From Halobacteria archaeon HArc-gm2 (GTDB taxonomy: Archaea > Halobacteriota > Halobacteria > Halobacteriales > Haloarculaceae): a DNA stretch of 64,000 nt. The position numbers and the translations under genes were made by a program. The notes under the pieces were generated by a model. It made no database searches. It was not told the DNA's origin and saw only the letters and a list, made by a program, of their open reading frames with translations. Below, in pieces: positions 1 through 64,000 of the stretch; position 1 is the stretch's first letter, and the number at the start of each line of letters is the position of its first letter. The stretch is taken from positions 558,001 through 622,000 of the forward strand of contig JAOPKE010000001.1 in assembly GCA_025517465.1 (NCBI GenBank), in the 5' to 3' direction.

Positions 1-633
1 GGGCAGGCGGCCGCTCTCGTCGCCGAAGACGCCGCTGAGGATGTCCGTCTCGCCGTTGCGGCCGTCGATGGTCTTCTCCTCCATCTCGAGGACGGTGACC
101 TCGACGTTGATGCCGCGGTCGCCGGGAACGAGGTCGGTGAGTTCACTGTCGCCGCCGATCTCGTAAGGAACGTCGAGGGCCTCGTCCTGAATCGACAGCG
201 ACGTCGACTCGCCGAGGTTGAGTTCGGGGCGGCCGTCCCACTCCCGGACGCCGGCGTTGCCGGCCTCGATGGTGTCGCCCGGCGAGAGGCCGAAGTCTTC
301 CCAGGCCGTGTAGGATATCTTCCCGGACTCGTCGGCCAGTTCACCTTCGAATATCACGTGTTCGTCGCCCTGGTACTGGATGGAGCGCTGGCCGACGGTG
401 AGCACTCGCGCCGTGACGGTCACGTTGCCGTCGTCGGGCGAGACGTCGGCGATGTCCTTGCTCGTCGGGCCGCCGCCACCACCCCCGCCGTCGCCGTACT
501 TGCGGCGGAGGCTCTGCTTCGCTTCGTCCATCGGCACCGAGTAATTCACCAGGTTCTCCAGGTCGCGTGTGACCTCCGCTTTGTCAACGCCGAGGTCGGA
601 GGCGAGCTCCTCGGCATGGTCTTCGAGCGTCAT
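1..633 (-). CDS. rpa: Replication protein A (single-stranded DNA-binding protein), N-terminal part
   Basis: Binds single-stranded DNA in replication and repair. The frame is open from an ATG at 633 down to base 1 with no stop, so only the first ~211 residues are here. The N-terminus is a helical acidic segment ending in an SLRRKYG motif, followed by a glycine run (about residues 52-58) and then OB-fold sequence (strands around VTARVLTVG, GDTIEAGNAGVREW). This matches haloarchaeal RPA. The assignment to RPA is firm; which RPA paralogue it is cannot be said without the missing C-terminus and neighbours. Confidence 0.88.
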   Translation of the reverse strand, partial: MTLEDHAEELASDLGVDKAEVTRDLENLVNYSVPMDEAKQSLRRKYGDGGGGGGGPTSKDIADVSPDDGNVTVTARVLTVGQRSIQYQGDEHVIFEGELADESGKISYTAWEDFGLSPGDTIEAGNAGVREWDGRPELNLGESTSLSIQDEALDVPYEIGGDSELTDLVPGDRGINVEVTVLEMEEKTIDGRNGETDILSGVFGDESGRLP

Positions 634-731
634 CGCTTGGTGGTTCGGAGTGGGTGCTGAAAAGGGTTCTGTGGCGGATTGGACGGTCGTGAAATCCGCC
701 GGGGGGTATAAGAATAACGGCCGATCACGGG

Positions 732-741
732 CGTATATTTT
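732..741 (+). promoter_or_regulatory. Candidate TATA box (gtatattttt) with long leader
   Basis: AT-rich box in the 634-897 gap. It predicts a start site near 765, giving the gene at 898 an unusually long leader of about 130 nt. The gene also has a Shine-Dalgarno-like GGAGG at about 890-895. Confidence 0.5.
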
Positions 742-897
742 TATTAGTGATAGCCACACTACTCTGGACATCGTGAATGTACGTCGGCCCGGCACCGAGG
801 ACGGACGGCCGAACGGACGAGCAGGCGCTGGATCCGGCCAGGCTGGGCACGGCGACGGCGGCCACGGTCGATCGCCCGGAACGGCCGGACAGGAGGG

Positions 898-1392
898 GTG
901 ATACACGTGGTTGGAACGTTCGGACAGAAGCCGACGAATTCGCACGTCGTCTGGACCAACAGAGCCGGCGAGGGGAAAGGGAAGAAACGGTTCGACTTCG
1001 AGTACCTGGAGCTGTGGGCGGCCCACTTCGGTATCGATTACGAGACTCGGACCAGGGTCGACCACGACCGCGGGGACGAACCACGCGAGCAGCATCTAGT
1101 CGTCTTCGAGTGGTCGACGGCGAAACGCGAAACCGTCGAGATGGGCGATACGACGTGGGAACTCGGCGGCAACGAGACGCCCAGAACGTTCGTCGAGATC
1201 GACGAGACGGGCCGAGCCAGACTGAAGAGCTGGAAGCACGAGGCCGTCCTCGACGTCCGGGAACTGTGGATAGACGGGCCCGAGTTGCGAATCAGGACGG
1301 CAAATCACGGGAACAAGACGTTCGACACGCGCAAGTTACTCGCGAAGAACCAGCCGTCGGACGGCGCGAACGACGCGCAGTCGGGCGCGTAG
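898..1392 (+). CDS. Hypothetical protein, 164 aa
   Basis: I do not recognise this protein. It is soluble, with no signal peptide or membrane segment, rich in charged residues and Trp (LELWAAHFG, STAKRETVEM, LKSWKHEAV). The start is a GTG at 898; a second GTG at 907 is better spaced from the GGAGG at about 890-895 and may be the true start. A longer overlapping frame (777-1415) is arginine-rich and lacks the acidic haloarchaeal composition, so I took this frame as the real gene. No operon partner; the next gene is 78 bp downstream on the same strand. Confidence 0.6.
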   Translation: MIHVVGTFGQKPTNSHVVWTNRAGEGKGKKRFDFEYLELWAAHFGIDYETRTRVDHDRGDEPREQHLVVFEWSTAKRETVEMGDTTWELGGNETPRTFVEIDETGRARLKSWKHEAVLDVRELWIDGPELRIRTANHGNKTFDTRKLLAKNQPSDGANDAQSGA

Positions 1393-1470
1393 TCGCCGGG
1401 ACCGTCGAAACGTAGCGCGGGGGCGGCCGGGACCGTAAGCGGTTTTCGAGACAGCGCCGTCCGGACTGAC

Positions 1471-2133
1471 ATGCACGTCGTCGTCAACGCCGCGATGAGC
1501 GCGGACGGGAAGCTCTCCACGCGCGAACGCGAGCAGGTGGCCATCTCCGGCCCCGACGACTTCGACCGGGTGGACCGACTGCGAGCCGAGAGCGACGCCG
1601 TCATGGTCGGCGTCGGCACTGTCATCGCCGACGACCCGTCGTTGACGGTCGACGACGCAGACAGGCGCGCCGAACGCGAGGAGCGCGGCCTCCCGGCCAA
1701 CCCCGCCCGCGTCGTCGCCGACTCCCGCGTCCGGACGCCGCCGGACGCCACCGTCCTCGACGACCGGGCGCACACCTACCTCCTCGTCAGTCAGGCCGCG
1801 CCGCCGGACTTCGTCGAGCAGATGGAGGACGCGGGCGCGACGGTCATCGCAACGGGCGAGGACCAGGTCGAACTCGTGACGGCGCTGGCCAAACTCGAGG
1901 GCGACGGCATCGACCAGTTGATGGTCGAGGGCGGCGGCGAACTCATCTTCTCGCTGTTCGAGGCCGGCCTCGTCGACGAACTGTCCGTGTACGTGGGCGC
2001 CGCCATCATCGGTGGCCGCGACGCGCCGACGCTGGCCGACGGCGACGGGTTTCTCGACTCCTTCCCGGAACTGGAACTCGCCGACGTCGAGCGGATGGAC
2101 GACGGCGTCCTGCTGACCTGGACCGTCGCCTGA
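1471..2133 (+). CDS. arfC: 2,5-diamino-6-ribosylamino-4(3H)-pyrimidinone 5'-phosphate reductase
   Basis: Riboflavin/F420 precursor biosynthesis: NADPH-dependent reduction of the ribosylamino pyrimidine made from GTP. 220 aa, the usual length of the stand-alone archaeal RibD-C reductase. Visible family signatures are NAAMSADGKLST at residues 6-17, the GVGTVIADDPSLTV nucleotide-binding segment at about 46-59 and the VEGGGELIFSLF motif near 155. There is no deaminase domain fused, as expected in archaea. Monocistronic, convergent with the next gene. Confidence 0.93.
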   Translation: MHVVVNAAMSADGKLSTREREQVAISGPDDFDRVDRLRAESDAVMVGVGTVIADDPSLTVDDADRRAEREERGLPANPARVVADSRVRTPPDATVLDDRAHTYLLVSQAAPPDFVEQMEDAGATVIATGEDQVELVTALAKLEGDGIDQLMVEGGGELIFSLFEAGLVDELSVYVGAAIIGGRDAPTLADGDGFLDSFPELELADVERMDDGVLLTWTVA

Positions 2134-2195
2134 ACGGCGAGCGGGACGCTGTCCGTTGCGAGACGGCGAGAGAAGGAGATTTCGGACTCGGCGAT

Positions 2196-2483
2196 TCAGT
2201 GATTGTGACCGGTGAGTTCACCGAACGTCGCGCCGAAGCGGTCCTCGAACAGATCCATCGTCAGGTCGTTCAGGTCGGCGATCTGCTGGTCCGGTTCGCC
2301 CTCGGCGTGGTGGGCAGCGCCGTGGATGCGCTGGGCGAAGCCCATCATCGCGATGTCGCCGACGACCTCGGGGGCCGTCTCGTCTTCGGACTCCCGGAGC
2401 ATGTCGACCAGTTCGCGGGGCAGTTCGAGTTCGTCGGTGTCTTCCTCGGATTCGAGCGTCAGCGTGACAGTATCACTTGCCAT
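2196..2483 (-). CDS. Conserved haloarchaeal protein, 95 aa
   Basis: Small acidic protein of unknown function. The start is the ATG at 2483 (MASDTVTLTLES); longer upstream readings lack haloarchaeal composition. It begins with a short beta-like stretch, then an acidic segment (DTDELELPRELVDML), a helix containing FAQRIHGAAHH and a C-terminal GHNH that could bind metal. No membrane segment. It converges with the riboflavin reductase and lies 72 bp downstream of the flavoprotein gene on the same strand, so it could be co-transcribed with it. Confidence 0.7.
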   Translation of the reverse strand: MASDTVTLTLESEEDTDELELPRELVDMLRESEDETAPEVVGDIAMMGFAQRIHGAAHHAEGEPDQQIADLNDLTMDLFEDRFGATFGELTGHNH

Positions 2484-2555
2484 GCTATCGATTCGGGGCT
2501 CCCGGTAAAAGGGCCTGTGGGTATCGGGAGCGGCCACCCGGTGCCGCGTCCGCGA

Positions 2556-3605
2556 TCAGTCGTCCGCTTCGGCGGCGGACTCGGCGGCGGCCGTCCCGGT
2601 CTGGTCCAGACTCTCCAGGTACTGGTCGGCGTCGATGGCGGCCTTGCATCCCATTCCGCCGGCGGTGATGGCCTGCTGGTAATGGTAGTCGACGACGTCG
2701 CCGGCGCCGAAGATACCCTCGACGTCGGTGGCGGTCTGGTCCCCGCCGTCGCCGCCCTTCGTCCGGATGTACCCTTCGTCGTCGAGTTCCACGCCGGTCC
2801 CTTCGAGGTACGCCGTGTTCGGGGTGTGTCCGATGGCGAGGAAGACGGCGCCGACGTCGAACTCGAACGTCTCCGTCTCCTCGTGGTCGAGTTTGTCGGT
2901 TGGGTGCCCCTCGGGGTGCTCGGCGAGGACGACCTGGTCGACGCCCGCTTCGGCCGACCCCTCGACTTCCAGCAGTTCGGTGTTGCGCAGGACTTCGATA
3001 TCGTCCTCTTCGACGTGTTCCTCGACGCGCTCGACCCAGTAATCCTCCGCGCGGAACTCGTCGCGGCGGTGGACGACGTAGACGGTGTCGGCGAACTTGG
3101 TGAGGAAGCTGGCCTCCTCCATCGCGGCGTCGCCGCCGCCGACGACCAGCATGTCCTCGTCGCGGAAGAACGCGCCGTCGCAGGTGGCACACGTCGAGAT
3201 GCCGTAGCCCATCAGTTCGTCCTCGCCGGGGACGCCGAGTGTCCGCGCGCTGGCACCCGAGGCGGCGACGAAGGCGTCGCAGGTGTAGACGGTGCCGTCG
3301 TTCACCTCGACGCGGAAGGGTCGGTCGCTATCGTCCACGTTCTCGACGATGCCGTGTTCCAGGTCGGCTCCGAACTGACTCGCTTGCTCTTTCATGTTGT
3401 TCACAAGGTCGGGACCACTGATTCCCTCCGGGAATCCCGGGTAGTTCGCCACGTCGGTTGTGAGGGTGAGCTGTCCGCCTGGTTCGTCCCCTTCCAGTAC
3501 CAGCGGATCGAGGTTGGCCCGTCCGCCGTAGATGGCGGCCGTCAGCCCCGCGATGCCCGTCCCCGCGACGATGAGCTCTCGGTGTTCCGCGACGTCCTCG
3601 GTCAT
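2556..3605 (-). CDS. trxB: Thioredoxin reductase-like FAD/NAD(P) oxidoreductase
   Basis: Flavin-dependent pyridine nucleotide-disulfide oxidoreductase of the TrxB class, 349 aa, cytoplasmic. The start is the ATG at 3605. FAD motif GTGIAG at residues 15-20 (usually GSGPAG), redox-active CATC at 139-142, NAD(P)H motif VVGGGDAAMEEA at about 154-165, and a C-terminal FAD motif GIFGAGDVVD. The CxxC centre supports true disulfide reductase activity. Nothing in the sequence names its partner thioredoxin or thiol. Confidence 0.92.
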   Translation of the reverse strand: MTEDVAEHRELIVAGTGIAGLTAAIYGGRANLDPLVLEGDEPGGQLTLTTDVANYPGFPEGISGPDLVNNMKEQASQFGADLEHGIVENVDDSDRPFRVEVNDGTVYTCDAFVAASGASARTLGVPGEDELMGYGISTCATCDGAFFRDEDMLVVGGGDAAMEEASFLTKFADTVYVVHRRDEFRAEDYWVERVEEHVEEDDIEVLRNTELLEVEGSAEAGVDQVVLAEHPEGHPTDKLDHEETETFEFDVGAVFLAIGHTPNTAYLEGTGVELDDEGYIRTKGGDGGDQTATDVEGIFGAGDVVDYHYQQAITAGGMGCKAAIDADQYLESLDQTGTAAAESAAEADD

Positions 3606-3713
3606 GGGGTGATGTACTGTACAGCGGGTTTTGTAGGTTGCGCTGTCGCGGAGTCCGCACGAGCCCGGCACTGCAAGCCAAGCGATTTGTCGCTCGGCCG
3701 TGGAGGGGCGACC

Positions 3714-3998
3714 ATGGCCGCCGATCTAGAGGAGAAGACCGACCGTTACGAGGGGTTGCTCGCCGAGGCCGTCGACGCCGCCGAGATTGCACCGCCGGAG
3801 GGAACGCCGATGCACGACGCGGCCCTCGAGTGTGCCGAGATGGCCGAATCGTATCTCGAAGACGGCCGCCACTTCCGGGCCGAGGACGACCCGGTCAACG
3901 CGCTGGCGTCGTTCTCCTACGGCCACGCGTGGCTGGACGCCGGCGCTCGGATCGGCCTGTTCGACGTCCCGCGCGAGGGCCACCTGTTCACGGTCTGA
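3714..3998 (+). CDS. DUF357 family protein
   Basis: 94-aa acidic helical protein; function unknown. It starts at the ATG at 3714. The features are those of the small archaeal DUF357 family: an N-terminal helix (KTDRYEGLLAEAVDAAE), the APPEGTPMHDAA turn, a helix MAESYLEDGRHF and the conserved ALASFSYGHAWLDAGARIGLF block. The repeated helical hairpins suggest a TPR-like or four-helix fold. It is divergent from the trxB-like gene, about 110 bp apart. Confidence 0.8.
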   Translation: MAADLEEKTDRYEGLLAEAVDAAEIAPPEGTPMHDAALECAEMAESYLEDGRHFRAEDDPVNALASFSYGHAWLDAGARIGLFDVPREGHLFTV

Positions 3999-4250
3999 GA
4001 TCTCTCACCGACGTCTCTCCGATGCTATCCGTACCCCGGTCGACGCACATGTCCACTCGAAACCGGTCCCTGAAACGTCGGTAATCGCTCTCTTCTCGCG
4101 GCTGGCGTATCGGGGTTCACCCGTGCGTCGGATCGACTCGTCGACAGACGCCGGACGTCGACCCGGAGACAGGCGGCGCCGACCCGCCGTTTGGAACAGA
4201 CTACCACGTTCCGCAAGCCGGTCCCCGTCGTGCGATTAGGTACCACAACT
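3999..4250. other. Intergenic, no gene seen
   Basis: About 250 bp between the DUF357 gene and the tfb promoter. Only short out-of-frame ORFs rich in Arg and Ser are present. I see no tRNA or clear hairpin here. Confidence 0.5.
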
Positions 4251-4252
4251 AA

Positions 4253-4267
4253 CGAAACATTTATATG
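4253..4267 (+). promoter_or_regulatory. BRE/TATA promoter of tfb
   Basis: Purine-rich BRE-like CGAAAC (4253-4258) directly followed by TTTATATG (4260-4267), an excellent archaeal core promoter. It predicts a start near 4290 and a ~60-nt leader for tfb. A weaker box, TTCTTAAGGA (about 4306-4315), lies nearer the gene. Confidence 0.75.
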
Positions 4268-4350
4268 CTTTTCGCACTTACAAAGAGTTAGGCGGATCGC
4301 ACCGATTTCTTAAGGATTGCGTCCGCGGCAGTCACGAGAGTTCCCCCATC

Positions 4351-5331
4351 ATGAGTGAATCCCCAGTCCGAACCAACGCAGGCGAACAGGTCGACGAACA
4401 GGCGGTGAGGAGCGAGCAGACGGAAGAGCAGGAGTCCGAGGAGGTCTGTCCGGAGTGCGGCGGCGACGTCGTGGCCGACACCGAACACGGCGAGACCGTG
4501 TGTGAGGACTGCGGCCTCGTCGTCGAGGAAGACGAGATCGACCGCGGCCCCGAGTGGCGCGCCTTCGACTCCAGCGAACGCGACAACAAGTCCCGGGTCG
4601 GTGCGCCCACGACGAACATGATGCACGACAAGGGCCTGTCGACCAACATCGGCTGGCAGGACAAGGACGCCTACGGCAACTCCCTGTCGAGCAAGCAGCG
4701 CTCGAAGATGAAGCGCCTCCGGACCTGGAACGAGCGGTTCCGGACCCGCGACTCCAAGGAGCGCAACCTCAAGCAGGCCCTCGGCGAAATCGACCGCATG
4801 GCCAGCGCGCTTGGGCTCCCCCAGAACGTCCGCGAGACGGCGTCTGTCATCTACCGACGCGCCCTCAGCGAGGACCTGCTCCCTGGCCGGTCCATCGAGG
4901 GCGTCGCGACGGCCTCCGTCTACGCCGCCGCGCGCCAGGCCGGGACGCCCCGGTCGCTCGACGAGATCGCACGTGTCTCCCGCGTCGAGAAGATGGAGTT
5001 GACCCGGACGTACCGCTACATCGTCCGCGAACTGGGCCTGGAAGTGGCCCCCGCGAAGCCCGAGAGCTACGTCCCGCGGTTCATCAGCGACCTGGACCTC
5101 TCGGACGAGTCCGAGCGACGCTCCCGTGAGCTCATCGAGGCCGCCCGCGAGGACGGCGTCCTCAGCGGGAAGTCCCCCGTCGGACTGGCCGCCGCCGCGG
5201 TGTACGCCGGCTCGCTGCTGAGCAACGAGAAGGTCACCCAGAGCCAGGTCAGCGAGGTGGCGAGCATCTCCGAGGTTACCATCCGGAACCGGTACAAGGA
5301 GCTGCTCGAAGCGGAAGGGATGCCCGCCTGA
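4351..5331 (+). CDS. tfb: Transcription initiation factor IIB (TFB)
   Basis: General transcription factor that bridges TBP-DNA and RNA polymerase. 326 aa. Order: acidic N-terminus, zinc ribbon (C33, C36, C51, C54), B-finger/linker (RGPEWRAFDSSERDNKSRVG), then two cyclin folds (about 125-215 and 225-320) with the repeats ASVYAAARQAGTPRSLDEIA and AAVYAGSLLSNEKVTQSQV. All key parts are intact. Haloarchaea usually carry several TFBs; which one this is cannot be decided here. A small zinc-ribbon gene follows 92 bp downstream. Confidence 0.97.
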   Translation: MSESPVRTNAGEQVDEQAVRSEQTEEQESEEVCPECGGDVVADTEHGETVCEDCGLVVEEDEIDRGPEWRAFDSSERDNKSRVGAPTTNMMHDKGLSTNIGWQDKDAYGNSLSSKQRSKMKRLRTWNERFRTRDSKERNLKQALGEIDRMASALGLPQNVRETASVIYRRALSEDLLPGRSIEGVATASVYAAARQAGTPRSLDEIARVSRVEKMELTRTYRYIVRELGLEVAPAKPESYVPRFISDLDLSDESERRSRELIEAAREDGVLSGKSPVGLAAAAVYAGSLLSNEKVTQSQVSEVASISEVTIRNRYKELLEAEGMPA

Positions 5332-5423
5332 TCGCCGCCAGCACTGGGACGACTCGACTGCCAGGACGACACGACCGCCGGGACGACACCTTTTTCATGG
5401 CGTGCTGCGTGCCAACTACACAC

Positions 5424-5603
5424 ATGGTCGAGGCATACGTCCGTTTACTGTGTCCGGAGTGTACCAAGGACTGGGAGTCGACGCCGAGCGACCTCCCTCG
5501 CCACGACGGGACCTTTCACTGTCCGAACTGCCACGCGAGCCGACGGCTCGCCGAGTTCGCGCGGACAGACCGCGACCTGCAGACGCTGAAGGGGCTCCAG
5601 TAG
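5424..5603 (+). CDS. Small zinc-ribbon protein, 59 aa
   Basis: Start at the ATG at 5424 (MVEAYVRLLCPEC). Two CxxC knuckles, C10/C13 and C33/C36, form a rubredoxin-like zinc ribbon. Residues WESTPSDLPRHDGTFHCPNCHA link the knuckles. Widespread haloarchaeal small-protein type; function unknown. Placement right after tfb suggests, without proving, a link to transcription. Confidence 0.8.
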   Translation: MVEAYVRLLCPECTKDWESTPSDLPRHDGTFHCPNCHASRRLAEFARTDRDLQTLKGLQ

Positions 5604-5624
5604 TCGGGACTGGCGTTTCAGTGA

Positions 5625-6029
5625 TCAGGAACTGGTCGAGGAGCGCGCCCCGCAGGCTTCACATCGCAGTATCGGGACGCCCTGGTCCTGTTCGAGTCGC
5701 GTATCCGGCAGGCCGCACTCGGGACAGATGACGAACGTCTCTGTGTACTCGTCGATAGCCGACTCGATGCGCCGCTGACCGAATTCGCCGGTGAGGCGCG
5801 CCCGACCACTCTCGTCGATGTGACCGTTCGTCCCGAGCTCGTTCTGTAGGAACTTCATAACGTGTTCGTCTTCCCGACCCAGCGTGTCACAGACCGACTG
5901 GAAGTTCTCGAAGACGGTCGCGTTGCCTTCCTGACGAACCTCCGGCGTCGGCACCTCGAAGCGTTCGCTGCTCCCCTCGATGTCGGGCGTCTCGTCGACG
6001 GCCCTGTCGAGCATGTCGTCGTAGTCCAT
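5625..6029 (-). CDS. Translation initiation factor aIF2 subunit beta
   Basis: Subunit of the archaeal aIF2 GTPase that carries initiator tRNA to the ribosome. 134 aa, normal length. N-terminal helix (MDYDDMLDRAVDE), central alpha-beta domain (FENFQSVCDTLGREDEHVMK, IDESGRARLTGEFGQRRIES) and C-terminal zinc ribbon C102/C105...C123/C126. Starts at the ATG at 6029. It converges with the small zinc-ribbon gene, with a 21-bp gap. Confidence 0.95.
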   Translation of the reverse strand: MDYDDMLDRAVDETPDIEGSSERFEVPTPEVRQEGNATVFENFQSVCDTLGREDEHVMKFLQNELGTNGHIDESGRARLTGEFGQRRIESAIDEYTETFVICPECGLPDTRLEQDQGVPILRCEACGARSSTSS

Positions 6030-6139
6030 ACGAGACGGTAGGTTGTCCGATTCCTAAAGTGTTTCACGGTCATGAGACGCTACCGGTAGACAGTCCGTAC
6101 CACAAGTGAAGGGAGTGTGTTAACTACACTCAGAGTACT

Positions 6140-6147
6140 ACTATAAC
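6140..6147 (+). promoter_or_regulatory. TATA box (actataac) for UPF0058 gene
   Basis: Centred about 31 bp before the ATG at 6174, consistent with a leaderless or near-leaderless transcript. Confidence 0.55.
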
Positions 6148-6173
6148 CCTCGAGTTATTAGGAACGGTTGAAT

Positions 6174-6410
6174 ATGAAAAAGCAGGAACTCATCCATCTT
6201 CACGGCCTGCTTGCACAGGTACAGACTCACTACGAGAAAGAGACTGGTGACGACGTCGAACACGACGAGTACGCGGAACTTGGCGTTCAGCCGACGTCCA
6301 TCCACAAGTCGAAGACGGACCACAAGGCCGCCGTCTTCGCGCTCGCGAAGGGCATCACGTCGGAGATGCTCGCCGAAGAGAAAGAACCCGTTTCCGCTGC
6401 CGCAGACTGA
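6174..6410 (+). CDS. UPF0058 family protein (first copy)
   Basis: 78-aa small helical protein. ATG at 6174 is preferred over a TTG at 6168. Family signatures are the N-terminal KKQELIHLHGLLAQV helix and the central VQPTSIHKSKTDHKAAVFALAKG block, whose His residues may bind metal. Function unknown. A paralogue sits at 36763-37044 with the same VHKSKSEHKHAVFVLG block, so this genome keeps at least two copies. Monocistronic. Confidence 0.88.
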   Translation: MKKQELIHLHGLLAQVQTHYEKETGDDVEHDEYAELGVQPTSIHKSKTDHKAAVFALAKGITSEMLAEEKEPVSAAAD

Positions 6411-6509
6411 GGTTTCGTTCCTTTCGGTTTCCCTACGCATCTAGCGGTTCGCTTCTCGCTCTCCCGCGCGTGAACGGACTCCAGCGCCCGTACTGTCGCG
6501 ATTCGGGCG

Positions 6510-7022
6510 TTACTCGTCGATCAGTTCCTCGAACTCCGGCAGCACGTCCTCGTCGTCGTCCCCCGGTGCGGCTTCGTCGCCATCGACAGTCTGGTCGGCG
6601 TCACTGATCGCGTTCGACGCTTCGCTATCCGTCTCTCCCTCGCCCTCCGTCTCTGTCTCGGGCGCATCGCCGTCATCGTCTTCGTCCGGAGTCTCCTCGA
6701 TCTCCAGGACTTCGAGCGGGATGTTCTCGAGGCGCTGGCCGATCTCTTTGCGGGCGATCCGGGCGGCGTGTTCGTCGCGTTCGACGTTGAACACGGTCAT
6801 CTCCAGTTCGAGCGCGACCAGGCTCTCGTCGGCGGCGACGAACGCCGGTTCCAGTTCCTCGTGGCAGTGCGGGCAGGCCCGTTCGCCCATGTTGATCTCG
6901 ACGTAGTTGAGGTCGGGGTTGAGCATCTCGCCCGTCTTCGAAATGGCTATCCTGACCGCCTCGTCGGCCGTTTCGACGTCGTATACGGGGACGGCCGCCT
7001 CGACGACGACTCTGCAGTCCAT
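6510..7022 (-). CDS. UPF0212 (DUF555) family protein
   Basis: 170 aa, start at the ATG at 7022 (MDCRVVVEAAVPVYDV). The N-terminal ~115 residues are the conserved archaeal DUF555 domain with a CPHC knuckle (C50, C53) and NYVEINMGERACPHCHEE. The last ~45 residues are an acidic low-complexity tail (EDDDGDAPETETEGEGE...), typical halophilic surface adaptation. Function unknown. The gene diverges from the DNA glycosylase gene, 86 bp apart. Confidence 0.88.
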   Translation of the reverse strand: MDCRVVVEAAVPVYDVETADEAVRIAISKTGEMLNPDLNYVEINMGERACPHCHEELEPAFVAADESLVALELEMTVFNVERDEHAARIARKEIGQRLENIPLEVLEIEETPDEDDDGDAPETETEGEGETDSEASNAISDADQTVDGDEAAPGDDDEDVLPEFEELIDE

Positions 7023-7108
7023 ATGTGAGCGGTTCGACACCCACTACCAAGAAGGTTCGGCCGGTTGACTCGAAAGGCCAAAGCCGCCTGACCGACTGGG
7101 ACCGGTAG

Positions 7109-8017
7109 ATGGAACGCGGGCACGTCGACGTCAGTTCGCTGCCGGGTGGATTCGACCTGCAATCGACCGTCGAGAGCGGTCAGTCGTACCTCTGGGACCG
7201 CGAGGACGGCCGGATGTACGACGGCTCAGGCGCCCACGGCGGCGACGCCTGGTACTGGACGACGATACGGGTCGACGGGGCCCCGGAGTTCGTCCGGACG
7301 CGCCAGGTCGGCGGAACGCTGGAGTGGGAGTCGTCAATCGACGCTGACCCGCACCTCCGCCGGTTGCTTCGGCTCGACGACGACCTGGACGCGATACGAG
7401 CCGCCTCTCCGGACGACGACGTCGTCCAGGACGCCTACGACGCCTACTGGGGACTGCGACTCGTCCGCGACCCGCCGTTCGGCTGCCTGATTTCGTTCAT
7501 CTGCTCGGCCCAGATGCGCGTCGAGCGAATCCACGCGATGCAGACCGCGCTCCGCGAGGAGTACGGCGAAGCGGTCGAGTTCGACGGGGAGCCCTACCGG
7601 GCGTACCCCACGCCCGACGCGCTGGCTGCAGCGACCGAAGCGGAACTCCGTGACCTCGGCCTCGGCTATCGCGCCCCATACGTCCAGCAGACTGCCGAGA
7701 TGGTAGCCAGCGGCGAAGCGGACCCGGCGGCAGCGCGGGACATGGCGTACGAGGACGCCCGCGAGCACCTCACTCGCTTCGTCGGCGTCGGGGACAAGGT
7801 CGCAGACTGCGTCCTCCTCTTCTCGCTGGACTTTCTGGAGGCGGTCCCGCTCGACACCTGGCTCCGGACGACTATCGCCGACTACTTCCCCGACTGCGAC
7901 CGCGGCTCGTACGCCGATACGTCGCGAGCTATCCGGGAGTCGCTGGGCGGGGAGTACGCCGGATACGTTCAAACGTACATCTTCCACTACCTCCGCAGCG
8001 GCGGCGACAGTCGCTAG
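7109..8017 (+). CDS. Ogg-like 8-oxoguanine DNA glycosylase (HhH-GPD)
   Basis: Base-excision repair glycosylase/AP lyase. 302 aa. An N-terminal TBP-like domain (SGQSYLWDRED) is followed by helical domains, with CLISFICSAQMRVERI matching the Ogg1 family. The HhH motif LTRFVGVGDKVADCVLL supplies the catalytic Lys230, and the general Asp249 is in AVPLDTW. Both catalytic residues are present, so it should be an active bifunctional enzyme. Acylphosphatase follows 33 bp downstream on the same strand. Confidence 0.9.
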   Translation: MERGHVDVSSLPGGFDLQSTVESGQSYLWDREDGRMYDGSGAHGGDAWYWTTIRVDGAPEFVRTRQVGGTLEWESSIDADPHLRRLLRLDDDLDAIRAASPDDDVVQDAYDAYWGLRLVRDPPFGCLISFICSAQMRVERIHAMQTALREEYGEAVEFDGEPYRAYPTPDALAAATEAELRDLGLGYRAPYVQQTAEMVASGEADPAAARDMAYEDAREHLTRFVGVGDKVADCVLLFSLDFLEAVPLDTWLRTTIADYFPDCDRGSYADTSRAIRESLGGEYAGYVQTYIFHYLRSGGDSR

Positions 8018-8050
8018 GGATTTTTGCCGCGCTCGTGAGTACGACCGCCC

Positions 8051-8326
8051 ATGACCGACACTCGCGCACACGTGTTCGTCTCCGGCAAAGTCCAGGGCGT
8101 CTTCTACCGGGCGACGACGCGGGAAGAGGCCCGCAAGCGAGACGTCGACGGCTGGGTGAAGAACCTGGCCGATGGACGCGTGGAGGCCGTCTTCGAGGGA
8201 CCCGAGGACGCCGTCGCGGAGATGGTCGAGTGGTGCCACGAGGGGAGCGACCGGGCCCGGGTCGAGGACGTCGAGGTGGAGTACGGCGAGCCGGCGGGGT
8301 TCGATTCGTTCGATATCCGCCGCTGA
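8051..8326 (+). CDS. acyP: Acylphosphatase
   Basis: Hydrolyses carboxyl-phosphate bonds of acylphosphates. 91 aa, standard length. The oxyanion loop VSGKVQGVFYR carries catalytic Arg20, and catalytic Asn38 is in GWVKNLADG. The fold is the usual ferredoxin-like sandwich. Same strand as the glycosylase and the nnr gene, so it may be co-transcribed. Confidence 0.95.
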   Translation: MTDTRAHVFVSGKVQGVFYRATTREEARKRDVDGWVKNLADGRVEAVFEGPEDAVAEMVEWCHEGSDRARVEDVEVEYGEPAGFDSFDIRR

Positions 8327-8386
8327 CCCGACGAAGGGGGCGTTCGGTCCACCACAATTACTACGCGGACGGTCGAAGGCAGATCC

Positions 8387-9814
8387 ATGATCACGGGCAG
8401 CAGGATGGCCGTCGTCGACGAGAACGCGGACGCCCTCGGCGTCCCGAGAAAGCAGTTGATGGAGTCCTCAGGCAACGCCGTCGCCCGCGTCGTCCGCCAG
8501 GTCGCCGACCCCGGTGCGACCGTCACGGTCGTCGCCGGCCGCGGGAACAACGGCGGTGACGCGTTCGTCGCGGCGCGATTCCTCGATGACTACGATCTGA
8601 CGGTGCTCCTGCTCGGCCGCGCGGAGACCATCACGACCGACATCGCCCGGGAGAACTGGGACGCGCTCCAGGAAGCGACCTACGACACCCACGAGGTGCG
8701 CGACTCGCGTTCTCTCTCACTCGGTGCCCCGGACGTGGTGGTCGACGCGATGCTGGGGACGGGCATCTCCGGAGATCTCAGGGAACCCGCGGCGACCGCG
8801 GCCGAAGTGATGAACGACAGCGACGCGACTGTCGTCTCGGTCGACGTTCCCTCGGGCTTCGACGCCGACATCGGAACGCTCCCCGAGAGCGCCGTCGACG
8901 CCGACCACGTCGTCACTTTCCACGACGCGAAGCCAGGACTCGAAATCCTCGACGCGACGGTCACCGTCGCGGACATCGGCATCCCGCCCGCGGCCGAGTT
9001 GTACGTGGGTCCGGGCGACCTCCGCCGACTGAAGAGCAGGGACCGCAGCGCCCGCGTGTTCGTCGTCGGCGGCGGTCCCTACACCGGCGCGCCGGCGCTG
9101 AGCGCCCAGTCCGCCCTTCGGTCCGGCGCGGAGCTGTCCTTCGTCGCCGCCCCCGATTCCGTCGCCGGCGAGATTCAGGGGTACGAACCTGACCTCATCG
9201 TCCAGCCCTACGAGGGGGATCGCCTCACGCCCGACCAGGTCGACGGCCTCGTCGAGACGGCCACGAAACACGACGACGTGGTCGTCCTGGGTCCGGGCCT
9301 CGGGACGGCCGACGAGACGCTGGCGGCAGCGCGGCGGCTCCTCGAATCGTTCGAGGGCCCGGTGGTCGCCGACGCCGACGCGCTCTCGGTCGTCCCGGAT
9401 GTCGACACCGATGCCGAGGTGATCTGTACGCCCAACAGCAGAGAACTGGCTGCCCTGGGCGGTCCGGAAGTCGACGACATCGCCGAGAACGCCGAGGCGG
9501 TCGAGCGCGTCGCCGACGAACTCGGTCACGTCGTGCTCGCGAAGGGGGCGGTCGACGTGATATCCGACGGGGACCGTACTCGGCTGTGCCGCGCTGGCAA
9601 TCCGGGGATGGCTGTCGGCGGTACCGGCGACCTGCTCTCGGGCGTCGTCGCGACGTACCTCGACAGTCAGGATCCCTTCGACGCCGCCTGCATGGCCTCC
9701 TACACCTCTGGTACTGCGGGAGATTCGCTGTACGACGAACACGGGACGGGCTACGTCGCCTCTGACGTCCTCGAACGGATACCGGCGGTGCTCGGCGACC
9801 AGGCCGACGGATAA
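8387..9814 (+). CDS. nnr: Bifunctional NAD(P)HX epimerase / ADP-dependent dehydratase
   Basis: Repairs hydrated NADH and NADPH. 475 aa with both domains, like bacterial Nnr. N-terminal YjeF epimerase domain (about 1-210: AGRGNNGGDAFVAAR, VDVPSGFDADIGT) and C-terminal ribokinase-like dehydratase (about 225-475: GGGPYTGAPALSAQ, VLGPGLGTADET, NPGMAVGGTGDLLSG). Start ATG at 8387. Its stop lies 15 bp from the end of hflX on the other strand. Confidence 0.96.
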   Translation: MITGSRMAVVDENADALGVPRKQLMESSGNAVARVVRQVADPGATVTVVAGRGNNGGDAFVAARFLDDYDLTVLLLGRAETITTDIARENWDALQEATYDTHEVRDSRSLSLGAPDVVVDAMLGTGISGDLREPAATAAEVMNDSDATVVSVDVPSGFDADIGTLPESAVDADHVVTFHDAKPGLEILDATVTVADIGIPPAAELYVGPGDLRRLKSRDRSARVFVVGGGPYTGAPALSAQSALRSGAELSFVAAPDSVAGEIQGYEPDLIVQPYEGDRLTPDQVDGLVETATKHDDVVVLGPGLGTADETLAAARRLLESFEGPVVADADALSVVPDVDTDAEVICTPNSRELAALGGPEVDDIAENAEAVERVADELGHVVLAKGAVDVISDGDRTRLCRAGNPGMAVGGTGDLLSGVVATYLDSQDPFDAACMASYTSGTAGDSLYDEHGTGYVASDVLERIPAVLGDQADG

Positions 9815-9829
9815 CGCGGAAAAGGGACG

Positions 9830-11140
9830 CTACGCCGATGCTTCGGCGATCTCGCCGGCCTTCGCGCGCGAGCGCTCCACGACGGACGGGCGAGCCTCGA
9901 ACTCGATGACGACCTGGTCGCCGTAGTCGACGTCGTCGACGCGGGCGTGGTCGTGGATCCACGAGACGACGCTCATCGTCTCGTCGGTCATCGGCAGGAC
10001 GAGGCGCTCGCGCTCGTAGTCGGGGAGTTCGCGGTCGATGCGAGAGAGCAGTGCGTCGACGTTCTTCCCCTCCCTGGCGCTGACGGTGACCGGGTTCGGG
10101 GCGAGCGCGGACAGCGCTTCTTTCTTGCGCTGGACCTCCTCGTCGTCGACGAGGTCGGTCTTGTTCAGGACCGTGACGATGGGGGCCTCGTTGCGCTCGT
10201 ACAGCGTGTCGTGGCTCGTGACCAGTTTCTCGCGGATCTCCTCGACGGGTTCGCTGACGTCGACGACGAGGAGGACGAGATCCGCCCGGTAGACGGCGTC
10301 GAGCGTCGACTTGAACGACTCGACGAGCCAGTGGGGCAGGTCCGAGATGAACCCGACTGTGTCGGTCACCAGAACGTCCCGGCGGTCCATATCGGCCCGG
10401 CGGGTCGTGGTCCCCAGGGTCGTGAACAGGCGGTCCTCGCTCTCGGCCGTCGGGTCCAGGTCGGCGTGAAGGTCCTCGTTGGCGTCGACGTCGACGTCCT
10501 CGGCGAGTCGCCGGAGTAAGGTCGACTTACCGGCGTTCGTGTAGCCGGCGAGCGCGACCAGGTCGAATCCGGACTCCCGGCGCTGTTCGCGGCGGTGTTC
10601 CTCCGTGTTCTGGATGGAGTCGAGTTCGTCGCGGATACGGGAGATCCGGTTCTTGATGTCCTGCTCGCGGCTCTCGTCGTACTCACCCAGCCCCATGAAC
10701 CCGGGGCGTTCGTCGCGTTTGGCCAGGCTGGCCTTCGCCTCCGCGCGCGGGAGTTCGTAGCGCAACTCGGCGAGTTCGACCTGGAGCTGGGCCTTCCGCG
10801 TCTGGGCGCGCTGGCCGAATATCTCCAGGATGAGCCGGAACCGGTCGATGACGCTCGTTCCGTCGGGGAGTTTGTTCCCGATGTTGTACGTCTGGTAGGG
10901 GCCAAGCTGGTTGTCGAAGATGACTGCGGTCGCCCGTTCGCGGGCGACGACGTTCGCGAGGCGGTCGACCTTTCCCTCCCCGAGGTGGTAGGCTGGGTCC
11001 TCGGTTCGCGTCTGGGTCAGTTCGCCGACGACTTCGTACCCTGCAGCGCGCGCGAGGTCGGATATCTCCTCCGTGTCCATCGTTCCCGCGTCGACGCGCT
11101 TTGCGACGACCGCTCGTTCGGTTGGCTGGCTTGGCGTCAC
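9830..11140 (-). CDS. hflX: GTPase HflX
   Basis: Ribosome-associated GTPase that splits or rescues stalled ribosomes. 436 aa. N-terminal HflX domain (GYEVVGELTQTR, YHLGEGKVDRL, DRFRLILEIFGQRAQTRKAQLQVELA), coiled linker, then the G domain: G1 GYTNAGKST (about 197-205), G3 DTVGFISDLPHWLVESF, G4 NKTDLVDDEE. C-terminal extension of about 70 residues. The promoter region is shared with the divergent FUN14-family gene. Confidence 0.96.
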   Translation of the reverse strand: MTPSQPTERAVVAKRVDAGTMDTEEISDLARAAGYEVVGELTQTRTEDPAYHLGEGKVDRLANVVARERATAVIFDNQLGPYQTYNIGNKLPDGTSVIDRFRLILEIFGQRAQTRKAQLQVELAELRYELPRAEAKASLAKRDERPGFMGLGEYDESREQDIKNRISRIRDELDSIQNTEEHRREQRRESGFDLVALAGYTNAGKSTLLRRLAEDVDVDANEDLHADLDPTAESEDRLFTTLGTTTRRADMDRRDVLVTDTVGFISDLPHWLVESFKSTLDAVYRADLVLLVVDVSEPVEEIREKLVTSHDTLYERNEAPIVTVLNKTDLVDDEEVQRKKEALSALAPNPVTVSAREGKNVDALLSRIDRELPDYERERLVLPMTDETMSVVSWIHDHARVDDVDYGDQVVIEFEARPSVVERSRAKAGEIAEASA

Positions 11141-11165
11141 TCACCGTGGATTACGCCGCCACCGT

Positions 11166-11173
11166 ATTTAAAT
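11166..11173 (-). promoter_or_regulatory. TATA box (atttaaat) of hflX
   Basis: Centred about 29 bp before the hflX ATG at 11140 on the minus strand; implies a leaderless hflX transcript. Confidence 0.7.
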
Positions 11174-11220
11174 CCAGTCCGGCCCCGGCCGGCCGCTCGC
11201 CGCTCGCGAAGGGGCACAAA

Positions 11221-11229
11221 AGACTTAAG
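11221..11229 (+). promoter_or_regulatory. TATA-like box (agacttaag) of FUN14 gene
   Basis: Centred 27 bp before the ATG at 11252, spacing typical of leaderless archaeal genes. Confidence 0.6.
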
Positions 11230-11251
11230 CCACGACTGTAACGTGTCGGGT

Positions 11252-11578
11252 ATGGTCGACTTAAACCCGCAACAGCTCGGTCTGGAACTTGGCGGGGGCG
11301 CGGTCATCGGCGGCGTCATCGGCTTCGCCGCCAAGAAGGTGGCCAAGATAATCGCCGTCCTCGTGGGCATCCAGCTCGCCCTCTTCAAGTTCCTCGAAAC
11401 GCGCGGCGTCCTCTCCGTCGACTGGGGAGCGATAACCGGAACGGCCTCGAACGCGACGAGAGCCGCGGGGGACGCCGCGGGCTCCCAGCCACCCTCCTGG
11501 ATGATGAGCCTGATCTCGGCACTGCCCGTCAGCGCCGGATTCACCGGCGGCTTCCTGCTCGGTTTCCGGAAGGGATAA
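11252..11578 (+). CDS. FUN14 family membrane protein
   Basis: 108 aa. Glycine-rich hydrophobic segments match the FUN14 domain: GGGAVIGGVIGFAAKKVAKIIAVLVGIQLALFKFL near the N-terminus (written with its internal KK break) and LPVSAGFTGGFLLGFRKG at the C-terminus. Two to three membrane helices. Function in archaea is unknown; eukaryotic FUNDC1 is a mitochondrial outer-membrane protein, which does not transfer directly. Start ATG at 11252. Confidence 0.82.
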   Translation: MVDLNPQQLGLELGGGAVIGGVIGFAAKKVAKIIAVLVGIQLALFKFLETRGVLSVDWGAITGTASNATRAAGDAAGSQPPSWMMSLISALPVSAGFTGGFLLGFRKG

Positions 11579-11608
11579 CTGTCAGTCGCCGCCGCTTCTG
11601 CCGGCCGT

Positions 11609-12334
11609 TTACCGCGTCCTGAGGTCGTCTTCGTCCTTGACAATCTGTGTTTCGGCCTCGCCGCTGGTGTGTTCGTTCACCAGGTCGTAGAACTCGTTTT
11701 GCATCCCCGCCGGGAACGTCAGGACACCGACCCAGGAACCGTCGTTCTGCCACTCTTCCCGGTCCAGGTCGCCGAACTGGCGGATGCGCGACTGTGCACT
11801 GCCGGCGTAGTCCGCAGGGACCTGCACGGCGACGGTCACCTCGTCGAACCGGATGGGGATGACGGGCCGGAGCGCCTCGAGGGCGTCGTCGACCTGGTTC
11901 TCGACCGGTTCCATCGGATCGATCCGGAAGTCGGTCTCTTCGAGGGCGGACTCGATGCGCTCCGGCGGATGGGGCGCGTCGTCCATCTGGGGGTTGACGG
12001 CGTTGCGCGTGATGGTCTGGACGAGCTGTTTGTGCTTCTGTTCCTGCATCTCGCGGCGCTGTTCGGCCGTTATCTGGATCTCTCCCTGTTTGATGACCTT
12101 GGGAATGATCTCGAGGGGGTCGGTCGTCTCGAAGACCTCCTCGAGGGACGTCTCGGGCGGTCTGTCACCCGACGACGCGTCCTCGAAGACGTCCTCCGCC
12201 GCGATGACGTCCTCCAGGTCCCCGTCGAACTCGTCGCGCTTGATCGCCAGTGCCGCGTCCGGGTCGACCAGCACTTCGAATCGCTGGCCGTGCGATTCGA
12301 GCCTCGCCGCCACCGCCTCGTCAAGAGATATCAT
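11609..12334 (-). CDS. Ribosome assembly factor SBDS (Sdo1 homologue)
   Basis: Late 50S maturation factor; its eukaryotic counterpart releases eIF6. 241 aa with three domains in order: N-terminal FYSH (ISLDEAVAARLESHGQRFEVLVDP), central helical (EIQITAEQRREMQEQKHKQLVQTITRNAVNP) and C-terminal ferredoxin-like domain. In many archaea it is in the proteasome/RNase P/exosome superoperon. Here it is about 4 kb away from psmA, on its own promoter. Confidence 0.95.
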   Translation of the reverse strand: MISLDEAVAARLESHGQRFEVLVDPDAALAIKRDEFDGDLEDVIAAEDVFEDASSGDRPPETSLEEVFETTDPLEIIPKVIKQGEIQITAEQRREMQEQKHKQLVQTITRNAVNPQMDDAPHPPERIESALEETDFRIDPMEPVENQVDDALEALRPVIPIRFDEVTVAVQVPADYAGSAQSRIRQFGDLDREEWQNDGSWVGVLTFPAGMQNEFYDLVNEHTSGEAETQIVKDEDDLRTR

Positions 12335-12356
12335 ACCTGTCGGTATCCGTGGATGG

Positions 12357-12363
12357 CTTAAAG
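12357..12363 (-). promoter_or_regulatory. TATA-like box of SBDS gene
   Basis: Minus-strand CCTTTAAG, centred about 26 bp before the ATG at 12334. Confidence 0.6.
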
Positions 12364-12419
12364 GCCTTTCTCAGCGAGCCGTCCGACCCTGCCTTCTCTC
12401 GCGACGGTGATGGGTATGG

Positions 12420-12427
12420 ATTTATAG
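12420..12427 (+). promoter_or_regulatory. TATA box (atttatag)
   Basis: Centred about 30 bp before the ATG at 12454. A short inverted repeat (GCGG...CCGC, about 12437-12449) lies between box and gene. Confidence 0.6.
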
Positions 12428-12453
12428 CAGTGTAGGCGGAATCACCGCGCCGA

Positions 12454-13212
12454 ATGCGGAGTTTCGAGGTTTCGATAGACGACGGGACCGCGCGGTCGCT
12501 CGCGATCGAGGCAGACCTCCTCGAGTTCGAGACGGTCGAGTCGTACCTGGCCTGGGTCGTCGAACAGCGGTTCTCGCTGGAGGGGGAAGGGATGCGCTAC
12601 GGCCGTCTCGCTGCATTTGCCAGCGAAGTTCGTCGCGAGCGCTCGCGGGACGTCCGCTCCGACGAATCGACCGCGGACGACGTCGACCTCTCGATCGGCG
12701 GTGCGGAGGACGCCGTCGCCAGGATCGAAGACGAGGAACTCACGAACGTCGTCGAGAGCCTCGCCGACGTAGAGCGCGAACGGGTCGACGCGTTCGCGCG
12801 ACGGGCGGTCGCACAGACGAGCGACAGGCTCGGTGAGCGCGGTTGGACGGCTATCGACTACGATCCCCAGTCGACACGTGAGGAGGGGTTCCCCGGAGAC
12901 GACGTCGCCGACGTCGCGTCCATCGACGTGCCCGGGCACGACGAGGAACTCTGTGATCGACGACGGTGGGCCGTCGGCGCCGCGCTGTGTCTCCTCAGAG
13001 AGCAGACCGAGGCCAAGCGGGGCGACTTCGTCGACGAACTGTACGAGGAGCTTCCCGCCGGGTACGGGAGCGAAGACGCCTGGTGGGGCTGTATCAAGAC
13101 GGGACTTCGTCAGATATCCCGCGTCGAACCGGCCAGAGACGGCGCTCACGTCTGGCGATACAGGACGACGCCGGGTCGGGTGACTCGCATTTCGTTCTCC
13201 GACGACTTCTGA
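12454..13212 (+). CDS. Haloarchaeal hypothetical protein, RHH-like N-terminus, 252 aa
   Basis: No known function recognised. The first ~45 residues (FEVSIDDGTARSLAIEADLL then VESYLAWVVEQRF) resemble the strand-helix-helix layout of haloarchaeal ribbon-helix-helix proteins. The middle is acidic and helical. The last ~90 residues (RRWAVGAALCLLREQTEAK, DFVDELYEELPAGYGSE, AWWGCIKTGLRQI, VWRYRTTPG) look like a compact winged-helix-like domain. I infer a DNA-binding or regulatory protein, with low certainty. Own promoter; no operon partner. Confidence 0.7.
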   Translation: MRSFEVSIDDGTARSLAIEADLLEFETVESYLAWVVEQRFSLEGEGMRYGRLAAFASEVRRERSRDVRSDESTADDVDLSIGGAEDAVARIEDEELTNVVESLADVERERVDAFARRAVAQTSDRLGERGWTAIDYDPQSTREEGFPGDDVADVASIDVPGHDEELCDRRRWAVGAALCLLREQTEAKRGDFVDELYEELPAGYGSEDAWWGCIKTGLRQISRVEPARDGAHVWRYRTTPGRVTRISFSDDF

Positions 13213-13246
13213 AAATACTACGCGTTCGATTATTGAGTCCGTAACG

Positions 13247-13274
13247 TAATCCGCGAAAAACTAATGGCGGATTA
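13247..13274. repeat. Inverted repeat taatccgc / gcggatta
   Basis: Perfect 8-bp arms (13247-13254 and 13267-13274) with a 12-nt spacer, in the 108-bp gap before the membrane-protein gene. It could be an operator or part of a terminator for the upstream gene; there is no T-tract directly after it. Confidence 0.6.
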
Positions 13275-13320
13275 AGCTGAACGGTTCACGTAATGAGGCG
13301 GGTTACCGAGCGGGGTGGCT

Positions 13321-14205
13321 ATGACGGGGACTGAGACAGACGGACGACTGTTCGAGTGGTATCGGCGGATAATCGGCGAGCCAGACAGTAACGTCGACGT
13401 CTACCTCGGGTTCGCGCTGTTCTTCGGCGCAGTCGGACTCGGACTGGGGGCGTTCGGCGCAGGCGCCGCCGGGCAGTGGGTGGAACTGAGCGATTACGTC
13501 GCGCGCGAGGTGGCCTTCGCGCTCGGCATGCTCGCCGTTCCGACGGCGCTCTCGTCGGTCATCGTGTTGCTCCCGGTCGACCGGCGGGGCCTGGTCGGTG
13601 GCGCTTCGGGTGTCGTCGTCTGCCTCGTCGCTATCGGGCTGTTCACCTACGCATATCCGTACATGTGGGCCGAGGGGAGTGGTCCCCAGTACAGCATTCA
13701 CGTCCTCGCCGTCTACGGCGTGGGGCTGACGGCCGTCCTCGCGTCGACCGGCGCCGCGATGGTTGCGTACCACATCGACCGGGCGAGGCCCGCGCCCGCC
13801 GATTTCGACCCCGAGGAGACCGAGGACGACGCACAGATCAGTGACGACGAGATCCGTCAGGACATCGACGAGGCCATGGCTGACGTCGAACTCACGTGGG
13901 GTGGCGTCGAACGTCACGAGGGGACGGCCCTGACGCTCACGTCCGACGAGAGTGAGTTCGATACCTCCGGTCTGCAGGCGGCCACGACGGAGGTACACAG
14001 CACCGGGGTCGACGAGCAGGTGAGTGGCCTCCGAACGGTCAAGGGCGGCGAACAGACGACCGCTCGCTCGGAGACCACCGTCGACGATCAGACCGATCAG
14101 CTACGCGAGTTACGTCGCCGGCGCAGGGAGGAGGCTTCCTCCAGCGACGACGAGACGTTCCTCGCGCGTCTCCTCGCACGGGTCGCCGCGACGTTCGGAC
14201 GCTAG
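13321..14205 (+). CDS. Four-TM membrane protein with long disordered cytoplasmic tail
   Basis: 294 aa. Start ATG at 13321 (an in-frame GTG at 13315 is possible). Four hydrophobic helices at about residues 25-48, 62-85, 90-112 and 123-150, then ~140 residues rich in Asp, Glu, Thr and Ser, ending in a basic patch (LRRRRREEASS) and an amphipathic helix (FLARLLARVAATF). Family recognised only as a haloarchaeal DUF-type protein. The architecture recalls the Haloferax FtsZ-anchor CdpA as I remember it; this is inference. It sits 95 bp upstream of an actin homologue on the same strand. Confidence 0.8.
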   Translation: MTGTETDGRLFEWYRRIIGEPDSNVDVYLGFALFFGAVGLGLGAFGAGAAGQWVELSDYVAREVAFALGMLAVPTALSSVIVLLPVDRRGLVGGASGVVVCLVAIGLFTYAYPYMWAEGSGPQYSIHVLAVYGVGLTAVLASTGAAMVAYHIDRARPAPADFDPEETEDDAQISDDEIRQDIDEAMADVELTWGGVERHEGTALTLTSDESEFDTSGLQAATTEVHSTGVDEQVSGLRTVKGGEQTTARSETTVDDQTDQLRELRRRRREEASSSDDETFLARLLARVAATFGR

Positions 14206-14260
14206 TCACTCACTAAGATTGTTCATTCGGGAATAATTACTCCATAACATGCACAAACAT

Positions 14261-14271
14261 AGATTTAATAC
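14261..14271 (+). promoter_or_regulatory. TATA box (agatttaatac) of actin-like gene
   Basis: AT-rich 14206-14300 gap with the best box about 35 bp before the ATG at 14301, preceded by an A-rich BRE-like stretch. The actin-like gene can therefore be transcribed independently of the upstream membrane-protein gene. Confidence 0.6.
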
Positions 14272-14300
14272 GACGGGGTTTAATTTTCGACTCTGTAACC

Positions 14301-15371
14301 ATGGCTAAAGGACTTGACGTGGGTACGATGAACATCCTGTCGGCGAAACAGGAGGGTACTGACACCGTGTTCGTCCAGCAACGGAACTCCTTCGTGGAGA
14401 TAGAGTACAGCGACATGGCCGAGCAGATGCTCTCTCGGTCAGACGTCCTTCACATCCGGAAGGACGACGACGTGTACGTCCTCGGGGACGACGCGCTGAA
14501 CTTCGCGAACATCTTCAACCGCGAGACGCGGCGACCGATGTCCCAGGGGATCCTCTCTTCGGACGAGAAGTCGGCGATTCCGATGATGAAGCTCATCATC
14601 GAACAGGTCGTCGGGTCGCCCGACCGGCCCGACGAGAAACTGTACTTCTCCTCGCCCGCGGACCCGATCGATTCCGACCTCAGCACGCTGTACCACCAGA
14701 AGACGATCGAGTCGTTCCTGAACGATATGGGGTACGACGCAGAACCGATCAACGAGGGGATGTCGGTCATCTACTCGGAACTCGCCGACAACGACTTCAC
14801 CGGGCTCGGGATCAGCTTCGGAGCCGGCATGACGAACGTCTGCCTGGCCTACTACGCGGTGCCGGTCATGAAGTTCTCCGTCGCCCGCGGCGGCGACTGG
14901 ATCGACGAGCAGGCGGCCCAGGCGACTGGTACCCAGGTCGACAAGGTCACCTCCATCAAGGAGGACGGCTTCGAACTCGACTTCACGACCGATGTCGGTG
15001 GCGTCGAGGGCGCGCTGTCGATCTACTACGAGAATCTCCTGGACTACGTGATCGAGAAGATCCGAAAGGAGGTCGACGAGGAGGACATCGAAGAAGGCCT
15101 CGACGTCCCGGTCGTCGTCACGGGCGGCACTTCCTCGCCGAACGGGTTCTCGAAGCTGTTCGAACAGCACCTCGAAGACGCCGACATCCCGTTCTCCATC
15201 AGCGACGTCAGGCACGCCGAGGAACCGATGTACAGCGTCTCCCGCGGCGCCCTCGTCGCCGGCCGCTCGGAGGAAGAAGATCAGGACCGTGACACGGCGG
15301 GATCCGCTTCCGAGGACGACGAGAGCGAATCGGAACCTGACGAGGAGATCGAAGCGGCGAGCGACGACTGA
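14301..15371 (+). CDS. Actin-superfamily cytoskeletal protein (salactin/volactin type)
   Basis: 356 aa. Actin-fold nucleotide-binding motifs are visible: phosphate-1 ([12 protein letters not shown], about 5-16), phosphate-2 ([15 protein letters not shown], about 170) and adenosine motif ([13 protein letters not shown], about 270). The segment [24 protein letters not shown] is typical of the haloarchaeal actin homologues described as salactin and volactin, which act in cell growth or shape. The last ~35 residues are an acidic tail. The assignment to the actin family is firm; which orthologue is uncertain. Confidence 0.88.
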
Positions 15372-15384
15372 TACCGGTCGTTTC

Positions 15385-15606
15385 TCAGTCGTCCGCGGTT
15401 CCCGGTCGGTAGTTGGTGACGTCTCTTTTCACGCCGTACTGTCGCGCGTTGAACCGGTCGATAGCGTCTTCCCACGATTCACGCGGCGGTTCCTCGCGAA
15501 CGTGGGACACTGAGACGTCGACGAATCCACACTCCTCGCACCGTCGCGAGACGTTCTCCCCCAGTTCGAACTCCGCCATCGAGCCCCCACATCGTACACA
15601 GCCCAT
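15385..15606 (-). CDS. Small zinc-ribbon protein, 73 aa
   Basis: Start at the ATG at 15606. It opens with CVRC (C3, C6) and continues to RRCEEC (about C24, C27), forming a zinc ribbon, followed by an acidic C-terminus (ESWEDAIDRFNARQYG). The minus-strand box GTTATTACC (15628-15636) lies about 26 bp upstream. Haloarchaeal conserved small protein, function unknown. It converges with the actin-like gene (13-bp gap). Confidence 0.8.
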   Translation of the reverse strand: MGCVRCGGSMAEFELGENVSRRCEECGFVDVSVSHVREEPPRESWEDAIDRFNARQYGVKRDVTNYRPGTADD

Positions 15607-15627
15607 AATTTTCCCCTTCGTTCGGAC

Positions 15628-15636
15628 GGTAATAAC
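15628..15636 (-). promoter_or_regulatory. TATA box of the 73-aa zinc-ribbon gene
   Basis: Minus-strand GTTATTACC centred about 26 bp before the start codon at 15606. Confidence 0.6.
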
Positions 15637-15735
15637 TCTAGCGGCTAGATCGGTACGGTTTCGCCGGCACAAACGTTCTCGATGCGTGGGATCCGGAGAT
15701 CGCGCGACGCCGAAAATGCGTGAGCCGACCCGTCG

Positions 15736-16560
15736 CTAGGATTCGTCGTCAGGTTCGTCGTCGGGCTCGTCGTCGGACGTCTCGGCGGACTCGTCTGTGG
15801 CTTCGTCCTCACCGTCCTCCTCGTCGGGGGACCCCAGGATGCCCAGGTCGCTGAGGTGTGTCTCTTTGTCGTCGTCGCTGAGTTCACGGAACTGCTCCGT
15901 CTCGACGTCGATGGTGGCGATGCCGATTCCCTCGGGAGCGAGTTCGTCGTCGTTGACGGACGCGAGCGCTTCCAGCGCGAGGTCGATGCCGTCGTCGAGG
16001 ACCATCTCTTCGGAGTAGTTCGCTTCGAGGTACTCCCGGATGTCGCCGCGGTCGGCGCCGACCGCGAGGGCTTTCCACTCGTAGGGCGTCCCCGATGGGT
16101 CGGTCTCGTAGAGGCGGGGTTTGCCGTTCGCGATGCCGCCGATGATGAGCGCGACGCCGAACGGCCGGGCGCCGCCGACCTGGGTGTACTGCTGGATGTA
16201 GTCGGTGACCTCCTTGGTCAGCGTCTCGATGCCGATCGGTTCGCCGTACCGGAGCTGGTTGACCTGCGCCTGGCGGCGGGCGAAGTCGATGAGCTGGCGG
16301 GCGTCGGCGACGTGGCCGGCGCTGGCGATGCCGATGTGGTCGTCGGCCTTGTGAATCTTCTCGACGGACGACCGCTCCATCAGCGGCGACCGTATCCGTT
16401 TGTCCACTGCGAGGACGACGCCGTCACTGGTCCGAATGCCGATACTCGCGGTGCCGCGCTTGACGGCCTCGCGTGCGTACTCAACCTGGTAGAGACGCCC
16501 GTCCGGCGAGAAGATGGTGATCCCCCGGTCGTACGCCTGCTGTTGGTTTTGGCCCTGCAT
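15736..16560 (-). CDS. psmA: Proteasome subunit alpha
   Basis: Forms the outer rings of the archaeal 20S proteasome. 274 aa. N-terminal alpha-type gate sequence YDRGITIFSPDGRLYQVEYA (residues 10-29), then the standard Ntn fold (GIRTSDGVVLAVDKR, GIASAGHVADARQL, RPFGVALIIGG). An acidic tail of about 30 residues follows. It starts 2 bp after the rnp2 stop, so the two genes are in one operon, the classic archaeal arrangement. Confidence 0.97.
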   Translation of the reverse strand: MQGQNQQQAYDRGITIFSPDGRLYQVEYAREAVKRGTASIGIRTSDGVVLAVDKRIRSPLMERSSVEKIHKADDHIGIASAGHVADARQLIDFARRQAQVNQLRYGEPIGIETLTKEVTDYIQQYTQVGGARPFGVALIIGGIANGKPRLYETDPSGTPYEWKALAVGADRGDIREYLEANYSEEMVLDDGIDLALEALASVNDDELAPEGIGIATIDVETEQFRELSDDDKETHLSDLGILGSPDEEDGEDEATDESAETSDDEPDDEPDDES

Positions 16561-16562
16561 AG

Positions 16563-17042
16563 TTACTGGAAATCGAGTGTGGTCGCGCCCGAGTAGCCCT
16601 CGGGGGTCCGCACGTCGACCTTGCCGTCACGGGCGACGGCGGGTTCCTCCGCGTCCTCGAACGCGACGTGTCTCTGGTCCGGTGGTTCCCGTCGGCGATG
16701 TATATAGTTTTCTTCACAGGCTCGCACGGTGCCGCTTACTCCCCTCACGCGGATTCCCACCGGGTCTCCGTCGACCGCTGCCACGCAGGCAAGTGCCGCT
16801 CTCGCTCGCGGTTCCTCGCCCCGCCGCGTCCGGACCACTGCGGCGCCGTCTCCGTCGGCCAGATCGAATCGGAGTATCGTCATGTCGAGGTCCGCGCTGC
16901 CGGCGTCACCGAAGAGATTCTGGGCGGCGTACCACAGCTCCCGCTGGAAGTCGCGCCGGCCGAACGCGGCGTCGGGCCAGGTCTCGATTGCCACCCCCAG
17001 GTATCGCCAGCGCTGGCGGAGGTGTTTCGGGAGGTGTTTCAC
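16563..17042 (-). CDS. rnp2: RNase P protein component 2 (Pop5/Rpp14 family)
   Basis: Protein subunit of archaeal RNase P, which matures tRNA 5' ends; it pairs with Rpp30 (gene at 18281). 159 aa. The N-terminus KHLPKHLRQRWRYLGVAIE and the RRDFQRELWYAAQNLFGDAGSA helix are typical of Pop5. The start is GTG at 17042, overlapping the methyltransferase stop by 4 bp (GTGA), so translation is probably coupled. A ~35-residue acidic tail follows the conserved domain. Confidence 0.93.
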   Translation of the reverse strand: MKHLPKHLRQRWRYLGVAIETWPDAAFGRRDFQRELWYAAQNLFGDAGSADLDMTILRFDLADGDGAAVVRTRRGEEPRARAALACVAAVDGDPVGIRVRGVSGTVRACEENYIHRRREPPDQRHVAFEDAEEPAVARDGKVDVRTPEGYSGATTLDFQ

Positions 17043-17677
17043 CGCGGTGCCTCCTCGATTTCGTCGCCGCCGGGGACCCGCTCCCCGACCAGGACGCCAA
17101 CCTGGTCGTGGACGCTTTCGACCGCCGTGAGGGCGAACCCCGCGTCCGTGAAGGCGTCCGCCAGCACGCCGACCGTCGCCGGATCGTCGACTTCTGGGCT
17201 ATAGAAGGCCTCCTCGGGGTCCGGGTCGCCGAAGAACATGACGTCCCCGAGGACGAACCGTCGGGGTTCGAGGGCGGCGATGACGTCGATGGCCTCGGCC
17301 TTCTCCTCGTCGCTGAGGTGGTGCATCGCGAAGTTCGAGGTGACGACGTCGATGTTTTGGTCGACGTTCGGCTCGCGAAAACGGCCCTCGGTGAACTCGA
17401 CGTTCTCGACGCCGCGGTCGGCGGCCTTCGCCCGTGCTTCGGAGAGCATCCCCTCGCTGATGTCCCGGCCGACCACGAACTCGCATCGCTCGGCCAGCGG
17501 CAGGGCGATGGCTCCGGTCCCGGTTCCCAGGTCAAGGACGACGTCGTCCGCGCGCGGATTCGCGTAGCGGACGGCGAGGTCGGCACACTCTCGGTAGGCC
17601 GCGGAGTCCTGCTGATCGTCGTACTCGGCGGATTGCTCGGAAAACCGGTCGGCGTGCTCGTCGAGGGACTTCTTCAT
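17039..17677 (-). CDS. Class I SAM-dependent methyltransferase
   Basis: 212 aa. SAM-binding motif I LDLGTGTGAIALPLAE (about residues 48-63), acidic loop GRDISEGMLSEA, and post-motif SNFAMHHLSDEEKAEAI. Resembles UbiE/COG2226-type methyltransferases but substrate is unknown. It overlaps rnp2 by 4 bp and lies in the RNase P/proteasome operon, which suggests an RNA or ribosome-related substrate; the sequence alone does not show this. Confidence 0.85.
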   Translation of the reverse strand: MKKSLDEHADRFSEQSAEYDDQQDSAAYRECADLAVRYANPRADDVVLDLGTGTGAIALPLAERCEFVVGRDISEGMLSEARAKAADRGVENVEFTEGRFREPNVDQNIDVVTSNFAMHHLSDEEKAEAIDVIAALEPRRFVLGDVMFFGDPDPEEAFYSPEVDDPATVGVLADAFTDAGFALTAVESVHDQVGVLVGERVPGGDEIEEAPR

Positions 17678-17792
17678 GTCACACCCGTCGCGGGCGAGGC
17701 CAATGAAGCATACGGCTCGCGGAGGCCTGGCTCGTTGGACGGCGACCGTTTCGCCGGTGCCGTCTCGTCAATTCCGTCTCACCGGCTCTGCC

Positions 17793-18212
17793 TCACCGGA
17801 TCGTCGACCCGAGCCTGGTCGCGCTGGTCGACTCGTCGACGTTCGACCGTTCCGGTTCGGTGATCGGGTTCCGGAGCGCCAGGTACAGCACGACGAGCAG
17901 TGCGAGTCCCGCGTGTGCGACGGGAAACGGCTCCGGAGCCACGAGCGACGGTCGGCCGAACACCGCAACCGCGCCGAAGGCCAGCACCCCCACGTACCGG
18001 CCTTGCCGACTCCCCGTCCCCAGGAATCCGGCTGTCAGCATCAACGCGATAGCGGTCGTCGTCGTCACTGGCACCGAGTCCGCCAGCAGTAACACGCTGT
18101 TCACCCCCTGCGATAGCAGTGCGAGCATCGCGCCGAAGAGGTGGGCGACCCCGAGCACCACCCCGACAGCGGCGATGACCGCTGCTTCGAAGCTTACGTT
18201 CTCTGACCCCAT
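17793..18212 (-). CDS. Four-TM membrane protein, 139 aa
   Basis: Hydrophobic helices at about residues 8-33 (AAVIAAVGVVLGVAHLFGAM), 37-60, 69-86 and 93-112, then a soluble C-terminus. Function unknown. It is inserted between rnp3 and the methyltransferase-rnp2-psmA operon on the same strand with its own promoter at about 18236-18245. Start ATG at 18212. Confidence 0.75.
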   Translation of the reverse strand: MGSENVSFEAAVIAAVGVVLGVAHLFGAMLALLSQGVNSVLLLADSVPVTTTTAIALMLTAGFLGTGSRQGRYVGVLAFGAVAVFGRPSLVAPEPFPVAHAGLALLVVLYLALRNPITEPERSNVDESTSATRLGSTIR

Positions 18213-18235
18213 GTCTTGTTAGAGTACCAACTACA

Positions 18236-18245
18236 ACATAAAATC
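18236..18245 (-). promoter_or_regulatory. TATA box of the 139-aa membrane protein
   Basis: Minus-strand GATTTTATGT, centred about 28 bp before the start codon at 18212. Confidence 0.65.
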
Positions 18246-18280
18246 ACCGGTCGTTCCGTGCGAAACGATGTATCTAACGT

Positions 18281-19009
18281 TCAGTCGTGGCCGTCTCCGG
18301 TAGCGGACGGGTCCCGTTCGTCGACGCGACGGACGCCGGGTTCGACGAAAGAATCCGAGAGTCGTTCCCGGTTTCGTGAGGCGATTCGACCCCACTCCGC
18401 GAGGCCGGTTTCGATCTGCTCGCCGGAGAAGCCGATGGCCTCGCCGACGGCGACGAGTTCGCGCGGGGCCCGGAGTTGCAGGTGGCTCGCGGGGTCAGCG
18501 CTGACGACGTAGGGGACGTCGTAGTAGTCGACGAGTTCGCGGAGCTTCCGGAGGGACTGGAGGCGGCGGACGCGTCGGCCACCGGTGCAATCGAGGACGT
18601 CGCGGAGCGAGAACTCCACGCGGACGCCGTTCGCCGCGGCTTCCTTCGCCAGTACGTGGTTGAAATCGCCGTCGCCGCGCATCGGGTGTGCCAGGACGTC
18701 GACGGCAGCCTGTTCGACGGCGAACCGGTTCATCGCGACGGTCCCACCGTGGACTGCGAGGACGACGGTGTCGGGTCGGTGGTTCCCCACGTAGCCACTG
18801 GCCTGTGACGGGTCGTCCGCTCTGACCTCCACGGCCGGGACGACGTCGACGTCGTACGTCTCGCTGACCGCTTCTGGGTCGTAGTCCGCGAGGGCGTCAC
18901 CGTGGTTCCGGACGACGACGCCGTCGAAGCCGTAGTCGCTCGCGGTCAGCGCCAGCCGTGCGACGGTGCTGTCGCCGTCCGGCCGGGCGTGGACTGCCTC
19001 GTACGTCAT
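18281..19009 (-). CDS. rnp3: RNase P protein component 3 (Rpp30)
   Basis: TIM-barrel protein subunit of RNase P. 242 aa. Diagnostic segments: YEAVHARPDGDSTVARLALTA, GFDGVVVRNH, PAVEVRADD, ADVLAHPM-like sequence (VDVLAHPMRGDGDFNHVLAKEAA), GVRVEFSLRDVL and YVVSADPASHLQLRAPRELVA. The start ATG at 19009 overlaps the end of the COG1325 gene by 4 bp, so the two are translationally coupled. A short variable C-terminal tail follows. Confidence 0.95.
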   Translation of the reverse strand: MTYEAVHARPDGDSTVARLALTASDYGFDGVVVRNHGDALADYDPEAVSETYDVDVVPAVEVRADDPSQASGYVGNHRPDTVVLAVHGGTVAMNRFAVEQAAVDVLAHPMRGDGDFNHVLAKEAAANGVRVEFSLRDVLDCTGGRRVRRLQSLRKLRELVDYYDVPYVVSADPASHLQLRAPRELVAVGEAIGFSGEQIETGLAEWGRIASRNRERLSDSFVEPGVRRVDERDPSATGDGHD

Positions 19010-19431
19010 AGGGCTTCCAGCACTTCACGGGCGTTGGTGACGGCCTTCTCCCGCTTGGCCGGATACGCCTCGACTTTCGCCCGGAGCGTGATCCCGTCGC
19101 CGCGCCGGACGTCGCCACCGAAGGCGGCCTGCTTGTCGAACGTCAGGAAGAACGAGCAGTTGTCGTCCACCCGGTCGTCGAGTTCGGCGACGACGTCGTC
19201 GACGTCGTCCAGGGTCGCGACCTGGGAGAGGACGTGACGGACCTCGTCCGCCAGTTCGACGCGCGCTGACAGGACGACGATACGGTCGCCGTAGTGACCC
19301 TCGGACGTGTGCCGCTGGAGTTCGACGTCCTCGGGAAGAAACGTCCGTAGGGCCTGTTCGATTCGCTTCTCGTCCTCGGTGGCGTAGGAGAATGCGCGCA
19401 GTTCGACGTAGTGAAACGGGACCGAGGCCAT
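19006..19431 (-). CDS. COG1325-type RNA-binding protein
   Basis: 141 aa; start ATG at 19431 (MASVPFHYVELRAFSYATED). The family, often annotated as an exosome-associated RNA-binding protein, typically lies next to rpp30 as here. Conserved segments EDEKRIEQALRTFLPED, EGHYGDRIVVLSARVE, CSFFLTFDKQAAFGG and YPAKREKAVTNA. It overlaps rnp3 by 4 bp. Haloarchaea are thought to lack the Rrp41/42 exosome core, so its partner is unclear. Confidence 0.85.
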   Translation of the reverse strand: MASVPFHYVELRAFSYATEDEKRIEQALRTFLPEDVELQRHTSEGHYGDRIVVLSARVELADEVRHVLSQVATLDDVDDVVAELDDRVDDNCSFFLTFDKQAAFGGDVRRGDGITLRAKVEAYPAKREKAVTNAREVLEAL

Positions 19432-19442
19432 CGAAATCGTCG

Positions 19443-19628
19443 TTACTCCTCGTCGACGGGTTCGAGGGAGTCCTCCGGGATGCCCTGCTCCTGACCGTCC
19501 TCGAAGGAGACGGTGTAGTTCGCGTCCCCGAACATCGTCTCGACGACCTGTGTGACCGTCCCCTCCTCCTCGTCGTACTCGCTGTGTTCGTCGTGCAAGA
19601 TGACAGCGTCGTCCTCTTCGAATGCCAT
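19443..19628 (-). CDS. Small acidic protein, SH3-like, 61 aa
   Basis: Start ATG at 19628 (MAFEEDDAVILHDEHSEYDEEEG...). Pattern of short beta strands (DAVILHDE, GTVTQVVETMF, NYTVSFEDGQEQGI) suggests an SH3/KOW-like barrel. Function unknown; haloarchaeal. It ends 12 bp before the COG1325 gene starts on the same strand, so it probably heads that operon. Confidence 0.75.
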   Translation of the reverse strand: MAFEEDDAVILHDEHSEYDEEEGTVTQVVETMFGDANYTVSFEDGQEQGIPEDSLEPVDEE

Positions 19629-19807
19629 ATCGATCGGTACAGGGGTGGACGGCAAAAAGGGTCTGATTTGACCTGCTCGGCGGCCGCCACTGGCCCGGGT
19701 CGAACACTTATGACAGTGACGCGCGAAACGGGTGGCATGTCACCATCTTCGCCCCTGGACGGATCGGTTCCGAGACCGAGACACGGTGCGATTACCAGAC
19801 GGCATCG

Positions 19808-20371
19808 ATGACGACGGTCGACGACCTCTGGTACCTCGGCGACGTCGCGCGCCAGTCGGCAGAACAGACGTATCACTCCGTCGCGGACCGCCACGAGGAC
19901 TTCCTCGAGTGCACCCGTCACCGCAGTGTCTCTCGGCCGCGGTTCAGGACCGTGGCCGACCGCATCCGCGACAACGGCCTCCCCTACGGTGCCCACGCGA
20001 TAACGTACCGCGAGTCCGGTGAACTCCTGCTTGTCCGCCACGACGACGTGGACATGTGGGTCCTCCCTGGCGGGGAAGTGGACGGCGACGAGTCGTTCCG
20101 GGCGGCCGCACGTCGCGAACTGATGGAGGAAGCCGGCGTCGACGCGGCGTTCGAGGGGCTGGCGCTGCTCGCCCGGGTGGAGTTCCGGTGTGGTGACTAC
20201 AACACGTGGGGCGTCCTGCCGATCTACCAGGCTCGCGCCGAGACGACCGCACTGACCGTCGACGACCCGGACGGTGAGATAACCGATGCGCGATGGTTCG
20301 ACGAACTGCCCGAGGACGCGCGCGACCGCGACCAGCTCGTTCGGTGGCGAGCGGAGACGCTGGAGCAGTAG
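19808..20371 (+). CDS. Nudix hydrolase
   Basis: 187 aa. The Nudix box spans residues 88-110 (GGEVDGDESF then RELMEEAG), with all GX5EX7REUXEEXG residues intact. An N-terminal ~55-residue helical region (DDLWYLGDVARQSAEQTYHSV) precedes it, as in haloarchaeal NUDIX proteins. Substrate unknown, probably a nucleoside diphosphate derivative. Start ATG at 19808. Monocistronic. Confidence 0.92.
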   Translation: MTTVDDLWYLGDVARQSAEQTYHSVADRHEDFLECTRHRSVSRPRFRTVADRIRDNGLPYGAHAITYRESGELLLVRHDDVDMWVLPGGEVDGDESFRAAARRELMEEAGVDAAFEGLALLARVEFRCGDYNTWGVLPIYQARAETTALTVDDPDGEITDARWFDELPEDARDRDQLVRWRAETLEQ

Positions 20372-20420
20372 TCCTCCTCGGAGGCGGCGTGATCCGGGAG
20401 CGCCGGTCCGCGAGTGCTAT

Positions 20421-20576
20421 TTAGCCTTCCAGTAGCTCGTGGCGACACCAGGAACACGCTCGGCCCGCGGGTACGTCACTCTCCGGGCGTTGCCCCGTCC
20501 CGCTCGTCTGCAACGCCTCGCCGGGCAAGGGGTGGAGCTGTTCGACGACGTCGCCACATCGAGGACACTGTACCAT
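20421..20576 (-). CDS. Small CxxC zinc-finger protein, 51 aa
   Basis: A short unlisted frame in the gap between the Nudix gene and the next gene. It starts at the ATG at 20576 (MVQCPRCGDVVEQLHPLP) and ends at the TAA at 20421. CPRC at residues 4-7 and CSWC near residues 42-45 give a zinc-knuckle pair separated by ~35 residues. Such one-domain CxxC proteins are abundant in haloarchaea. The intact CxxC pair, archaeal composition and lack of any competing gene support it. No clear TATA box upstream. Confidence 0.65.
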   Translation of the reverse strand: MVQCPRCGDVVEQLHPLPGEALQTSGTGQRPESDVPAGRACSWCRHELLEG

Positions 20577-20639
20577 GCGGACGTCTAGCACGCGGCCGCG
20601 GATAACTCCGTTGCCCGTCGATGCAACGACGGCGGTCTC

Positions 20640-21464
20640 TCACTCGGGCGTGAACGTCTCCCCTTGCCGGGCGTCGGCCTGCATCCGGCGAACCGTCGCG
20701 CGGGCGTTGCTCGCGTCGTAGCCGAAGAAGACGTCCTCGCCGTACTCCCCGGCGACCTCAGCCGCGTGAATCAGGTCGTCCACGTCGACGTCGACCGCGT
20801 ACAACTCGACGCTGAAGGGCGTCGAGAGCCGGTCCCGGAACCCGCTCGCGAGAATCTCCAGCCAGTAGGTCGTGGTGTAGGCCATGTCGTAGATGGGGAC
20901 GACGAATTCGTCGACGTACTCCTCGAGGGATTCGACGTCGATTCCGGACCGCTTCGAGAGGTGTCCCGGGTAGGGGTCCGGATAGAGCGTGAGGTAGAGT
21001 CGTCCGGGGACGCACTCGCGAGCGGCAGCGACGAACTCCGTGATGACGTGCTCGCGCCACGTCGACCATTCCTCGTAGTCGCTATCGGCGAAGCGCTCCT
21101 CACAGCGCTCGCAGTGGCAGTACTCCTCGCGGGGGAACCCGACGTCGTCGAGGCGGACGTCCTCGTTCACGGCGGCGGCGTCCTCGATTATCCCCAGTAA
21201 CCCCTCCCGGTACCGGTCGTGCGTGGGGCAGACGTACGACCAGTCGAAGTAGGGACGCTCACGGGTCGCTCTGTTCCCTTCGTCGTCGACCGGGACGAGG
21301 CCGTTCTGGTCTTCCGCGGCGTTGTCGCCGAAACAGGAGATCATGTTGACGGCGTCGGCGACCGGTTCCGCGGCGCGACCGGTCACGTCTTTCACTTCGT
21401 AGAACCCGCGATCGAACTCCTCCCAGGCCAGCTCCTCCTCGTTGCGCGTGACGACGCCGTACAT
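20640..21464 (-). CDS. TIM-barrel, glycoside-hydrolase-like protein
   Basis: 274 aa, no signal peptide. The segment DDVGFPREEYCHCERCEERF (about residues 106-125, Cys116, Cys118, Cys121) resembles the motif seen in COG1649/GH-like TIM barrels, in which a conserved FPR-YC-C-C cluster follows a catalytic-strand Asp. Other strands: ISCFGDNAAEDQNG, LYLTLYPDPYPG, VVPIYDMAYTTTYWLE, DVFFGYDASNARATV. Substrate unknown. It may be a sugar-active or non-catalytic barrel; I rate the fold as likely and the activity as open. Confidence 0.7.
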   Translation of the reverse strand: MYGVVTRNEEELAWEEFDRGFYEVKDVTGRAAEPVADAVNMISCFGDNAAEDQNGLVPVDDEGNRATRERPYFDWSYVCPTHDRYREGLLGIIEDAAAVNEDVRLDDVGFPREEYCHCERCEERFADSDYEEWSTWREHVITEFVAAARECVPGRLYLTLYPDPYPGHLSKRSGIDVESLEEYVDEFVVPIYDMAYTTTYWLEILASGFRDRLSTPFSVELYAVDVDVDDLIHAAEVAGEYGEDVFFGYDASNARATVRRMQADARQGETFTPE

Positions 21465-21541
21465 ACCTGCGGCTACGGCTCCACGGGGGTAAGTCGTTCG
21501 GGAGAAAGTGTGGTTGGAGGGCGATACAGCCAGACCCCTTG

Positions 21542-21610
21542 TTACCGCGTCAGCTTGTAGGCGGCCGCCGCAGCCACCAGGAAGGCGACGAGGATAATCT
21601 TACGAGACAT
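21542..21610 (-). CDS. 22-aa single-helix membrane miniprotein
   Basis: Frame from ATG at 21610 to TAA at 21542. N-terminus MSRKIILVAFL, then an alanine-rich stretch VAAAAA and YKLTR: one short membrane helix flanked by basic residues. A minus-strand TATA-like box (CTATACCCGA, 21631-21640) is centred 26-28 bp before the ATG, ideal for a leaderless transcript. Too short for routine gene calling. Evidence is promoter spacing plus composition, so confidence is moderate. Confidence 0.5.
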   Translation of the reverse strand: MSRKIILVAFLVAAAAAYKLTR

Positions 21611-21630
21611 CACTCAACTGTAAGGTACTC

Positions 21631-21640
21631 TCGGGTATAG
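21631..21640 (-). promoter_or_regulatory. TATA box for the 22-aa gene
   Basis: Minus-strand CTATACCCGA preceded by an A-run (AAAAA). Position is right for a start site at or near 21610. Confidence 0.5.
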
Positions 21641-21661
21641 TTTTTCTGCATGTAACACTCC

Positions 21662-21927
21662 TTACCAGGTGACTATGCGCCGATCGGTACCGATCCGACT
21701 GCAGTCCCGTTGGTAGCAAAACCAGGAGGGCTGCGGTGGGGAACCACGCGCGGCGGCGGTCGGCCGCCCGGTGATCGAGAAATGGGTAGGTGACACTGAT
21801 GGACGCCTCAGTGGTTCTGCGACGATATTCCACTCGGACGGCCACGAACTATCGATTGCATAAGCACGAGGCGTTCGGCGGAATGGAGCGCCTACTCCTC
21901 CCTCTCGGCGGTCGCGCGTATCGGTTC
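21662..21927. other. Intergenic, no gene seen
   Basis: About 265 bp between the 22-aa gene and the 3' end of thiC. Short frames here have non-haloarchaeal composition. No hairpin array or RNA gene recognised. Confidence 0.4.
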
Positions 21928-23421
<1,494 letters not shown>

Positions 23422-23440
23422 TTAGTCTGTTGTATTAGCG

Positions 23441-23450
23441 GGTTATAAAA
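23441..23450 (-). promoter_or_regulatory. TATA box of thiC
   Basis: Minus-strand TTTTATAACC centred about 28 bp before the start codon at 23418; leaderless expression is expected. Confidence 0.75.
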
Positions 23451-23494
23451 CTACGTCAAAGCAGTGGCGACGTAGCTGGAGACTTCTCTGCGGA

Positions 23495-23694
23495 GTGCGT
23501 GAGCACACCGCTACGAGCGGAGCGAGTAGCGGTTTCATTTCTCGCGAGACGCGGAGCGTCGAGCGAGAAGGAAGTTTGGAGACTAACGTTTACGAGGAGT
23601 GGTTCCCGCAGCGAACGAAGTGAGCGAGGAAACGCGACGTGGTTCGACAGAGCGAAGCTCTCTCGTCATCACGAAAATCGCTTCGCGATTTTCG
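23495..23694. repeat. Intergenic hairpin array A
   Basis: Non-coding region between pyrI (ends 23716) and the thiC promoter. Perfect hairpins: 23495-23506 (gtgc/gcac, GTGA loop); 23507-23533 (accgctac/gtagcggt); 23539-23569 (ttctcgc/gcgagaa, with facing ga/ga, inner gacgc/gcgtc and gga loop); 23649-23661 (agagc/gctct, gaa loop); 23672-23694 (cgaaaatcgc/gcgattttcg, ttc loop). It also holds module copy 1 at 23587-23634. On the minus strand it would be transcribed as the 3' flank of pyrBI. Confidence 0.8.
23587..23634 (-). repeat. Shared ~48-nt module, copy 1
   Basis: On the minus strand: GTTTCCTCGC, then TCACTTCGTT, CGCTGCGGGAA, CCA, CTCCTCG, TAAACG. It aligns with 26476-26524 at both ends and in the core; differences cluster in the hairpin and a 1-3-nt linker. 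Confidence 0.7.
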
Positions 23695-23715
23695 AACGAA
23701 AGAAAAGTTTAGTCG

Positions 23716-24177
23716 CTAGTTGGCCAGGATGTGCGCCGGGAGGTCCTCACGGATGATGGTGTCACAGTACTCACAGCGGACGCCGTCGTCGAGGACGGTG
23801 AACGCGGACTCCACCGGTTCGTCCTCGGTCGTGATGCAGTTGTGGTTGGGACACTGTAGCACGCCGACGACGCGGTCGGGGTGGTTGACGTGCTTCTTCT
23901 CGACGACGTCGAAGTCGCGGACGATGTTGATCGAGGCGGCGGGTGCGATGAGCGAGAGGACGTCGAGTTCCTCCTCGGAAAGTTCCCGGCCCTCGACTTT
24001 GACGATGTCCTTGTGGCCGAGCTGGTCCGAGGGGACGTTCATGACCACGGAGACGGTTTCACCCTCGGTCCCGTCGATGCCGAGGATGGCCAGGACGTTC
24101 AGCGCCTGGCCGCCGGTGATGTGGTCGATGACGGTGCCGTTCTCGATCTTGCTGACGCGGAGCTTTCGGTCTGTCAT
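23716..24177 (-). CDS. pyrI: Aspartate carbamoyltransferase regulatory chain
   Basis: Binds nucleotide effectors and tunes PyrB. 153 aa. N-terminal allosteric domain ([28 protein letters not shown]) and C-terminal zinc domain with four Cys: CPNHNC (about 109, 114) and CEYC (about 138, 141). Its start overlaps the pyrB stop by 4 bp, so it is the second gene of the pyrBI operon. Hairpin array A follows its stop. Confidence 0.97.
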
Positions 24178-25088
24178 CGTTCTCCCTCCAGGACCATGTC
24201 GAGTATCGCCATGCGGACCGGGACGCCGTTGTGGGCCTGCTGGAAGTACTTCGCGTGCTCGGTGGCGTCGATCTCGTGGTCGATCTCGTCCACGCGCGGG
24301 AGCGGGTGCATCACGGTGAGGTCGTCTTTCGCGTCCGCGAGCGTGCCGGCGTCGATTTGATACTCGCCGGCCACTTCCCGGTACTCGCTCTCGTCGGGGA
24401 ACCGCTCGGCCTGGATGCGAGTCACGTAGAGGACGTCGAGTTCCGAGAGGACTGGCTCCAGCGAGGTATGCTCGCGTACGTCCGCACCGGCCTCGTGCAG
24501 GTCGTAGCGGACCGACCGGGGGAGTTCCAGGCTCTCCGGGCTCACGAAGTGCTGGCGCGCGTCGAATTCCGTGAGCGCGTGGGCGAGCGAGTGGACGGTT
24601 CGGCCGTACTTCAGGTCGCCCATGATACCGATCTTCAGGTCGTCGAAGCCGGCGTTCTCCCGGATGGTGTAGAGGTCGAGCAGCGTCTGGGTCGGGTGCT
24701 GGCCGGCGCCGTCGCCGGCGTTGATGAGCGGCACGTCGACGTAGTCGCTGGCCATCTTCGCCGACCCCTCGCTGGGGTGGCGCAGGACGAGCGCGTCGGC
24801 GTACCCCTCGACGACGCGAACGGTGTCGGCCAGGGACTCGCCCTTCTTCACAGACGAGGACTCGACGGTACCCATGTCGACGACTTCACCGCCGAGGCGC
24901 TTCATCGCGGCGGTGAAACTCATCTTCGTTCGCGTACTCGGCTCGAAGAAGAGCAGCCCCAGCAAGGCGTCGTCGTGGCGGTCCGCGAACGCGCCCGGGT
25001 CGGCGGCGATGTCGGCAGCGCGGTCCAGCACCTCTTCGATGTCCGATCGAGAGAGCTGTTTGGCGCTGATAATGTGGTCCTGGCGCAT
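24174..25088 (-). CDS. pyrB: Aspartate carbamoyltransferase catalytic chain
   Basis: Second step of pyrimidine synthesis: carbamoyl phosphate plus aspartate to carbamoyl aspartate. 304 aa; start ATG at 25088. The carbamoyl-phosphate motif [12 protein letters not shown] (47-58), catalytic [27 protein letters not shown] and HPLPRVDEI are all present. First gene of the operon with pyrI (4-bp overlap). Divergent from the MinD-like gene. Confidence 0.97.
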
Positions 25089-25170
25089 TGGGTAGAGTCC
25101 CGCCCCCGATGGCCTTGAATCTCCCGACACGCCACGAACATTCAAAGGGGAAGACGGGGCCAGAGCGCCC

Positions 25171-25797
25171 ATGATCGCTGTGGCCGGTGGCAAAGGCGGC
25201 TGTGGTAAGACCACCACGACGGCGTGCCTCGCCCGCGCGCTCGCGACCGCGGGTACGAACCCTGTCGTGGTCGACGCCGACGTGGGAATGCCCGACCTGC
25301 ACGTCGTCGCGGGCGCCCGTCTCGACGCCGGACTCGCTGCCCTCGCGAGCGGGGCTCCCATCAGTGAGGCGGTCCAGTCGACGCTCGAACTTCCGGGCGT
25401 GCGTCTCGTCGCGAATAGCCCCGAACCGTCGGACGACCTGGCCACAGCCCTCGACCGCCTGCAGACGCTTGCCGACCCGGTTCTGGTCGACACCGCCGCC
25501 GGCGCGTCGCCGGCCGTGGCGACACCCCTGCGGGCCGCCGACGCCACTATCGTAGTCTCGACGCCGACGACCCAGAGCCTGGAAGATGCGGCCAAGACCG
25601 CGGCGATGGCTCGGACGCTCGACGCGCCGGTCGTGGGTAGCGTCGTCACGAGGAGCGACGGCTCCGTGGATCCGGGGCGGCTCCTGGATTGCCCGACCCT
25701 CGGCCACGTTCCGTCCGTCTCTGAACCCCTCGCCGACGAACGTGTTCGGGCCGCGTACGCGGATGTTTGTGAGTGTCTCCCCAAGCGGAATATTTAA
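25171..25797 (+). CDS. MinD/ParA-like P-loop ATPase
   Basis: 208 aa. Deviant Walker [12 protein letters not shown] (about residues 6-16) with the signature Lys, Walker A' [12 protein letters not shown], and the VDTAAGASP and [11 protein letters not shown] switch-like segments. It belongs to the Min/Par family that positions cellular structures; no amphipathic membrane-targeting helix is evident at the C-terminus. The KaiC-like gene begins 30 bp downstream on the same strand, so the two form a likely functional pair. Confidence 0.9.
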
Positions 25798-25798
25798 T
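25791..25798 (+). promoter_or_regulatory. TATA box (tatttaat) inside the end of the minD-like gene
   Basis: Centred about 32 bp before the ATG at 25827, so the KaiC-like gene probably also has its own promoter. Confidence 0.6.
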
Positions 25799-25826
25799 CA
25801 GTTGCAGAATAGTGAGTCTCCACGGG

Positions 25827-26456
25827 ATGGCTAATCGGCTGCGGACTGGGATCGACGTCCTCGACAGGAAACTCGACGGTGGGATACCAGCTGGTAGCAT
25901 CGTCGCTCTCAGCGCGTCGCCGGCCAGCCAGGCGGAACTGTTCCTCTACGAACTCACCGCGACGCGCGGAACCCTGTGGCTCTCGCTGGATCGTACCGCC
26001 GAGGCGGTCCAGTACAGCATCGAGAACACGCCTGCCAACACGGGCGACCCGACGGTGCGCCACATCTCCGGCGAGGCCCCGCTCGACAACGCGGGTAAAC
26101 TCGTCAGTGCGCTCCCAGAGACCTCGAACCTCATTCTGGACCCGGTCGACGTCCTCGAGGCCCAGGAGCCCCACTCGCGGTACCGCGCGTTCATGAACGA
26201 CCTCCAGAACCACATCTTCAATACGGGCAGTCTCGCCATTCTTCACAGCCTCGACGGCCACGAGGTTCCGCCGCTGCGAGACACGACCGAACACTTCGCG
26301 GACGTCGTCTTCCAGCTGGATACCGGCGTGACGGGCGACGAGATCGTGAACAAGCTCTCGATCCCGAAATTCCGGGGCGGCCGCGCGCCCGGCGACGTCA
26401 TCAAGCTGAACCTCGTCGAAGAGGTCAGCATCGACACCTCCCGCGACATCGCCTGA
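25827..26456 (+). CDS. KaiC/RecA-like protein without a P-loop
   Basis: 209 aa. The N-terminus RLRTGIDVLDRKLDGGIPAGSIVAL is classic KaiC/RadA-type, but the following Walker A position reads SASPASQAELFL, with no GK[ST]. The Walker B-like strand NLILDPVDVLE is kept. A C-terminal DNA/partner region (LSIPKFRGGRAPGDVIKLNL) matches haloarchaeal RecA-superfamily proteins often annotated HTR-like or DUF7125. It probably cannot bind ATP normally. Follows the MinD-like gene by 30 bp. Confidence 0.85.
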   Translation: MANRLRTGIDVLDRKLDGGIPAGSIVALSASPASQAELFLYELTATRGTLWLSLDRTAEAVQYSIENTPANTGDPTVRHISGEAPLDNAGKLVSALPETSNLILDPVDVLEAQEPHSRYRAFMNDLQNHIFNTGSLAILHSLDGHEVPPLRDTTEHFADVVFQLDTGVTGDEIVNKLSIPKFRGGRAPGDVIKLNLVEEVSIDTSRDIA

Positions 26457-26461
26457 CGACC

Positions 26462-26466
26462 TTTTT
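26462..26466 (+). terminator. T-tract after KaiC-like gene
   Basis: TTTTT just 5 bp after the stop, typical of archaeal U-rich termination; hairpin array B follows. Confidence 0.5.
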
Positions 26467-26475
26467 CTTCGTCGG

Positions 26476-26524
26476 GTTTCCTCGCGAGCCTTCGGCTCGC
26501 TGCGGGAAGGCTCCTCGAAAAACG
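26476..26524 (+). repeat. Shared ~48-nt module, copy 2
   Basis: Plus strand: GTTTCCTCGC, GAGCCTTCGGCT, CGCTGCGGGAA, GG, CTCCTCG, AAAAACG. Same order as copy 1 at 23587-23634. Confidence 0.7.
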
Positions 26525-26659
26525 TCCTCAGAAGTGCTTCGCACTTCTGATGGGCTGCGTCAGAGCTTCGCTCTGACGAACGTCGGGGAAAAAGTCCCGG
26601 ACGTCTCGCTCACTTCGTTCGCTCGCGTCCGGTGAAACGGCTCGCTTCGCTCGCCGTAT
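26484..26659. repeat. Intergenic hairpin array B
   Basis: Between the KaiC-like gene (+) and the convergent FKBP gene (-). Perfect hairpins: 26484-26500 (gcgagcc/ggctcgc, ttc loop), 26528-26550 (tcagaagtgc/gcacttctga, ttc loop), 26558-26578 (cgtcagagc/gctctgacg, ttc loop), 26597-26632 (ccggacg/cgtccgg around ctcgctcacttcgttcgct), and an imperfect one at about 26637-26657 (acggc/gccgt). Holds module copy 2 at 26476-26524. Confidence 0.8.
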
Positions 26660-26719
26660 GCTTGCTGTCGCTCGTTCTTCGAGTAACTGAACTGGTGAAA
26701 AGACGAACGGGCTAACCGA

Positions 26720-27736
26720 TTACTCTTCCTGAGCGCCTTCGATCTCTTCCATGATCTCGTCGGCGTCGACGTCGGCGTCTTCGAGTGCAGCCTCGATGTC
26801 TTCGCCGCCTGCGCCGCCGCCCATCATCCCGCCCATGCCGCCCATCATACCGCCCATACCGCCGCCGATCTCCTCCTGGACGATGATGCGGTCGATGTCG
26901 AGGATCTGGGTGAGCTGCTGAGCGATCTGCTGTTTGCCCATCATCCACTGCTGGTTCATGGTGAGCTGCGGGGTCGCCTCGATGTAGAGCGTCTCCTTCT
27001 CGACTTCGACGGTCTCGAACTCGGGCTCGGTGTCTTCGTCGTCGTCCTCGTCGGGTTCGACCATCTGTTCTTCCTCGACGGTGTCGGTGTCGAACCAGAC
27101 GTCGAGTTCCATGTCGAGGAACATGCTGATGAGGCCCTGGGCCTTCTCCTCTCGGTCCTCGACCTCGCGGAGGATGTCGTACTCGTACTCGATGTCCTCG
27201 CCGGCCAGCGGGTGGTTGAAGTCGACGCGCGCGCGGCCGCCGATGATAGTCTCGACGTGACCGTGCTCGCCGCCGACGTCGACGTGGGCACCGGGGTAGC
27301 GGTCGTCTTCCGGAATCTTGTCCTTCGAGATAGTGCGCACTTCGCTCTCGTCGTACTCGCCGAAGGCCTCCTCGGCAGAGACGGTCACGGTACCGCTGTC
27401 GTCGGCTTCCTTGCCGTAGATGTCCGCCTCGACGGCCTCGAAGAGGTGGCCCTGGCCGAGGACGATGGTGCGCGGGGCGAACTCCTGGTCCTCGCCGACG
27501 CCTTCCTCTTCGGCCACTTCGGGGTGGGTCGTGTCGACCAGGTCGTCGCCCTCGGCGGTCCGTGCCGTGTAGTCCAGTTCGACGAAGTCGCCCTCCTGGA
27601 GCCCTCCTTCGGGGGTTTCTTCTTCGGTTGCTTCTTCCTGGGCGGTCTCCTCATCGGCCTCGGTGTCCTGTGCTTCGGTCTCGTCGACTTCCTGTTCTTC
27701 GACGTCGGCCTCCTCGGCCTCGGAGTCGTTGCTCAT
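26720..27736 (-). CDS. FKBP/SlyD-type peptidyl-prolyl isomerase with Met/Gly-rich tail
   Basis: 338 aa cytoplasmic foldase. Acidic N-terminal ~45 residues (EEADVEEQEVDETEAQDTEA), FKBP core (GDFVELDYTARTAEGDD, PRTIVLGQGHLFEAVE), SlyD-type inserted flap (about 105-205, ISKDKIPEDDRYPG, NHPLAGEDIEYEYDI), then an archaeal C-terminal domain and a tail GGGMGGMMGGMGGMMGGGAGG. Minus-strand box at 27761-27767. The Met/Gly tail resembles chaperonin C-termini. Confidence 0.93.
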   Translation of the reverse strand: MSNDSEAEEADVEEQEVDETEAQDTEADEETAQEEATEEETPEGGLQEGDFVELDYTARTAEGDDLVDTTHPEVAEEEGVGEDQEFAPRTIVLGQGHLFEAVEADIYGKEADDSGTVTVSAEEAFGEYDESEVRTISKDKIPEDDRYPGAHVDVGGEHGHVETIIGGRARVDFNHPLAGEDIEYEYDILREVEDREEKAQGLISMFLDMELDVWFDTDTVEEEQMVEPDEDDDEDTEPEFETVEVEKETLYIEATPQLTMNQQWMMGKQQIAQQLTQILDIDRIIVQEEIGGGMGGMMGGMGGMMGGGAGGEDIEAALEDADVDADEIMEEIEGAQEE

Positions 27737-27760
27737 ACCCGAATCGTCAGTCGTCGCGCT

Positions 27761-27767
27761 CTTAAGG
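27761..27767 (-). promoter_or_regulatory. TATA-like box of the FKBP gene
   Basis: Minus-strand CCTTAAG centred about 28 bp before the ATG at 27736. Confidence 0.55.
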
Positions 27768-27841
27768 ACAACGTTTCGCCCCGCCGAGTGATAGATCTGA
27801 ATCTGACTGCATCAGTCGGTGTGACTGGCCGATTCAGCGGG

Positions 27842-28228
27842 TCACTGTTCGGTTTCCGCCGTCTCTGGTTCGACGACCTCCACCTGTTGGGATAATTCGT
27901 TGTTTGCCCCGACTGCCTCGACGGTGGCTTCGTAGGGCCCTGGATCTATATCTACGTCGACGTCGATATCGACTGTCCTGGTCTCTCCGCTGTCGACTGT
28001 GGTGCGATGTTTCTCTCTGAGATCACCAATCTCGACGATAACGGCGGTGTTGATGTCTGCCCTGTCGTCGCTTACGAGGCTCACGCTGGCCGTCGCAGTG
28101 TCCCCCGAAGTGACCGATTCCGGAAGTTGGAACGACTCCAGTCGGTAGTTCGGACCGCCGGCTGGACAGCCGGCGATGAGGGACGAACAGCCGACGCCGA
28201 GGGATGCGACGTATTCTCGACGGAGCAC
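27842..28228 (-). CDS. Tat lipoprotein with CARDB-like domain
   Basis: 128 aa from a GTG at 28228 (MLRREYVASLGVGCSSLIAGC). The twin Arg followed by E-Y and the lipobox LIAGC mark a Tat-exported lipoprotein. The mature part is a single beta-sandwich-like domain (FQLPESVTSGDTATASVSL, DPGPYEATVEAVG) like adhesion or CARDB domains. TATA-like box CTTATA (28251-28256) lies about 25 bp upstream of GTG, which favours this start over any upstream Met. Ligand unknown. Confidence 0.75.
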   Translation of the reverse strand: MLRREYVASLGVGCSSLIAGCPAGGPNYRLESFQLPESVTSGDTATASVSLVSDDRADINTAVIVEIGDLREKHRTTVDSGETRTVDIDVDVDIDPGPYEATVEAVGANNELSQQVEVVEPETAETEQ

Positions 28229-28250
28229 GTCATCCGGTTTACAGATGGCG

Positions 28251-28256
28251 TATAAG
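28251..28256 (-). promoter_or_regulatory. TATA box of the lipoprotein gene
   Basis: Minus-strand CTTATA centred about 25 bp before the GTG at 28228. Confidence 0.55.
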
Positions 28257-28338
28257 TGCTTTCTTCTCGCTTTTGCCAGCTGGAATATTCCGCTGGGGGA
28301 CCCGATTCGGGTTGCTTTTGTCCGGCCTCGCCGACCAC

Positions 28339-28884
28339 ATGCGCATGTACGAGGTCGAACTGAAGGTAGAGGCGGACCACGACACCGTTCGCGACCGACT
28401 CGAAGCACTGGGAGCCGATCGCCTGGGCGCCGTGACCCAGGAAGACACGTACTACGACGCTCCCCACCGCGACTTCGCAGAGACCGACGAGGCGTTTCGC
28501 ATCCGCCGGGAGTCCCACGGCGACGAAGCCATCGTGGAGTTGACATACAAAGGACCGAAGGTTGACGCGGCGTCGAAGACCCGGGAAGAGATCGAAACGG
28601 CCGTCGAGAGCGGTTCGGACGCCGACGCGATATTCCGTGCACTGGGGTTCGAGGCGGCCGCCGTCGTGGAGAAGGACCGGGACCGCTATCACCTGGACGG
28701 CTACACCGTCACGCTCGATACCGTGGACGGCCTCGGCGAGTTCGTCGAGGTCGAAATCGAGGCCGAGGAAGTCGAGGACGCGCGCGAGGGCGCGAAGGAG
28801 GTAATGAATGAACTCGGTCTCGACCACAACGAGCAGATCCGGACGTCCTACCTGGGTCTCCGCCTCGGTGATGCAGAGGAGTAA
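28339..28884 (+). CDS. CYTH domain protein (class IV adenylate cyclase-like)
   Basis: 181 aa. The CYTH signature ExExK is E5, E7, K9 (MYEVELKVEA). Other family blocks: QEDTYYDAPHRDFA, AFRIRRES, ELTYKGPK, DRYHLDGYTVTLDTVDGLGEFVEVEIE. Most similar to archaeal class-IV-cyclase or thiamine-triphosphatase-like phosphohydrolases; the real substrate is unknown. Start ATG at 28339 (alternative 28345). The divergent lipoprotein gene lies upstream. Confidence 0.88.
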   Translation: MRMYEVELKVEADHDTVRDRLEALGADRLGAVTQEDTYYDAPHRDFAETDEAFRIRRESHGDEAIVELTYKGPKVDAASKTREEIETAVESGSDADAIFRALGFEAAAVVEKDRDRYHLDGYTVTLDTVDGLGEFVEVEIEAEEVEDAREGAKEVMNELGLDHNEQIRTSYLGLRLGDAEE

Positions 28885-28911
28885 TCAGAACGGGTAGAAA
28901 GGTTTCCGCAA

Positions 28912-28918
28912 GTTATAG
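28912..28918 (+). promoter_or_regulatory. TATA box (gttatag) of SAM synthetase
   Basis: Centred about 29 bp before the ATG at 28944. Confidence 0.65.
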
Positions 28919-28943
28919 AACCCGGGACTCCCAACTACGGCCA

Positions 28944-30146
28944 ATGACGGACCGGAATATACACGTTCAGCCCGCCACCGGGCACGCGGTCGAGGACCAG
29001 TCGGTGGAGATCGTCGAGCGGAAAGGCATCGGTCATCCCGACTCTATCTGCGACGGGATCGCCGAAACCGTCTCACGCGCGCTGGCACAGGAGTACATCG
29101 ACCGCTTCGGCAAGGTGCTGCACTACAACACCGACGAGACCCAGCTCGTCGCCGGCACGGCCGCGCCCGCCTTCGGCGGCGGCGAAGTACTGGAACCGAT
29201 CTACCTCCTCATCGTCGGTCGCGCGACCAAGACGTTCGACGGCGAGCGCATCCCGACCGAGACTATCGCGCTGGAGGCCGCCCGCGAGTTCCTCGACGAG
29301 CAGTTCCCCTTCCTCGACGTCGGCAAGGACGTCATCGTCGACGTCCGCCTCGGCGAGGGCAGCGGCGACCTCCAGGATGTCTTCGGCGAGGAAGCGACCG
29401 TCCCGATGGCCAACGACACGAGTTACGGCGTCGGACACGCGCCGCTCACTGAGACCGAACAGATCGTCCACGAGACCGAACGCCGTCTCAACGAAGAGTA
29501 CGCCGCGGACAACCCCGTCGTCGGCCAGGACGTCAAGGTCATGGGCAAGCGCGAGGGCGACCACGTCGACGTCACAGTCGCCGTCGCGATGGTCGACCGA
29601 CACGTCCCGGACATGGACGCCTACCGGGACGCCGTCGAAGCCGTGCGCGAGTACGTCGCCGACCTCGCGACGGAGTACACCGACCGCGAGGTCACCGTCC
29701 ACGTCAACACCGCCGACGACTACGAGGAGGGCTCTATCTACCTGACGACGACCGGCACCTCCGCCGAGCAGGGCGACGACGGCTCCGTCGGCCGGGGCAA
29801 CCGCGCCAACGGCCTCATCACGCCGAACCGGCCGATGAGCATGGAGGCGACCTCCGGCAAGAACCCCGTCAACCACATCGGGAAGATCTACAACCTTCTC
29901 TCCACCGAAATCGCCGAGTCCGTCGTGAGTGAGGTCGACGGCATCAAGCAGCTCCAGGTCCGCCTGCTCTCCCAGATCGGCTCGCCCATCGACGACCCGC
30001 ACGTCGCCGACGCGGAACTCGTCACCGAACCCGGCGTCGCCATCGAAGACATCGAAGCGGAGGTCCGTGCTGCCGTCGACGACGAACTCGCCGACGTGAC
30101 TGGCATCACGAAGCGGGTCATCGACGGCGAACTCTCCACGTTCTGA
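28944..30146 (+). CDS. mat: S-adenosylmethionine synthetase (archaeal type)
   Basis: Makes SAM from Met and ATP. 400 aa, the divergent archaeal MAT family. Conserved blocks: [113 protein letters not shown] (with its KNP loop). Start ATG at 28944, TATA box upstream. Same strand as thiI 63 bp downstream. Confidence 0.97.
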
Positions 30147-30181
30147 CCGTCTCGCCATCGGAGCGCAGGCAGACGACACGC

Positions 30182-30188
30182 GTTTATT
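30182..30188 (+). promoter_or_regulatory. TATA box (gtttatt) of thiI
   Basis: Centred about 25 bp before the ATG at 30210. Confidence 0.55.
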
Positions 30189-30209
30189 CTCCCGTCCGAT
30201 ATCGCAGGT

Positions 30210-31400
30210 ATGCACCCGCCGGGATCCGACGTCGTCCTCGTCCGCCACGGCGAAATCGGCGTCAAGAGCGACCAGGTTCGCCGCAAGATGGAGACCCGGC
30301 TCGCGGGCAACCTGAACTCGCTGCTGGCCGACCGCGGCGTCTCCGGCGAGGTCGACCGGCACCGGAATCGGATTTTCATTCACACTGACGAGCCCGAAGC
30401 GGCGACCGCGGCCGCGACGGACGCCTTCGGCGTCGTCTCGGCGAGCCCCGCGGTGACGGTCGAACCAACGCTCGACGCTATCTCCGCCGCGCTCCGAGAC
30501 GCGACCGAAGTACACTACGAGGGCGGCACCTTCGCCGTCAGCGCTCGCCGCGCCGGCGAGCAAGACGCCCACCCCTTCGCCAGTACCGACATCGAATCGG
30601 AGGGCGGGAGCGCGGTCTGGGAGACGATCGAGTCGATGGGCGGCGAACCCGAGGTGGACCTCGACGACCCGGGCTTCGAACTGTTCGTCGAGTGCCGCGA
30701 GGACGAGGCCTACGTCTTCCTGGAGAAACGCGACGGACCGGGCGGGATGCCGCTCGGCTCTCAGCGACCCGTCGTCGCGATGATCAGCGGGGGTATCGAC
30801 TCGCCGGTCGCCGCCTGGCAGACGATGCGCCGCGGCTGCCCGATCGTTCCGGTGTACGTCGACCTGGGCGATTACGGCGGGCCGGACCACCAGGCCCGCG
30901 CGGCCGCGACCGTCGCCGACCTGGCCCGCTACGCGCCGAGCTACGACCTGGACCTCCGGATCGTTCCAGGGGGCGACGTCGTCGCCGAACTGGCCGAGGA
31001 GACCACCGACACCCGGATGCTCCACCTCCGCCGGTTCGTCGTCGCCGTGGGGGAGGCCGTCGCCCGCGAGACCGGTGCGGTCGGCGTCGTCACGGGCGAG
31101 GCCATCGGCCAGAAGTCCAGCCAGACGAGCGCGAACCTGGCCGTCACCGACGCCGCGGTCGACCTTCCAGTCCACCGACCCTGCCTCACGATGGATAAGA
31201 CCGACGTCATCGCGCTCGCCCGTGATATCGGCACGTACGAGGAGTCGACCATCGACGCGGGCTGCAACCGGGTCGCGCCCTCGTTCCCCGAGACGAACGC
31301 GGACCTCGACGAAGTTCGGGCGATCGAACCGGCCGACCTCTTCTCGCGTGCGCGTGACGTCGTTGCCGAGGCCGAAATCGTCCCGATCGACACCGAGTGA
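30210..31400 (+). CDS. thiI: tRNA 4-thiouridine synthase ThiI
   Basis: Activates U8 of tRNA for sulfur transfer and supports thiamine thiazole synthesis. 396 aa: N-terminal ferredoxin-like domain (VVLVRHGEIGVKSDQVRRKM), THUMP (about 60-165) and the PP-loop AMISGGIDSPVAAW (about 190). C-terminal IDAGCNRVAPSFPETNADLDEV carries a conserved Cys. It lacks a rhodanese domain, normal for archaea, so the sulfur donor must be another protein. Confidence 0.95.
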   Translation: MHPPGSDVVLVRHGEIGVKSDQVRRKMETRLAGNLNSLLADRGVSGEVDRHRNRIFIHTDEPEAATAAATDAFGVVSASPAVTVEPTLDAISAALRDATEVHYEGGTFAVSARRAGEQDAHPFASTDIESEGGSAVWETIESMGGEPEVDLDDPGFELFVECREDEAYVFLEKRDGPGGMPLGSQRPVVAMISGGIDSPVAAWQTMRRGCPIVPVYVDLGDYGGPDHQARAAATVADLARYAPSYDLDLRIVPGGDVVAELAEETTDTRMLHLRRFVVAVGEAVARETGAVGVVTGEAIGQKSSQTSANLAVTDAAVDLPVHRPCLTMDKTDVIALARDIGTYEESTIDAGCNRVAPSFPETNADLDEVRAIEPADLFSRARDVVAEAEIVPIDTE

Positions 31401-31448
31401 CCGGGCGGAACGAAACCACTTTCCCGCCCGCGGGACTCACCTCGGACG

Positions 31449-31925
31449 ATGACCCGGGTCTGTCTCGTCGGGACGGAGGACGCGAACCTCCGGTACGAAC
31501 TCCTCTCGCGCGAGACGGCGCGAAACGCGCTCGCGACCTACGACCTCCGGGAACCGTTCGAGAACACGCTCACGCTGGAGACGGTGAGCCTCGGCGCCGC
31601 CGTCTCGCTGCTCAACGACCTCAACTGGTACCTGGTCCGCTTCACCGAGACGGCGTTCGTCCTCGAACCCTCGATCAGCGAGACTGAGTGGCTCTCGCGG
31701 GACCTGGCCGCCGCGGTGCGCGACGACGAGGTCGACCCGACCGAGACGGACCGATTCCTCCAGGTATACGGCATCGAGGAAGGTGACGAGGAGTTCGATT
31801 CTCCTCCCCGGCTCGTCGAACCGATGCTCGTCACCCGGACCGGGGACACGATTCCGGAGTACGACCTGCGGGACGTGGACGACACGCTCGTCGTGCGCGT
31901 GACGCAGGAGGAGTTCGGCGCCTGA
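31449..31925 (+). CDS. DUF5804-type haloarchaeal protein, 158 aa
   Basis: Conserved haloarchaeal protein of unknown function. Opens with MTRVCLVGTEDANLRYELLSRE, then ATYDLREPFENTLTLETVS; acidic, no membrane helix. About 48 bp downstream of thiI on the same strand, so it may be its operon partner. The C-terminus converges with the next gene. Confidence 0.75.
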   Translation: MTRVCLVGTEDANLRYELLSRETARNALATYDLREPFENTLTLETVSLGAAVSLLNDLNWYLVRFTETAFVLEPSISETEWLSRDLAAAVRDDEVDPTETDRFLQVYGIEEGDEEFDSPPRLVEPMLVTRTGDTIPEYDLRDVDDTLVVRVTQEEFGA

Positions 31926-31956
31926 GAACGGGGATGCGGATCTTCGACGACGGGCA

Positions 31957-32766
31957 CTATTCGCCGTCGAAGGCAGTACCCAGCAGCGCGTCGTAGGCCG
32001 GCTCGTAGGCGTCGGCGACCGCTTCGGAGTCGCTGCGCTGGTCGGCGGCGAGCGCTGGCAACTGGACCGTCGCCGCCGACTCGACGAGGTCGACGACGGA
32101 GCCGACGCGCTCTTCGAGCTGTCCGGTCCCCGGACCGCCGGTGGCCACTTCGCAGGCCTTCGCGTATCGGTCGCCGTCGTAGATTCTCGCCCGCGTCGGT
32201 TCGACGACGGCGACGGCGTCCGGTGCCAGGTCGGCGAGCGGCCGCGCGACGTCGCCGTACGATTCGACGACGGCACGCTGTGCGGCTTCGATTTCGCTTG
32301 CCAGCGAGTGGAGCGCGGGCACGTGAAGCCGGGCCATCGCCTCGTTGAACTCGTCGAGTGAGGAGACGGTGTGCGCGTTCACCAGCGGGAGCCTGTTCCG
32401 GACATCATCTGGCAGCGAGACCGTTTCGTTGACCACGAATTGGTCGCCGACGCGGTCGACGAGGAACTCCCTGTCTTCGCTCCCCAGGATGCCGGCCCCG
32501 CTGCCTGGTGACGGGTGCCACAGCCGGTGGATGGGGTTGACGTCCTCGGGGTCGGCGTCGCCCGGACTCGCGCCGACGAGTCGCTTCGCGTCCTTGCCGT
32601 AGAGGCGGCCGTCCGCGCTGGCGCGCTCCCAGTCGTCGTGGTCGTGCCAGTAGTCGTTGCCCGCGCGGGGCTTGTAGCCGACGGCGCCGGTGCGTTCGAG
32701 CAGGCCCACGGAGAACGTGGTCTTGCCGGCGTCGACGCGTTCGGACCCGGCGACGAGGAGCGTCAT
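31957..32766 (-). CDS. P-loop ATPase, BioD/CobB-like
   Basis: 269 aa. N-terminal Walker A-like LLVAGSERVDAGKTTFSVGLL (about 3-22), with lysine and threonine in DAGKTT, as in dethiobiotin synthetase-type ATPases. Beyond it, YKPRAGNDYWHDHDDW and GRLYGKDAKRLVGA follow; a biotin or cobalamin function is not implied. Its start is immediately after the stop of the 89-aa gene, so the two are co-transcribed. Confidence 0.8.
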   Translation of the reverse strand: MTLLVAGSERVDAGKTTFSVGLLERTGAVGYKPRAGNDYWHDHDDWERASADGRLYGKDAKRLVGASPGDADPEDVNPIHRLWHPSPGSGAGILGSEDREFLVDRVGDQFVVNETVSLPDDVRNRLPLVNAHTVSSLDEFNEAMARLHVPALHSLASEIEAAQRAVVESYGDVARPLADLAPDAVAVVEPTRARIYDGDRYAKACEVATGGPGTGQLEERVGSVVDLVESAATVQLPALAADQRSDSEAVADAYEPAYDALLGTAFDGE

Positions 32767-33036
32767 CTACGCGAGCCCGTAGTACCCCGGTTCGTCGTCG
32801 GCGTTCGGTTCCGCGAAGACGAACGCCTCGGCGTTGTTCAGCATCCACGGAATGGCCCAGTCCATCAGGACGTTCTCCGTCTCCACGTCGAGTTCGGCCT
32901 CGGGGTCGAGGCCCTGGAGGAGCCGTCCGATCTCGTAGATGGTGTACAGTTTGTCGTCGTCGAGCACTTCGTCGGGGTCGCGAAACTCCAGGCTCCGCAG
33001 GTCGTCGAACTCGGCCTTCGGTTTTGGCATACTCAT
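32767..33036 (-). CDS. DUF5827-type small haloarchaeal protein, 89 aa
   Basis: Start ATG at 33036 (alternative ATG at 33030, MPKPKAEFDDLRSLEF). Acidic, with a helical middle (DKLYTIYEIGRLLQGLDPEAE) and a WAIPWMLNNAEAFVF segment. Function unknown. It directly abuts the P-loop ATPase gene, suggesting a shared role. Confidence 0.75.
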   Translation of the reverse strand: MSMPKPKAEFDDLRSLEFRDPDEVLDDDKLYTIYEIGRLLQGLDPEAELDVETENVLMDWAIPWMLNNAEAFVFAEPNADDEPGYYGLA

Positions 33037-33125
33037 CAGTTCGTCCCTCGACGCCTAAAACTCTCGAAACGTCGAGGCGGCTCCCTCCCGGTTACCAGTG
33101 CGAAAAAAGCGCGGTGGTTACCGAC

Positions 33126-33737
33126 CTATTCGAAGTGGTCGAGGCACTTCTGATACTCCTCGGCGGCCTTGTCCCACTCGACGACTTCGAAGAAGGCGTC
33201 GATGAAGCTGCCGCGGTCGGGACCGTAGTCGTAGTAGTAGGAGTGCTCCCAGACGTCGAGCGCGAGGATGGGGTGGGCGCCCCAGAGCGCGCCCTGGTCG
33301 TGTTTGTCGACGGCGACGTTGCGCAGCTGCTTGGCGACGGGGTCGTACACGAGCAGCGCCCAGCCGCCTGCGGCACTGGCGGCGGCCTCGAACTCGCCCT
33401 TCCAGCCCTCGTAGGAGCCGAAGTCCTCCTCGATCCGACTCGCGAGGTCTCCCTCGGGATCGCCGCCGCCGTTGGGGGACATGTTCTCCCAGAACAGCGT
33501 GTGGAGATAGTGGCCACACCCGTTGTGGGTGACGTTGCCGAGCGCGCCGGCGGAGCCGCCGAAGTCGCCCGACGAGCGGTTCTCGGCCAGGGTCTCCTCG
33601 GCGGCCTGGAGACCGTTGACGTAGCCCTGGTGGTGCGTATCGTGGTGCCAGGTCAGCACCTGCTCGGAGATGTGTGGTTCGAGCGCGTCGTAGTCGTACG
33701 GAAGCGGTGGCAGCTCCGGTTCGGATTCTTCTGGCAT
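33126..33737 (-). CDS. sod: Superoxide dismutase, Fe/Mn type
   Basis: Cytoplasmic dismutation of superoxide. 203 aa. Metal ligands His31 (LTWHHDTHHQGYV), His79 (GHYLHTLFW), Asp161 and His165 (ALDVWEHSYYYDYG). The motif GNVTHNGCGHYLH is standard for halophilic SOD. Upstream, a Shine-Dalgarno-like GGAGGG (minus strand, 33746-33751) sits about 8 bp before the ATG, so this gene is translated from a leadered transcript. Confidence 0.97.
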   Translation of the reverse strand: MPEESEPELPPLPYDYDALEPHISEQVLTWHHDTHHQGYVNGLQAAEETLAENRSSGDFGGSAGALGNVTHNGCGHYLHTLFWENMSPNGGGDPEGDLASRIEEDFGSYEGWKGEFEAAASAAGGWALLVYDPVAKQLRNVAVDKHDQGALWGAHPILALDVWEHSYYYDYGPDRGSFIDAFFEVVEWDKAAEEYQKCLDHFE

Positions 33738-33745
33738 AATGTAAA

Positions 33746-33751
33746 CCCTCC
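33746..33751 (-). promoter_or_regulatory. Shine-Dalgarno-like GGAGGG before sod
   Basis: Minus-strand GGAGGG, spacing about 8 nt from the start codon at 33737. Unusual among the mostly leaderless genes here. Confidence 0.6.
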
Positions 33752-33850
33752 AACGCGAATCGTCGGCCGGACGCCTGTTAAACGTTTAGGAGGTGTACGG
33801 TAACTTCTAGCACTAGCGGGCCGTGGCGCGTCGTCCGACTCGCCGCTGCG

Positions 33851-35257
33851 TCAGGAATCACCACGGGCGGCCTCGAACGCGGCGATGGCCGCTTCGCGGC
33901 GCTTCCCGTGGTCGACGATCGGGTCTGGGTATTCGGGCGCGACATTTCGCCGCTGGGTTGCCGACAGGCCGGGCCACTGGTGGATCGTCGCTGGCTCGAC
34001 GCCCCGGAGTTCGGGAACGTACTCAGTGATGTACTCCGCGTCCGGGTCGTATCGCTCACCCTGCGTCGTCGGGTTGAACACCCGGAAGTACGGCTGGGCG
34101 TCCGTGCCCGTCGAGGCCGCCCACTGCCAGCCGCCGACGTCGCTCGCGGTGTCGTGGTCGACGAGGCGCGCGTGGAACCACTCGTACCCGCGACGCCAGT
34201 CGATCAGCAGGTCCTTCGTCAGGAACGAGGCGACGACCATCCGGAGCCGGTTGTGGACGAACGCCTCCTGCCGAAGCTGTCGCATCCCGGCGTCGACGAA
34301 GGGGTAGCCCGTCTCGCCCGCCTTCCACGCTTCGAACTCCTGGGGGTCGTTCCGCCAGTCTATCGGACGCTCGTACTCTTTGAAATTTTGAGCCACCGTC
34401 TCCGGGTTCGTCGCCAGCACCTGGAGGTAGAACTCCCGCCAGGCGAGTTCGGACTGGTACGTCTCGACCGATTCGACCTGTTCCTCGGTCGCGCCGTCCT
34501 TCGCGGCTTCCGTCGCCGCGTACACCTCGCGAATCCCGAGCGTCCCGAACTTCAGGTGGGGCGAGAGCCGAGACGTGTTCTCTGTCGCGGGGACGTCCCG
34601 CAGGTCCTCGTACTCGTAGATCGGTCCGTCGCAGAACGCCATCAGTCGCTCGCGCGCGGCGGCCGGGTCCGCCGTCGGAATCTCGGCCACAGGTTCGTCG
34701 AAGCCCAGTGCTTCCAGTGAGGGGAGTGGGTCCCCGCTCACGTCGGCGAGGGTGGATCCCTCGGGCGGCTCGTAGGGGTCGTCTTTCGGCCGGTCCTGCC
34801 ACTTTCGTCCGTAGTAGGTGAACACCGAGTACGGCTCGCCGGCGTTCGTCGTGATCGACCCCGGCTCGTGGAGGACGCTGTCGGTGACGACGCGTCGGTC
34901 CACGTCCACCTCGTCGAGCGCCAGGCGGACGCGCGCGTCGCGCTCGTTCGCCAGCCCGGAGTAGTCCTCACCCCAGGTGACGGCCGTCGCGTCGTAGCGG
35001 TCGGCCAGGTCTGGAAGGACCTCGGCCGGGTCACCGCGAACGACGACCAGGTCGCTCTCCCTGTCGCGATACCACGCGCGTAGCGAGGCCAGCGCGTCGA
35101 GCATGAACGCGACTCGTGGCGGCGCTGCGTGGGTGAGGACGTCGTCGTCGAAGACGAACACGGGGACGACTTCGTCGTCGGTCCCAGCCGTCGCAGCCGC
35201 TGCGAGCCCGGCGTTGTCCACGGCGCGCAGGTCGCGACGGTGCCAGTGGATCTGCAC
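33851..35257 (-). CDS. phr: Class I CPD photolyase
   Basis: Light-dependent repair of cyclobutane pyrimidine dimers. 468 aa. N-terminal antenna domain (IHWHRRDLRAVDNAGL), C-terminal FAD domain with LSPHLKFGTLGIREVYAA, SELAWREFYLQVLATNPE, QEFEAWKAGETGYPFVDAGMRQL (split by a Gly), NRLRMVVASFLTKDL and GGWQWAASTGTDAQPYFRVF. All flavin-binding blocks are intact. Start ATG at 35257. Confidence 0.96.
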   Translation of the reverse strand: MQIHWHRRDLRAVDNAGLAAAATAGTDDEVVPVFVFDDDVLTHAAPPRVAFMLDALASLRAWYRDRESDLVVVRGDPAEVLPDLADRYDATAVTWGEDYSGLANERDARVRLALDEVDVDRRVVTDSVLHEPGSITTNAGEPYSVFTYYGRKWQDRPKDDPYEPPEGSTLADVSGDPLPSLEALGFDEPVAEIPTADPAAARERLMAFCDGPIYEYEDLRDVPATENTSRLSPHLKFGTLGIREVYAATEAAKDGATEEQVESVETYQSELAWREFYLQVLATNPETVAQNFKEYERPIDWRNDPQEFEAWKAGETGYPFVDAGMRQLRQEAFVHNRLRMVVASFLTKDLLIDWRRGYEWFHARLVDHDTASDVGGWQWAASTGTDAQPYFRVFNPTTQGERYDPDAEYITEYVPELRGVEPATIHQWPGLSATQRRNVAPEYPDPIVDHGKRREAAIAAFEAARGDS

Positions 35258-35353
35258 AGTGGACGTTCCGGCGGGGCGTCCCTCAAACTATCCCCTCACG
35301 AACGGACAGCTCCGTGCCCACACGACTTTGGCGCTCGCGTTCGTCGGACCGCT

Positions 35354-36145
35354 ATGGCTTCAGACCTCGTACTGCTCGACGTCTCGGACGGCGTCGCGCG
35401 GGTGACGCTGAACCGGCCGGACGCTCGCAACGCAATCTCCGCCGCGCTCGCCGACGAGATCGTCGCGGCCTTCGATACCATCGCCGACAGCGACGCCCGG
35501 TGCGTCGTCCTGGAAGGGGCAGGAACCTCGTTCTGCGCGGGAGGTGACGTCCAGGCCATGCTGGACGGCATCGAGGGTGACGTCCCGGCGGCCGAGCGAG
35601 TCGACCTGGTCATTCGATCGGTGAACCGCGCCGTCGGTCGCGTCTACGAGTGTTCGCTCCCGACGGTCGCCAAGATAGACGGGCCGGCCTTCGGCGCGGG
35701 CGCCGGGCTGGCCATCGCCTGCGACGTCCAGCTGGCCAGTCCCGCGGCCAAGATCAGCTTCGGGTTCCGCCGCGTCGGGCTCGCGCTGGACTCGGGCGTC
35801 TCGTTCCTGCTCCCCCGACTCGTCGGACTCAACACGGCCAAGGAGCTGGTTTTCACCGGCGAGCTCGTGTCGGCCGACCGGGCCCGGGAACTGGGCGTCT
35901 TCACGCGCGTGTTCGAGTCCGACTCCTTCGAGGAGGGCGTGGCGAATCTGGTCGAGACGATCGCGACGGGGCCGACCGTCGCGCTCACCGCGTCGAAGCG
36001 GCTGTTGAACCAGCGTCCCGACTCCTTCGAGAGCGCGTCGGGCTCGGAAGCGATGGCCCAGGGCGTCGCGTTTGGCACCCGCGACCACGCCGAAGGGGCT
36101 GCTGCGTTCGTCGACGGGCGGTCGCCCGAGTTCGAGGGGAGGTGA
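35354..36145 (+). CDS. Enoyl-CoA hydratase/isomerase family protein
   Basis: 263 aa crotonase-fold enzyme; start ATG at 35354. Oxyanion-hole blocks VTLNRPDARNAIS, GTSFCAGGDVQAML and KIDGPAFGAGAGLAIACDVQLAS. A catalytic Glu pair of hydratases is not obvious at the second site (FRRVGLALDSGVSFLLPRL), so it could be a hydratase or an isomerase. It lies near the men locus, but nothing ties it to that pathway. Confidence 0.88.
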   Translation: MASDLVLLDVSDGVARVTLNRPDARNAISAALADEIVAAFDTIADSDARCVVLEGAGTSFCAGGDVQAMLDGIEGDVPAAERVDLVIRSVNRAVGRVYECSLPTVAKIDGPAFGAGAGLAIACDVQLASPAAKISFGFRRVGLALDSGVSFLLPRLVGLNTAKELVFTGELVSADRARELGVFTRVFESDSFEEGVANLVETIATGPTVALTASKRLLNQRPDSFESASGSEAMAQGVAFGTRDHAEGAAAFVDGRSPEFEGR

Positions 36146-36232
36146 ATCTGCGAAAAGTACGATCACTGGGAACCGATATCAACGCGGGATAGAGTCGAAA
36201 GAAAGAGGTTTACTCAGTCCAGAGCAACATTC

Positions 36233-36745
36233 ATGTCGACTGACGCTTGTCCCGACTGGGAGTTCAAGGAACGCGACGTGCTCATCCTCAGCGAACTCTC
36301 TGACGACCCGCAACTGTCCTCGCGTGAACTCGCGACGATACTCGAAGAGGAACACGACATCTGCGTCTCGCACGTCACCGTGAGCGAGTCCATCCGGAAG
36401 ATGCGCGAAGAGGGCGTCTTCCGGGAGACAATCGTGCCCAACGAGGCGTACTTCAACTTCGCGCTGTTCGAGTTCAAGTTCAATCCGGCCCACTTCGCCC
36501 AGGGCTGGAACGACGCGATGAACGCCATCCGGCACGACCGCCACACGCTCCTGTACTTCCTCTCGGACGGGGAGTACCAGTGGAAGTCGGTGATGATGTT
36601 CCCCAGCAGGAAAGCCGAGTCGCGCTGGATTCACGACTTCTACAAGGACCACGGCGACGTCATCGACAACGTGCGCAACTCCGTCGTCCACAACGTTCTC
36701 AAGTTTCGGACGGATCCCGAGATGTTCACCGAGCTAGAACAGTAA
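36233..36745 (+). CDS. Winged-helix (Lrp/AsnC-like) regulator
   Basis: 170 aa. N-terminal wHTH (KERDVLILSELSDDPQLSSRELATILEEEH, broken by D-D-P) resembles AsnC/Lrp, but the C-terminal ~90 residues (FALFEFKFNPAHFAQGWNDAM, DGEYQWKSVMMFPSRKAE) are not a typical ligand-sensing RAM domain. It therefore belongs to a haloarchaeal Lrp-like subfamily. Start ATG at 36233. Converges with a UPF0058 gene. Confidence 0.8.
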   Translation: MSTDACPDWEFKERDVLILSELSDDPQLSSRELATILEEEHDICVSHVTVSESIRKMREEGVFRETIVPNEAYFNFALFEFKFNPAHFAQGWNDAMNAIRHDRHTLLYFLSDGEYQWKSVMMFPSRKAESRWIHDFYKDHGDVIDNVRNSVVHNVLKFRTDPEMFTELEQ

Positions 36746-36762
36746 CGCGACGGAGCGGTCGG

Positions 36763-37044
36763 TCAGATGCGACTCTCGGCGTCCTCGGCGAGTTCCTTCA
36801 TCCGCTTGCCGACGCGGCCGGCGTCGGAGAACTCGTCCTCGCTCATCGCCGTCGCCAGCGAGTTCCCGAGCACGAAGACGGCGTGTTTGTGTTCGCTCTT
36901 CGATTTGTGTACGTCGGACGGCTCGACGTCGAGTTCCTGGTAGGCGTCGAACAGCTCCGGGTCGACGCTGTCCATCTCGTCGCGGAAGAAACGCATGATG
37001 TACACCATCTGCTCGTGTAGCTCGAGGAGTTCGTCTTTGTGCAT
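36763..37044 (-). CDS. UPF0058 family protein (second copy)
   Basis: 93 aa. KDELLELHEQMVYIMRFFRDE and the diagnostic VEPSDVHKSKSEHKHAVFVLG block. Longer than the copy at 6174 by an acidic/basic C-terminal extension (MSEDEFSDAGRVGKRMKEL). Minus-strand TATA-like box TTCTTATGC at 37070-37078, about 30 bp upstream of the ATG. Confidence 0.88.
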   Translation of the reverse strand: MHKDELLELHEQMVYIMRFFRDEMDSVDPELFDAYQELDVEPSDVHKSKSEHKHAVFVLGNSLATAMSEDEFSDAGRVGKRMKELAEDAESRI

Positions 37045-37069
37045 TTGACAGTACTAGCCGGCGCAAACA

Positions 37070-37078
37070 GCATAAGAA
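37070..37078 (-). promoter_or_regulatory. TATA box of the second UPF0058 gene
   Basis: Minus-strand TTCTTATGC centred about 30 bp before the start codon at 37044. Confidence 0.55.
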
Positions 37079-37131
37079 TTGCTTGATAACGCGTCACAGG
37101 CGGGTCCACGGGCCAGACGGGCCGAGACTGC

Positions 37132-37347
37132 CTAGAACACGTATTCGTCGTCGTGACCCATCATCCCGTCGTCCTCGAGACCCGGTTCTTCCTCGTCGTC
37201 CATGGGCCCGCTGGTCTTGTACGCCTTCAACCCGGTCGAGAGCAGGTCTTCGATCGCTTCCTCGCGGTTGAGAAACTCGCCTTCTTCGACGAGCTGGGCG
37301 ATCTGCATCTCGAGGTGTTCCGGGATTGTAATCTCTACCTTGGGCAT
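37132..37347 (-). CDS. Ribbon-helix-helix (CopG-like) DNA-binding protein
   Basis: 71 aa. The strand KVEITIPEHL and helices MQIAQLVEEG and FLNREEAIEDLLSTGLKAY give a textbook RHH fold. C-terminal 25 residues are an acidic tail. Likely a homodimeric repressor; target unknown. Strong minus-strand TATA box ATTTAAATAA at 37375-37384. Confidence 0.88.
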   Translation of the reverse strand: MPKVEITIPEHLEMQIAQLVEEGEFLNREEAIEDLLSTGLKAYKTSGPMDDEEEPGLEDDGMMGHDDEYVF

Positions 37348-37374
37348 CGCACTGTACGTCGGTTCGACAGAGGT

Positions 37375-37384
37375 TTATTTAAAT
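37375..37384 (-). promoter_or_regulatory. TATA box (atttaaataa) of the RHH gene
   Basis: Strong box, centred about 32 bp before the ATG at 37347. Confidence 0.65.
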
Positions 37385-37385
37385 C

Positions 37386-37586
37386 TGACGGGGGAAGTTG
37401 GGGCTGTGGCGAAAGAGAGCTACTGATACACCCGTTTTACTTTCCAAACTCCAAGAGTTTATTGGAACTCGATTAAAAACAACTGAATTACGCCCCGTTC
37501 GGTGCTCCCCATCGACCGACGGCGGTGGGACCGCTCTGAACGACGGCTCTCGTCACCACGTAGACGTGTTCGGCGCGTGAGGCTAA
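37386..37586. other. Intergenic, AT-rich, no gene seen
   Basis: About 200 bp between the RHH promoter and the menF promoter region (gtatagtt near 37589). AT-rich patches (TTTTACTTTCC, GATTAAAAACAACTG) are present. I see no gene, tRNA or hairpin array. Confidence 0.4.
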
Positions 37587-37630
37587 CCGTATAGTTAGGC
37601 TCAAAGGCCCCCGGACCTAACTCGCCTGCG

Positions 37631-38965
37631 ATGGATGTACCTCGCGGTGACGAGGCGACGGTTCGGACAGTCGACGCGCCGGTCGTCACGCGTGGCTGTT
37701 CGGTGTCGAAACCGCCGACGAGGGCCTTTCTGGCGACGAACGACCGCCCACGGTTCGTCTGGCAGACCCCGACCGAGTCCGTGGCTGTCAGGGGGTCGAC
37801 GGCGACGGTGACCGGCGACGGGTCGGACCGGTTCGCCGACGTGCGCGCCGACGGTGCCCGTCTCCTCGAATCCTGTTCTGTCCCGGATGGCATCCCGAGC
37901 GCCGCGCGGCCCCGGCTGTTCGGCGGCTTCGCCTTCCACGACGACGGACAGGCCGGGCCCTGGGACGGTTTCGGCGACGCGCGGTTCGTGCTCCCCGAAG
38001 TTCAGCTGACCGCCGACGGCGACGACTGGTGGCTCACGGTGACGGCCACCGGCCCGGACGCCGACAGCGAGGCCGATTCGAAACTCGGCGTCTGGCGCGA
38101 CCGGCTCGCCGACGAGACCAACCCCGAACCGACCGGTCCGCCAGGCGTCGCCGATCGGACCCGCACACCCTCGCGAAGCGGGTGGCGCGAACAGGTCGAG
38201 GCGGCACTGCAGAGCGTCTCCGAGGGTGCCCTGGAGAAGGTCGTCCTCGCCCAGGCGATGACCCTCTCGCTCTCGAACCGGCTCTCCGTACCGGACGCTC
38301 TCGAACGGCTCGGCCGGACGTATCCGGACTGCTACCGCTTTGCCTTCTCGCCCACCGAGGACGCCACGTTCTTCGGCGCGACGCCGGAACGGCTCGTCTC
38401 GCTCACCGGGCGGACGGTCAGCACTGAGGCGCTCGCGGGATCGACCGGACGGGGTGACACGCCGGCCGAGGACGAGTGGCTGGCGACGGAACTCCTCGAG
38501 AGCGAGAAGGACGGCTACGAACACGAGGTCGTCGCCGACGCGGTCCGCGAGCAACTGGAGCCGTTCGCCTCTTCGGTCGGCACCGGGGACCGAAGCATCC
38601 GCCGGCTGGCGACGGTCCAGCACCTCCGGACGCCGATAACGGCCGAACTCGCCGAAGACGAACACGTCCTCTCGCTCGTCGAGGCGCTCCACCCGACGCC
38701 GGCGGTCGGCGGCCTCCCGCCGGACGGAGCCCTGGAGACCATCCGCGAGACGGAGACGTTCGACCGGGGCTGGTACGCCGCGCCAGTCGGCTGGTTCGAC
38801 GCCTCGGGCAACGGGACCTTCGCCGTCGCCATCCGGTCCGCGCTCGCACGCGGGGACGCCGCGACTGTGTTCGCCGGCGCGGGCATCGTCGCCGACAGTG
38901 ACCCCGACCGGGAGTGGGACGAGGTACAGCTCAAGTACCGGCCGATGCTGGACGAACTCGAATGA
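37631..38965 (+). CDS. menF: Isochorismate synthase
   Basis: First step of menaquinone synthesis, chorismate to isochorismate. 444 aa. The chorismate-binding C-terminal half has KVVLAQAMTLSLSNR, FFGATPERLVS, AGSTGRGDTPAEDEWLA, SEKDGYEHEVVADAVREQL, HLRTPITAEL, HPTPAVGGLP and the APVGWFDASGNGTFAVAIRS plus EWDEVQLKYRPML end. menD overlaps its stop by 4 bp. Start ATG at 37631. Confidence 0.95.
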   Translation: MDVPRGDEATVRTVDAPVVTRGCSVSKPPTRAFLATNDRPRFVWQTPTESVAVRGSTATVTGDGSDRFADVRADGARLLESCSVPDGIPSAARPRLFGGFAFHDDGQAGPWDGFGDARFVLPEVQLTADGDDWWLTVTATGPDADSEADSKLGVWRDRLADETNPEPTGPPGVADRTRTPSRSGWREQVEAALQSVSEGALEKVVLAQAMTLSLSNRLSVPDALERLGRTYPDCYRFAFSPTEDATFFGATPERLVSLTGRTVSTEALAGSTGRGDTPAEDEWLATELLESEKDGYEHEVVADAVREQLEPFASSVGTGDRSIRRLATVQHLRTPITAELAEDEHVLSLVEALHPTPAVGGLPPDGALETIRETETFDRGWYAAPVGWFDASGNGTFAVAIRSALARGDAATVFAGAGIVADSDPDREWDEVQLKYRPMLDELE

Positions 38966-40728
38966 CTGCACCGAACCTGGCGACGCTGTGGGGCGAGACC
39001 ATCGTCGACGAACTGGCCGAGAGCGGCCTCGACGCCGTCTGCGTCGCGCCCGGCAGTCGCTCGACGCCGCTGACGGTCGCCTTCGCCGACCACCCCGACG
39101 TCAGGGTGTTCTCCCACCTCGACGAGCGCTCGGCGGCCTTCTTCGCCCTCGGTCGCGCCCGGCGAACTGGCGAGCCGACTGCACTGGTCTGCACGTCCGG
39201 GACCGCGGCCGCGAACTTCCACCCGGCGGTCATCGAGGCCGACCGCTCGCGGGTCCCACTGGTCGTGCTGACGGCGGACCGACCAGCCGAACTGCGCGAC
39301 AGTGGCGCGAACCAGACCGTCGACCAGACGAAGCTCTACGGTGACGCGGTCAGGTCCTTCCAGAGCCTCCCGGAGCCAGCAGCGGAGGACCGCCGCCTTC
39401 GCTCCCTGCGGACGACCGTCTGCCGTGCCGTCGCGACATCGACCGGGACGCCACCGGGGCCCGTCCACCTCAACGTCCCCGTCGCGAAACCGCTGGAACC
39501 GACGGAGACGCCCGAGGGTGTCGGTTCGATTCCCGAGTCGTTCGCAGCGTCCGACTCGCTGGGGGTCACCGGCCGCGACGGCCCGTTCGTCGCAACGTCG
39601 CAGGGCCAGCCACGCCTGAGCGACGCGGAGCTGGCCCGTGTCGCGGGCGAGACAGACGGCGCCGACCGCGGCCTGATCGTCGCTGGCACGGCCAACCGGC
39701 CGACGCCCGCGCGGGACGCCCTGGCCGCGCTTGCCGGGGCGACCGGTTTTCCCGTGCTCGCGGACCCGCTCTCGGGCGTCCGGTTCGGCGACCACGTGTC
39801 CGACGTCACCGTCTGCGGGGGTTACGACTCCTACCTCGGCGCCGCGGGCGACTGGCCCGACCCGGACGTCGTCCTCCGGTTCGGCGCCTCGCCGACGTCG
39901 AAGACGCTGCGTCGCTACCTGCGTGACACCGATGCGCGGCAGTTCGTCGTCGACCCGGCTGGCGCGTGGCGCGAGGCCGAGTTCACCGCGACGGATCTCG
40001 TGACCGCGGACCCCACCGGCTTCGCCGAGGGAGTTGCCGCTGGCGTCTCCGCCGCCGACGCCACCGAAACCGACTGGACCGAACGGTTCGCGCGCGCAGA
40101 ACGGGCTTACTGGGACCTGGTCGACCCTGAACTCGATAGCACGCTGTTCGAAGGGAGCGTCGCCGGACGCGTCGTCGGGGCCCTCCCGGACCCGGCGACG
40201 CTCTACGTCTCCAACAGCATGCCCGTCCGGGACGTGGACCGGTTCGGTCGCCCGCGAACGGCGGACCTTTCGATACTGGGCAACCGGGGAGCCAGCGGTA
40301 TCGATGGCATCACGTCGAGCGCGCTCGGCGCCGCCAGCGGAAACGAGGACCCGCTCGTCCTGCTCCTCGGTGACCTGGCGTACTACCACGACATGAACGG
40401 TCTGCTGGCCGTCGCGCGCTGTGGCGTCGACGCCACCGTCGTCCTGGTCAACAACGACGGCGGCGGCATCTTCCACAAGCTTCCCATCGAGTCCTTCGAC
40501 CCGCCCTTTACCGACCAGTTCAAGACGCCCCACGGGCTGGACTTCGAGCCGACCGGAGAACTGTACGACGTCGGGTTCGAACGCGTCGCGGACGGCGACG
40601 CGCTCGTCGACGCGCTGTCGTCGTCCGTCGGTTCGGCCGGAACGCAGGTCATCGAGGTGATCACGGACGCGGCGGAGAGTCATCGTTACCGCGAGCGACT
40701 GCACGAGCGCGTGTGCGAAGAGATTTGA
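38962..40728 (+). CDS. menD: SEPHCHC synthase MenD
   Basis: ThDP enzyme joining 2-oxoglutarate-derived succinyl unit to isochorismate. 588 aa. Start ATG at 38962 within the menF stop (ATGA). Opening VAPGSRSTPLTVAFADHPDV, ERSAAFFALGRARRTGEP, VCTSGTAAANFHPAVIEADR and the C-terminal ThDP motif LLGDLAYYHDMNGLL with NNDGGGIFHKLP. All expected blocks are intact. Confidence 0.96.
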   Translation: MTAPNLATLWGETIVDELAESGLDAVCVAPGSRSTPLTVAFADHPDVRVFSHLDERSAAFFALGRARRTGEPTALVCTSGTAAANFHPAVIEADRSRVPLVVLTADRPAELRDSGANQTVDQTKLYGDAVRSFQSLPEPAAEDRRLRSLRTTVCRAVATSTGTPPGPVHLNVPVAKPLEPTETPEGVGSIPESFAASDSLGVTGRDGPFVATSQGQPRLSDAELARVAGETDGADRGLIVAGTANRPTPARDALAALAGATGFPVLADPLSGVRFGDHVSDVTVCGGYDSYLGAAGDWPDPDVVLRFGASPTSKTLRRYLRDTDARQFVVDPAGAWREAEFTATDLVTADPTGFAEGVAAGVSAADATETDWTERFARAERAYWDLVDPELDSTLFEGSVAGRVVGALPDPATLYVSNSMPVRDVDRFGRPRTADLSILGNRGASGIDGITSSALGAASGNEDPLVLLLGDLAYYHDMNGLLAVARCGVDATVVLVNNDGGGIFHKLPIESFDPPFTDQFKTPHGLDFEPTGELYDVGFERVADGDALVDALSSSVGSAGTQVIEVITDAAESHRYRERLHERVCEEI

Positions 40729-40752
40729 CCGACAATCGGCCCAGTTTGGCCG

Positions 40753-41742
40753 TCAGGGCCGGACGAGCACCAGCGTCGCGACGGAGAGTCCGAGCGGCAG
40801 CCACGTTCCGGTGAGGGCAGCGATGCCGACGAGGCCGGTCAGTGGGACGCCAACGGCGGCGAAGCCGACGGGCGTTAGCAGACTCCAGCTCCCGAAGACG
40901 ATGACCCCAACTTCGGGCTGGGACTGGAGGTACCCGACCAGGAAGATGGAACAGCAGCCGACGATGACGTTGACGGGGAGCGGGAACGGCGGGAACAGCG
41001 CGCTGAACAGCATCAGCGGATAGAGGACGAACGAGACGGCCAGGAGGGTCAGCGACTTCCCGGTGGGAATCAGCCGGCGTCGGTGGCCGACGTCGTGCCC
41101 CTGGCGGACGCTGAAACCGCCGCTCCCGTTCCAGGACCGCGCTGCTTCCCCGACGCCACCCACACTCGCGACGTCCGCGGTGGTCGAACCGCCATCGGTC
41201 GTCGCCGTGTCCTGTGACGTCGCGTCTCGGGTGGCCCTGTCCTGCCACGACGTGTCCCGGGACGCCGTGTTCCGTGACGAGCCGTCACCGGTCCGGTCGG
41301 TCTCACGGTCGACGCGTTCCCTGGCTGCACGCTCCCGTCGCCGTCTATCCCGGGCCCGTCGTCTCCGGTCAGCGGCCGAGCGGCCCGCTCGGTCCCGGTG
41401 CTCGTCGGTGGCCGAACGCGACGATGCCGATTCGCCCCCCGTCCCGTCTCCCCAGCCCGCGCGCCGGGCAGCGGCCGCCGCGTCGCTGACGTCGTCGTCG
41501 TCCACGGGCGAGGCGTCCTCGCCGACGTACTCCTCGTGGCCCACCTCGTCGTAGCGCTCGCGCTCGGACTCGTCGGTGAGGACGTCCCTGGCACGGATAA
41601 TCCGCCGCGTCGCCTCGTTCGCGTCCTCGTCGTCGTTCAGGTCCGGATGGGACTCCTTCAGTCGTTCGCGATAGGCGGCCCTGATCCGGTCCGTCGAGGC
41701 GTCGGGCGGGACGCCGAGTACGTCGTAGAACGTCTGCGTCAT
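40753..41742 (-). CDS. J-domain membrane protein
   Basis: 329 aa. J domain 1-~65: FYDVLGVPPDASTDRIRAAY, HPD at about 34-36, then RRIIRARDVLTDESERERYD. Then a long Arg/Asp/Thr/Ser-rich linker (about 70-205) and four hydrophobic helices in the last ~110 residues. The HPD indicates possible DnaK stimulation. The C-terminal half is a membrane anchor of unknown role. It sits between menD and menB on the opposite strand. Confidence 0.85.
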   Translation of the reverse strand: MTQTFYDVLGVPPDASTDRIRAAYRERLKESHPDLNDDEDANEATRRIIRARDVLTDESERERYDEVGHEEYVGEDASPVDDDDVSDAAAAARRAGWGDGTGGESASSRSATDEHRDRAGRSAADRRRRARDRRRRERAARERVDRETDRTGDGSSRNTASRDTSWQDRATRDATSQDTATTDGGSTTADVASVGGVGEAARSWNGSGGFSVRQGHDVGHRRRLIPTGKSLTLLAVSFVLYPLMLFSALFPPFPLPVNVIVGCCSIFLVGYLQSQPEVGVIVFGSWSLLTPVGFAAVGVPLTGLVGIAALTGTWLPLGLSVATLVLVRP

Positions 41743-41808
41743 AGAGGGCCTGTTGCCCGGAATTGCACGCGACTGGCTAATAAACCCTCTCGCCGATTAT
41801 CACCGGGG

Positions 41809-42024
41809 TTACTCGCGGCGCTGCTCGGCGATGGCTTCGAGAGCCGTCGCGATGCGGTCCAGGAGCTGGAGCAGTACGAAGAACAGGTACACCATCCCGA
41901 GCGCGAGGACGACGAAGAGCCCGAGGAGGATCTGCTGGACGATGAGGAGGCTGTAGGCCACCACGAGCACCGCGAGAATACCGAGCGTGAGGAGGAGCCG
42001 TTCGTGGTCTATCTGGGGCGGCAC
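41809..42024 (-). CDS. Small two-TM membrane protein
   Basis: 71 aa from a GTG at 42024 (MPPQIDHERLLLTLGILAVL); a longer reading from a GTG at 42069 (86 aa) is possible. I favour 42024 because a TATA-like AT-rich box (minus strand, about 42046-42056) lies about 27 bp upstream. Two membrane helices (LLTLGILAVLVVAYSLLIV, ILLGLFVVLALGMVYLFFVL) and a C-terminal RIATALEAIAEQRRE. Function unknown. Confidence 0.65.
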   Translation of the reverse strand: MPPQIDHERLLLTLGILAVLVVAYSLLIVQQILLGLFVVLALGMVYLFFVLLQLLDRIATALEAIAEQRRE

Positions 42025-42105
42025 GGACGTACCGTGACCCGACCGGAAAAAGTAGTTTTCGACCGCCACGGGAACCTATTTGGGCCGCCCCGACCCAGCA
42101 CCGAC

Positions 42106-43008
42106 ATGGTTTCGGACGTATTCGACCCCGACCGCTGGGAACCGATCGACCGGTTCGACTTCTCCGACATCACCTACCACCGCGCCGACGACGTCGGCGC
42201 GGTTCGCATCGCCTTCGACCGGCCGGCGGTCCGCAACGCCTTCCGCCCGGAGACGGTCGACGAACTGTCGACCGCGCTGGACCACGCCAAACGGCTCACC
42301 GACGTGGGCTGCGTGATCCTCACGGGGAACGGCCCGTCGCCGAAGGACGGTGGCTGGGCCTTCTGTGCCGGTGGCGACCAGTCGATGCGTGGTGACTCCG
42401 GGTACGAATACGACGAAAACGAGGACATCGGCGACGAAGAGGCACCCGAGAACGTCGGCCGCCTCCACATCCTCGAAGTCCAGCGCCAGATCCGACACAT
42501 CCCCAAGCCCGTCGTCGCTGTGGTGCCGGGCTGGGCCGTCGGCGGCGGCCACAGCCTTCACGTCGTCTGTGACCTCACGCTCGCAAGCGAGGAGCACGCG
42601 AAGTTCCTCCAGACGGACCCCGACGTCGCCTCCTTCGACGGCGGCTTCGGTTCTGCGTACCTCGCCCGCCAGATCGGCCAGAAGAAGGCCCGAGAGGTGT
42701 TCTTCCTCGGGAAGACCTACGACGCAAAGGAGGCCGCGGACATGGGAATGGTCAACGATGCCGTCCCGCACGACGAACTGGAGGAGACGGCCCTGGAGTG
42801 GGCCGGAGCGATCGACCGGAAGTCACCGACGGCGATTCGGATGCTCAAGTACGCGTTCAACCTCGACTCGGACGGGATGGTCGGCCAGCAGGTGTTCGCC
42901 GGCGAGGCCACCCGGCTGGCGTACATGACCGACGAGGCGAAGGAAGGTCGCGACGCCTTCAACGAGGGCCGCGAGCCGGACTTCGACGACGTGCCCTGGC
43001 ACTACTGA
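42106..43008 (+). CDS. menB: 1,4-Dihydroxy-2-naphthoyl-CoA synthase
   Basis: Crotonase-family ring closure of OSB-CoA. 300 aa; start ATG at 42106. MenB-type blocks: DRPAVRNAFRPETVDEL, GGWAFCAGGDQSMRGDSGY, VVAVVPGWAVGGGHSLHVVCDL, TDPDVASFDGGFGSAYLARQ, KYAFNLDSDGMVGQQVFAGEA and the DDVPWHY end. The SFDGGFGS and QSMRGD features set it apart from generic hydratases. Its 3' end overlaps the antiporter gene by 7 bp (convergent). Confidence 0.96.
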   Translation: MVSDVFDPDRWEPIDRFDFSDITYHRADDVGAVRIAFDRPAVRNAFRPETVDELSTALDHAKRLTDVGCVILTGNGPSPKDGGWAFCAGGDQSMRGDSGYEYDENEDIGDEEAPENVGRLHILEVQRQIRHIPKPVVAVVPGWAVGGGHSLHVVCDLTLASEEHAKFLQTDPDVASFDGGFGSAYLARQIGQKKAREVFFLGKTYDAKEAADMGMVNDAVPHDELEETALEWAGAIDRKSPTAIRMLKYAFNLDSDGMVGQQVFAGEATRLAYMTDEAKEGRDAFNEGREPDFDDVPWHY

Positions 43009-44348
43009 TCGCTCTCTCCGTCGGCTGGCGCTTCACCCGTGCCGTCGGCCCGCGCCTCCCGGACCGGCCTGGTTCGCTCCTCCCACCGCTCGAAGGCGTC
43101 CATGACGGGACTGGCCGTGATGCCGTGGATGACCACCGATGCGAGGACGACGAAGCCCAGCAGCGCCCAGAGGCGTTCGGCGGCGATGACGAGTTCCAGT
43201 TCGGCGAACGACGCCTCGTTCAGCGCGTGGGAGAGGTAGTAGAACGACCCGATGCCGCGAATGCCGAACGAAGCGACGATCGCCCGCGAGGGCCAGGAGA
43301 GGCCGGAACCCAGCAGCCCGATCGTCCCGGCCAGCGGCCGGACGACGAGCAACAGGGCGAGGCCGATGCCGACCTCTGTCAGCGTGAGCGGGGCGAGCAA
43401 CCCGCCGGCGAGCGCGCCGCCGAACAGCACGAGCACGACCGCCATCAGCAGGCGCTCGACCATCACGGCGAACTCGTCGAGGGTACGGTAGTAGTCGTGT
43501 TCCCACTCGAACTTGCGGACCACGAGCGCGCCGACGAACACGGCGAGGAAGCCGTACCCGCCGACTATCTCCGTCGCGCCGTAGATGAACAGCGTGCCGG
43601 AGAGGGCTTCGGCGCCCGCGAGTGCCTCCGAAACCTTCGACGAGGCTGGCAGGCGAAAGATGACTAGCCCGCCGGCGTATCCCAGAACGATGCCAGCGAG
43701 CACGCCGACGATTATCTTGTAGAGGACGTAGTAGAGGGTCCACTCTCCCACCCAGGCGAGCGACGCCGGAGCAGTCGCGGCCGCCAGGACGATAGCGAGG
43801 TTAGTGAACGGGAACGCCAGGCCGTCGTTGAGCCCCGCTTCGGAGGTGAGCGCGAACCTGACGGAGTGTTCCTGCTGGACGTCGGGTTCCTCCTCCACCT
43901 CGGAGAGCGGCGGGCCGGCTTCGATATCCGACGCCAGGACGGGGTCAGTCGGCGCGACGACTGCTCCGAGGAGCACCGCCGTCGCGATGTGGAGCCCGAG
44001 GACCCACCACCCGAGAAACACGGCGGCACCGATGGTCAACGGCATCGTGATTCCCAGGAGCCGCCACGTCGTTCCCCACCCGCGCCAGGAGAACGGTCGG
44101 TCTATCTTCAGGCCGGCCCCCATCAACGAGACGATGACGACGAGTTCGGTGAGGTGTTCGACGACGACCGAGTTCTCTACCATGTCCGGTGGCCCGACAC
44201 CGTGTGGGATCGCGAAGAGGACGAAACCGGCGCCGACGTAGACGATCGGGAGGGACATCGGCCGGTGCATGAGCAGCCGTGGTAACACCACGGCGGCGAA
44301 GATGGCGAGGCCGAAGATGACGAAGGCGACGTGGTACGTCTCGACCAT
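43002..44348 (-). CDS. Na+/H+ antiporter, CPA1/NhaP-type
   Basis: 448 aa with about 12 membrane helices. Transport motifs: VVAPTDPVLASD (helix-5-type Asp), SEAGLNDGLAFPFTNLAIVL, and FVGALVVRKFEWEHDYYRT. A short acidic tail (REARADGTGEAPADGESDQ) is cytoplasmic. Essential for salt and pH homeostasis in haloarchaea. Located inside the men locus but opposite strand; no direct link implied. Confidence 0.92.
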   Translation of the reverse strand: MVETYHVAFVIFGLAIFAAVVLPRLLMHRPMSLPIVYVGAGFVLFAIPHGVGPPDMVENSVVVEHLTELVVIVSLMGAGLKIDRPFSWRGWGTTWRLLGITMPLTIGAAVFLGWWVLGLHIATAVLLGAVVAPTDPVLASDIEAGPPLSEVEEEPDVQQEHSVRFALTSEAGLNDGLAFPFTNLAIVLAAATAPASLAWVGEWTLYYVLYKIIVGVLAGIVLGYAGGLVIFRLPASSKVSEALAGAEALSGTLFIYGATEIVGGYGFLAVFVGALVVRKFEWEHDYYRTLDEFAVMVERLLMAVVLVLFGGALAGGLLAPLTLTEVGIGLALLLVVRPLAGTIGLLGSGLSWPSRAIVASFGIRGIGSFYYLSHALNEASFAELELVIAAERLWALLGFVVLASVVIHGITASPVMDAFERWEERTRPVREARADGTGEAPADGESDQ

Positions 44349-44552
44349 GCGTCAGTCGGGTACGACCGCGTCCGGTGTAACCACTCGGCTTGCTGATGTA
44401 TCTGGCACGGCCCAGGCGAGTATCCTGCAATCCGTTCGAGTCGACCCGTCGCCACTGCGGGCTGGCCGAACGATCTGCTTCCCGTACCAGTGGGACCCCG
44501 ATCGACGACGAGATGCCAATCTTGAACGTGCACCAGTCCTCACATTTCCCCA
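44349..44552. other. Intergenic between antiporter and menA
   Basis: About 200 bp, divergent promoters expected. No gene recognised; the Arg-rich frames are shadows. Confidence 0.4.
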
Positions 44553-45509
44553 ATGGCTACCGCAGACGCTGACGTCTCGAAGACGAAAGCCTGGCTGATG
44601 GCGGCCAGGCCCCAGACGCTCCCGGCCGGGTCCGCGCCCGTCGTCGTCGGCGTGGGCCTGGCCGTCCACGACGGGGTGTTCGCCTGGCTCCCCGCCGTCG
44701 CCGCGTTCGTCGGGGCGCTGTTGATCCAGGTCGGGACCAACTTCGCCAACGACTACTACGACGCCGTGAAGGGCGCCGACACCGAGGACCGCGAGGGGTT
44801 CACTCGGGTCACCGCTGGCGGTCTCATCCCGCCAGAACGGGTCAAACTGGCGATGGTCGCGACGTACGCACTCGCGGTCGTCGTCGGCGTCTACCTCGTC
44901 GCAATCGGTGGCGTGCCCATCCTCGTCGTCGGACTGAGCTCCATTCTGGCCGGCGTCCTCTACACCGGCGGCCCCTATCCCTACGGCTACCGCGGCCTCG
45001 GCGACCTGTTCGTCTTCGTCTACTTCGGCCTCGTCGCGGTGACCGGCACCTACTACGTCCAGGCCGTCACGTTCGCCGACGCGGGCCTCTTCCCGCTCGG
45101 GCTTCCCGCCGGAACCCTGCCGCTCACCGCCGTCGTCGCGAGCCTCCCCGCCGCGGGCCTCTCGACTGCCCTTCTCGTCGTCAACAACGTCCGGGACCGT
45201 GAAACGGACGCCCAGGCCGGTAAGCGAACGCTCGCGGTGATGCTCGGCTACCGGGCGAGCCGCGTCGAGTTCTCACTCCTCGTCGGGATGGCCTACGTCG
45301 TCCCGGTGCTTCTCGCACTGGACGATAGATTCGGGCTCTGGGCGCTCGCACCGCTGCTGTCGCTCCCACTCGCGCTCTCTGTCGGGCGGACCGTCATGCG
45401 TCGAACCGACGGAGACGCGCTGAACCCGGCGCTCGAACGGGTGGGTCAGACGCTGTTCGTCCACTCGCTCCTGTTCGCTGCCGGCCTCGCCGCCCCAGCC
45501 CTCCTATGA
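44553..45509 (+). CDS. menA: 1,4-Dihydroxy-2-naphthoate prenyltransferase
   Basis: UbiA-family integral membrane enzyme that attaches the polyprenyl chain to DHNA. 318 aa, about eight helices. Metal-diphosphate motifs NFANDYYDAVKGAD (first Asp cluster) and NNVRDRETDAQAGKRTLAVM (second). Overlaps menC by 4 bp. Start ATG at 44553. Confidence 0.95.
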   Translation: MATADADVSKTKAWLMAARPQTLPAGSAPVVVGVGLAVHDGVFAWLPAVAAFVGALLIQVGTNFANDYYDAVKGADTEDREGFTRVTAGGLIPPERVKLAMVATYALAVVVGVYLVAIGGVPILVVGLSSILAGVLYTGGPYPYGYRGLGDLFVFVYFGLVAVTGTYYVQAVTFADAGLFPLGLPAGTLPLTAVVASLPAAGLSTALLVVNNVRDRETDAQAGKRTLAVMLGYRASRVEFSLLVGMAYVVPVLLALDDRFGLWALAPLLSLPLALSVGRTVMRRTDGDALNPALERVGQTLFVHSLLFAAGLAAPALL

Positions 45510-46546
45510 GTATCGACGAGTTCTCCCTCGCGCTGTCGTCGCCCCTGGAGACGGCCAGTGGCCCCATCGAGACTCGCCAGGGCCTCCTCGCACGGTACGA
45601 CCACCGAGAGGAGACAGGCCTGGGCGAGGCGACGCCGCTTCCCGGGTGGACCGAGTCGCTGTCCGCCTGCCGGTCGACGCTGACTCGGGCGCTCGAAACC
45701 GCCGATTCGGAGGGACACGCCTCGGCGCTGCTGGACCTGGAAGTCGCCGACGCGCCGGCCGCCCGGCACGGGTTCACGACGGCGCTGTTCGACGCCGACG
45801 CGCGCGCCGAGGGCGTCCCGCTCTACCAGTGGCTCGACGACGACCGACGATGCGAGTCGGTGCCCGTCAACGCCACGGTCGGCGACGCCGACGTCGACGA
45901 GACGGTCGAGCGCGCGAGAGACGCCGTGGACCGCGGCTTCGACTGTCTGAAGCTCAAGGTCGGTGCGAGGACAGTCGTCGCGGACGTCGACCGCGTCCGC
46001 GCCGTCCGGGAAGCGGTCGGTGACGACGTGTCGCTTCGCGCCGACGCGAACGCCGCGTGGTCCCGCGAAGAGGCCGAGTCCGCCCTCGAAGCGTTCGAAC
46101 CCCTCGACGTCACGTACGTCGAGCAACCGCTCGCGTCCGACGACCTCGACGGCCTGGCTGACCTCGCTGGGGGACCCGTGGGCGTCGCCGTCGACGAGAC
46201 GCTCGTCGACTACCGCGTCGCAGAGGTCCTCGAACGCGACGCGGCGGACGTCCTGATAGTCAAACCGATGGTCCTGGGCGGACCGGGCGACGCACACACC
46301 ATCGCGACGCGCGCTCTCGACGCGGGCGTCGAACCGGTCGTGACGACGACGGTCGACGGCGTCGTCGCGCGGACCGCGGCGGTCCACGTCGCGGCGGCGA
46401 TTCCGGACGTCGCCCCCTGCGGGCTGGCGACTGCCGAACTGCTGGCCGAAGACCTCGGTCCGGACCCGGCGCCGGTCGACGACGGCCGGATTTCCGTTCC
46501 GCAGTCATCCGGTCTCGGGATGGAGCCTTCGGAGGTCGGCTCGTGA
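45506..46546 (+). CDS. menC: o-Succinylbenzoate synthase
   Basis: Enolase-superfamily dehydratase. 346 aa. Catalytic Lys of KxK (K149/K151 in CLKLKVG), metal ligands D180, E206 (VEQPLA), D230, and general base K253 (IVKPMVLGG) are all present. N-terminal capping domain about 1-115. Overlaps menA and menE by 4 bp each. Confidence 0.94.
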   Translation: MSIDEFSLALSSPLETASGPIETRQGLLARYDHREETGLGEATPLPGWTESLSACRSTLTRALETADSEGHASALLDLEVADAPAARHGFTTALFDADARAEGVPLYQWLDDDRRCESVPVNATVGDADVDETVERARDAVDRGFDCLKLKVGARTVVADVDRVRAVREAVGDDVSLRADANAAWSREEAESALEAFEPLDVTYVEQPLASDDLDGLADLAGGPVGVAVDETLVDYRVAEVLERDAADVLIVKPMVLGGPGDAHTIATRALDAGVEPVVTTTVDGVVARTAAVHVAAAIPDVAPCGLATAELLAEDLGPDPAPVDDGRISVPQSSGLGMEPSEVGS

Positions 46547-48081
46547 CGCTCCCGGACCCCAGCGAGTGGCCGGTCGACGACCCGGTGGCCTACCCGACGC
46601 CGGATCTGTTGCGCGTTCGATCCGACGCGTCCCCCGACAACCTCGCGCTCGTCGACGCCGAATCCGGGGATAGCTGGAGTTACGACGAGTTCGACCGGCG
46701 AGTCGCGCGTCGTCTCGCCGGGCTACAGCGCGATTTCGAACTGGGCCCGGGCGACCGCGTCGGATTCCTGCTGAACACCGGCGTTCCCTTCGCAGACCTG
46801 TACTTCGCGACGGCGCGCGCCGGTGCCACTGCCGTTCTCCTGAACGTCCGCCTGGACGAAGAGACGCTCGCGGCGCAGTCGAAGCGCGCGGGACTTGACG
46901 GGCTGGTCTGCTCGGCGGACACCGCGGACGTCGCCGTCGACGTCGCTCCCGACGGCGTTCCCGTCGCTAGCGTCGACGAGCCGCACTCTCCAGCAGTCGA
47001 CGCGCTCGAACTCCGTTCCGGCGATGAAGTGACGCCGGTCGACTCCGACGCGGGCGCGGAGCGACTGCTCCTGTTCACTTCGGGTACGACCGGCGAACCG
47101 AAGGGCGTCCGACTCACGCTGGACAACCTCGTGTCGAGCGCGGTCGGGTCGGACCACCGGCTCGGCGTCGTCCCCGACGACCGCTGGCTCGTCTGCCTGC
47201 CGATGTACCACATGGGCGGGCTCGCCCCCCTCGTTCGGTCGACGCTCTACGGGACGACGACCGTCCTCCAGTCAGAATTCGATCCTGACGCGACGGCCAG
47301 CGTGATCGAGGAGGACGACGTCACCGGCGTCTCGCTGGTCCCAACGATGCTCAAGCGGTTGCTCGACGCGGGATGGACGCCGCCAGAGCACCTCCGGTTC
47401 GTTCTGCTCGGTGGCGGGCCGACGCCTCAGCCACTGATCGACAGGTGTGAGTCCCGCGACGTGCCGGTCTGTCCGACCTACGGCGCGACTGAGACCGCCT
47501 CACAGGTCGCGACGGCGCTCCCCGAGACAGCGTTCGAACACCAGGGAACGGTGGGAACGCCGCTTCGCGGAACCACGGTCACTATCGTCGACGACATGGG
47601 GGACTCTCGGAGGACGGGCGAGGTCGGCGAGATCGTCGTCGACGGACCGACAGTCACGCCCGGCTACCTGGACGAGGGCCACACTGCAGCCGCGTTCGGC
47701 CGTCACGGCTTCGAGACGGGTGACCTGGGATATCACGACGACGGCGGGCGACTCTGGGTCGTCGGCCGCGTCGACGACCAGATAGTCACTGGCGGCGAGA
47801 ACGTCCAGCCCGCCACCGTCGTGGCGACGATACGTCGCCTTTCCGGCGTCGAGGACGTCGCGGTCGTCGGGATTCCGGACCCGGAGTGGGGCGAGCGCGT
47901 CGGCGCGCTCGTCGACCGGTCCGACGCCTCGCTCTCCGTCTCCGAACTGCGGGACCGCTGTCGCGACGACCTGGCCGACCACGAGGTGCCCAAGACCGTC
48001 CGATTCGTCGAGGCGCTCCCGCGCACCGCCTCGGGGACCGTCGACAGGGAGCGCGCCCGTTCGCTGCTCGACGGTGAGTGA
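46543..48081 (+). CDS. menE: o-Succinylbenzoate-CoA ligase
   Basis: ANL-superfamily enzyme forming OSB-CoA. 512 aa from a GTG at 46543, overlapping menC by 4 bp. AMP-binding motif LLLFTSGTTGEPKGVRLT, YGATETASQV, GEIVVDGPTVTPGYL, HGFETGDLGYHDDGGRLWVVGR and lysine-containing C-terminal HEVPKTVRFVEALPRTASGTVDRER. Acyl-CoA synthetase fold complete. Confidence 0.93.
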   Translation: MTLPDPSEWPVDDPVAYPTPDLLRVRSDASPDNLALVDAESGDSWSYDEFDRRVARRLAGLQRDFELGPGDRVGFLLNTGVPFADLYFATARAGATAVLLNVRLDEETLAAQSKRAGLDGLVCSADTADVAVDVAPDGVPVASVDEPHSPAVDALELRSGDEVTPVDSDAGAERLLLFTSGTTGEPKGVRLTLDNLVSSAVGSDHRLGVVPDDRWLVCLPMYHMGGLAPLVRSTLYGTTTVLQSEFDPDATASVIEEDDVTGVSLVPTMLKRLLDAGWTPPEHLRFVLLGGGPTPQPLIDRCESRDVPVCPTYGATETASQVATALPETAFEHQGTVGTPLRGTTVTIVDDMGDSRRTGEVGEIVVDGPTVTPGYLDEGHTAAAFGRHGFETGDLGYHDDGGRLWVVGRVDDQIVTGGENVQPATVVATIRRLSGVEDVAVVGIPDPEWGERVGALVDRSDASLSVSELRDRCRDDLADHEVPKTVRFVEALPRTASGTVDRERARSLLDGE

Positions 48082-48141
48082 GCGTCCGGAGCGTGCGGAG
48101 TCGACGGGAGGCTTATTTCCGCCGCAGACGTATGACGGGTC

Positions 48142-48879
48142 GTGTGTACGCTCGTCTTCGCGTGGCAAGTGTTCGAGGACTACCTCGCTGTCGCAGCGAA
48201 CCGTGACGAACAGGTCGGCCGTCCCTCAAATCCTCCGGCCGTCCGCGACTGGGAGCCACAGGTCGTCGCGCCAGTCGACGAAGCGGCCGGTGGAACCTGG
48301 ATCGGATACAACGAGCACGGCGTCTTCGTCGCCATCACGAACCGCTGGATAGACGGTTCGTTCGGCGGCGAGCGATCCAGGGGCCTGCTCGTCCGCGACG
48401 CGCTCCGGAGCGAGACGGCCGAGGACGCGGCCCGGTACGTCGAGCGCGCGGTGCGAGAGGACGAGTACGACGGGTTCAACCTCGTCGTCGCCGACGAGAA
48501 CGCGGCGCTGTACTTCGAGTGGGACGGCCAGCTGGCCGTCTCGAACCTCCAGCCCGGCGTCCACGTCGTCGTCAACGTCGGCGCCGATGGCCAGTACCGG
48601 ATCCCCGGCGTTCGCCAGGAGGCCGGCGAGGACCAGGCCGCGAATGCCGATCGCCTGCGCGACCACCTGCAACCGAAGCCCGGCGAAGACAGCGCGGCGT
48701 GGCTCGACCGCGCGCAGACAGCCGTCTCGGACCACGAGTACGGTGTCTGCGTGCACGGGGATGGATTCGGCACTCGCTCGTCGTCGCTCCTGACGCTCGG
48801 CGAGGACGAGCAGACGCACCGCTACGCCGACGGACCGCCGTGCCGGACGGAGTACCGGCAGGTCGAAAGTCAGGTTTAA
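48142..48879 (+). CDS. NRDE (TANGO2-like) family protein
   Basis: 245 aa. Starts GTG then MCTLVFAWQVFEDYLAVAANRDEQ: the N-terminal Cys2 and NRDE motif of this Ntn-like family. Further blocks: PVDEAAGGTWIGYNEHGVFVAITN and SRGLLVRDAL. Possible amidohydrolase or Golgi-organisation homologue; the biochemical function is unknown. Sixty bp after menE on the same strand. Confidence 0.88.
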   Translation: MCTLVFAWQVFEDYLAVAANRDEQVGRPSNPPAVRDWEPQVVAPVDEAAGGTWIGYNEHGVFVAITNRWIDGSFGGERSRGLLVRDALRSETAEDAARYVERAVREDEYDGFNLVVADENAALYFEWDGQLAVSNLQPGVHVVVNVGADGQYRIPGVRQEAGEDQAANADRLRDHLQPKPGEDSAAWLDRAQTAVSDHEYGVCVHGDGFGTRSSSLLTLGEDEQTHRYADGPPCRTEYRQVESQV

Positions 48880-48905
48880 GCCGCACACCGTACCATTACA
48901 CTCAC

Positions 48906-49256
48906 ATGAGCATGGCAGCCGTCGAGGCGAACCTCTCCGACGACGAGCGTGCCGGTCTCGAACTCATCCGCGAATCCGGGGGTATCCACCAGAGCGACTT
49001 CTGGAAGGAACTCGACGTCTCCTCGCGCAAGGGGAGCCGCATCGTCGAGTCGCTGTTCGAGAAGGACATGATCCAGCGCGAGGACACCGTCTACGAGGGC
49101 CACAACACCTACTACCTGACGCCCGCCCCACGCGATCTGGACTTCTCGCTGCTGATGGCTGGCGACCAGCTATCACCGTTCGTCGGCGACGAAGAAATCG
49201 ACCCGAGTAGCGACACGTTCTCCCAGTGGGTCATGAACCTCGCGTACGAAGAGTAA
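48906..49256 (+). CDS. wHTH transcriptional regulator, MarR/TrmB-like
   Basis: 116 aa, start ATG at 48906 (or 48912). Winged helix: LSDDERAGLELIRESGGIHQ, SDFWKELDVSSRKGSRIVESL (recognition helix) and KDMIQREDTVYEGHNTYYL (wing). C-terminal ~35 residues acidic. DNA target unknown. Followed by T-tracts. Confidence 0.85.
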   Translation: MSMAAVEANLSDDERAGLELIRESGGIHQSDFWKELDVSSRKGSRIVESLFEKDMIQREDTVYEGHNTYYLTPAPRDLDFSLLMAGDQLSPFVGDEEIDPSSDTFSQWVMNLAYEE

Positions 49257-49261
49257 CCTAC

Positions 49262-49284
49262 TTTTTGCGACGTTTTGCGTTTTC
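49262..49284 (+). terminator. T-rich tract after wHTH gene
   Basis: TTTTT, TTTT and TTTT blocks within 25 bp right after the stop codon at 49256; archaeal U-rich terminator pattern. Confidence 0.6.
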
Positions 49285-49308
49285 TCGGTCGTCTTGGCGC
49301 TGATAGCT

Positions 49309-49785
49309 ATGGCTGGACCAGATTGGACGTGCGTCGACGGATCCGACGTGCTCAGACCTTTCGGTTACCGCCACGAGGAGCCGATCGCTCGCCAGATCGG
49401 TAGCCGGGACCTGTTTCTCGGCAACCTGTTCGCTGCCGACCCGAGTCGGTGCCAGCGTTCGTTCGATAGAGTTGTCTCGCTGACGCGCGAACCCGCTCCG
49501 GCGACGACGCACCACTGTCCGATGGTCGACGGACCGGAAAACGACTGGACGGCATTCGAACGCGCTGCTGATGCGGCGCGACGCTCGATGGGTGAGGGAA
49601 CGCTCCTCGTTCACTGTTCACACGGAATCTCACGGAGTGCCATCGTCACGGCCGTCGTCGTCGCCCTGACCGAGGACCAGTCCCTCGCTGATTCCCTCTC
49701 CGTCGTGCAGTCAGTCAGACCTCCGGCCGTCCCCCATCCGGCATTACACGCGCAAGGCGTTACGTACGTCGCTGCGAAAAGATAA
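49309..49785 (+). CDS. PTP-like (dual-specificity) protein phosphatase
   Basis: 158 aa; start ATG at 49309 (MAGPDWTC). Active-site loop HCSHGISRS: H102, C103, R109, S110. Asp74 in PMVDGPENDW may serve as general acid. Cysteine-based phosphatase; likely removes phosphate from Tyr or Ser/Thr residues, substrate unknown. It follows the wHTH gene on the same strand after the T-rich tract. Confidence 0.85.
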   Translation: MAGPDWTCVDGSDVLRPFGYRHEEPIARQIGSRDLFLGNLFAADPSRCQRSFDRVVSLTREPAPATTHHCPMVDGPENDWTAFERAADAARRSMGEGTLLVHCSHGISRSAIVTAVVVALTEDQSLADSLSVVQSVRPPAVPHPALHAQGVTYVAAKR

Positions 49786-49790
49786 CGTCC

Positions 49791-50219
49791 CTAGTCTTCG
49801 AGCGCGTCGGCGATGCGGTCGAGCGTGCGGCGGACGTCGTGGACCTCGTCGCGGAGTTTTCGAACCTCTCGCGTCAGTTCCTCGTCTCCACCGCTCTCCT
49901 CCTGTCGGCCGGCGCCCGGCGGGCCGCCGCCCATGCCACCGGGACCGCCGCCCATCCCGCCCGGACCGCCGCCGCCCATCATGCCGCCCATCATCTGTGC
50001 GAAGGGGTTGCCGCCGCCCCCCATACCGCCGGGGCCGCCGCCGCCCATCATCTCTTCCATGCGCTCCTCGCGGCTCATCTCGCCGTCGCCCTCGCCTTCC
50101 TCGCGCTCTTCGGCGCGTTCCTGTCGGATCTCCTCGACGCGCTCGCGGAAGGACTTCTGGTCGTCGTCCTGGCTCTCCTCACCCTCGACGTCGTCGTCCG
50201 CAGGTTCGTCGTCTGCCAT
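49791..50219 (-). CDS. Met/Gly-rich acidic coiled-coil protein
   Basis: 142 aa. N-terminal acidic coiled region (RERVEEIRQERAEEREEGEG), then a repetitive MMGGGGPGGMGGGG / MMGGMMGGGGPGGMGGG segment (residues about 55-105), and a C-terminal coiled coil (LTREVRKLRDEVHDVRRTLD). No known function. Conserved type in haloarchaea; the Met/Gly run resembles the tail of the FKBP at 26720 and chaperonin C-termini. Converges with the phosphatase gene (6-bp gap). Confidence 0.75.
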   Translation of the reverse strand: MADDEPADDDVEGEESQDDDQKSFRERVEEIRQERAEEREEGEGDGEMSREERMEEMMGGGGPGGMGGGGNPFAQMMGGMMGGGGPGGMGGGPGGMGGGPPGAGRQEESGGDEELTREVRKLRDEVHDVRRTLDRIADALED

Positions 50220-50258
50220 ACGCCCGGATTTGCGCGGGCCGGGGAAAAGGATTGTCGT

Positions 50259-50555
50259 CTATCGCATCTTGCGGACCAGCAGCGACAGGCCGAGGCCGCT
50301 GACCAGCAGGATGGCGAGGTTGAATCCGGCCTTGAACAGTGACCGGTACCGACCGGTCACGAACTGGTCGATGGCCGACGACGCGGCGAAGTAAAACTGG
50401 AACGTCGCCACGAGTACGACCAGGATGAGGATGACGAACAGCGCCCACTGCAGGTGGTCGACGATGGTCTTGTCGTCGCCGCCGTCGTAGTCGTACTGGC
50501 TGTCCGATCCGGTCGTAGTCTCTGTTGTGTTCTCGCTATCTAGGTTCTCTGTCAT
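50259..50555 (-). CDS. Two-TM membrane protein, 98 aa
   Basis: Thr/Ser/Asp-rich N-terminus (TENLDSENTTETTTGSDSQY), then helices WALFVILILVVLVATFQFYF and FKAGFNLAILLVSGLGLSLL. Start ATG at 50555, overlapping by 4 bp the stop of the surface protein gene (50552). Co-transcription with it suggests a shared membrane role. Confidence 0.8.
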   Translation of the reverse strand: MTENLDSENTTETTTGSDSQYDYDGGDDKTIVDHLQWALFVILILVVLVATFQFYFAASSAIDQFVTGRYRSLFKAGFNLAILLVSGLGLSLLVRKMR

Positions 50556-51568
50556 TGGTTCCTCCGTGCCGCGAGCAGTGCTGCGCCGACGAGTCCGACC
50601 AGGGCGATTGTGGTTCCGAAGCCGGGGCCGCTGCTCCCAGTCGGCGTCTCCGTGCTCCGGTCCTGGCTGCGGTCACGTTCCGTCCCGGTGAAATCGCCGG
50701 CGTCGAATGTGACTTCCGTCTGGCGTTCGTCTTCCTGCAGAGTCTCCTGCGGGTCGAGGTTGGCCGGTTCGGTCACCGTGTCCACGATGACGTCGTCTTT
50801 GAGCAGCGTGGCGTCGAGCCAGTAGTTGTACTCTTCCGGAACGGTCAGTTCGACCGTCGGCCTGGCCGTTCGACCGGGGCGTATCGACCCCACATCGGTC
50901 TGGGCCTGGCCGGCGACGACGTGGGAGTCGGCCTGGCGAGCGGTGACGACGAGCGTCACGTCACCGGCGGTCTCGTCGCCCTGGTTCGTGAGGTGCGCCG
51001 TGAGGTCCAGGGTTGCAGTGCCGTCCTCTACAGCCTCGATCCGTTTGTCTATCGTGGGCTTCCCGGACTCGCCGCCCCCGTAGTCGTGGAACTCGACGGG
51101 CGACCGGGCGTACGCAGGTTTCAGTGCCTCGACGCCGCTGATCGAACGGCGGTGTTCGGCCTCGGTGACGCTGTCCTCGAAGACGAACGTCTCTATGTGA
51201 TAGCCGCCCTGTCGTGCGACCGTGAGATTGGTCCGGACGGGCGTCTCCCGTTCGCCTTCGATAGCGCCGAGGTCTGTCTCTGTCCGGTCTTCGAGCAGGC
51301 CGGACTCGGAGTCGACGGCGCGAACGGCCACGGTAACGTTCTCACCCACGCCGCCCCAGTGACGGATGCGCGTCTCTACCTGGAGGGTCGCGGTGCGGCC
51401 CGACACGTCGACCGGCTGGATCGACCACTGATCGTCTTGGATTACGAAGTGACTCGGACGAATGTCCTCGCGCGGTTCGGCCACGACGCCGGGGACGGCG
51501 GTTGCCCCGACGAGCATGGCCAGGAGGACGACCGCGAGGCCACCCACGAATGCGGTTTCCCGTTGCAC
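50552..51568 (-). CDS. PGF-CTERM surface protein (DUF7490-like)
   Basis: 338 aa. Signal peptide about 1-31 (VGGLAVVLLAMLVGATAVPG), two beta-sandwich-like domains, a Thr/Ser-rich stalk (DRSQDRSTETPTGSS), then PGF motif, one helix and RR near the end: SGPGFGTTIALVGLVG, AALLAARRNQ. This is the PGF-CTERM type, substrate of an archaeosortase (ArtA) that attaches lipid anchors in haloarchaea. Cell-surface; ligand unknown. Confidence 0.85.
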   Translation of the reverse strand: MQRETAFVGGLAVVLLAMLVGATAVPGVVAEPREDIRPSHFVIQDDQWSIQPVDVSGRTATLQVETRIRHWGGVGENVTVAVRAVDSESGLLEDRTETDLGAIEGERETPVRTNLTVARQGGYHIETFVFEDSVTEAEHRRSISGVEALKPAYARSPVEFHDYGGGESGKPTIDKRIEAVEDGTATLDLTAHLTNQGDETAGDVTLVVTARQADSHVVAGQAQTDVGSIRPGRTARPTVELTVPEEYNYWLDATLLKDDVIVDTVTEPANLDPQETLQEDERQTEVTFDAGDFTGTERDRSQDRSTETPTGSSGPGFGTTIALVGLVGAALLAARRNQ

Positions 51569-51631
51569 ACTGCTGTGGCCACGTTCACCTACTAAATGTT
51601 TTGTGTATGTTCAAAACGAGGCGAATCTAAC

Positions 51632-52429
51632 TCAGCCGAACGCGCCGAGGCTGGACTGCAACTCCCTGTCGCTCCCCTCGTCTTCGATGTCGTAGCCCAC
51701 CAGGTCACGCAAATCGACGACGTAGGTCGTACCGCCGTTTTCGAGGATGGCGACCCGTCCCTTCGCGCCGACAACGGTCCCGGTCGCGATGGTCTCCGGC
51801 ATCGGCTGGTCGGTGAACTCCAGCCCGTAGTCGAACGCGAAGGTGTCCTCGTGGTCGTAGTCGGCGAGCAGGTCCGTCCACGCGCCGTCGTCCACGGTCT
51901 CGTGGAATCCCCGCATCTTCGTGGGGACGCGAACGCGGTCACCGATTTCGGTCGCGATCTCGGCCTCGATCTCCCGGGCGACGCGGCCGTTGGCGACGGT
52001 CCTGAGGTGAGCCGCTCTGTCGGCGCCCTGCTCGCGGAAGCGTCGCTCCAGGCGCCACGGCTTCGTGACGCCGACCTTGAACACGTCCGGCGCGAACGCG
52101 GCGAGGTAGATTGCGTGTTCCTCGTGGCAGTTGTCGATGGGCATGTCGCAGTTGCCGGTACAGCGTGCACAGGGCCAGCGCGAGGTGTGGACGTCGCAGT
52201 ACGGCGCTTTCGCTGCGTCACACGCGATGTGGACGGCGTCGCTCTCGTCGTCGGTGTCGTCGTCGCCTTCCCCGTCGATGTAGTCGACTGTTCCGGCGCA
52301 GTGGCGCTCGGCCAGCGAATAGGCGAGTTCGTCGCCGGGTTCGAGCCACTCGTCGCGGACGGTGCCCTCGTCGGCGATGCGGAGGGCCGCCGGCTCCTCT
52401 GTCCGTGAGCGGTACCCGACGACTTGCAC
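51632..52429 (-). CDS. DUF2797 family protein
   Basis: 265 aa from a GTG at 52429 (MQVVGYRSRTEEPAALR). Cys-rich central region (CAGTVDYI, HIACDAAKAPYCDVHTSRWPCARC, CDMPIDNC) and the GIY-YIG-like stretch AAFAPDVFKVGVTKPWRLERRFREQGA (interrupted by S?) toward the C-terminal half. Start chosen because minus-strand TTTAATC box (about 52451-52458) is about 26 bp upstream. A longer reading from an ATG at 52522 would overlap the next gene's start. Function unknown. Confidence 0.75.
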   Translation of the reverse strand: MQVVGYRSRTEEPAALRIADEGTVRDEWLEPGDELAYSLAERHCAGTVDYIDGEGDDDTDDESDAVHIACDAAKAPYCDVHTSRWPCARCTGNCDMPIDNCHEEHAIYLAAFAPDVFKVGVTKPWRLERRFREQGADRAAHLRTVANGRVAREIEAEIATEIGDRVRVPTKMRGFHETVDDGAWTDLLADYDHEDTFAFDYGLEFTDQPMPETIATGTVVGAKGRVAILENGGTTYVVDLRDLVGYDIEDEGSDRELQSSLGAFG

Positions 52430-52450
52430 GCCGCGGCGTAGGTCACGGCC

Positions 52451-52458
52451 GATTAAAG
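52451..52458 (-). promoter_or_regulatory. TATA-like box of the DUF2797 gene
   Basis: Minus-strand CTTTAATC, about 26 bp before the GTG at 52429; this favours the shorter gene model. Confidence 0.5.
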
Positions 52459-52520
52459 TCACTTCGTTCCCCGGGCCGGCGGGATTTTTGGTGACGCCGT
52501 TCGGATCGGCGTGATACGTC

Positions 52521-52976
52521 ATGGCAGACCTCACGCTCACGAGTCCCGCGTTCGCGGACGGCGACTCGATTCCCGAGGAACACGGCTACAGCGCCGAGAA
52601 CACGAACCCACCGCTCGAAATCGGAGGCGTCCCGACCGGGACAGCGTCGCTCGCGCTGGTCGTCGACGACCCCGACGCCAGGGAACCGGCGGGGAAGATC
52701 TGGGACCACTGGGTCGTCTGGAACGTCGATCCAGAACTCTCGGAGATACCGGCGGGCTGGCTGCCCACCAACGCTGTCGAGGGGCAAAACGACTTCGGCG
52801 AGACGGGCTGGGGCGGCCCGGAACCGCCGGACGGCGAACACACGTACCGGTTCCTGCTGTACGCGCTCGACGACGAACTGGACCTCGACGCGGGCGCGAG
52901 CAAGGACGACTTCTTCGGCGCCGCCGAGGGTCACGTCGTCGAGAAGGACGAACTCACCGGGACGTACGCGCCCTGA
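52521..52976 (+). CDS. PEBP/YbhB-like Raf-kinase-inhibitor family protein
   Basis: 151 aa. Ligand-pocket motifs: NTNPPLEIGGVPTGTASLALVVDDPDAREP, HWVVWNVDPE and GGPEPPDGEHTYRFLLYALD. Prokaryotic YbhB/YbcL-type; ligand and role unknown. Start ATG at 52521. Possible box GGGATTTTTGG about 34 bp upstream. Confidence 0.92.
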   Translation: MADLTLTSPAFADGDSIPEEHGYSAENTNPPLEIGGVPTGTASLALVVDDPDAREPAGKIWDHWVVWNVDPELSEIPAGWLPTNAVEGQNDFGETGWGGPEPPDGEHTYRFLLYALDDELDLDAGASKDDFFGAAEGHVVEKDELTGTYAP

Positions 52977-53010
52977 GGGTGCGAACGCGGTCGGTGAGAA
53001 CCGAGATGGT

Positions 53011-53937
53011 CTACCAGTCGGCCAGTAGTTCGCGGGTCGCCCGCCGAACGGCGTCGTCGCTGGACAGGTCAGGCCGCCAGCCGAGCGCGGAGAGTTTCTC
53101 GATGGAGAGGCGCATCCGCGGGACGTCGCCGGTCCAGCCGCGGTCGCCGCCGGTGTACTCGTAGTCGGGATCGAGATCCATCTCGTCGCTGACGATGTCG
53201 GCGATGGTCGTCACCGACGTCGTCGTCCGCGTCCCGAGATTGTACACGTTGAACAGCCGGTCCGAGTTCTCGACGACGTGGCACATCGCGTCGACGCACT
53301 CGTCGATGTGCATGTAGGACTTCTCCTGGCGGCCGTCGCCGAGGATGGTGAGTGAGTTGGGTTCCTCCGTCAGCTTCTGGATGAAGTCCGGAATGACGGC
53401 GCCGACCTGGAGGCGCGGACCGACGATGTTGGCGAAGCGGAACACCCACGCCGTCATATCGTGGCTGTGGGCGTAGACGGACGCGAGACCCTCCTCGCCG
53501 AGTTTGCTCGCGCCGTAGATGCTGATGGGTTCCAGCGGCGCGAAGTCCTCGGGCGTCGGCCGCGGCGCCTCGCCGTATACGGTGGAGGAAGACGTAAACG
53601 CGAAGTTGTCGACGCCCACCTCGTCCATCCGTTCGAGGACGTTCTCGGTCATCCGGTTGTTGACGCGATACTGCTCGATGTCGTCCGCAGCAGCGTTCTT
53701 GTCCGCCGCGAAGTGGAAGACGACGTCTACGTCACCAGTAATCGCCTCGGCGACGAACTCGGGATTTTTCAGGTCGCCCTCGACGAGCGTGGCTTCGTCC
53801 GGTACCCACGACGCCTCACCGTTCGTCAGGTCGTCGGCGACGACGACGTCGTTGTCCGCGACGAGTCGCTCTGCGAGGTGCGATCCGACGAAACCCGCGC
53901 CGCCGGTGACGAGTATCCGCCTGTCCGTCAGGTTCAT
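53011..53937 (-). CDS. NAD-dependent sugar epimerase/dehydratase
   Basis: 308 aa extended SDR; start ATG at 53937. Rossmann motif TGGAGFVGSH (11-20), Ser117-118 and catalytic Tyr141, Lys145 (YGASKLGEE). Likely UDP-glucose 4-epimerase-like in surface glycan metabolism; substrate not determined. No glycosyltransferase neighbours. Divergent from the SHOCT genes. Confidence 0.93.
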   Translation of the reverse strand: MNLTDRRILVTGGAGFVGSHLAERLVADNDVVVADDLTNGEASWVPDEATLVEGDLKNPEFVAEAITGDVDVVFHFAADKNAAADDIEQYRVNNRMTENVLERMDEVGVDNFAFTSSSTVYGEAPRPTPEDFAPLEPISIYGASKLGEEGLASVYAHSHDMTAWVFRFANIVGPRLQVGAVIPDFIQKLTEEPNSLTILGDGRQEKSYMHIDECVDAMCHVVENSDRLFNVYNLGTRTTTSVTTIADIVSDEMDLDPDYEYTGGDRGWTGDVPRMRLSIEKLSALGWRPDLSSDDAVRRATRELLADW

Positions 53938-54053
53938 GCCTGCGAGTCCACTTCGCTCCCCCATTGCCTTTGTGATGTCAGTCGCGTGATGGACTGCCGG
54001 CGCTCACCGTCCACCCCCGTAATTTTTTGGCCGGTGGGGATCAGTCAATCGCT

Positions 54054-54506
54054 ATGAGCGATTTCGTCGACCGGTATACGCCGTCGGAACCGTATCCGCG
54101 GCTGATCGTCCCCGTCGCCCTGACGACGACGTTCCTCTGTCTCTTCGTCCTCTTCGCACTCACTGCCATCAACCAGTACGGACCGATCACCGACGTGCAC
54201 GTCTCCTACCTGGCGATCCCGGCCGGGATGTTCCTCGCCTTTCTCGCGTCGGCCCGCGTCACCCAGGTATCTCTCCGTGACGTCGCCGATCGGGCGCGCG
54301 CTAGCGGGGATGATTTGGGGGCAACGTCTCCCGTCTCCGGCGAACCGGCCGGAGACGGAGGTGACCCGATGTCGACTCTCAAGCGACGGTACGCCACCGG
54401 GGAACTGACGGAAGACGAGTTCGAACGGAGAGTCGAACGTCTCGTGGAAACTGACCGGTCCGACCTGTTGGCCGGCGGCGACGGCGTGGAACGAGCCGTC
54501 GAGTAG
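54054..54506 (+). CDS. SHOCT-domain membrane protein 1
   Basis: 150 aa, start ATG at 54054. N-terminal DRYTPSEPYPRLIV, two helices (LTTTFLCLFVLFALTA, YLAIPAGMFLAFLAS), linker, and a C-terminal SHOCT domain (DPMSTLKRRYATGELTEDEFERRVERL). First of three tandem paralogues. SHOCT domains mediate oligomerisation or signalling; role unknown. AT-rich box (taattttttgg) about 28 bp upstream. Confidence 0.85.
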   Translation: MSDFVDRYTPSEPYPRLIVPVALTTTFLCLFVLFALTAINQYGPITDVHVSYLAIPAGMFLAFLASARVTQVSLRDVADRARASGDDLGATSPVSGEPAGDGGDPMSTLKRRYATGELTEDEFERRVERLVETDRSDLLAGGDGVERAVE

Positions 54507-54569
54507 TCCTTCGAGCCACCAGTCCAGAGGCCAGTAAGATTCTTGTCGGCGGTCACGGATTGTCGAGAC

Positions 54570-54995
54570 ATGTTCGGTCCCGTCGACCGCTACGTCCCCG
54601 ACGCCCCTCGGCCTCGCCTCGTCGTCGGGGCGGCTCTCGTGACGTTCGGCGTTCCCGTGACCCTCTACGCCTTCTTCGCGTTGTGGTGGCCCATCCAGAT
54701 GTGGCTGTACGTCGGCCGGCTCGGCTCGGTGCTCGTGTTGCTGGCCGGTCTCTTCACTGTCGCGGCCGGTAATCACCTCCTGAAGGACGTTGCCGAGCGC
54801 GCGACGGCCGGCAAACCGGCCGACGATGCCGGCGCAGACCCAGTGGCAGCGGATCCGGTCTCGACGCTCCGGCAGCAGTACGCCGCGGGGGAGGTAGACG
54901 AGGCGGAGTTCGAGCGAAAGCTAGCCAGCCTGACTGACCTCGAGGAACCGGCCGACGCCGTCGAAACCGGTACCAGACAGACGATACGGGAGTAG
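54570..54995 (+). CDS. SHOCT-domain membrane protein 2
   Basis: 141 aa, start ATG at 54570. Same plan: DRYVPDAPRPRLVVG, two helices (VTFGVPVTLYAFFALWW, LGSVLVLLAGLFTVAAG), and DPVSTLRQQYAAGEVDEAEFERKL. Own box (agtaagattctt) about 32 bp upstream. Paralogue of its neighbours. Confidence 0.85.
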   Translation: MFGPVDRYVPDAPRPRLVVGAALVTFGVPVTLYAFFALWWPIQMWLYVGRLGSVLVLLAGLFTVAAGNHLLKDVAERATAGKPADDAGADPVAADPVSTLRQQYAAGEVDEAEFERKLASLTDLEEPADAVETGTRQTIRE

Positions 54996-55070
54996 AACCG
55001 ACGTCTACAGCTCGAATCTCGTCGAATCGCCACCGGTTAATTTTAGTCCGACCCGGGGGAACGCGATTCC

Positions 55071-55505
55071 ATGCTCGACGTCGTGGACGAATACGCCCCC
55101 GACTCCCCGCTCGCGCGCCTCCTCCTCGGCCTGTTTGGCGTTCTGGTGTTCGGTCTCCCCGCGCTCTACATGTCCTGGATGGGGTTTCTGTCGGTCCTCC
55201 GACCGGGCTGGACCGTCTTCCTCCCGGGGCTGGTGTTGATTCCGGCGACGGCGTTGCCGGCATTCGCGGGGGCGAAACTGCTCTACGGACTCACGAGGGA
55301 ATCGTCTCCCGGTGAGACGGCCAGCGCAGGACGGTCCCAGGCGGACGAATCGGAGGCTGACCCGGTCACCGTCCTGCAGCGGCGCTACGCAGAGGGTACC
55401 GTCGGTGACGACGAGTTCGAACGGCGCATGGAGCAACTGCTGGAGAGTGACCGCCGGACGGAAGAGAGGGGTCGGCCCGACGGACTCGATCTGCTGACCG
55501 AGTGA
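55071..55505 (+). CDS. SHOCT-domain membrane protein 3
   Basis: 144 aa, start ATG at 55071. DEYAPDSPLARLLLG, helices (LFGVLVFGLPALYMSWMG, WTVFLPGLVLIPATALPAFA), and DPVTVLQRRYAEGTVGDDEFERRMEQLL. Box (ttaatttta) about 31 bp upstream. Completes the triplet. Confidence 0.85.
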   Translation: MLDVVDEYAPDSPLARLLLGLFGVLVFGLPALYMSWMGFLSVLRPGWTVFLPGLVLIPATALPAFAGAKLLYGLTRESSPGETASAGRSQADESEADPVTVLQRRYAEGTVGDDEFERRMEQLLESDRRTEERGRPDGLDLLTE

Positions 55506-55591
55506 GTCGCTTCGGACGGCCGTCTGGATTCGGTTCGACGTTCCTGCGTGCTTCCGTAACGGCTTCCCGTGACCACGTCCTCTCGGTCACC

Positions 55592-56131
55592 ATGCAAGAC
55601 GAACCCGAGGTCGCTGTCCTCCGACTGGGACACCGACCCGGTCGCGACGAGCGGACGACGACCCACGTCGGTCTGACGGCGCGCGCGCTGGGTGCCGACC
55701 GCCTCTTCCTGGCCGGTCCGGGCGCAAGCAGACAGGAGACCATCGAAGACATCACGGACCGGTTCGGCGGCCCCTTCGAGGTAGAGACGACCGACTCGCC
55801 GACGAAGGTCATCCGCGACTGGGACGGGAGTGTCGCTCACCTCACCATGTACGGACTTCCGGTCCAGGACGTCGAGGCGGAAATCCGCGAGGCGCACCGC
55901 GAGAAACCCCTGCTCGTCGTCGTCGGCGCCGAGAAGGTCCCCTTCGAGGTGTACGAGCACGCCGACTGGAACGTCGGCGTGACGAACCAGCCCCACTCCG
56001 AGATCGCCGGCCTCGCCGTCTTCCTCGACCGGTTGTTCGAGGGCCGGGAACTCGACCGCGAGTGGGAGGACGCCGACAGCGTGGTCGTCCCGGAGGAGAC
56101 CGGAAAGCGCGTCGAGTCGGTCGAGGAGTAG
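55592..56131 (+). CDS. trm56: tRNA (cytidine(56)-2'-O)-methyltransferase
   Basis: SPOUT-fold methyltransferase for C56 of tRNA, an archaea-specific modification. 179 aa; start ATG at 55592. N-terminal VAVLRLGHRPGRDERTTTHVGLTARAL, and SAM-knot region PLLVVVGAEKVPFEVYEHADWNVGVTNQPHSEIAGLAVFLDRL (split by its Gly). Eighty-six bp after the SHOCT triplet. Confidence 0.94.
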   Translation: MQDEPEVAVLRLGHRPGRDERTTTHVGLTARALGADRLFLAGPGASRQETIEDITDRFGGPFEVETTDSPTKVIRDWDGSVAHLTMYGLPVQDVEAEIREAHREKPLLVVVGAEKVPFEVYEHADWNVGVTNQPHSEIAGLAVFLDRLFEGRELDREWEDADSVVVPEETGKRVESVEE

Positions 56132-56149
56132 TTCTCTCGGTCAGGGCGG

Positions 56150-56881
56150 TCAGTCCCGGTAGGCCCCCTCGGGCGGCTCGGTGACGTTCTCCGTGTCCAG
56201 ATCCGCCGGCGTGTCGGCGTTCTCGCTCGCCCACTCGGCGGCGTTGGCGAGTATTTGCTGGATCGTCTCGTCGTGATAGATAGGATGCGTCTCGTGGCCC
56301 GGCCGGAAGTAGAAGACGCGACCGAGTCCACGGCGGTAGCAACACCCCGACCGGAACACCTCGCCGCCCTCGAACCAGGAGGTGAAGACGAGTTCGTCCG
56401 GTTCGGGGACGGCGAACGGCTCGCCGTAGGTCTCGGCCGATGGAACGACGACCGGGTTCTCGATCCCGTCGACGATTGGGTGTTCCGGGTGGATGGCCCA
56501 GAGCCGCTCGCGCTCTTCGTTCTCCCGCCAGGTGAGCGAACACGGCGTCCCCATCAACCGCTTGAACGGCTTGGAGAAGTGTCCCGAATGAAGTGCGACG
56601 AACCCCATCCCCTCGTGGACGCGGTCGCAGACGCGCTCGACGACCGCGTGGTCGACCTCGTCGTGGGCCGTGTGACCCCACCAGAAGAGAACGTCCGTCT
56701 CGTCGAGGACGTCGTTCGTGAGGCCATGCTCGTCCTCCTGGAGCGTGGCCGTCCGCGTCTCGTGGCCGCGTTCTGCAAGCGCGTCGGCGATGGTCTCGTG
56801 GATGCCGTCGGGGTAAATCTCCGCGACGGCGTCGTGTTCGCGCTCGTGGACGAACTCGTTCCAGACGGTGACGGATGCCAT
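56150..56881 (-). CDS. ThuA domain protein
   Basis: 243 aa class-I glutamine-amidotransferase-like fold. [43 protein letters not shown] and [14 protein letters not shown]. Family linked to trehalose utilisation; specific substrate unknown. Convergent with trm56. Confidence 0.9.
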
Positions 56882-56973
56882 GGCGCTAGTCCGTCGCTCG
56901 CGTCCGTAAAACTCCGGGTGGCTCTCGGGCCGAGACGGCGCGGCGCTCCCGGACCGAAACGACGGCCAAAGCT

Positions 56974-56984
56974 AAAAACTTAAC
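56974..56984 (+). promoter_or_regulatory. TATA box (aaaacttaacc) of tfe
   Basis: Centred about 30 bp before the ATG at 57010. Confidence 0.65.
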
Positions 56985-57009
56985 CGCACGACGGTCGCAA
57001 CTGTTACTA

Positions 57010-57552
57010 ATGGCTTTTGAGGACCTTCTGGAGGATCCCGTCATACAGAAATACCTCCACGAACTGGTCGGACCGAAGGGGATGCCGGTCGCCGCCGCGC
57101 CGCCGGACGGCGAAGTGACCGACGAGGAACTGGCCGAGGAGCTGGGCCTCGAACTCAACGACGTCCGTCGCGCGCTGTTCATTCTCTACGAGAACGATCT
57201 CGCGACGTACCGTCGCCTGCGCGACGAGGACTCGGGGTGGCTCACTTACCTCTGGACGTTCCACTACGAGAACATCCCGGAGGCGCTCGAATCGGAGATG
57301 TACCGCCTCCTCGAAGCTCTCGAGGAGCGCCGTGCATACGAGCGCGACAACGAGTTCTACCTCTGTGAGACCTGCGGCATCCGCTTCGAGTTCGCCGAGG
57401 CGATGGAGTTCGGCTTCGAGTGCCCCGAATGTGGCAACCAGGTCGAGACGATGGAGAACACGAGACTGGTCGACGCGATGGACGGCCGCATCGAGCGACT
57501 GCGCGACGAACTCAACGTCGACGCGGAAACGGAAACGGAAGCTGAGGCCTGA
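57010..57552 (+). CDS. tfe: Transcription factor E (TFE)
   Basis: Stimulates open-complex formation with RNA polymerase. 180 aa: winged helix (about 1-95), zinc ribbon C119/C122...C138/C141, acidic C-terminus. Start ATG at 57010. First gene of an operon with the DUF2110 gene (1-nt overlap, TGATG) and lipoprotein gene. Confidence 0.96.
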   Translation: MAFEDLLEDPVIQKYLHELVGPKGMPVAAAPPDGEVTDEELAEELGLELNDVRRALFILYENDLATYRRLRDEDSGWLTYLWTFHYENIPEALESEMYRLLEALEERRAYERDNEFYLCETCGIRFEFAEAMEFGFECPECGNQVETMENTRLVDAMDGRIERLRDELNVDAETETEAEA

Positions 57553-58223
57553 TGGTCGTACTCGCAACAAAGCTGTACATCGAAGGCGACGCGCGAGAGC
57601 GCGCGCTCGACTCGCTCACCTCGCTCGTCGGCAACGAAATCGGCGACCTCGACGTCAGTTTCGACGTCGGCGTCCGCGACGACGACTTCCCGTCGGTGAC
57701 CGTCGACGGTCCCGACGCGACGGCGGCCCGCAACGTCCTCCGCGAGGAGTTCGGCGAGGTCGTCCCCGACATGGCCGAGGGCGAGACGTACACCGGCACC
57801 CTCCAGCGCTGGGACGACGACGGCTTCGTCCTCGACGCCGGGTTCGGCAACGCCGTCAGAATCTCCGCCGAGAACCTGGAGCTGGGCCGCGGGAGTCCCG
57901 AGCAGGTCCGCAAGCGATTCGGCCTGGTCCAGCACATGCCGCTCCGGTTCGTGAACGAAGACCCTGCTCGACTCGCCGACGACGAGGTCGACCGCCTGTA
58001 CGAGTGGACGCGCGGCGACGGCCGGGTCAACGTCAACAGCGCGACGCGGGCCGAAGTCCGGGCGACGGTGAACCGCGCGGGCCACGCCCAGGATATCGTC
58101 ACGGTCGAGCGCATCGGCCTGCTCGAACAGAGTATCGTCTGCGGTGAGAACACCGACCCGCCGGGACTGCTGGCGAGTATCGGGGAGTACCTCCCCGCCG
58201 AACTGCTCTGCGTCGTTCCATGA
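57552..58223 (+). CDS. DUF2110 family protein
   Basis: 223 aa archaeal protein of unknown function, usually beside tfe. N-terminal LATKLYIEGDARERALDSL, S1-like segment (TYTGTLQRWDDDGFVLDAGF) and a C-terminal NVNSATRAEVRATVNRAGHAQDIVT. The S1-like part suggests RNA binding. Translationally coupled to tfe and overlaps the next gene by 4 bp. Confidence 0.9.
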   Translation: MVVLATKLYIEGDARERALDSLTSLVGNEIGDLDVSFDVGVRDDDFPSVTVDGPDATAARNVLREEFGEVVPDMAEGETYTGTLQRWDDDGFVLDAGFGNAVRISAENLELGRGSPEQVRKRFGLVQHMPLRFVNEDPARLADDEVDRLYEWTRGDGRVNVNSATRAEVRATVNRAGHAQDIVTVERIGLLEQSIVCGENTDPPGLLASIGEYLPAELLCVVP

Positions 58224-58993
58224 GGCGACGGCTGGCGCTGTTCGGACTGCTCGCCGTGCTCGTCGCACTCGCCGGCTGTTCCAGCGTGTTCGGTCCGGGG
58301 GAACCAGACCAGGCCGCGCTCAACGAGAACGCCACCTACGAGTGGGACACCGATAGAAACGTCTCCATCGTCGTCAACCGGTCGTCGTACGAGGCGGTAT
58401 ACGACGCCTCCAACACGTCGACCCTGGAACTGTACGAACGCGACGAACTCGGCACCGAGAACAACCTCCAGATATCCGCCCTGCGGTATCGCTACGAGAA
58501 CGGGACGATAATCGATTCGAACGACTCCGCGCTCTCGGTCGAACAGACCCGCGAACGGACGATACTGGGGCTACCGAACGACAGCACCGGACAGGTCGCA
58601 TTCACCTCGGAGCGCCACGGCAAGCAGTTCACGACGCCCGTGTTCGTGGAGGGGTCAACCGCCGTCAGGCTCCCGGAGAACGCCCGCGTCGGCGTGCCGT
58701 TGCTCTCGCAGGTCAGTCCAGGGAACTACGAGACGAACGTGAACGACGAGGGCTACATGGTCGTCACCTGGGACGACGTGACGAGTCAGTCACTCCGCGT
58801 GCGGTGGTACCTCCAGCGTGACCTCCTGCTGTTCACCGGCGTCGCCGTCGTGGCGATCCTCGTCGGGAGCGGCGGCGCGCTGTACTACTACCGCCAGATA
58901 CTGCAACTGAAACGGCGCCGGGAGGAGTCGGCCATCGACGTCGACGGCGAGGACGACCCGCGCGACCGGGGGCCGCCGCCGGGGATGCGCTAG
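58220..58993 (+). CDS. DUF5803-type lipoprotein with C-terminal helix
   Basis: 257 aa. Signal and lipobox (LFGLLAVLVALAGC, Cys20), extracellular beta-rich domain with many Asn-x-Thr/Ser sites, and one C-terminal membrane helix (LLLFTGVAVVAILVGSGG) before a short basic and acidic tail (QLKRRREESAIDVDGED). So it is anchored at both ends. Third gene of the tfe operon. Confidence 0.85.
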   Translation: MRRRLALFGLLAVLVALAGCSSVFGPGEPDQAALNENATYEWDTDRNVSIVVNRSSYEAVYDASNTSTLELYERDELGTENNLQISALRYRYENGTIIDSNDSALSVEQTRERTILGLPNDSTGQVAFTSERHGKQFTTPVFVEGSTAVRLPENARVGVPLLSQVSPGNYETNVNDEGYMVVTWDDVTSQSLRVRWYLQRDLLLFTGVAVVAILVGSGGALYYYRQILQLKRRREESAIDVDGEDDPRDRGPPPGMR

Positions 58994-59025
58994 AGGCTTT
59001 TATTCACGGCACCGTTATCGCTCCT

Positions 59026-59718
59026 ATGCGCGTCGCGCTGGTCTCTGTCGGTGACGAACTTCTCACTGGGGACACCGTCAACACGAACGCCGCCTGGCTG
59101 GGTCGGGAACTCAGCGACCGTGGCGTCGCCGTCGAGCGGACGACCGTCGTCCCTGACCGAACTGCCGACATCGCCCGGGTCGTCAACGAGTACCACGCCG
59201 AGTACGACGCCGTCGTCGTGACCGGCGGACTCGGTCCGACCCACGACGACCGCACCATCGAGGGGGTGGCGGCGGCGTTCGGTCGCGACGTCGTCGAGAG
59301 TCAGGACGCTCTCGACTGGCTGAAAGAACACGGCGGGTACTCGCGGGACGACCTGACAGAGCGAACGGGCCACGTCCCAGAAGGTGCCAGGGTCCTGCCG
59401 AACCACGAGGGCGTCGCCCCCGGCTGTGTCGTCATGAGCTGTTACGTGTTACCGGGCGTGCCCGACGAGATGCAGCGGATGTTCGCGGAGGTCGCCGACG
59501 AGTTCGCGGTCGGGTCCCGGCACGTCGAGGTGGTCGAGACGCCGGAACCCGAAAGCGCACTGCTGGACAGGCTGGCGTCTGTCCAGGAGGAGTTCCCGGT
59601 GAAAGTGGGGAGCTACCCCGGAGAGCACGTCCGGATTCGGTTCACCGGCACCGACCCCGACCTGGTGGCCGAGGCCGCTGCCTGGATGCGAGAACGGGTC
59701 GAACTCGCCGGCGATTAG
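59026..59718 (+). CDS. CinA-type molybdopterin-binding domain protein
   Basis: 230 aa. MoaB/MogA-like fold: VALVSVGDELLTGDTVNTNAAWL, VVVTGGLGPTHDDRTIEGVAAAF, VLPGVPDEMQRMF. Lacks the NMN amidase domain of full CinA. Probably binds nucleotide or pterin; role in archaea unknown. Its stop overlaps the convergent 38-aa gene by 4 bp. Confidence 0.88.
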   Translation: MRVALVSVGDELLTGDTVNTNAAWLGRELSDRGVAVERTTVVPDRTADIARVVNEYHAEYDAVVVTGGLGPTHDDRTIEGVAAAFGRDVVESQDALDWLKEHGGYSRDDLTERTGHVPEGARVLPNHEGVAPGCVVMSCYVLPGVPDEMQRMFAEVADEFAVGSRHVEVVETPEPESALLDRLASVQEEFPVKVGSYPGEHVRIRFTGTDPDLVAEAAAWMRERVELAGD

Positions 59719-59831
59719 CTGTACAGGTCGCGGAGCCACAGCGCGGTCAGGGCGATCCCACCGAGGCCGACGGCCCAGCCCGCAGCGTTGACGACGCCCG
59801 CGTTGACGGTCTCCTGGAGTGGAACGAACAT
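59715..59831 (-). CDS. 38-aa membrane miniprotein
   Basis: Start ATG at 59831, MFVPLQETVNAGVVNAAGWAV..., ending LWLRDLYS. One hydrophobic helix (about 15-32, GWAVGLGGIALTALWL). Its stop (59715-59717) overlaps the CinA-like stop by 4 bp. Conserved-looking N-terminus, but function unknown; below the usual annotation length. Confidence 0.65.
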   Translation of the reverse strand: MFVPLQETVNAGVVNAAGWAVGLGGIALTALWLRDLYS

Positions 59832-59922
59832 GGTGGGGGATTTCACCCCCGGTGGCTTCATACCGTCGATTTCGGCGATCGGCTCCGGGTCGCTTTTGCC
59901 GGGGCCGCGCCAACCACGTCCC

Positions 59923-60999
59923 ATGCGACGGATCGGCCTCGTGGTCAACCCCATCGCCGGCATGGGCGGCCGCGTCGGCCTGAAGGGAACCGACGGAAAG
60001 GTCGAAGCGGCGCGAGAACGAGGCGCGGAGCCCCGCGCACCCGGACGGGCGCGTGAAGCACTCGACGCCCTCCGGGAGTACGCCGGCGACGAGGGCGTGG
60101 AACTGGTCACCTTCGGCGGTCCGATGGGAGCGGACGTAGCCCGCGAGGCGGGGTTCGAACCGGTCGTCGCCGGGCGTCCGAAAGATCCAGCGGAGACCAC
60201 GGCTGCGGACACCCGATCGGCCGTGCGGACCTTCGTCGCCGACGGCGTCGACCTCGTCCTGTTCGTCGGCGGCGACGGGACGGCGGCCGACGTGGCCGAG
60301 ACGCTGGAAGACGAGGGCAGTCAGGTTCCGATGTTCGGCGTCCCCGCGGGCGTGAAGATTTACTCCTCCGTGTTCGCCGTCTCGCCGCGCGCCGCGGGTC
60401 ACGTCGCCGCGACGTTCTCGGAGACCGAACGCGCCGAGGTCAACGACGTCGACGAGGACCAGTACCGCGAGGGCGAGGTCCACACTGAACTCCGGGCGGT
60501 CGCGACCGTCCCGGTCGCCGAGCAACGCCAGTCCTCGAAGCAACTCGGCGGCGGGACCGTCGAGACGCTCGCATCGGGATTCGTCGAGGACGTCCGCGAC
60601 GGCGTGACCTACGTGCTGGGTCCGGGGAGCACCGTCGGGGCGATCAAGGAAGCGCTAGGGTTCGACGGCTCCCCGCTCGGCGTGGACGTCTGGCGCGACG
60701 GCGAGGTGGTCGTCCGTGACGGCGGCGAACGGGAGATACTCGACGCGCTCGGCGAGGAGAACGTCGTCGTCGTCTCGCCCATCGGCGGTCAGGGATTCGT
60801 CTTCGGCCGGGGGAACCAGCAGCTCTCACCTGCCGTCCTCCGACAGTGTGACGTCGAGGTCGTCGCGTCTCGCAGCAAACTCGACACGATCGGTACGTTG
60901 CGGGTCGACACGGGTGACCCAGCCCTCGACGAGGAACTGCGCGGCTGGCTCCGGGTCCGCGTCGGGGCGTTCGAGCGTCGACTCGTCGAGGTCGTCTGA
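59923..60999 (+). CDS. ATP-NAD kinase-like protein (COG3199)
   Basis: 358 aa; start ATG at 59923. RRIGLVVNPIAGMGGRVGLKG, LVLFVGGDGTAADVAE (the GGDG motif), FGVPAGVKIYSSVFAVSP and GQGFVFGRGNQQLSP. Belongs to the AcoX/NAD-kinase superfamily; possible polyphosphate or ATP-NAD kinase, substrate unproven. Start preceded by no strong TATA box. Confidence 0.88.
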   Translation: MRRIGLVVNPIAGMGGRVGLKGTDGKVEAARERGAEPRAPGRAREALDALREYAGDEGVELVTFGGPMGADVAREAGFEPVVAGRPKDPAETTAADTRSAVRTFVADGVDLVLFVGGDGTAADVAETLEDEGSQVPMFGVPAGVKIYSSVFAVSPRAAGHVAATFSETERAEVNDVDEDQYREGEVHTELRAVATVPVAEQRQSSKQLGGGTVETLASGFVEDVRDGVTYVLGPGSTVGAIKEALGFDGSPLGVDVWRDGEVVVRDGGEREILDALGEENVVVVSPIGGQGFVFGRGNQQLSPAVLRQCDVEVVASRSKLDTIGTLRVDTGDPALDEELRGWLRVRVGAFERRLVEVV

Positions 61000-61116
61000 T
61001 CGCTCGCGCGGAAGGAGGCCCGGAAACCCCCACCTCTTGATTTCATTCTTATCGCCTCTGGACGATATATGGGCGTATGCATAAGACTAAGGTATTCTGC
61101 CCTCGACTAAGGACGT

Positions 61117-62151
61117 ATGGAAACCCGGAAAGTCCAGCGCCTGGGTCCCTCGACCCTCGCGATGACGCTCCCCGCGGAGTGGGCGAGCGCACACAACGTC
61201 GAGAAGGGCGACGAGGTGTCGCTCAGAATGGGTGGCAAGGGAACGCTGACCGTGCTGCCGGAATCGGTCCAGTCCGAAGAGTCCGAGGCGATCATCTACG
61301 CCGAAAACCTCGACGCCACCTCGGTCGAACGGGCCATCGTCGCCCAGTACGTCCTCGGTCGACGCATCATCCACGTCGAGGCCGCCGACGGCGAGACGCT
61401 CGATTCGGCCCACATCAACGCCGTCTACAACGCGGAGACCCAGTTGATGGGCCTCGGTGTCATCGAGGAGACGCCCGAACGGATCGCGATCCGCTGTTCC
61501 GTCGATCCCGAGGACTTCACCCTCGACAACCTCCTCCAGCGGCTGGAATCGACCGGGAGCACCATGCGGAACGAGGCGATCAAGGCGCTGGCCAACAGTA
61601 ACCCCGACCTCGCCCAGCGTGCACTCAACCGGGAGCGTCAGGCCAACAAGATATTCGTCCTCCTGTTGCGCCTCATCTTCACCGCCTACCAGAACCCGAA
61701 CCTGGCGCGGGCCGTCGGCCTGGAGGACGGGTTCCCCCTGATCGGCTACCGCTCGATCGCCAAGAACCTCGAACTCACCGCCGACAACGCCGAGGACATC
61801 GCCGAAATCGCCCTGGAGGCCGACGACCACTCCCTGTCGATCGACTCCTCGACGATGCGCCGGATCCGCGAGTTCACCGACCAGGTCGACGAACTCACCG
61901 AACTGGCGGTCCAGGCCGCCGTCGAGCGCGACTACGACCTGGCCATCGAGGTGAAGGAGCTGTTCGCTGAGATCGGCGACCGGGAACACGAGATCCTCCG
62001 CGACCTGCCGGAGATGTCGAACGAGAGCCTGCTGGAGGTCCGCGAGGTGCTCGTCAGCCTCCAGCAGACCGCGGGGTTCGCCGTCCGGAACTCCGAGATC
62101 GCCACGAACCTGGCGCTCAACGAGCAGTCCGAGCACACGACCATCCAGTGA
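61117..62151 (+). CDS. SpoVT/AbrB-PhoU fusion protein
   Basis: 344 aa. N-terminal AbrB-like swapped-hairpin (TRKVQRLGPSTLAMTLPAEWA, about 1-55), then two PhoU helical repeats (about 120-215 and 235-335). Archaeal PhoU proteins of this type are regulators of phosphate uptake; no pst genes lie adjacent here. A TATA-like box (gcataagac, about 61079-61087) lies 30-35 bp upstream. Confidence 0.9.
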   Translation: METRKVQRLGPSTLAMTLPAEWASAHNVEKGDEVSLRMGGKGTLTVLPESVQSEESEAIIYAENLDATSVERAIVAQYVLGRRIIHVEAADGETLDSAHINAVYNAETQLMGLGVIEETPERIAIRCSVDPEDFTLDNLLQRLESTGSTMRNEAIKALANSNPDLAQRALNRERQANKIFVLLLRLIFTAYQNPNLARAVGLEDGFPLIGYRSIAKNLELTADNAEDIAEIALEADDHSLSIDSSTMRRIREFTDQVDELTELAVQAAVERDYDLAIEVKELFAEIGDREHEILRDLPEMSNESLLEVREVLVSLQQTAGFAVRNSEIATNLALNEQSEHTTIQ

Positions 62152-62213
62152 GCGGATAGCTCGCCCGATTTCGATACCCGCTCGCGACCGGGGCAGCCAT
62201 CCGCTGACGAATG

Positions 62214-62220
62214 AACTAAG
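62214..62220 (+). promoter_or_regulatory. TATA-like box (aactaag)
   Basis: Centred about 28 bp before the ATG at 62245. Confidence 0.5.
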
Positions 62221-62226
62221 TGGGCG

Positions 62227-62243
62227 CTCGGGGAATCCCCGAG
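62227..62243. promoter_or_regulatory. 17-bp perfect palindrome touching the start codon
   Basis: CTCGGGG AAT CCCCGAG, ending 1 nt before the ATG at 62245 and starting 7 bp after the TATA-like box. It lies across the predicted start site, an operator position. Confidence 0.65.
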
Positions 62244-62244
62244 T

Positions 62245-62472
62245 ATGGCTACGACGACGCAGTCCGACTTCGGCGTCGGTCTCGGACTCCTCTTTTCGCT
62301 GGTCGCCCTCGGCGCGGCCATCGCGACGACCGTACTCGGTTACAACTACGCTATCGCCCACGCCGCTGGCGAAGCGGCGGGAACGACCCAGATAACCGCC
62401 GCCGTCGCGTTCGGTGTCGCGTTGCTGGCCGGTGGCCTCGCCGTATCCGCCATACACGTCTACGATAACTGA
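62245..62472 (+). CDS. Small two-TM membrane protein, 75 aa
   Basis: Helices FGVGLGLLFSLVALGAAIATT and TAAVAFGVALLAGGLAVSAIHV, soluble Thr/Gln loop. DUF7525-like haloarchaeal protein; function unknown. It ends 56 bp before the wHTH gene. Confidence 0.75.
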   Translation: MATTTQSDFGVGLGLLFSLVALGAAIATTVLGYNYAIAHAAGEAAGTTQITAAVAFGVALLAGGLAVSAIHVYDN

Positions 62473-62496
62473 TATCCTATCGTGAACGAAAGGAAC

Positions 62497-62505
62497 CGTT
62501 AAGGG
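62497..62505 (+). promoter_or_regulatory. TATA-like box (ccgttaagg)
   Basis: Centred about 27 bp before the ATG at 62528. Confidence 0.55.
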
Positions 62506-62514
62506 TCTCAACCC

Positions 62515-62526
62515 CCTCTGCAGAGG
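62515..62526. promoter_or_regulatory. 12-bp perfect palindrome touching the start codon
   Basis: CCTCTGCAGAGG, ending 1 nt before the ATG at 62528; across the predicted start site of a wHTH gene. Confidence 0.6.
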
Positions 62527-62527
62527 T

Positions 62528-62752
62528 ATGGGTCAGTTCAGCGAGGAAGACCGCCGCATTCTCGATTACCTCCGGGATAGCGTCGCGCGTGGGGAGAGTT
62601 ACTTCCGCGCGAAGAACATCGCTGAGCAGCTCGGCCTCTCGTCCAAGCAAGTCGGCGCTCGCCTCCCCCGCCTGGCGGAGGAGGCAGAGGAGGTCGACAT
62701 CGAGAAGTGGGGTCGTGCGCGCTCGACGACGTGGCGAGTCACGCCCAGTTAG
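62528..62752 (+). CDS. Small winged-helix protein (DUF7123-like)
   Basis: 74 aa. Winged-helix: FSEEDRRILDYLRDSVARGES, SYFRAKNIAEQLGLSSKQVGARLPRL, WGRARSTTWRVTPS. Almost only a DNA-binding domain; probable regulator. Leaderless promoter, with a palindrome at its start. T6 at 62761-62766 follows its stop. Confidence 0.8.
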   Translation: MGQFSEEDRRILDYLRDSVARGESYFRAKNIAEQLGLSSKQVGARLPRLAEEAEEVDIEKWGRARSTTWRVTPS

Positions 62753-62760
62753 TTCGGCGG

Positions 62761-62766
62761 TTTTTT
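62761..62766 (+). terminator. T-tract after wHTH gene
   Basis: TTTTTT nine bp after the stop codon at 62752. Confidence 0.55.
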
Positions 62767-62791
62767 CGGGGAGCGCCCCCACCGTTGACGT

Positions 62792-63220
62792 ATGACGATC
62801 CGGGTCCAGCGCGAGCTCGTCGTGGACGCCTCCCCGGAGCGAGTGTGGGAGTTCATCGCGGATCCGGACAGGCGCGCCGCACCGCTCAGCGTCGTCGAGG
62901 ACTGGACAGTCCACGACGACGGCTCGGCGACCTGGCAGGTCGCGTTGCCGATTCCCATCGTCGACAGGACCATCACCGTCGAGACGAAAGACGTCGAGCG
63001 CCGCCAGAACGAGTACGTGAAGTTCACCGGCAAGTCGAGCGTCATGCGCGTCAACGGCGAACACCGACTCGAGGCGGTCGACGGCGGGACGCGACTCACG
63101 AATACGTTCGTCGTCGACGGCCGGTTGCCGGGCGTCGAGCGGTTCTTCGAGCGGAACCTCGACAGGGAACTGTCCAACCTGGAGGACGCCCTCCGTACCG
63201 ACCTGGAGGACGGGCCGTGA
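62792..63220 (+). CDS. SRPBCC (START-like) family protein
   Basis: 142 aa; start ATG at 62792. Ligand-cavity fold: VQRELVVDASPERVWEFIADPDRRA, GEHRLEAVDGGTRLTNTFVVDG. Ligand unknown. Its stop overlaps the nitrilase GTG by 4 bp (GTGA). Confidence 0.88.
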   Translation: MTIRVQRELVVDASPERVWEFIADPDRRAAPLSVVEDWTVHDDGSATWQVALPIPIVDRTITVETKDVERRQNEYVKFTGKSSVMRVNGEHRLEAVDGGTRLTNTFVVDGRLPGVERFFERNLDRELSNLEDALRTDLEDGP

Positions 63221-64000
63221 AACTCGCGCTCGCACAGTTTCGTATCGAGAGCGCCGCCGTCGAAGCGAACACCGAGCGCGCGCTGTCGGCCATCGCGGAC
63301 GCGGCCGAGCAGGGGGCGGACCTGGTCGCCCTCCCGGAAATCTTCAACGTGGGCTACTTCGCCTTCGACGCGTACGCGCGCCGCGCCGAACCCCTCGACG
63401 GCGAGACGCTCTCGCGGATACGCCAGACCGCCGTCGAACACGACGTCGCCGTCCTCGCGGGAAGTATCGTCGAGGACCTGGCCGCGAGTGCGGCGGCGGG
63501 ATTCGAGACGCCGGCCGACGAGGGGTACGCCAACACCGCCGTCCTCTTCGACGGTGACGGGACGCGCCGGACAACGTATCGAAAACGTCACCTGTTCGGG
63601 TACGGCTCCGCCGAACAGGACCTGCTGGTCCCCGGCGAATCCATCGAGACTGCCGACCTCGGCGGGTTCACTGTCGGCGTCACGACGTGTTACGACCTGC
63701 GATTCCCCGAACTGTACCGGGATCTGGTCGACGCCGGTGTGACCCTCGCGCTCGTCCCGAGCGCCTGGCCGTACCCGCGCGTGGAACACTGGGAGCTGTT
63801 CACCCGGACGCGCGCCGTCGAGAATCAGCTCTACCTCGGTGCCGTCAACGGCGTCGGGAGCTTCGACGAGGCGACGTTGCTCGGTCGGTCGGCCGTCTAC
63901 GATCCGTGGGGAACGACGCTGGCGAGCGCGAACGACGAAGAGACCCTCGTCGTCGCCGACCTCGACCCGGACCGCGTCGAAGAGATTCGGGACGAGTTCC
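63217..64000 (+). CDS. Carbon-nitrogen hydrolase (nitrilase family), partial
   Basis: GTG at 63217, overlapping the SRPBCC stop; open to the window end, about 261 residues seen. Catalytic Glu41 (ALPEIFNVGYF), Lys123 (YRKRHLFGYG) and Cys158 (TTCYDLRFPEL) are all present. Similar to omega-amidases or N-carbamoyl hydrolases; substrate not determined. C-terminus missing. Confidence 0.93.
   Translation, partial: MKLALAQFRIESAAVEANTERALSAIADAAEQGADLVALPEIFNVGYFAFDAYARRAEPLDGETLSRIRQTAVEHDVAVLAGSIVEDLAASAAAGFETPADEGYANTAVLFDGDGTRRTTYRKRHLFGYGSAEQDLLVPGESIETADLGGFTVGVTTCYDLRFPELYRDLVDAGVTLALVPSAWPYPRVEHWELFTRTRAVENQLYLGAVNGVGSFDEATLLGRSAVYDPWGTTLASANDEETLVVADLDPDRVEEIRDEF

Follow-up and report, generated by a model that had tools for sequence, protein, structure and literature searches.

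We propose that the 294-amino-acid membrane protein encoded at positions 13321–14205 (+) of the window (that is, the whole 64,000-nucleotide stretch of the genome of Halobacteria archaeon HArc-gm2 that was analysed) is probably a dedicated membrane partner of volactin, the actin homologue encoded directly downstream, and most likely serves as its anchor. The protein would thereby become a candidate for the attachment of archaeal actin filaments to the membrane, with three conserved blocks of its tail as the named parts.

The gene begins with an ATG at 13321 according to the open-reading-frame call (an in-frame GTG lies 5′ of it, at 13315), and in a profile search its product matches the DUF7139 family (PF23600) over residues 9–155 with 134.9 bits against a curated cut-off of 30 bits. 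Four predicted transmembrane (TM) helices and a 139-residue tail make up the protein, in agreement with the first-pass annotation, which had described a four-TM protein with an acidic tail of ~140 residues upstream of an actin. We call DUF7139 proteins of this volactin-partner type class A, and the class A profile (A1) scores 376.7 bits at the window gene. After 95 bases, the actin gene follows on the same strand (14301–15371, +) and encodes a protein of 356 amino acids with an acidic C-terminal extension. This actin had been placed between salactin and volactin, and only the second name stands: the product matches the volactin family (PF25216) above its cut-off, with 453 bits over positions 1–320 of the 321 in the profile, and reaches 15.8 bits against the salactin model (NF053533), whose curated cut-off is 400. 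These two results rule out salactin, and the true salactin of this genome is encoded elsewhere (603.7 bits). Within the gap, a BRE/TATA-like element (caaacatagatttaatacgac; 14254–14274, +) forms a putative separate archaeal promoter of volactin, and in many haloarchaeal loci a conserved TATA-like element resembling CACATAGATTTATAATCCGTC lies shortly 5′ of the volactin ATG, again inside the gap. The position of this element suggests that haloarchaeal volactin is probably transcribed from a promoter of its own, in which case a fixed DUF7139:volactin stoichiometry would not be implied. Two further genes flank the pair. Directly upstream lies an open reading frame of 252 amino acids and no known family (12454–13212, +), which belongs to a block missing from some congeners (see below) and occurs only in the window genome and the congener G138; a gene for a small zinc-ribbon-like protein (15385–15672, −; weak zinc-ribbon matches) converges on volactin, and a relative of it neighbours volactin in 45 of 80 loci.

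The four TM helices lie at about residues 23–52, 57–83, 88–117 and 122–155, as placed by hydropathy and a single-sequence AlphaFold model of low confidence (mean pLDDT 54) that we used for helix boundaries only; the domain that they form (residues 23–155; 13387–13785, +) is the part held in common with CdpA of Haloferax (see below). As the number of helices is even, the tail is predicted to be cytoplasmic. It holds 35 D/E against 15 K/R residues and had been described as disordered, which proves too simple: across class A, three blocks of the tail reach a mean relative entropy of 2.7–2.9 bits, compared with 2.38 bits for the TM domain and 1.3–2.0 bits for the linkers. Block 1 (residues 175–200; 13843–13920, +; 2.89 bits) is the DDEIRQDIDEAMADVELTWGGVERHE region with its WGGV motif; the pattern [ST]WGG[VI] occurs in 65 of 70 class A proteins and 0 of 43 proteins of the related class B (introduced below), and D181, A185, M186, W193, G194 and G195 are invariant in 21 diverse sequences. 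Block 2 (residues 229–246; 14005–14058, +; 2.79 bits) is the VDEQVSGLRTVKGGEQTT region, with the motif VDxxVxGLxxLKGG. Block 3 (residues 247–270; 14059–14130, +; 2.69 bits) has the consensus DDQTxxLxELR, which the RRRRRR patch follows in the window protein, and is predicted to be helical (pLDDT 80–88), the helix at residues 254–272 being the best-scored part of the AlphaFold model. The final helix (residues 277–293; 14149–14199, +), modelled with low confidence, is less conserved (1.7 bits). A basic patch and an amphipathic helix had been named as the end of the tail, and both are present in the window protein (RRRRRR near residues 264–269; hydrophobic moment of helix 277–293 of 0.78, p = 0.034 versus shuffles), yet neither is general: the hexa-arginine run is not shared widely among relatives, few of which have a significantly amphipathic helix. 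Since conservation in the three blocks equals or exceeds that in the TM domain and is lower in the linkers, the tail, as judged from sequence conservation, follows a pattern of binding motifs on flexible linkers rather than that of a free tail.

We searched for class A (profile A1) and volactin in the same 145 haloarchaeal genomes, in which class A matches form a clean group above 290 bits, the next match scoring 121 bits. Both class A and full-length volactin were found in 86 genomes, neither in 59 (one of these, G060, holds a volactin fragment), and no genome was discordant. Within the nine genera in which only some genomes carry the pair, the two genes are again present or absent together. 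For a second draw we took 170 Haloferacaceae genomes, some of which had been in the first; class A was found in 80 and volactin in 80, and 79 genomes had both; the two genomes with only one of the genes (G228 and G247) are drafts of about 170–180 contigs. Fifty-eight of the genomes new in this draw carry both genes. The genomic association thus appears obligate in haloarchaea, the group covered by the search for volactin without DUF7139. We also observed a genome (G106) in which class A occurs three times, alongside additional copies or fragments of volactin, and two Haloferax genomes (G113 and G163, genus g27) that have neither volactin nor its class A partner; volactin seems to be essential in Haloferax volcanii (PMC10869688).

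Conservation of the gene pair had been proposed as a check, and the pair proves conserved well beyond the window. In 66 of the 80 haloarchaeal loci fetched, class A immediately precedes volactin in the same orientation, 42–173 bases away, and the genes adjoin in 39 of the 58 newly drawn genomes with both. All of the unlinked pairs in the second draw, and 12 of 14 in the first, belong to a single genus (g13), most carriers of which have class A and volactin far apart or on different contigs; genomes of this genus that are without one of the genes are also without the other. In a DHFR tree, which is short and allows only three independent contrasts, one genome without both (G243) branches, with good support, from within carriers that have the genes unlinked. 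Outside haloarchaea, a phylum-wide search returned weaker DUF7139 matches in three other families, from which 30 loci were fetched. In 26 of these, DUF7139 forms a stand-alone membrane gene of roughly 235–315 residues, and in all 26 this gene lies directly upstream of a volactin-family actin (369–459 bits), often overlapping it or sitting within a few bases of it; Pfam confirms both families in the examples scanned. The remaining four loci comprise one without a detectable match and three with DUF7139-like domains in frames of about 600 residues that have no actin neighbour (L204:647–2449, L225:554–2467 and L226:514–2418, all on the − strand). Read from gene order and profile matches, DUF7139 and volactin constitute an ancient two-gene module across the phylum.

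An association of this kind could in principle arise by hitch-hiking (that is, the gain and loss of unrelated genes as one cassette without joint work), and cassette loss of class A and volactin as one block does also happen, because the three congeners G041, G059 and G114 lack the entire block flanked by SBDS and psmA. However, the genes also co-occur where they are unlinked, with the nested loss of both as one instance, and adjacency in 26 of 26 distant loci, together with the strong conservation of the tail, argues for selection; we have therefore set hitch-hiking aside as very improbable and regard a functional link between class A and volactin as near certain. The nature of this link is a separate matter, given that co-occurrence fits a regulator, a sensor or a nucleator equally well. 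In particular, the four-TM protein could be a sensor or regulator that responds to the state or tension of the membrane and controls the timing of volactin polymerisation without bearing load, a proposal that the same genomic evidence fits and for which the three conserved tail blocks could provide a control surface. We consider it unlikely, as searches of Pfam and NCBIfam revealed no domain with a known sensory or enzymatic role and the related universal DUF7139 protein is a structural anchor.

That related protein bears on a further claim of the first-pass annotation, which had likened the window protein to the FtsZ anchor CdpA and suggested a shared role in morphogenesis or division. DUF7139 is carried by nearly all haloarchaea; one widespread type, here class B, has a tail with four Cys. 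We recognised Haloferax by DHFR sequences that share 89–92% identity with that of H. volcanii (PDB 2ith; eight genomes, genus g27), and in 13 Haloferax genomes ~15.5 kb separate the class B gene from ftsZ1 and ~7.5 kb separate it from a cetZ. Genes were called individually in one such region (G112, loci L137 and L138), where class B is the sixth gene from that cetZ, and an AN1-rhomboid gene is present as expected for rho2 (HVO_0727). As CetZ2 is HVO_0745 (PMC10927574), we infer that the universal haloarchaeal class B counts to the position of HVO_0739, which is predicted to be a membrane protein and is transcribed as a monocistronic mRNA of ~1,052 nucleotides (PMC8406309). The class B frame in G112 measures 999 nucleotides. 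We take HVO_0739 to be CdpA, the membrane anchor of FtsZ.

Comparison with this family, also proposed as a check, supports one part of the likeness. The membrane domains of class A and class B are homologous (hhalign 99.4%, E 6.4e-22), so that the resemblance in the four-TM domain holds; membership of the CdpA type is not supported. At the C-terminus of the Haloferax class B protein lies a DUF7140 ribbon with four Cys (PF23601, 75.8 bits). All 43 class B proteins show the four-Cys pattern, whereas none of the 70 class A proteins does; profile searches of Pfam and NCBIfam detected no DUF7140 zinc ribbon in the window protein, and hhalign found no match between class A tails and those of class B or of a third type (class C, below). 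In the tree, class B occupies one side of a branch with support of 99/98 and class A falls outside this CdpA clade. The missing ribbon, the separate clade and the unrelated tail together argue against CdpA orthology of the window protein. The H. volcanii counterpart of class A would lie elsewhere: a Haloferax relative has the order class A, volactin, CetZ, and this order matches HVO_2015 (volactin) and HVO_2013 (CetZ5; PMC10927574), from which HVO_2016, just upstream of volA, would be expected to be the class A orthologue. We found no paper on DUF7139 or HVO_2016 in the open-access literature.

Kinship with the HVO_0739 protein, and a CetZ gene that follows shortly after volactin in Haloferax, also lend some weight to the idea that the protein bridges volactin to FtsZ or CetZ and acts in division or at the septum. 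A third point comes from one non-haloarchaeal family (f15), in which ftsZ stands directly upstream of the pair: in four loci (L205, L206, L221 and L223), ftsZ, DUF7139 and volactin are consecutive on one strand, and ftsZ scored 384–386 bits against a cut-off of 295.2 in the two that were checked. This run of genes may itself be a division and actin operon outside haloarchaea. Among the loci fetched, however, ftsZ adjacency was seen in this family only, the class A tail has no detectable likeness to that of CdpA, and the assembly of volactin filaments does not depend on the division site, the filaments being needed for a timely change of shape from rod to disk (PMC10869688). A bridge between tubulin and actin is thus improbable in our view, and the shared division role suggested by the first-pass annotation is not indicated.

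The same comparisons suggest how the family may have diversified. In a tree of 77 rows that includes the non-haloarchaeal group and contains long branches, haloarchaeal DUF7139 proteins form one side of a branch with support of 100/99, and class A alone receives 78/81. Class A tails can be aligned co-linearly, though with middling probability, with those of the actin partners outside haloarchaea (hhalign, 111 columns; E 1.9e-4, probability 47.5%), whereas class B tails gave no hhalign match to either. On this basis, the simplest reading, in which the order of events is not proven, is that class A may retain the ancestral location and tail, class B (CdpA) perhaps being a haloarchaeal duplicate with a replaced tail. 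Extending this reading, we tentatively suggest, at somewhat less than even odds, that DUF7139 proteins could be archaeal membrane anchors of ancient origin whose first client was an actin of the volactin type, and that a duplicate arising in the haloarchaeal stem left the actin gene, replaced its tail and became the FtsZ anchor CdpA, one scaffold being reused for actin and tubulin. If so, family f15 would still keep ftsZ, the anchor and actin in one gene run. The scenario makes it testable whether a partner of actin gave rise to an anchor of FtsZ, and bears on how the archaeal machineries of division and shape were assembled.

Further members of both families were encountered along the way. 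Class C, the third DUF7139 type, comprises proteins of ~950–1,000 amino acids (L175:6059–9085 (−) in the window genome and L177:5872–8715 (−)), and the one scanned (L177) has the membrane domain and seven DUF1508 repeats. The window genome also encodes a short-tailed DUF7139 copy of 203 amino acids (L120; G000:C16:28984–29433), which falls on the CdpA side of the tree on a long branch. On the actin side, we observed a second, long volactin of 1,183–1,314 amino acids (L176:4531–8475 (−) and L185:6312–9863 (+)), in which a volactin head (390 bits in L176) continues into a predicted coiled coil of ~900 residues, with a TM helix at the C-terminus. Present in about 25 further genomes, mostly of family f3, it looks like an actin that carries its own membrane anchor.

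Returning to the class A protein as a membrane partner and likely anchor of volactin, we envision that its four helices would fix it in the membrane and that its predicted cytoplasmic tail would hold or nucleate volactin through the three conserved blocks, and that the C-terminal helix may contact either membrane or filament; the protein would in this way supply the attachment for filament tips. Such a role fits what has been described in H. volcanii, in which volactin filaments are dynamic and bind the membrane by their tips, never lying adjacent to it along their length, and for which the authors suspect volactin-binding factors that are as yet unknown (PMC10869688). We favour an anchor because the pairing holds without adjacency and reaches other families, because the tail is conserved, because four f15 loci run ftsZ–DUF7139–volactin and because a DUF7139 paralogue with the same membrane domain is an FtsZ anchor. 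Physical contact, tip anchoring or nucleation are what we infer from these lines of evidence taken together; the AlphaFold model, being single-sequence with a mean pLDDT of 54, lends contact no support from a predicted fold or complex.

Among the known systems close to this one is volactin itself (HVO_2015, PF25216), to whose family the neighbouring gene belongs at 453 bits and for which we found no membrane partner described in the open-access literature. Salactin (NF053533) is likewise a haloarchaeal actin, and its filaments are anchored at the cell poles (PMC10746226; PMC10869688), but the genes around it are poorly conserved (PMC10746226), in contrast to the largely fixed surroundings of volactin. 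CdpA resembles the window protein in combining the DUF7139 four-TM domain with a long tail of conserved blocks on variable linkers, and both probably work beside a cytoskeletal filament; it differs in that it is nearly always present in haloarchaea, whereas class A is present only with volactin. SepF and FtsA are membrane anchors of FtsZ. They offer a likeness in function, each being a small protein that ties a cytoskeletal filament to the membrane (PMC8178401). No homology to them was detected, and the protein described here is set apart by its four TM helices and by its presumed client, an actin.

Follow-up and report, generated by a model that had tools for sequence, protein, structure and literature searches.

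The hairpins in the gap between a KaiC-like gene and a convergent FKBP-like gene represent one copy (26455-26664) of a mosaic element that is dispersed through haloarchaeal genomes. Positions refer to the window, which is the whole stretch of 64,000 nucleotides of Halobacteria archaeon HArc-gm2 that was analysed. Copies of the element contain fixed boxes between hairpins of differing letters, and they are placed at gene ends. Judged from sequence features, the element probably works like a bidirectional terminator and an insulator between transcription units, in a REP/BIME-like manner.

Genes were called throughout with a purpose-made Markov caller. The two genes flanking the gap (Table 1), which by the look of their sequences we take to be KaiC-like and FKBP-like, respectively, lie tail to tail, as the initial annotation had stated. 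The KaiC-like protein marks the window as haloarchaeal, being up to 89% identical to Haloarcula proteins. The initial annotation had also described at least four perfect stems of 7-10 bp, three of them with TTC loops, and a perfect-stem search together with reading of the sequence recovered them. Three TTC-loop stems of 7, 10, and 9 bp are present (Table 1). The fourth, read from the sequence, is a 7-bp stem in which 26597-26603 pairs with 26626-26632 and closes an imperfect hairpin. The span first given (26484-26659) does contain hairpins, but the element is wider and extends to about 26455-26664.

The initial annotation had itself raised the concern that these stems might be GC-rich palindromes at the background rate. 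The window has a GC content of 66%, and stems with other loops are frequent inside genes. The window contains four TTC- or GAA-triloop stems of at least 7 bp, three in this gap and one in a first array near 23.7 kb, as compared to a mean of 0.25 per window in simulated windows of the same dinucleotide make-up (5 stems altogether in 20 windows). Hairpins of all types with loops of 3-8 showed a mild excess (77 vs. 36-63 simulated). In 464 kb of the chromosome, 8 of 10 triloop stems were intergenic, and called genes make up 86% of the bases. The folding z-scores of the gap were -4.8 on the + strand and -4.1 on the - strand, with none of 200 shuffles as low. These results, with the homologous copies elsewhere and the covariation presented below, contradict a chance origin, which we consider next to impossible. 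The hairpins are real and above background.

Architecture and covariation of the element

Table 1. Features of the KaiC-FKBP gap and of the first array (window positions)
Feature	Position	Strand	Basis or remark
KaiC-like gene, upstream neighbour	25827..26456	+	gene calling
Block A, long hairpin (5' arm with T5, 3' arm with A5)	26455..26529	+	model R1 match, covariation
T5 tract followed by C, putative + terminator	26462..26466	+	sequence; 5 nt past KaiC-like stop
Apical hairpin of block A, 7 bp, TTC loop	26484..26500	+	stem search
A5 on + (T5 on -), predicted second T5 for FKBP-side transcript	26518..26522	-	sequence
Nested element C1, double hairpin	26523..26584	+	stems 26528-26550 (10 bp) and 26558-26578 (9 bp), linker GATGGGCTGC
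Block B, two more hairpins	26586..26664	+	profile match and sequence
A5 on + (T5 on -), predicted first T5 for convergent transcript	26589..26593	-	sequence; behind hairpins 3 and 2
FKBP-like gene, convergent neighbour	26720..27736	-	gene calling
First array, second element copy, inverted	23502..23643	-	profile matches and R1 match
Nested element C2, GTTC-hairpin-GTGATGAC-hairpin-GAAC	23641..23698	-	interrupts block A of first array

A BLAST search of the genome with the gap as query gave 27 matches, self counted. The element consists of two blocks. Block A has conserved internal loops and a variable apical hairpin, and its order is CCTTTTTC-TTCGTCG-GGGTTTCC-hairpin-GGGAACC-nCTCCTC-GAAAAACG. 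In the window copy, the second GGGAACC box reads GGGAAGG, and the block overlaps the stop codon of the KaiC-like gene (26454-26456). R1, a covariance model built for block A from 17 copies in this genome, matched the window copy at contig positions 584455-584529 with E 3.2e-15; because the window copy is in the training set, this value, like those of the other training copies, is circular. Block B of the window copy is made of GGGGAAAAAG, hairpin 2 (26597-26632), GTGAAAC, hairpin 3 (26637-26657), and GTATGCTTG, and the block reads GAAAAAG-hairpin 2-GTGAAAC-hairpin 3-GTATGCTTG. The block B profile matched 26583-26664 with E 8e-20, again with the window copy in the training set. An alternative A core within the same arms was found in own copies L046 and L038 and in G006, the nearest relative, at the L165 site, where G006 has the same block B and a different A core (A-core exchange).

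The stems are thus not one set of like hairpins, as the term "hairpin array" had suggested. A uniform array is rejected because two of the four stems belong to the smaller element C1 (62 nt), nested at the junction of blocks A and B. The A-B junction of own copy L029 (identical with L167) has no C1. With an E limit of 1, C1-like sequences were found on 22 plasmid records, every one of which has a haloarchaeal name, and a longer query matched 10 of these records at E below 0.001. One C1 copy (L247, 2501-2566) lies within a transposase-annotated gene beside an IS200/IS605 tnpA gene on a Salinigranum marinum plasmid. This is an insertion site and not a derivation of C1 from IS605. Another copy sits within a FAD-binding oxidoreductase gene.

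The first array (23502-23698) is a damaged, inverted copy of the same element, with C2 nested in its block A. Both a remnant of block A (23582-23643) and a part resembling block B (23502-23568) are recognizable in it, and R1 matched it at contig positions 581592-581643 with E 6.5e-7. C2 represents a second double-hairpin type, found in 14 rows (L266-L279) from this genome in intergenic-looking sequence. A spurious open reading frame, 23499-23756 (RSGSRSERSERG), runs through the first array.

In the 17 own copies of block A, 93.3% of cells were paired and 14 of 23 pairs were changed on both sides, with none of 500 shuffles as high. The second set contained 93 distinct copies (from our genome, from G006, and, mostly as single copies, from further genomes), in an alignment that was fitted to the model; here 17 of 21 pairs were changed on both sides, with 227 such cells vs. 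a shuffled mean of 65. The covariation of the stems, including the T5/A5 stem, and the internal loops conserved across genera point to a maintained structure. Rfam release 15 gave for 601 bases round the window copy a best listed E of 1.6, with all hits below the gathering score, and for 20 element loci nothing at the gathering score except two tRNAs. Membership in a known RNA family was therefore rejected. A segment of L160 (972-1057) matched the mir-5880 model on both strands below the gathering score and is probably merely another long inverted repeat.

The wobble cells of block A comprised 66 G-T and 33 A-C; 55 of the 66 G-T cells came from one pair, so no single strand is picked out and a DNA-level structure is possible. 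The element might then be a cruciform or protein-binding site acting in chromatin, topology, or recombination rather than a transcribed terminator. The long inverted repeats and the operon inversion with ends in two arrays (see below) agree with such a site, as does this lack of strand preference. However, T5 keeps a fixed distance from stop codons and tRNA ends, as expected of a transcript end and not of a topological site, and we regard a purely DNA-level function as unlikely.

Distribution and position at gene ends

R1 matched at least 31 places in its own genome and was found in at least 52 of 59 genomes of the order (Halobacteriales), own included, with at least 43 matches in the richest genome. 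These counts are lower bounds, since at most 150 of several thousand first-look candidates were scored in each genome. Of 120 sampled genomes of the phylum, at least 13 (own included) had R1 matches. All 13 belong to the order, and among the matches listed none came from sampled genomes outside it. All 16 named species chosen through their loci, among them members of the genera Haloarcula, Halosimplex, Halorientalis, Halorhabdus, Natronomonas, Halovenus, Salinibaculum, Haloglomus, Halorarius, and Halostella, carry from at least 2 to at least 43 matches per genome. Halosimplex aquaticum, Halorientalis marina, and Haloarcula amylovorans are copy-rich examples, with at least 31 to at least 43 matches. 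A phage collection gave no match to the window copy at the sensitivity used. In the open-access papers searched, we found no description of the block A/B element.

The position of block A was examined at 59 loci, 30 own and 29 from relatives (one per genome). It overlapped a called gene at none of them. The T5 edge lies 2-9 nt past a stop codon at 18 loci, at a tRNA 3' end at 6, next to a direct repeat, in most cases a copy of the 3' end of the adjacent gene, at 22, and 12-64 nt upstream of a gene reading away at 7; 6 loci belong to none of these four classes. The tRNA-end and direct-repeat labels were assigned by hand from the separate results for each, and the upstream class is defined by distance only (45-49 nt in five loci, 64 and 12 nt in two). 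T5C is thus beside a stop or tRNA end at 24 of 59 loci and not at the other 35; for comparison, TTTT begins within 12 nt of the stop in 17 of 417 called genes. The 30 own copies have 12 convergent, 16 tandem, and 2 divergent contexts, and convergent gaps account for 17% of intergenic bases in the 464 kb. At L213 and L215, a tRNA 3'-end-like fragment directly precedes block A, with a called tRNA on the same strand about 90-125 nt further upstream.

The covarying T5...A5 hairpin, its intergenic location, and the T5 tracts on both strands support the terminator reading. In the available text of a study of Haloferax volcanii (PMC7237163), intergenic termination sites are a T stretch with a conserved TC, and reporter termination was 95% for a T stretch and 59% for one hairpin. 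The window copy likewise carries, shortly behind a gene, a T stretch whose next letter is C. We postulate that the + transcript would end at T5C (26462-26467), 5 nt past the KaiC-like stop, and that the convergent FKBP transcript would pass hairpins 3 and 2 and end at the T5 tracts 26593-26589 and 26522-26518. The hairpins may sharpen or protect the transcript ends. As repeats, the copies may also serve as recombination substrates and as landing sites for the smaller nested hairpin elements. By a crude test, a second A run was present behind block A at 52 of 59 loci, and a long perfect stem followed closely at 11 of 59, by a test that misses imperfect hairpins of the block B type. Against termination as the function count the small number of such stems, the 35 of 59 loci with T5 away from a stop or tRNA end, and the fact that the genome has at least 31 matches, so that the majority of genes do without the element.

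The gap had at first been proposed to fit either bidirectional termination or a mobile intergenic element. The features behind both halves are present, namely T5 on both strands at gene ends and copies that are dispersed, gained, and lost; termination and transposition themselves are putative. The two halves are compatible and neither excludes the other.

Turnover, gene-end duplication and inversion

Element copies come and go at orthologous sites, including between close relatives. Comparison of the KaiC-FKBP gap across species gave block A and B profile matches in Haloarcula amylovorans, Halosimplex salinum, Halosimplex aquaticum, and Halorientalis marina, a B-like piece only in Haloarcula salina, and no profile match in Haloarcula amylolytica, mannanilytica, pellucida, vallismortis, argentinensis, and japonica. 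On visual inspection, a short A-like hairpin follows the stop in Halorientalis persicus, and Halorientalis regularis has none there. At L167, the gene is 98% identical in G006, where the stop is followed after a few nt by the T tract CCCTTTTC and no element. At the same site, genomes G001, G003, and G004 carry variant elements directly behind the T tract, G002 has an element slightly further down, and G005 has a plain T5. In G006, the gene end is single at L182 and L161, and our genome has two copies there with block A between them; an older A-like remnant lies further out at L161 in both genomes. Other own copies, for example L162, L173, L174, L176, and L181, align straight through the G006 copy at the same place.

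These comparisons bear on the rival idea of a selfish mobile repeat, a haloarchaeal counterpart of REP/BIME, PATE, or SMR, which survives only at gene ends, inserts at the host's own terminator (T5), and adds nothing. The retention of the T tract after the same stop in G006 without the element, the plain T5 in G005, the gain or loss of copies at L182 and L161, and the smaller nested elements are in its favour. However, the maintained structure indicated by covariation and by the conserved internal loops points the other way, and no terminal repeat or fixed target duplication was identified. We find it doubtful that the element is purely selfish.

Direct repeats flank block A at 22 of 59 loci, such as L161, L162, L182, L183, and L200, when 150 nt before block A is compared with 500 nt after it. 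Their scores range from 49 to 234, as compared to a 99th percentile of 33 and a maximum of 53 in 354 control comparisons; L164, L196, and L213 do not exceed the control maximum. The repeat joins within 6 nt of the block A edge in all 22 loci and reaches into the end of a gene called converging in 19, the exceptions being L213, L214, and L215. The repeats are long, differ at each locus, and are mostly the 3' end of the neighbouring gene; no transposon ends were identified. Some repeat-flanked loci keep an older A or B further out. In G006, a 41-residue FKBP end adjoins block A matches near the FKBP gene.

The gene-end repeats fit a template switch at the hairpin that duplicates the end in tandem, and they also fit an insertion that leaves a long target duplication. 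At L182, the single gene end in G006 is less likely to stem from a deletion between the direct repeats, because the left context retained in G006 is that of the gene-side repeat and not that of the outer one. A diversity-generating retroelement was dropped as a candidate because mismatches between repeats are not confined to adenines. Tentatively, the element may spread by a copying step that carries the gene 3' end, with the copies then flipping the operons they bracket. A new A-B unit with a fresh copy of the gene end would be set into the coding end and the old end left outside. If so, terminators, gene ends, and local gene order would evolve together.

Two inverted copies bracket pyrI-pyrB-minD-kaiC in the window (23582-26530). 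In G006 (L228, L236, L239), this block is reversed relative to the window, with ends in both arrays. Where pyrI meets fkbp in G006, the inner segment (hairpin 2) agrees with the first array of the window at 38 of 41 positions, and the outer segment (hairpin 3 plus the FKBP flank) agrees with the second array at 78 of 90. This split suggests that a crossover took place in block B, near its GTGAAAC box. The kaiC-thiC junction does not discriminate (29/35 and 23/29 inside, 61/73 and 60/72 outside). Among the six genus relatives, pyrI is next to FKBP in five and the sixth is undecided, which makes the order in the window exceptional within its genus. The neighbour of FKBP in 30 FKBP loci is kaiC in 12, pyrI in 6, and undecided in 12; among 80 KaiC loci, which share some genomes with the FKBP set, FKBP has kaiC beside it in 36 and pyrI in 4, with 40 undecided. 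From the presence of both gene orders in several groups we infer more than one flip.

Comparison with known terminators and repeats

Archaeal terminators are usually described as unrelated T stretches; the element would be a homologous, structured, dispersed gene-end element spread order-wide. With such an element, termination, the insulation of convergent genes, and the evolution of 3' ends could be tested at tens of loci in each genome, and the element offers a concrete substrate for the local inversions that shuffle haloarchaeal gene order. As far as the available text of PMC7237163 goes, the element resembles the T-stretch terminators of Haloferax volcanii in having a T stretch with TC in an intergenic 3' region, and hairpins occur there near 503 termination sites. 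Unlike those terminators, the T5 here is an arm of a repeated, homologous, covarying structure, present on both strands and across genera.

The organization is also analogous to that of bacterial REP/BIME mosaics and Haloquadratum repeats, the likeness to PATE and SMR being by description. In the accessible portions of PMC3733652 and PMC12306157, REP/BIME are dispersed palindromic intergenic units in mosaics, mostly between convergent or unidirectional genes. Our element likewise has at least 31 matches, none in genes at 59 loci, and exchange of A cores and nested units. It differs from what those portions describe in that block A is longer (about 60-80 nt), has T5/A5 arms and conserved internal loops, and abuts stops and tRNA ends. 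REP/BIME units have a GTAG or CGTC tag at one end; the 10 C1 rows inspected start with CGTC, an observation that concerns the nested element and makes a tag of this kind at most tentative. The PATE and SMR of Haloquadratum walsbyi are, in the available text of PMC3119063, haloarchaeal palindrome-bearing repeats that are transposase-free, and the SMR-A type (about 110 bp) inserts into palindromes that belong to other elements, a habit shared by C1 and C2. They are described there in one species, with PATE tied to IS605-type transposons and SMR defined by terminal inverted repeats. If an order-wide gene-end element holds, it would be an archaeal counterpart to the bacterial REP/BIME repeats.
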